A stretch of 12,912 bases of DNA from an uncultured Thermoanaerobacteraceae bacterium (GTDB taxonomy: Bacteria > Bacillota > DSM-12270 > Thermacetogeniales > Thermacetogeniaceae): assembly GCA_937914965.1 (NCBI GenBank), contig CALGIY010000187.1, positions 1-12,912 of the forward strand, read 5' to 3'. The notes beneath the pieces are model-generated. The model had not been told where the DNA came from, searched no databases, and worked only from the letters and a program-made list of their open reading frames with translations. Both the position numbers and the translations under genes were made by a program. The stretch's first letter is position 1. Each line of letters starts with the position of its first letter. This document shows positions 1 to 12,912 of the stretch, piece after piece.

Positions 1-526
1 CCTTGCAGAAATTGACCGGGATGAACACTTCCAGGTTGCCCTTTTCGGTTATGGTCTCTGTTCTGAGGGTGTGGTGGGCTTAAAGCCACAGCGTGTCAAA
101 ATGGTCATCCCGAAAACTGACGACTGTATCGCTCTCTTTCTAGGTTCCCGGGATAAATACATCAAGCAGCTGCGCAGAGAACCAGGAACTTTCTATCTAA
201 CAAAGGGATGGATTGAGTACGGAGAAACTCCTTTAGCTATCTACAACCAGGAAGTTCCCTGGACAAAAAAATACTCTCAGGAGAAGGTTCACTGGGTTGC
301 GCGGGAGACCATCAGGAATTATAAGCGAGTAGCATTGATCGATACAGGTGTCTATGACATGACCCCCTATGAAGAATATGCCCAGAAGACAGCTGAAGTT
401 TTTGAGCTGAACTACGAGGTGCTCCCTGGATCTCTAGATCTATTAAAAAAATTGATCCATGGGCCCTGGGATGAGAATTTTGTGGTAGTAGAGCCGGGGA
501 CTGAGGTTACAAAAGAGATGTTTTAG
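1..526 (+). CDS. DUF1638 domain protein, 5' end outside the window
   Basis: The reading frame is open from base 2 (no start visible) to the TAG at 524-526, so only the C-terminal ~174 residues are present. The visible protein carries features I associate with the DUF1638 family: a YGLC...GLK segment near the left edge, then DDCIALFLGS and a PGTFYLTKGW stretch. The family is described in methanogens and in anaerobic bacteria, often near corrinoid-dependent methyltransferases, but its biochemical role is not established, so I assign none. There are no membrane segments in the visible part, so it is probably cytoplasmic. A GTG at 71 could be mistaken for the start, but the conserved YGLC motif lies upstream of it in the same frame, so the gene clearly continues leftward. 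It is followed at once by a strong terminator, so it belongs to an operon that ends here and is separate from folC. Family assignment is from memory of motifs. Confidence 0.85.
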   Translation, partial: LAEIDRDEHFQVALFGYGLCSEGVVGLKPQRVKMVIPKTDDCIALFLGSRDKYIKQLRREPGTFYLTKGWIEYGETPLAIYNQEVPWTKKYSQEKVHWVARETIRNYKRVALIDTGVYDMTPYEEYAQKTAEVFELNYEVLPGSLDLLKKLIHGPWDENFVVVEPGTEVTKEMF

Positions 527-554
527 GGTTTTTGTGAATTCCCTATGTTTATTC

Positions 555-586
555 TCCCCTTTCTATATAGAGAGGGGATATTTTTA
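555..586 (+). terminator. Intrinsic terminator after the DUF1638 gene
   Basis: A 10-bp stem (555-564 with 569-578, one T-G wobble) closes an ATAT loop and is followed directly by a T-rich tract (579-586). It lies 28 bases after the stop codon. The geometry is that of a Rho-independent terminator on the + strand and it separates the upstream operon from folC. Confidence 0.9.
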
Positions 587-627
587 TACACCATACTTAA
601 AATTAACAGGGTGTTTTGTCCATTTAA

Positions 628-656
628 TTGACAAACAAATAATAACAGTTTGAAAT
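628..656 (+). promoter_or_regulatory. Possible sigma-A promoter upstream of folC
   Basis: A perfect TTGACA (628-633) is followed, after exactly 17 bases, by TGAAAT (651-656), which matches 4 of 6 positions of TATAAT. The region is AT-rich and intergenic, 40 bases beyond the terminator. A transcript would start near 663 and carry the whole folC leader RNA. The weak -10 box keeps this tentative. Confidence 0.4.
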
Positions 657-677
657 ATGTGTTAAACGAGAGCTTTT

Positions 678-706
678 GCAGGATGTGAATAACTTTTGTC
701 GAATAT
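678..706 (+). promoter_or_regulatory. Candidate sigma-H promoter for folC, overlapping a Spo0A-box-like octamer
   Basis: GCAGGATGT (678-686) matches 8 of 9 positions of the Bacillus sigma-H -35 consensus RnAGGAwWW. GTCGAATAT (698-706) matches the -10 consensus RnnGAATww at every position. The 11-base spacer equals, as I recall it, that of the classic spoVG promoter. A start about 7 bases beyond the GAAT core, near 711-713, would place the structured leader at the very 5' end of the transcript. The same bases contain TTGTCGAA (696-703), identical to the core of the Spo0A box, so the site could instead or additionally be a Spo0A target. Consensus match only; no expression data. Confidence 0.5.
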
Positions 707-728
707 TTGAATGATGTATTAGTGAAAA

Positions 729-851
729 CTTGATCAAGAAGGAAGGTGAGCGGCCTGCGTTTCCGGCGGCCCGCCCGGTTGTAGTGCCTGGCACCAAACT
801 TATTGAGGCTGCCCGCTCCCCTTGAGTGCGGAGAATCTCCGGGAAACCAGG
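729..851 (+). ncRNA. Structured leader RNA of folC (copy A of a two-copy element)
   Basis: From 5' to 3' the element holds: a perfect palindrome at 729-738 (CTT/AAG stem, GATC loop); the strand AAGGAAGGTG (739-748); five bases (749-753); then a four-way junction. Closing stem P1 pairs 754-757 with 848-851 and 759-764 with 842-847, with C758 bulged. P2 pairs 765-771 with 807-813 and has a further apical hairpin around GTGCCTGGCAC (784-794). P3 pairs 814-818 with 824-828. P4 pairs 829-833 with 837-841. No junction base is left unpaired. The 3' strand of P1 includes the AGG that serves as folC ribosome-binding site, 7 bases before the GTG at 859. Copy B before rex (2238-2371) has the same order, the same conserved strands and compensatory changes. 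Suggested role: translational control of folC. The ligand or partner is unknown. No known riboswitch class was recognised. Confidence 0.8.
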
Positions 852-858
852 TAGACAA

Positions 859-2199
859 GTGAATTATCAGGATGCACTTGATTTTCTGACCGATTTAACC
901 AAATTTGGTATCAATCTCGGACTTGGGCGGATTGAGTATTTGTTGTCCCTGCTGGGGAACCCCGAGCGTTCACTGCAGATTATTCATGTGGGAGGTACTA
1001 ATGGCAAGGGTTCTGTGGCTATGATGACATCAAGGATCCTGGAGGAGGCCGGGTACCGGGTAGGACTCTTCATCTCTCCTCACCTCCATTCCTATACAGA
1101 GCGCTACCTGATCAACCACCAGCCCATTACAGAAGAGCGTTTTGCCGCTCTGATGAGCCAGTTAAGGCCTCTGCTGAAGAAAATGGTAGCTGATGGCCAT
1201 GAACATCCAACAGAATTTGAGGTGTGTACAGCCCTGGGTCTTCGCTATTTCTTTGAAGAGAAGGTGGATTTCCTGGTGCTGGAGGTCGGGATGGGTGGTG
1301 TCATTGACTCCACAAATGTGGTACCGGATCCCCTGGTTTCGGTGATTACCAATGTTACTTACGACCATATGGATTATCTGGGGAATACGATCGCTGAAAT
1401 TGCTGCAGTCAAGGCTGGAATTATTAAAAAAGGTGGGCATGTGGTTACCGCTGCCTGGTATCCAGAAGCTCTTAAGGTGATCGAGGAACACTGCCGCGAA
1501 GAGGGGGCATCACTTCAGCAGGTAGGGAAAGATATTAAATGGGAGCTAAAGGAAGCTGCACCTGCGTGGACCTCTTTTGATCTAACCAGTTCCTGGGGTG
1601 TTTACAGAGATCTGCGTATCCCTCTGGCTGGGCAGTACCAGGCTGTAAATGCTGCAGCCGCCCTGGGTGTGATCGAGATCCTGCGTCACATTCACCACTT
1701 CCCTATTACTGATGACCAGATCAGGACAGGTTTTGCCCGGAGTTACTGGCCAGCACGCCTAGAACTGCTGCATGAAAATCCCCAAGTAATTGTTGATGTA
1801 TCCCACAACTACGATGGTTCTCGTACCCTTAGTGCAGCAATTAGAGATGTTTATCAATATGAAAAGCTTATTTTAGTCCTGGGTATGCTGGGGGATAAAG
1901 AGCGGGAGAAGGTAGTAGCAGAGCTTGCTCCTCTTGCTGCTGCTGTAATTATCACCAAACCCTTAAGCCCCCGGGCAGGTGATTGGGAAAAACTGGCCGA
2001 TGAGGCCCGCAAATACATAGACCGTGTCTGTATTATCGAGGAGATTCAGGATGCTGTGAGTGCTGCCCTTGAGGAGGCCAATCCTGATGACCTGGTCTGC
2101 ATCACAGGTTCTTTTTACATGGTGGCCGATGCCAGGGAATATCTGTTGAAGAGATTCCAAACTGATCAGAAAATAAACTCACGGGTGATGCATTCATAA
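859..2199 (+). CDS. folC: FolC, bifunctional folylpolyglutamate synthase / dihydrofolate synthase
   Basis: This cytoplasmic Mur-ligase-family enzyme adds glutamate to tetrahydrofolates (and to dihydropteroate in bifunctional forms) using ATP. I start it at GTG 859, giving 446 residues opening NYQDALDFLTDLTKFGINLG, the usual FolC N-terminus. The in-frame GTG at 826 would add 11 unrelated residues, has no ribosome-binding site and lies inside the leader RNA. Visible motifs are the P-loop GGTNGKGS (about 45-52), LEVGMGGVIDSTN (about 146-158; many homologs have GRLDATN here), DHMDYLG followed by IAAVKAGIIK with the lysine expected to be carbamylated, and a C-terminal ligase domain with VDVSHNYDGS. 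Its start signal is AGG at 849-851, which is also part of the leader's closing stem, so translation is probably structure-controlled. It is not next to valS as in many Firmicutes. Transcription probably comes from 628-656 and/or 678-706. Confidence 0.95.
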   Translation: MNYQDALDFLTDLTKFGINLGLGRIEYLLSLLGNPERSLQIIHVGGTNGKGSVAMMTSRILEEAGYRVGLFISPHLHSYTERYLINHQPITEERFAALMSQLRPLLKKMVADGHEHPTEFEVCTALGLRYFFEEKVDFLVLEVGMGGVIDSTNVVPDPLVSVITNVTYDHMDYLGNTIAEIAAVKAGIIKKGGHVVTAAWYPEALKVIEEHCREEGASLQQVGKDIKWELKEAAPAWTSFDLTSSWGVYRDLRIPLAGQYQAVNAAAALGVIEILRHIHHFPITDDQIRTGFARSYWPARLELLHENPQVIVDVSHNYDGSRTLSAAIRDVYQYEKLILVLGMLGDKEREKVVAELAPLAAAVIITKPLSPRAGDWEKLADEARKYIDRVCIIEEIQDAVSAALEEANPDDLVCITGSFYMVADAREYLLKRFQTDQKINSRVMHS

Positions 2200-2210
2200 A
2201 AAGGCTTTTC

Positions 2211-2226
2211 ACCGTATTCGTGCGGT
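2211..2226 (+). other. Small hairpin with TTCG tetraloop after folC
   Basis: ACCGTA (2211-2216) pairs with TGCGGT (2221-2226), with one T-G wobble, across a TTCG tetraloop. It starts 11 bases after the folC stop. It is followed by alternating AT rather than a T-run, so it is not a convincing intrinsic terminator. It may cap or stabilise the folC mRNA end, or simply precede the rex leader. Confidence 0.4.
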
Positions 2227-2237
2227 AATATATATGA

Positions 2238-2371
2238 CCAAGCTTGGAAGGGAGGTGCAAAACCTGTGTTTCCAGCAGTTCTTTCGGGATAGAGTGTAAA
2301 AATCCCGGAACTGCTCGTTCTCAATGGAGTAGAACGCCAGGCTGTGTGTTTATGCAGTCTGGGAGACCAGG
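2238..2371 (+). ncRNA. Structured leader RNA of rex (copy B of a two-copy element)
   Basis: Same order of parts as copy A before folC. A perfect palindrome lies at 2238-2247 (CCA/TGG stem, AGCT loop), then AAGGGAGGTG (2248-2257), five bases (2258-2262) and a four-way junction. P1 pairs 2263-2266 with 2368-2371 and 2268-2273 with 2362-2367, with T2267 bulged. P2 pairs 2274-2281 with 2308-2315 and continues as 2285-2290 with 2302-2307 after a TTT bulge. P3 pairs 2316-2321 with 2331-2336. P4 pairs 2338-2344 with 2355-2361. Only C2337 is unpaired at the junction. The 3' strand of P1 overlaps the rex ribosome-binding site AGGGA (2369-2373), and the TTG start follows P1 by 6 bases. P2 contains three fully compensatory changes relative to copy A. 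It probably controls rex translation within the folC-rex transcript. No known class was recognised. Confidence 0.82.
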
Positions 2372-2377
2372 GATATT

Positions 2378-3019
2378 TTGAAGTCATCGAAAATACCGGA
2401 AGCAACTATTATGCGTCTTGCTGTTTACTCGCGGTTTTTAGAAAACGCTAAACAGCGAGGTGTTGTTACTATCTCATCTGGTTCTATTGCAGAAGGGACA
2501 GGCGTAACCCCAGCACAGGTGCGCAAGGATCTGGCGTATTTTGGGGAATTTGGTACACGGGGTGTCGGTTACAATGTTAGAGAACTCAACGGCCATGTTT
2601 TGCGCATTCTCGGATTGAATCATAAGTGGCCGACGGTGCTGGTTGGAGCGGGAAAACTTGGGTCTGCCCTTGCTCTTTACGAGGGTTTTCTTGCCAGGGG
2701 TTTCCATATTGTTGGGATTTTTGATGTGGATACCGACCCTGTTGGTAAGCGTTTCGGGAGTATTGAGGTACTGCCCGTTAGTCAGCTTGAAGAGGTAATT
2801 AGTAAATACAATGTTCAAATCGGCATTATCACTGTGCCTGTTGCTGCTGCTCAGGATGTAGGTGAGCGTTTGGCTGGCGCAGGTATTAAGGCTATCCTCA
2901 ATTTCTCTCCTAAAGTTATCAACTTGCCTGCAGATATCATTGTGCGTCATGTAGACTTTTCCCTGCACCTGGAGGTGCTCACCTTCAACCTTGCTAGGAA
3001 GGTTGAAAGTAAAAAGTAG
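2378..3019 (+). CDS. rex: Redox-sensing transcriptional repressor Rex
   Basis: Rex dimers bind operators of fermentation and anaerobic respiration genes and let go when NADH/NAD+ rises. The 213 residues fit the family length (about 205-215). An N-terminal winged helix (about 1-80) includes the recognition segment QVRKDLAYFGEFGTRGVGY (47-65), a Rex hallmark. A Rossmann domain follows, with GAGKLG (90-95) as the GxGxxG dinucleotide loop and FDVD (115-118) supplying the acidic residue after strand two. The C-terminal helix, around LHLEVLTFNLARKV, is the domain-swapping part. The start is TTG 2378, giving MKSSKIPEATIMRL, which aligns with the usual Rex N-terminus. Its ribosome-binding site AGGGA lies in the closing stem of the structured leader just upstream, so production is likely under RNA control as well as possible autoregulation. 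No clear Rex operator was found near it. Confidence 0.97.
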   Translation: MKSSKIPEATIMRLAVYSRFLENAKQRGVVTISSGSIAEGTGVTPAQVRKDLAYFGEFGTRGVGYNVRELNGHVLRILGLNHKWPTVLVGAGKLGSALALYEGFLARGFHIVGIFDVDTDPVGKRFGSIEVLPVSQLEEVISKYNVQIGIITVPVAAAQDVGERLAGAGIKAILNFSPKVINLPADIIVRHVDFSLHLEVLTFNLARKVESKK

Positions 3020-3151
3020 GCAGGTCCATAACATGAAAGTAATACATGCCTTGTTTAACATGATATGGAAAAACATCAGCCGAGTATAATCTTGTATCTC
3101 ACTGCTTAAAATGTTAGACTTAAAACAATAAAAAGGCGGTATCAAGTAACC

Positions 3152-3406
3152 ATGAAGGGTAGTTATCGTAGTCCCTGGCTGCTCGTTATTCTTCTAGTTC
3201 TAGGAGGAATCTTCGGAAGTTTAATCGGAGATGCCTTAAGCGGTATCCCAGCTCTACGGATGCTGGCAACAGCTAGGAGTATCGGGCTGCCGGTGACGAC
3301 CCTAGACCTGGATGTGATTAATCTCACTCTGGGCTTTACCTTTAAGATCAACCTTTTTGGTCTGATTGGTCTTATCCTGGCTTTTTTGATTTACCGCCGT
3401 CTGTAA
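3152..3406 (+). CDS. DUF4321 small membrane protein
   Basis: An 84-residue protein with two predicted membrane helices (about 9-29 and 66-81), separated by an amphipathic loop of about 35 residues containing TARSIGLPVTTLDLDVINLTLGF in short pieces. This is the pattern of DUF4321, a clostridial family I recall as typically lying just before maf, as here. Function is unknown. The ATG at 3152 has a modest AAGGCGG (3133-3139) upstream at a long spacing. A stretch of 132 bases separates it from rex with no clear terminator, so it may be reached by read-through or from its own unrecognised promoter. Only 12 bases separate its stop from maf, which suggests co-transcription. Its position at the head of the maf-mre-min cluster hints at an envelope-related job, but that is inference. 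Confidence 0.85.
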   Translation: MKGSYRSPWLLVILLVLGGIFGSLIGDALSGIPALRMLATARSIGLPVTTLDLDVINLTLGFTFKINLFGLIGLILAFLIYRRL

Positions 3407-3418
3407 GGACTGGTTATA

Positions 3419-4021
3419 ATGCAGGAAATCATCCTGGCATCAGCTTCGCCACGCAGGGCTGCCCTGTTGAAACAGATCGGACTCGACTTCAAGGTGATTC
3501 CCAGTCATACACAAGAGATTATTGTTCCCGGTATGACGCCAAGGGAGATCGTTTTGCAGTTGGCAGATCAAAAGGCGTGTTCGGTGTCCAAGTCTTACCC
3601 CAACTCTGTTGTGCTGGGGGCAGATACAGCGGTTTGCTGTGAGGGTGAGATCCTGGGAAAACCACGAGAAAGAGATGAGGCCGCTTCAATGCTCAGGTTT
3701 TTATCAGGACGCATTCATGAAGTGGTCACTGGTGTTGTGCTGCGGCAGGAGAGCCGGAAGCTGGTCAGGGAAGATGCTGTAACCACCAGAGTAAAATTTC
3801 GCAATTTAAGTGAGGAAGAAATCGCAAGCTACACTGCTACCAATGAACCCTTTGACAAGGCCGGGGCCTATGGAATTCAGGGCTTCGGTGCCCTGCTTGT
3901 GGAGAGCATCCAAGGATGTTACTTCAATGTAGTAGGGCTTCCCTTGAGCAGGCTTCCAGGAATGTTCAAGGAATTTGGGGTTGATCTTTTATGTCAGGAG
4001 ATGAATATCGTCTCACGATAA
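3419..4021 (+). CDS. maf: Maf family nucleoside triphosphate pyrophosphatase
   Basis: Maf proteins hydrolyse dTTP, UTP and modified nucleotides to the monophosphate plus pyrophosphate, and overexpression in Bacillus blocks septation. The 200 residues hold the family motifs in order: SASPRR (8-13), VLGADT (65-70) with the catalytic Asp at 69, LGKPRERDEA (79-88), VTGV (103-106), EPFDKAGAYGIQG (143-155) and CYFNVVGLPL (167-176). Arg12 in the first motif and the central KAGAYGIQG fit the dTTP/UTP-type (YhdE) subgroup rather than the m7GTP type, but this is a judgement by eye. The ATG at 3419 has AAGGA at 3405-3409 overlapping the preceding stop, at good spacing. The 3' end overlaps radC by 31 bases in another frame, implying coupled translation. 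Confidence 0.95.
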   Translation: MQEIILASASPRRAALLKQIGLDFKVIPSHTQEIIVPGMTPREIVLQLADQKACSVSKSYPNSVVLGADTAVCCEGEILGKPRERDEAASMLRFLSGRIHEVVTGVVLRQESRKLVREDAVTTRVKFRNLSEEEIASYTATNEPFDKAGAYGIQGFGALLVESIQGCYFNVVGLPLSRLPGMFKEFGVDLLCQEMNIVSR

Positions 4022-4686
4022 GTAATATGCCTGAGGAATTAAGGCCTCGGGAGAGGCTGAGGGAAGTGGGACCAGGCGCACTCTCTTTGGCGGAACTGCT
4101 TGCGATTATACTGAGAATCGGGTCAAGACAGGAAACTGCTCTTGAACTAGCACACCGCATCCTGCTTGATCCTCGTGGCCTGCGCTTCCTGGCGGAAGCC
4201 ACCTTTGATGAGCTGTGCCAGATTAAAGGGATAGGATTGGCTAAGGCCGCCCAGATTAAGGCTGCATTGGAGTTAGGTAAACGCTTGGCCTGTCTGGAAC
4301 CGGATTTGAAGCCAGCGATTCATACCCCTGAGGAGGCCAGCAATCTGGTCATGGAGGAGATGTGTTACCTGGATCGGGAATACTTCCGGGTGGTACTGCT
4401 CAATACAAAAAACAGGGTGCTGGTGGTCGAAACAGTATCGATAGGGAGTCTGAATGCTTCACTTGTTCACCCCCGGGAGGTCTTTAAAAGAGCTATCCAG
4501 AAAAGTGCTGCAGCTATCATCCTTGTACACAATCATCCCAGTGGGGACCCGGCCCCAAGTCCAGAGGATCTGGAGGTTACACAACGGTTGTGTGAGGCTG
4601 GGAGAGTTGTAGGTATTGAAGTTCTTGACCATATTATAATAGGGGATCATGTTTTCACTAGTCTGAGAGCAAAAGGTTTGATCTGA
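3991..4686 (+). CDS. radC: RadC family JAB-domain protein
   Basis: A 231-residue RadC-type protein (COG2003). The N-terminal half (about 12-100) carries [10 protein letters not shown] and a helix-hairpin-helix segment ([18 protein letters not shown], about 76-93). The C-terminal MPN/JAB domain contains the metal-binding signature [14 protein letters not shown] (180-193), with His180, His182 and Asp193 as zinc ligands. The molecular role is unsettled: the old DNA-repair label came from a mis-mapped E. coli mutant, and DNA-processing roles are only proposed. I use ATG 3991 because [16 protein letters not shown] matches the usual RadC opening. It overlaps the maf end by 31 bases. ATG 4027 is an alternative without a ribosome-binding site. 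Placement between maf and mreB is the common Firmicutes order, and 25 bases separate it from the mreB start chosen here. Confidence 0.95.
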
Positions 4687-4697
4687 TTTCTATGTGG

Positions 4698-4703
4698 AAG
4701 GAG
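4698..4703 (+). promoter_or_regulatory. Ribosome-binding site that sets the mreB start
   Basis: AAGGAG lies 8 bases before the GTG at 4712. This favours that codon over the in-frame GTG at 4694, which is upstream of the site. Confidence 0.8.
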
Positions 4704-4711
4704 CTAATAAC

Positions 4712-5731
4712 GTGTTATTGGTTAGAGATCTAGGGATCGATTTAGGAACGGCTAATACCCTTGTACACCTTAAAGGAAAAGGGATTATACTTATGGAACC
4801 CTCTGTTGTAGCCATTCGCCGGGACACAGGGGAAATTCTGGCTGTTGGTGAAGAGGCCAAAAAGATGATTGGGCGAACTCCTGGCAACATTGTCGCCATC
4901 AGGCCCATGAAAGATGGGGTGATCGCTGACTTTGATGTTACCCAGAGTATGCTGCGCTACTTTATCGGACGGGCACTGCAGAAGCGCAACCCACTGGTCA
5001 GGCCGCGGGTCGTTACCAGTGTACCCTCTGGTGTAACTGCAGTTGAGGAGCGAGCTGTCAGGGAGGCTGCCCTGCAGGCTGGAGCAAAAGAGGCGTATCT
5101 CATTGAAGAACCAATGGCTGCAGCTATTGGAGCAGGACTTCCGGTTCATGACCCGACTGGAAATATGATTGTTGATATCGGAGGAGGGACCACCGAGGTT
5201 GCGGTGATTTCTCTTGGCGGGATCGTTACCAGCAGATCGATTCGTGTTGCTGGAGATGAGATGGATGAGGCCATTGTACAGCACATCAAGCGCGTCTATA
5301 ATCTTATGATCGGGGAAAGAACCGCTGAGGATATCAAGATCAAAATAGGGTCCGCCCTCTTGAATGAGGAACCGGAAAATTACCAGGTGCGGGGACGCGA
5401 CCTGGTGACAGGACTGCCGAAAACAGTAGAGATTACCTCAGAAGAGATTTATTTAGCCCTACAGGAAACAGTGACCAGCATCGTGGATGCTATCAGGGTC
5501 TGCCTGGAGAAGACACCACCAGAGTTGTCTGCAGATATTATGGATCGTGGGATTGTACTAGCTGGTGGTGGTGCCCTCCTGCGTAACCTGGACCAACTGG
5601 TTAGTGAGCAAACGGGAATCCCTGTACTCCTGGCTGAGGAACCCCAGTATGCAGTGGCCCTGGGAACAGGAAAGTCTTTAGAAAATATTGATCTTTTGAA
5701 GCGTGTGATGGCAGCAAGATCTGCTCGTTAG
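4712..5731 (+). CDS. mreB: Rod shape-determining actin homolog MreB
   Basis: MreB forms membrane-associated antiparallel filaments that orient the lateral wall synthesis machinery. From GTG 4712 the protein is 339 residues and opens [18 protein letters not shown]. The actin-fold nucleotide motifs are all visible: phosphate-1 [11 protein letters not shown] (6-16), [10 protein letters not shown] (131-140), phosphate-2 VDIGGGTT (154-161) and the adenosine motif LAGGGALL (283-290). Length is in the usual 330-350 range. The nearby GTG at 4694 would add six residues but sits upstream of the AAGGAG site, so I reject it. It follows radC by a short gap and begins the mreBCD-mrdA block. The first residues (MLLVRD) are short compared with MreBs having an N-terminal amphipathic helix, so membrane contact may rely on the hydrophobic loop. 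Confidence 0.97.
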
Positions 5732-5828
5732 AAGAAGCACAGGGACAATTGGGAGTATCTGCTGCGGTTTTGGAACGGAGTCTAAAGCAGCGAGAACAAC
5801 CAGCAGTGTGAAGGACAGGGTGATCATT

Positions 5829-6653
5829 TTGAGAAAGCGTTCCCCGTTTTATAAAAAATTCGGGGTGATCCTGGGTGTTGCGGTGATCTGCATTGCCTTG
5901 GCGCGCCTTACCTCTACTTTCACTGGGGGCATCTTTTTTAATGAACTGCTTGCTCCCGTGCAGGGAGGTATTATGAAGACCTGGCATAGGGCTAGTAACT
6001 CTTTTGAGTATATTGGGCATGCCCGTAAGATCAGCGCGGAGAATGACGACCTGCGCGAGCAGGTCCGGGAACTGACCTGGGATAATAACCGCCTGCAGGA
6101 GTGTGTTAAAGAAAACCAGCGGCTCCTTGATCTGCTTGACTTCAAAAAGCGCTATGCACAGCAGTATACCCTGCTGGGGGCAAGAGTAATCAGCCGTGCG
6201 CCCAATACTTTGTCCGGCATGATCGTGATCGACCGCGGTACCCAGGACGGTGTTCGGAAAGACATGGTCGCTGTATCCAATACCGGGCTGGTTGGACAGG
6301 TAATTGCAGTAGGGCCCCGTACTGCAGAAGTACTGCTGATCCTTGATCGGGAAGGAGCAGCCGGGGCCATCATTCAAGACACCCGGACACCAGGGGTTGT
6401 CGAGGGCACAAGTGAGGGGCCTGGTCTGTTAAGGATGGTTTCCCTTCCCTATGATGCTCATCTTCAAGTGGGAGAGCTCGTTGTTACCTCCGGGATGGGA
6501 GGAATTTTCCCTCCAGGATTACCGATCGGGGAAATTACTAAAATTGAGGGCGGCGGTCTCAATAAATATGCTGTTATTGAGCCATTTGTAGATTTTGACC
6601 GTTTGGAGGAGCTTTTTCTAATCACTGAAGTTCACAAGGTCCCGGAGAAATAG
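5829..6653 (+). CDS. mreC: Rod shape-determining protein MreC
   Basis: MreC is a bitopic protein that activates PBP2-RodA from the outer face of the membrane. From TTG 5829 it is 274 residues: basic N-terminus MRKRSPFYKK, one membrane helix (about 11-28), a coiled coil (about 66-105, ISAENDDLREQVREL and onward) that mediates dimerisation, and then the two beta-barrel-like domains with VIDRGTQDGVRKDM, NTGLVGQVIAV and VVTSGMGGIFPPGLPIG, which are characteristic of the family. The AGGG at 5817-5820 is 8 bases before the TTG. In-frame GTGs at 5808 and 5820 are alternatives; 5808 has no ribosome-binding site. A gap of 97 bases from mreB holds no clear promoter or terminator. Confidence 0.95.
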   Translation: MRKRSPFYKKFGVILGVAVICIALARLTSTFTGGIFFNELLAPVQGGIMKTWHRASNSFEYIGHARKISAENDDLREQVRELTWDNNRLQECVKENQRLLDLLDFKKRYAQQYTLLGARVISRAPNTLSGMIVIDRGTQDGVRKDMVAVSNTGLVGQVIAVGPRTAEVLLILDREGAAGAIIQDTRTPGVVEGTSEGPGLLRMVSLPYDAHLQVGELVVTSGMGGIFPPGLPIGEITKIEGGGLNKYAVIEPFVDFDRLEELFLITEVHKVPEK

Positions 6654-6655
6654 TG

Positions 6656-6676
6656 GTTAGTCGTTGGTCGTTGGAT
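6656..6676 (+). repeat. Short heptamer tandem repeat (about three copies)
   Basis: Just after the mreC stop there are three adjacent 7-base units: GTTAGTC (6656-6662), GTTGGTC (6663-6669) and GTTGGAT (6670-6676). The first two differ by one base and the third diverges in its last two bases. The array is very short, so it could be coincidental or a remnant of a longer repeat. Confidence 0.5.
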
Positions 6677-6777
6677 CTGACCAGAGTATGTAAATACAGG
6701 CGGAGTTAGGGTTGGGAGCTGCTTCAGGTATCTATATGAAATGGCTAGTCCGGCATCTGACATCAGGCATCTATTAT

Positions 6778-6786
6778 AGGGGAGGG
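6778..6786 (+). promoter_or_regulatory. Ribosome-binding site that sets the mreD start
   Basis: AGGGGAGGG ends 6 bases before the TTG at 6793. The earlier in-frame TTG at 6712 and ATG at 6736 lack a comparable site. Confidence 0.8.
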
Positions 6787-6792
6787 AATATT

Positions 6793-7329
6793 TTGCGAGA
6801 AAGAGGATGGCGTACCCTACTCATCATTTTCGCCTTTTTTCTTGCTTTAATCCTACAGACAACCATACTTCCCCTTTTACAGTTCAGGGGTACCATGCCT
6901 GATCTGCTGTTAATTCTGATCGTTTTTACAGCACTGTTCAGCAATGCCACTGTAGGCGGTGTGACAGGCTTTATTGTTGGTTTTATGCAGGATTTGGTCA
7001 TTTCTCGCTACCTGGGGCTTTGTGCTTTAAGCGGCTTGGTTACGGGTTATCTTGTGGGGGGATTGGAAGGAAAATTTTATAAAGAAAACCCCCTGGTGCC
7101 GGTTATGCTCGTTTTTTTCGGCACATTTCTTTTTAATGCTGTTTACTTTCTAGGGAGGGGGTTATGTGCTTCTACCCCCTTGGCTTTTGTTCAACTGGCC
7201 CGCACTACTTTAGTCGAAGCAGTGTATAATATTGTTTTAACCTTTTTATTTTACTATCCCTTAATGCGGATTTTTCATCGCATGAAAAGGTCCAAGGCGG
7301 ATAACTACCAAAATGGTTTCTACGGGTGA
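6793..7329 (+). CDS. mreD: Rod shape-determining membrane protein MreD
   Basis: MreD is a small polytopic membrane protein that works with MreC in controlling the elongasome. From TTG 6793 it has 178 residues, the usual family size. The sequence is almost entirely hydrophobic, with about five membrane spans. Family features are the ILQTTILPLL segment after the first helix, PDLLLILIVF, and GFMQDLVISRYLGL followed by GLVTGYLVGGLEG. An upstream TTG at 6712 would add 27 polar and basic residues that are atypical for MreD, and it has no ribosome-binding site, whereas AGGGGAGGG precedes 6793. The stop lies 6 bases before the mrdA start, indicating coupled expression. The 139 bases between mreC and this start hold a heptamer repeat but no clear promoter. 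Confidence 0.92.
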   Translation: MRERGWRTLLIIFAFFLALILQTTILPLLQFRGTMPDLLLILIVFTALFSNATVGGVTGFIVGFMQDLVISRYLGLCALSGLVTGYLVGGLEGKFYKENPLVPVMLVFFGTFLFNAVYFLGRGLCASTPLAFVQLARTTLVEAVYNIVLTFLFYYPLMRIFHRMKRSKADNYQNGFYG

Positions 7330-7335
7330 GCGAAG

Positions 7336-9546
7336 ATGATGGTTGATCGGAACCTAAAGAAAAAATATTTATTCTTACAATGGCTGACCATTGTTCTATT
7401 TGCTGTGCTTGCCTTCCGGTTGGTGACACTCCAACTTGTGGAGGCTGCTGTTTATCAGACCAAGGCAGATCAGAACCAGTTTCGCTTTTTGACTATCCAT
7501 GCACCCAGGGGAGATATTGTCGATAAAAATGGCAAGCCGCTGGCTGCCAACAAGATCGTGAACACAGTATCTATTGTCCGGCAGCAGGCTGATGCTGAAA
7601 CTCTTGATAAAACAATAAAAAACTTGGCAGCGCTCCTTGGTGATATCTATCCGGAAATTGATGCTAAATATATCAAAAAGCTCATGGATGATCACAGCGG
7701 GCGCTCTTACGAGCCTGTAATCATCAAAAGAGATATCCCTATTGAGGTTGTGGCTCGCTTAGAAGAGAGAAGACGAGATTTTCCCGGTGTAGTTATCGGA
7801 AAGGAAATGGTGCGTTATTACCCCGAAGCAACCTTGGCCAGCCATCTCCTCGGCCACATCGGGGAGATCAGTGAGGAAGAATTAAAGAAACAAGGAGATG
7901 TTTACAAACAGGGCGATCTTGTCGGCAGGTTTGGGTTGGAGGCCCAATATGAACAATATCTGCGCGGTAAAAACGGTTTTAATCAGGTGGAGGTAGATGT
8001 CAACGGGCGGCCTATCCCCAACAAGAACTTGATTAAAGTGGATCCAGAGCAGGGGAACAACCTGGTCTTGACGATAGACTATGATTTGCAGAAGACATTG
8101 GAAGAGAGTATGGATAAGTCCCTTGCTGATCTCAAAAAAAGTGCAGGTTCTGCGGTGGTCTTTGATGCGCGAACCGGAGCCATCCTGGCTATGGTCAGCC
8201 GCCCAGGATTCGATCCCAATGACCTGGTGCCCCCGGATTCAACAACAGCCGTGCAAGAGTACCTAAACCCTGGGACTGGAAAGAAGTCGGTTATGCAAAA
8301 CCGAGCTATCAGCGCCAAGTATCCACCTGGGTCGACCTTTAAACCGGTTACTGCGGTGGCTGCCTTGGATTCCGGGAAGATGACCCCGTCAGATACGGTT
8401 AACTGCCGTGGTTATGTGCCCTACTATCCCACAACGAAATGTACTGCCAGCCATGGTGCAGTGAACCTTTCCCGGGCGATGGCTGTATCCTGTAACATTT
8501 ATTTTATTGAAGCGGGCAGGCGTGCCGGAATCGATATACTTTCTAAATACATCCATGAGTTAGGTTTGGATGAGAAAACCGGGGTCGACCTGCCTGGTGA
8601 GATCGCCGGGAATACATCTAACCCCGAGAAAAAGAAAGCAGATAATTTGCCATGGCTGGATAAAAAGTATAAGGAAAAGCAGGATGAAATCGAAAAGAAG
8701 TACGATCGCTTGCTCAAAGACGCCAAAGGTGACCAGGAGAAGCGAGATCTCCTCTTCAACAAGAAGGATGAGCAGCGAGTTTTGAAGAGTTGGTACCAGA
8801 TTCAATACAACGAATATGTTAAGTGGCTGCCCAGGGATACCTACTTTATGGCCTTTGGTCAGGGGGCCAATGAGTTCACACCGATCGGGCTTGCTAATTA
8901 CGCAGCAACCATAGCCAACGGTGGCAAGCTGATGCGCCCCTACCTGGTAGAGCGGGTTGAATCACCAGATGGCAAGGTTATTGCCGAGTTTGGGCCTCAC
9001 CAAATACGCAAGACCGATATTTCTGAAAAGACTCTGGCCCAGGTACGGGAGGCGATGACGAAAGTGTGCGAACCCGGGGGAACGGGTTACTCGCTCTTTA
9101 AGGACTTTCCGTTTAAGGTGGCTGCCAAAACAGGAACTGCGCAGTCAGGCTGGCAGAAAGACAGCCAGGGGAGAGAAATCTATCATGGTGTTTTCATCAC
9201 CTTTGCCCCGGCTGATAACCCGGAGATCGTTTTCGCCGGGATTATTGAGGAAGGATATCACGGTTCAACATCTGCTGGGCCTATTTCCAGAGAGGTATTC
9301 AAAGAATACTTTGGGCTGAACAAAGAGATCAAGAAGCAAGCCCCCAAGACCGCTGTACCAAATACATCCCGGCCACAGACTGCTGCTTCGAATACCAAAA
9401 AGCCGTCGTCCGAGACGCAGTCGTCTAAACCCACTCCTTCGGCGGAGCCACCGAAGCCTCAAACGGGGGATAATGGTGGTACCGAAGAGGCGACCCCGGA
9501 TGATGGGGGAGGCCCCCCTCCTGAGGAAACCGGACCTACTGATTAG
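7336..9546 (+). CDS. mrdA: Elongasome penicillin-binding protein 2 (class B transpeptidase)
   Basis: PBP2 cross-links peptidoglycan made by RodA during cell elongation. It is 736 residues with an N-terminal membrane anchor (about 11-33), a PBP-dimer domain beginning IHAPRGDIVDKNG (54-66), and a transpeptidase domain with SxxK = S333-T-F-K336, SxN = S385-C-N387 and KTGT (598-601). All catalytic motifs are intact. Two oddities stand out. A highly charged, Lys/Glu-rich and probably coiled-coil insert (about 429-495) sits between SxN and FGQGANEFTP, where many PBP2s have a short WKK...WYPGD linker. The C-terminus (about 663-736) is a disordered Pro/Ser/Thr tail ending in Gly/Pro/acid-rich sequence. 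Either ATG 7336 or ATG 7339 could start it; GGGTGAG (7324-7330) is upstream. Downstream of mreD and on the same transcript as mreBCD. Confidence 0.96.
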   Translation: MMVDRNLKKKYLFLQWLTIVLFAVLAFRLVTLQLVEAAVYQTKADQNQFRFLTIHAPRGDIVDKNGKPLAANKIVNTVSIVRQQADAETLDKTIKNLAALLGDIYPEIDAKYIKKLMDDHSGRSYEPVIIKRDIPIEVVARLEERRRDFPGVVIGKEMVRYYPEATLASHLLGHIGEISEEELKKQGDVYKQGDLVGRFGLEAQYEQYLRGKNGFNQVEVDVNGRPIPNKNLIKVDPEQGNNLVLTIDYDLQKTLEESMDKSLADLKKSAGSAVVFDARTGAILAMVSRPGFDPNDLVPPDSTTAVQEYLNPGTGKKSVMQNRAISAKYPPGSTFKPVTAVAALDSGKMTPSDTVNCRGYVPYYPTTKCTASHGAVNLSRAMAVSCNIYFIEAGRRAGIDILSKYIHELGLDEKTGVDLPGEIAGNTSNPEKKKADNLPWLDKKYKEKQDEIEKKYDRLLKDAKGDQEKRDLLFNKKDEQRVLKSWYQIQYNEYVKWLPRDTYFMAFGQGANEFTPIGLANYAATIANGGKLMRPYLVERVESPDGKVIAEFGPHQIRKTDISEKTLAQVREAMTKVCEPGGTGYSLFKDFPFKVAAKTGTAQSGWQKDSQGREIYHGVFITFAPADNPEIVFAGIIEEGYHGSTSAGPISREVFKEYFGLNKEIKKQAPKTAVPNTSRPQTAASNTKKPSSETQSSKPTPSAEPPKPQTGDNGGTEEATPDDGGGPPPEETGPTD

Positions 9547-9583
9547 AGAATTTGTCAAAGTAGAGTATAAAAAGCTGGAAAAT

Positions 9584-9609
9584 AGAGGAATATTTTGCTC
9601 CTTTTTATT
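9584..9609 (+). terminator. Weak terminator-like hairpin after mrdA
   Basis: AGAGGA (9584-9589) pairs with TCCTTT (9599-9604, one G-T wobble) around a 9-base loop, followed by TTATT. The stem is short and AT-rich and uses part of the T-run, so at best it is an attenuator between mrdA and minC. Confidence 0.25.
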
Positions 9610-9689
9610 AAGGTAAAGCAGGAATAAAAAAGCAGCAGATAGAAAACATGTATCGAAAGAAGTGGGATTGGAGGGAACAGCATTCGGGC

Positions 9690-10562
9690 ATGGAGGATCT
9701 TGTAACAATCAAAGGTAAACGCTCTGGCCTGATCATTGTGCTGGATCCAGCAGGGGATTTTCAAGTAGTCCTGGACCGTTTTGCAGAAAAACTCCGACAG
9801 GTGAACAGCTTTTTAGAGGGGTCTACCGTTAGCATCGATATTGGCACAAGGGCTATTGACTCATTACAGCTGGCAGCCTTGGAGCAGATTCTCATATCCC
9901 ACAAGCTGCACCTGCGTCGTATTTTGGCAGGGAATACAGGGAAGGACCAGGGGGTGAATAGATTGGTTCAGGAGGCGAAAGAGGCGGTATCCTGGAAGAC
10001 ACGGAGAAAGAGGAAAGGCAAAAAAGCTAAGGATCAGGTTGATGTGGTTGTGGATGTACAGGATGAGACAGCTGCAGCAGAGGTTTCCCAGACCGTAGAG
10101 CCCGATGCTGAAGTTAGGGAAGAAAAAGAGGATATTCCGGTAATTCGTTATATCCCGGTACGCCAAAACCGAGACGATATTATTTCTCAGGAGCAGACTA
10201 TTCTGGTACAGCGCACTATCCGCTCAGGCCAGCGGGTTTTCTACCCGGGGAATGTGGTGGTGCTGGGAGATGTTAACCCAGGTGGAGAAGTGATAGCCGG
10301 GGGTAATATCATCGTCATGGGTGCTTTTCGGGGAATAGCCCACGCCGGGGCGCTAGGTAAGGAGGATGCAATAGTTGCTGCACTGCGGTTGGAACCTTCA
10401 CAACTGCGTATTGCCGGGTATATTACCCGGGCACCGGAAGGGGATTTCTCAAACCCTTATCAGCCGGAGATAGCAAGAGTCCAGGATGGGATCGTAATTA
10501 TTGAGCAGTACCAACCCGGCTATGACCGGCATCACAGGGGAGATCATAAAGGGGGAGCTTAA
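9690..10562 (+). CDS. minC: Septum site-determining protein MinC
   Basis: MinC inhibits FtsZ ring assembly away from mid-cell after recruitment by MinD. From ATG 9690 it is 290 residues, opening MEDLVTIKGKRSGLIIVLDP, the normal MinC start. ATG 9648 would add 14 residues without a ribosome-binding site; GGAGGG at 9670-9675 is between the two but rather far from 9690. The N-terminal FtsZ-inhibiting domain covers about 1-95. The C-terminal beta-helix (about 168-275) has RTIRSGQRVFYPGNVVVLGD, GGEVIAGGNIIVMG and RGIAHAGALG, the dimerisation and MinD-binding region. Between them lies an unusually long linker of about 70 residues (about 98-167), first strongly basic (TRRKRKGKKAK) and then acidic, making the protein clearly longer than typical MinC (about 220-235). 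The stop abuts minD. Confidence 0.93.
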   Translation: MEDLVTIKGKRSGLIIVLDPAGDFQVVLDRFAEKLRQVNSFLEGSTVSIDIGTRAIDSLQLAALEQILISHKLHLRRILAGNTGKDQGVNRLVQEAKEAVSWKTRRKRKGKKAKDQVDVVVDVQDETAAAEVSQTVEPDAEVREEKEDIPVIRYIPVRQNRDDIISQEQTILVQRTIRSGQRVFYPGNVVVLGDVNPGGEVIAGGNIIVMGAFRGIAHAGALGKEDAIVAALRLEPSQLRIAGYITRAPEGDFSNPYQPEIARVQDGIVIIEQYQPGYDRHHRGDHKGGA

Positions 10563-11363
10563 ATGGGTGAAGGTTATGTTGTTACTTCGGGTAAGGGTGG
10601 AGTAGGAAAAACAACCACCACTGCTAATATCGGTACCGCACTAGCTATGTTGGGATATCGGGTGGTGCTGGTAGATGCTGACATTGGACTGCGTAATCTT
10701 GATGTGGTTTTAGGGCTGGAAAACAGAATCGTTTATGATTTGGTGGATGTGGCTGAAGGGCGCTGTCGGCTGAGACAGGCACTGATCCGGGACCGCCGCC
10801 TTGAGGGTCTTTATCTCTTACCCGCTGCCCAAACCAAGGACAAAACAGCGATTAGCCCTGACCAGATGAAGGAACTTTGTGCAGAGATCAAAAAAGAGTG
10901 CGATTTTGTTTTTATGGACTGCCCGGCCGGGATTGAACAGGGGTTTCGGAATGCCACTGCTGGTGCAGAAAAAGCCATAGTAGTCACAACACCCGAGGTG
11001 GCTGCAGTGCGGGACGCAGACCGCATTATCGGCCTTTTGGAAGCATCGGATATCAGGTCCCCTCTCCTGGTTATCAACAGAATTCGTCCCCGGATGGTAA
11101 GGATGGGGGATATGCTGGATGTCAACGATGTAATTGAGCACTTGGCTATCGAGCTATTAGGTATTGTACCTGATGATGAGTTGATCATTACCTCAACTAA
11201 CAGAGGTGAACCGGCGGTTTTAAACTCTAATTCAAAAGCTGGACAGGCTTACCGCAATATTGCACGTCGGGTCGCGGGAGAAGACGTGCCCTATATGGAT
11301 CTCGAAAATGGGGAAGGTTTTATAGAACGTATTCGGCGCATGCTAGGACTTCGCACGGGTTGA
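10563..11363 (+). CDS. minD: Septum site-determining ATPase MinD
   Basis: MinD is a ParA/MRP-type ATPase that dimerises on the membrane with ATP, recruits MinC, and is released by MinE. It is 266 residues. The deviant Walker A GKGGVGKTT (10-18) has the signature Lys11 and the P-loop Lys16. VDADIGLRNLDVVLGL (37-52) is the switch I/A' region, and FMDCPAGIEQGF is the Walker B/switch II segment. The C-terminal FIERIRRMLGLRTG (about 253-266) is the amphipathic membrane-targeting helix. The ATG at 10563 directly follows the minC stop codon and has AAAGGGGGAG (10548-10557 area) at ideal spacing, so translation is coupled to minC. Together with minE it forms an oscillator-type Min system rather than the DivIVA-only type. 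Confidence 0.98.
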   Translation: MGEGYVVTSGKGGVGKTTTTANIGTALAMLGYRVVLVDADIGLRNLDVVLGLENRIVYDLVDVAEGRCRLRQALIRDRRLEGLYLLPAAQTKDKTAISPDQMKELCAEIKKECDFVFMDCPAGIEQGFRNATAGAEKAIVVTTPEVAAVRDADRIIGLLEASDIRSPLLVINRIRPRMVRMGDMLDVNDVIEHLAIELLGIVPDDELIITSTNRGEPAVLNSNSKAGQAYRNIARRVAGEDVPYMDLENGEGFIERIRRMLGLRTG

Positions 11364-11365
11364 TC

Positions 11366-11370
11366 GGAGG
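11366..11370 (+). promoter_or_regulatory. Ribosome-binding site that sets the minE start
   Basis: GGAGG lies 8 bases before the GTG at 11379 but only 2 bases before the ATG at 11373. The spacing favours the GTG. Confidence 0.7.
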
Positions 11371-11378
11371 AGATGCAA

Positions 11379-11654
11379 GTGATAGAACTGCTGCAACGTA
11401 TCTTTGGCAGGCAGACCTCTAAATCAAGCAAAAATGTTGCACAAGAAAGACTACGACTTGTGCTGATGCATGATCGACTGGATCTGTCCCCACAATTGTT
11501 GGAGGATTTGCGGACAGATCTCCTCAATGTCATCAAAGAGTATATGGTAATCGATGAGGGATCGATGGATATTGACCTTGATCACGACAAGGAGTGTGTG
11601 GCTCTAGTGGCCAATATCCCGGTGGTTAGAATGAAGAGGCTGCCCAGTAACTAA
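11379..11654 (+). CDS. minE: Cell division topological specificity factor MinE
   Basis: MinE stimulates MinD ATPase and drives pole-to-pole oscillation. From GTG 11379 it is 91 residues. The N-terminal MIELLQRIFGRQ fits the membrane-binding helix, NVAQERLRLVLMHDR (about 19-33) is the anti-MinCD helix/beta segment, and the C-terminal part (about 37-85) is the topological-specificity dimerisation domain with LRTDLLNVIKEYM and HDKECVALVANIPV. ATG 11373 adds two residues but is only 2 bases from GGAGG, so I prefer GTG. It lies 15 bases after minD and completes the minCDE set. Confidence 0.95.
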   Translation: MIELLQRIFGRQTSKSSKNVAQERLRLVLMHDRLDLSPQLLEDLRTDLLNVIKEYMVIDEGSMDIDLDHDKECVALVANIPVVRMKRLPSN

Positions 11655-11757
11655 AAATGATCTTTCTGCCCTTGATCTTCCTGTCCGGAAGTAATAGACG
11701 GCACCTTGTTTATGGATTATCATTATAAGTAAATTCGGTACAGGGGGAGAGGCGGAG

Positions 11758-12888
11758 TTGTTCAACAAGAACTCACTAAAAAATCTTGATTACATATTGA
11801 TTGCAGATATATTAATTATTATGGGTTTGAGCCTTTTCGTCCTGAGCAGTGCCACTGTCAATATAGCCTCAGACCCCCTGTTCTTTGTGAAAAAACACCT
11901 CTTTTCCATTGGGCTGGGGGTTGTTTGCGCGATTATTATTATTGCCTTTGATTATTCGATACTGCTTAAGTACTATCACTATATCTATGGTCTCACTATT
12001 ATTTTGCTTCTCGTTGTACAGGCTAGAGGCTTTGCTTCACATGGGGCGCAGCAGTGGATTTCTCTTGGTCCCTTTGTTCTCCAGCCCTCAGAGATTGCAA
12101 AAGTCATGATGATCATTTGCTTTGCCTCCTTTCTTGTGAAGAGGCAGGGCGAGATGAAAACTCTTAAAGATTTACTGCCTCCTGTTGCCTATTTTTCTGT
12201 ACCTTTATTGTTAATTCTTGCCCAGTCTGACCTGGGTACAGCTCTTGTCTTCCTGGCCATCCTCTTTGGCATGCTCTACATTGCTGGAGCAAACTCAAAG
12301 CTGTTGTTGGGTATCATAGTTACAGGGCTGTCTGTGGCGGTTATTGCAATAGCCCTGCACCTATCTCCCCTACAATTACCGCTACCCTTGAAGGACCATC
12401 AGATCAATCGCTTGATTGTTTTTATAGATCCCTACCAAGATCCACATGGTACGGGTTGGAACATTATCCAGTCACTGGTGGCCATTGGTTCCGGGGGTCT
12501 TTGGGGGAAGGGGCTTTACCACGGTACCCAGGTGCAGTTGAACTTTTTACCGGAGCACCACACCGACTTCATCTTTTCTGTAGTGGGGGAAGAACTAGGT
12601 TTTGTGGGAACGGGGTTTGTACTACTGTTGTATTTTTGTTTGATTTCGCGGTCCATCCGGGTTGCGTTTCGAGCCCGGGATTTATATGGGAGACTTATAG
12701 TTGGTGGGGTTACTTGCATGTGGCTTTTTCACATCTTTGAGAATATCGGGATGACGATAGGATTGATGCCTGTTACCGGGATACCTCTGCCTTTTTTGAG
12801 TTATGGTGGCAGTTTCATGCTTACTAATTTGATCGCAGTTGGGCTTATTTTAAATGTCCAGGTGCACAGGGAAAACTTGTTGTTCTAG
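11758..12888 (+). CDS. rodA: SEDS peptidoglycan glycosyltransferase RodA
   Basis: RodA polymerises lipid II into glycan strands for lateral wall growth, in complex with PBP2, whose gene lies upstream. It is 376 residues with about ten membrane helices. SEDS features are LSSATVNIASDPLFFVKKHL (29-48), VLQPSEIAKVMMI (107-119), DPHGTGWNIIQSLVAIGSGG (228-247), QLNFLPEHHTDFIFSVVGEE (260-279) with the conserved external Asp270, and VTGIPLPFLSYGG (339-351). The HTDFIF and QLNFLPE forms favour RodA over FtsW; the final SYGGSF replaces the commoner SYGGSS. The TTG at 11758 has AGGGGGAG (11742-11749) 8 bases upstream. About 100 bases separate it from minE; that gap holds a small CTTCC/GGAAG hairpin but no clear promoter. 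The remaining 24 bases of the window show nothing. Confidence 0.95.
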   Translation: MFNKNSLKNLDYILIADILIIMGLSLFVLSSATVNIASDPLFFVKKHLFSIGLGVVCAIIIIAFDYSILLKYYHYIYGLTIILLLVVQARGFASHGAQQWISLGPFVLQPSEIAKVMMIICFASFLVKRQGEMKTLKDLLPPVAYFSVPLLLILAQSDLGTALVFLAILFGMLYIAGANSKLLLGIIVTGLSVAVIAIALHLSPLQLPLPLKDHQINRLIVFIDPYQDPHGTGWNIIQSLVAIGSGGLWGKGLYHGTQVQLNFLPEHHTDFIFSVVGEELGFVGTGFVLLLYFCLISRSIRVAFRARDLYGRLIVGGVTCMWLFHIFENIGMTIGLMPVTGIPLPFLSYGGSFMLTNLIAVGLILNVQVHRENLLF

Positions 12889-12912
12889 TTATATTCATCC
12901 ATTTACGGCCAT

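What the first reader, a model, noticed from the sequence alone, without database searches (positions are those of the whole stretch)
729..2371. Two copies of one unrecognised structured RNA sit before folC and before rex
Copy A (729-851) and copy B (2238-2371) share, in the same order and with identical lengths over the first 36 bases, a 10-nt palindrome, AAGGRAGGTG, N5, and CCTG-Y-GTTTCC. They also share the distal strand GGARACCAGG. Between these strands both fold into three arms that abut with at most one unpaired base, forming a four-way junction. Sequence differences are mostly compensatory: three G-C/A-T or C-G/T-A swaps in P2, one in P3, two in the 5' palindrome, plus several wobble-neutral changes. 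Two independent copies obeying the same fold is strong evidence of selection on RNA structure. I recognise no known riboswitch, T-box or ribozyme in it.
Basis: partly seen in the sequence, partly recalled or inferred. Interest (0 to 1): 0.93.

Follow-up and report, generated by a model that had tools for sequence, protein, structure and literature searches.

The report
Transposon ends spliced into ribosome-binding sites
The two look-alike RNA structures in front of the genes folC and rex are likely leftover right ends of a transposon that inserts into ribosome-binding sites, and they are predicted to fold so that a strong ribosome-binding sequence more than 100 bases upstream is brought back beside the start codon.

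Summary
In detail: two copies (739-851, 2248-2371) share sequence and a four-arm fold with compensatory changes, and Rfam has no match. They are probably not an unknown riboswitch. The same RNA forms the right end of an IS607-type transposon (serine recombinase plus TnpB) in a relative, inserted between AGGAGG and the start of tatA. A sister group of such elements sits directly after GGAGG (23 of 27 left ends found), and its right end is followed 4-13 nt later by a start codon and open frame in 29 of 38 cases (13% at control sites). Right ends hold their own Shine-Dalgarno (SD) sequence, then a closing helix P1, then the host gene. At folC and rex the transposon genes are gone; relatives show both empty sites (plain SD) and occupied sites. 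Across 30 leaders the SD lies 52-255 nt from the start codon, yet with P1 paired only 5-13 unpaired nt remain in 29 of 30. None of the 9 genomes with a rex copy has a TnpB hit, so guide-RNA use is unlikely. Best reading: a split ribosome-binding site made by a transposon end, as in phage T4 gene 25, kept by the host. The origin is well supported; the translational mechanism is inferred and untested.

The parts
739..851 (+). Copy A: solo right-end remnant of an IS607-type TnpB element, between promoter region and start codon of folC
   Evidence: CM match 739-861; orthologues and empty sites
739..748 (+). Copy A: SD1 (AAGGAAGGTG), predicted ribosome-binding sequence
   Evidence: anti-SD duplex -12.8 kcal/mol against -7.6 for the sequence just before the start codon
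754..763 (+). Copy A: P1 5' strand (CCTG, bulged C, GTTTC)
765..813 (+). Copy A: P2 arm (765-771 with 807-813)
   Evidence: covariation
814..828 (+). Copy A: P3 arm (814-818 with 824-828)
   Evidence: covariation
829..841 (+). Copy A: P4 arm (829-833 with 837-841)
   Evidence: covariation
843..851 (+). Copy A: P1 3' strand GAAACCAGG; ends in the GG read as the IS607 exchange dinucleotide, host sequence follows
   Evidence: right-end junctions of full elements
859..861 (+). folC start codon GTG, 7 nt after the element
   Evidence: same distance in G016, G018, G011, G006
2248..2371 (+). Copy B: solo right-end remnant of the same kind of element, before rex
   Evidence: CM match 2248-2380 (copy B was used to build the model); orthologues and empty sites
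2248..2257 (+). Copy B: SD1 (AAGGGAGGTG)
   Evidence: anti-SD duplex -15.0 kcal/mol against -7.9
2263..2272 (+). Copy B: P1 5' strand (CCTG, bulged T, GTTTC)
2274..2315 (+). Copy B: P2 arm (2274-2281 with 2308-2315)
   Evidence: covariation
2316..2336 (+). Copy B: P3 arm (2316-2321 with 2331-2336)
   Evidence: covariation
2337..2362 (+). Copy B: P4 arm (2337-2344 with 2355-2362)
   Evidence: covariation
2363..2371 (+). Copy B: P1 3' strand GAGACCAGG, element/host junction at its end
2378..2380 (+). rex start codon TTG, 6 nt after the element
   Evidence: ORF 2378-3019; start at the same place in relatives

Best explanation
The two RNAs are likely TnpB-less right ends of an IS607-type transposon that inserted into the Shine-Dalgarno sequences of folC and rex, and they are predicted to work as split ribosome-binding sites: the ribosome would bind the strong SD1 at the 5' edge of the element, while the closing helix P1 loops out everything between it and the start codon. 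Shown by sequence: the RNA is homologous to the right end of an element with tnpA remains and tnpB; elements of this kind sit directly after GGAGG and, in most cases counted, directly before start codons; orthologous folC and rex loci exist with a plain SD or with the element; SD1 and P1 can be read in every copy while the inner arms often cannot. Inferred: that the tnpA-tnpB part was lost by recombination between the host SD and the SD-like repeat inside the right end; that SD1 is the one used; that P1 is kept because it sets the distance to the start codon.
For: (1) Origin. In L040 (Syntrophomonadaceae) the same RNA overlaps the end of tnpB and ends 8 nt before tatA; the left end of that element reads ATAGGAGG, so the empty site would be AGGAGG plus 8 nt plus ATG. 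tnpB remnants precede the RNA in G034 (before a nucleotidyltransferase gene) and L047 (before trxA). The L040 protein matches NCBIfam guided_TnpB (E 1.3e-20, 74.1 bits, under the 100-bit cut-off) and TIGR01766 (49.3 bits, over its cut-off of 32). (2) Insertion into SDs, from a sister group of elements with a larger TnpB: 23 of 27 left ends found have GGAGG directly in front; 29 of 38 right ends have a start codon with at least 60 open codons 4-13 nt downstream, against 646 of 4853 positions after GG in the flanks. The purA site is occupied in G004 and a plain AGGAGG in G010, G005, G002, G014, G009 and G003. (3) Occupied against empty: rex 9 of 16 genomes with the element, 7 with a plain SD; folC 9 of 15 with it, 6 without. 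(4) SD1 binds the anti-SD better than the pre-start sequence in 30 of 30 leaders (medians -14.6 and -7.05); SD1-to-start distance 52-255 nt, but 5-13 unpaired nt with P1 paired in 29 of 30. (5) P1 is kept while its letters change: native pairing beats at least 95% of shuffles in 18 of 22 leaders; 96.9% of cells paired in 13 leaders, 2 pairs with both-sided changes; outside that alignment g8 folC has GCCTGC/GCGGGC and g8 rex GTTTCCCG/CGGGAAGC. (6) TnpB model NF040570: hits at E<=1e-5 in 0 of the 9 genomes with a rex copy and in 10 of the other 11. (7) Full elements of the sister group carry the same SD-P1 layout in 34 of 34 right ends scored. (8) Precedent: T4 genes 25 and 38 (PMC3014915, passages) and E. 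coli thrS (PMC3936740, passages).
Against: No expression or probing data. A weak SD-like AGG remains 5-10 nt before many start codons (CCAGG), so SD1 need not be used. A hairpin P0 (SD1 with the P1 5' strand) competes with P1: about -10 kcal/mol in G016, G018 and G004 folC, tatA, trxA and the nucleotidyltransferase copy, -7.0 in g8 rex, -3.9 in A and -5.2 in B. Median predicted unpaired fraction of SD1 is only 0.48, P1 is predicted at 0.5 or more in 25 of 30 leaders, and the start codon of copy B itself is predicted unpaired at only 0.10. Copy A is not more stable than shuffles, and its P1 misses the 95% mark (5.7% of shuffles as good), as do G019 and G011 folC and nhaC. In the swap test some foreign strands pair as well as native ones, within a P1 class and for G004 folC generally. 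The number of P1 pairs with both-sided changes is reached by 31 of 500 shuffles. With P1 paired the linker (mostly 8-12 nt after GGTG, plus the helix) is longer than the spacing of the plain SDs. Elements and orthologues share ancestry, so counts are not independent; 3 of the 30 leaders still have tnpB or a piece of it upstream. In G004, which has a folC and an nhaC copy, TnpB is abundant (13 hits).
Confidence: 0.74

Rival explanations
1. A cis-regulatory switch: P0 (SD1 with P1 5' strand) and P1 (P1 5' strand with the CCAGG before the start codon) are alternative pairings, so CCTG acts as an anti-SD that hides one or the other ribosome-binding sequence, perhaps under control of a ligand, temperature or protein.
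For: P0 is predicted in all 30 leaders, strongly in several, and g8 rex keeps one of -7.0 kcal/mol in new letters; P1 covers the CCAGG next to the start codon; the inner arms covary.
Against: P0 follows largely from SD1 and CCAGG sharing AGG. In g8 folC P1 has changed letters and stays paired while P0 is only -1.8 to -2.6 kcal/mol, and in fabK of G396 P0 is a 9-base loop of -5.5. No loop or pocket-like core is shared by the orthologues to my eye, and 10 of 18 folC/rex copies are not found by the four-arm model. The genes (folC, rex, nhaC, rsgA, dnaA, fabK, tatA, trxA by my reading) share no pathway.
Confidence: 0.15
2. The solo RNAs still serve as guide RNAs (reRNAs) for a TnpB or a TldR-like protein acting in trans, with the gene start as guide.
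For: They derive from the reRNA end of a TnpB element; the four-arm scaffold covaries; IS607 reRNAs lie downstream of tnpB and run into the flank (PMC11061315 and PMC10711439, passages).
Against: 0 of 9 genomes with a rex copy have a hit to NF040570 at E<=1e-5. 10 of 18 folC/rex copies no longer match the four-arm model while SD1 and P1 can be read in all. The genomes are incomplete and a very distant TnpB could be missed.
Confidence: 0.06
3. Inert relics: decayed transposon ends whose structure is inherited by chance, with translation driven by the weak SD (CCAGG) next to the start codon.
For: Interiors differ widely between orthologues; a short AGG remains near many starts; ribosomes can use standby sites (PMC3936740, abstract and passages).
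Against: SD1 stays strong in 30 of 30 leaders and P1 stays paired through letter changes; in g8 folC there is no AGG left just before the ATG.
Confidence: 0.08

Closest known systems
IS607-family transposons with TnpB (Chen 2018, PMC6188088; Ren 2024, PMC11061315)
   Same: Serine recombinase plus tnpB in the full elements; exchange at GG; structured RNA downstream of tnpB at the right end; published TAM AGGAG or GAGGG, i.e. SD-like, agrees with the GGAGG left junctions here
   Different: Window copies have lost tnpA and tnpB; no Rfam match, so not shown to carry the RAGATH-18 motif; 'start codon' and 'ribosome' do not occur in the main text of PMC11061315 and 'Shine' not in PMC6188088
Split ribosome-binding sites: phage T4 genes 25 and 38, E. 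coli thrS
   Same: An RNA structure between SD and start codon shortens the effective distance or is accommodated by the ribosome
   Different: Here the intervening structure is a transposon end, 52-255 nt between SD and start rather than 22-27 nt in T4, and recurs before many unrelated genes
IStrons (group I intron plus IS; group B with IS607-type transposase and GG-ending targets; PMC4227781)
   Same: IS607-type element with a way to keep an insertion harmless; a related intron has a GGAGG homing site
   Different: IStrons are removed by self-splicing; no group I intron match was found here, and the proposed rescue is by looping out during initiation
RAGATH-18 RNA
   Same: Structured RNA of IS607 TnpB elements
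   Different: No Rfam match in the window or in the eight loci tested; I did not check separately that the library holds this model

Membership tests
Right end / reRNA of an IS607-type TnpB element | Lies downstream of tnpB in complete elements | tested here: met
   L040/L154: decayed tnpA, tnpB, RNA; tnpB remnants in L047 and G034
Right end / reRNA of an IS607-type TnpB element | GG at both host junctions, no target duplication | tested here: met
   L040 element: left AGGAGG, right CCAGG; sister group 23 of 27 left ends GGAGG. In the window copies only the right junction can be read
Right end / reRNA of an IS607-type TnpB element | tnpA and tnpB present | tested here: not met
   Window copies have neither; no NF040570 hit in G000. 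Hence 'remnant', not 'element'
Right end / reRNA of an IS607-type TnpB element | RNA binds TnpB and guides cleavage | not testable with these tools
   needs biochemistry
RAGATH-18 RNA | Match to the Rfam covariance model | tested here: inconclusive
   No match at the window copies at E<=10 or at the elements in L083, L040, L047, L131, L147, L080, L132, L129 at E<=1; that Rfam 15 holds a RAGATH-18 model was not checked
Split ribosome-binding site | Strong SD too far from the start codon, with a structure in between that shortens the distance | tested here: met
   by prediction; P1 at 0.5 or more in 25 of 30 leaders
Split ribosome-binding site | Mutating the structure lowers translation | not testable with these tools
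   needs reporters
Riboswitch | Match to a known class or a conserved ligand-binding core | tested here: not met
   No Rfam riboswitch match; no shared core in the orthologues by eye. A new class without a recognisable core is not excluded
IStron | Group I intron in the element | tested here: not met
   No group I intron match

The most novel reading that the evidence does not exclude
A lineage of IS607 transposons carries a portable ribosome landing pad: it targets Shine-Dalgarno sequences, splits them, and its right end supplies a replacement SD plus a loop-out helix so that the host gene stays translated. This is a translation-level counterpart of IStron self-splicing. Hosts repeatedly keep the bare end as the leader of core genes such as rex, folC, rsgA and dnaA, and P0/P1 may toggle the same RNA between guide-RNA scaffold and ribosome-binding site.
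Probability: 0.5. Interest if true: 0.85.

Novelty: new variant of a known kind. Interest (0 to 1): 0.7.

Why it matters
It would explain how an element that inserts into ribosome-binding sites avoids silencing the genes it lands in, and give a sense to the SD-like target motifs of IS607 TnpBs. It gives a set of natural split ribosome-binding sites with loops from about 50 to 255 nt in which rules for long-range SD use can be tested. It also warns that leader RNAs of core genes can look like riboswitch candidates while being transposon ends.

Tried and rejected
Rfam search of the window at E<=10 gave six matches, none at the two copies and none plausible for a bacterium: a plant microRNA, long noncoding RNAs and small nucleolar RNAs, all below gathering scores. 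DNA search of G000 with copy A found three further short matches (15-28 nt, E 0.06-0.75) that I take for chance and did not read; the CM found only A and B there. Viral contigs: no match to the 25-base pattern. The same pattern in genome contigs gave 15 stretches: L044 is the Syntrophaceticus contig seen as G018; L037 is identical to L007 (G016) and L033 to L014 over the stretch compared; L034, L040 and L047 have the 3' strand, L034 only in a weak form; the other nine lack it and are read as chance. The two-mismatch hits of genus g3 (L012-L014) lie in a coding sequence and lack the 3' strand: chance.

Coding reading considered: the AAG-GNA-GGT frame (end of tnpB in L040/L047) varies at second codon positions and keeps third ones, so the conservation is not protein-driven. 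A small upstream ORF from CTG after SD1 was considered: it ends at different places in A and B and is absent in g8 rex; rejected by eye, not scored. Group I intron: no Rfam match. A perfect-P1 pattern (GGAGGTG..CCTGGTTT..AAACCAGG) matched in 2 of 398 genomes, with no control match in the rows: dnaA in G121 and a branched-chain amino-acid binding protein in G094; too strict to be a census, and these two are not among the 30 leaders. The weak CM hits L137-L145 (E 0.0004-0.041) were not used: most look like chance, L138 may be a minimal copy (see Noticed in passing). L150 was used only as one row of A8.

Rows dropped: in A7 only copies with N5 and the one-base bulge, 13 of the 30 leaders, because the others differ in length or repeat a row. 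In A8 only nine copies in which four arms could be read; of 50 loci, 39 distinct right ends were found and 38 scored (L075 too short); 4 loci repeat an element, L054, L072 and L078 end too early, L082 gave no tnpB frame, and L074, L092, L093 were missed by my motif but, looked at, also have GAACCAGG followed by ATG after 7-11 nt (open frame not scored); 9 of 36 elements gave no left end by the motif used; of the four non-GGAGG picks L057 and L067 look like wrong picks (L067 reads GGAGG), L062 reads GGACG and L102 is one base off. purA: of 10 loci two (L109, L110) could not be read by my scripts, and G011 has a different, element-free leader.
Full report
WHAT IS THERE. Both minimum-energy folds contain the closing helix (P1) and the three arms P2-P4; copy B is clearly more stable than shuffles (z -3.60), copy A is not (z -0.77). 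The 10-nt palindromes exist but are not conserved in orthologues, so I leave them out. The window belongs to an assembly of 411 contigs (G000). That G004 is Thermacetogenium phaeum is my guess and comes from no call.

MORE COPIES. The joint pattern gave 5 matches in 3 of 149 genomes and none for its backwards control. With two mismatches 7 of 20 family genomes matched, three of them by a coding sequence that I take for chance; the backwards control matched once. A covariance model built from B, the tatA copy and the trxA copy found A (33 bits) and the nhaC copy (40 bits), neither of which was in the model. In 398 phylum genomes 18 had a match at E<=0.05, several of them weak and probably chance. 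The better ones lie before rsgA (G075, G270), fabK (G396), dnaA (G278) and other genes. Gene names are my reading of the translations.

WHERE IT COMES FROM. In L040 the RNA overlaps the 3' end of a tnpB gene and ends 8 nt before tatA. The protein matches the guided_TnpB model at 74.1 bits (cut-off 100) and TIGR01766 at 49.3 bits (cut-off 32). A longer stretch of that genome shows a broken serine-recombinase-like tnpA upstream and, at the left end, host sequence ...CTATAGGAGG followed by element sequence; the right junction is ...GAAACCAGG then TAACAACTATG. So the element lies between AGGAGG and a spacer of 8 nt before tatA's ATG. Remnants of the same tnpB precede the RNA in G034 (before a nucleotidyltransferase gene) and L047 (before trxA). 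A sister group with a TnpB of about 560 aa, first seen in G004, G003 and G005, has the same right-end plan; matches to it at E<=1e-20 occur in 30 of 398 phylum genomes. Left ends: of 36 elements tried, 27 left ends were found, 23 with GGAGG directly in front. Right ends: 29 of 38 are followed 4-13 nt later by a start codon with at least 60 open codons, against 646 of 4853 control positions after GG and 20 of 93 after GGAGG in the same flanks. Some of the nine misses are short genes or prfB, whose first frame is short (recalled). The purA gene shows the event: occupied in G004, a plain AGGAGG before the start in G010, G005, G002, G014, G009 and G003. This agrees with the published GG exchange site of IS607 (PMC6188088, passages) and with the TAM AGGAG (18 of 22 strains) or GAGGG (4 of 22) of IS607 TnpBs (PMC11061315, abstract and passages).

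FOLC AND REX. Of the 20 family genomes 16 have a rex match; 9 of these have an element between SD and start and 7 a plain SD. Among 15 genomes with a readable folC start, 9 have it and 6 do not (G017 is cut off). The nine rex carriers show no hit to the TnpB model NF040570 at E<=1e-5, while 10 of the other 11 family genomes do; genomes are incomplete, so absence is not proven. Of these 18 copies 8 match the four-arm model at E<=5 and 10 do not, but a strong SD at the 5' edge (SD1) and a closing helix can be read in all 18. The helix changes its letters on both sides: CCTG-n-GTTTC/GAAACCAGG in the window and in G016 and G018, CCTGGTTTCC/GGAAACCAGG in G006 rex, GTTTCCCG/CGGGAAGC in g8 rex, CCGG/CCGG in G011 rex, GCCTGC/GCGGGC in g8 folC, and AACTG/CAGTT in fabK of G396.

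NUMBERS FOR THE LOOP-OUT. Over the 30 leaders assembled (27 without and 3 with tnpB or a piece of it upstream, many of them orthologues of one another), SD1 binds the anti-SD better than the sequence before the start codon in 30 of 30 (medians -14.6 and -7.05 kcal/mol). SD1-to-start distances run from 52 to 255 nt, whereas the unpaired linker with P1 formed is 5-13 nt in 29 of 30; the exception, rex of G011, looks like an over-extended duplex. P1 beats at least 95% of shuffled 3' strands in 18 of the 22 leaders then in hand; copy A (5.7% of shuffles as good), G019 and G011 folC and nhaC miss that mark. In the 13 leaders of equal length 96.9% of P1 cells pair and two pairs change on both sides; 1 of 500 shuffles reaches the covariation score, 31 of 500 the number of such pairs. 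The stems P2-P4 of nine four-arm copies, cut out by hand, pair in 99.1% of cells with 9 of 13 pairs changed on both sides and 0 of 500 shuffles reaching the covariation score. In the full elements of the sister group 34 of 34 scored right ends have SD1 at -9 kcal/mol or better in front of P1, always stronger than the pre-start sequence (35 tried, one without CCTGGT). So the transposon itself holds an SD-like sequence and a helix placed so that they could serve the gene whose SD it has split; that they do so is inferred.

RESULTS AGAINST. A hairpin P0 between SD1 and the 5' strand of P1 competes with P1; SD1 is predicted unpaired at a median of only 0.48, P1 falls below 0.5 in 5 of 30 leaders, and the start codon of copy B is predicted mostly paired. 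The covariation of P2-P4 is best explained by the guide-RNA scaffold of the parent element, not by translation. CCAGG before the start is itself a weak SD in many copies. SD1 in the full elements may also have a role in the TnpB guide RNA; I did not test that. All mechanism is from sequence.

PRECEDENT AND NOVELTY. T4 genes 25 and 38 use a structure between SD and AUG to shorten the distance from 27 to 11 and from 22 to 5 nt (PMC3014915, passages), and the E. coli thrS leader is a split site in which a long hairpin is accommodated (PMC3936740, passages). IStrons make IS insertions harmless by splicing, some with IS607-type transposases and GG-ending targets (PMC4227781, start of abstract and passages). 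In the listings of searches I saw no title or abstract start that puts IS607 right ends and SD use together. I opened six papers and read only the passages named; PMC13418256 (TldR), which holds IS607 and Shine-Dalgarno once each, was not opened; subscription papers are not held. I therefore call it a new variant of a known kind: the parts are known, the combination appears not to be described.

Noticed in passing
window 680-704: AGGATGT-N14-GAAT with TTGTCGAAT just before the folC copy looks like a sigma-H-type promoter with a Spo0A-box-like motif (both consensus motifs recalled); it is also seen before folC in G016, G018, G019, G007, G011 and G006.
   Followed up: partly
L129 and L130, about 1500-1640 on the minus strand: rsgA behind a solo copy in G075 and G270 seems to start with CTG, as no ATG, GTG or TTG lies at the expected place.
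   Followed up: no
L133 (G278) and L153 (G121): dnaA itself is preceded by such a transposon end in two genomes of one genus, with a TTG start.
   Followed up: partly
L138 (G072), about 1500-1540: AAGGAGGTG-CAAAA-CCTGG-GTTG-CCAGG-TAAAAT-ATG: an SD, a 5-bp hairpin and a start codon, as if a solo end had shrunk to P1 alone; E only 0.0013 in the model, may be chance.
   Followed up: no
L068 / L086 (G005): One full element lies inside what reads as the frame of an S1-domain-like gene instead of before a start codon.
   Followed up: no
L058 / L085 (G003): A full IS607-type element sits directly before prfB, the release factor gene with a programmed frameshift (recalled).
   Followed up: no
L040 5865-5969, minus strand: A SAM riboswitch (98 bits) lies between tatA and a metH-like gene.
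   Followed up: no
all 30 leaders: SD1 and the 5' strand of P1 can form a small hairpin P0 that excludes P1; it may be a switch between guide-RNA and mRNA forms.
   Followed up: partly
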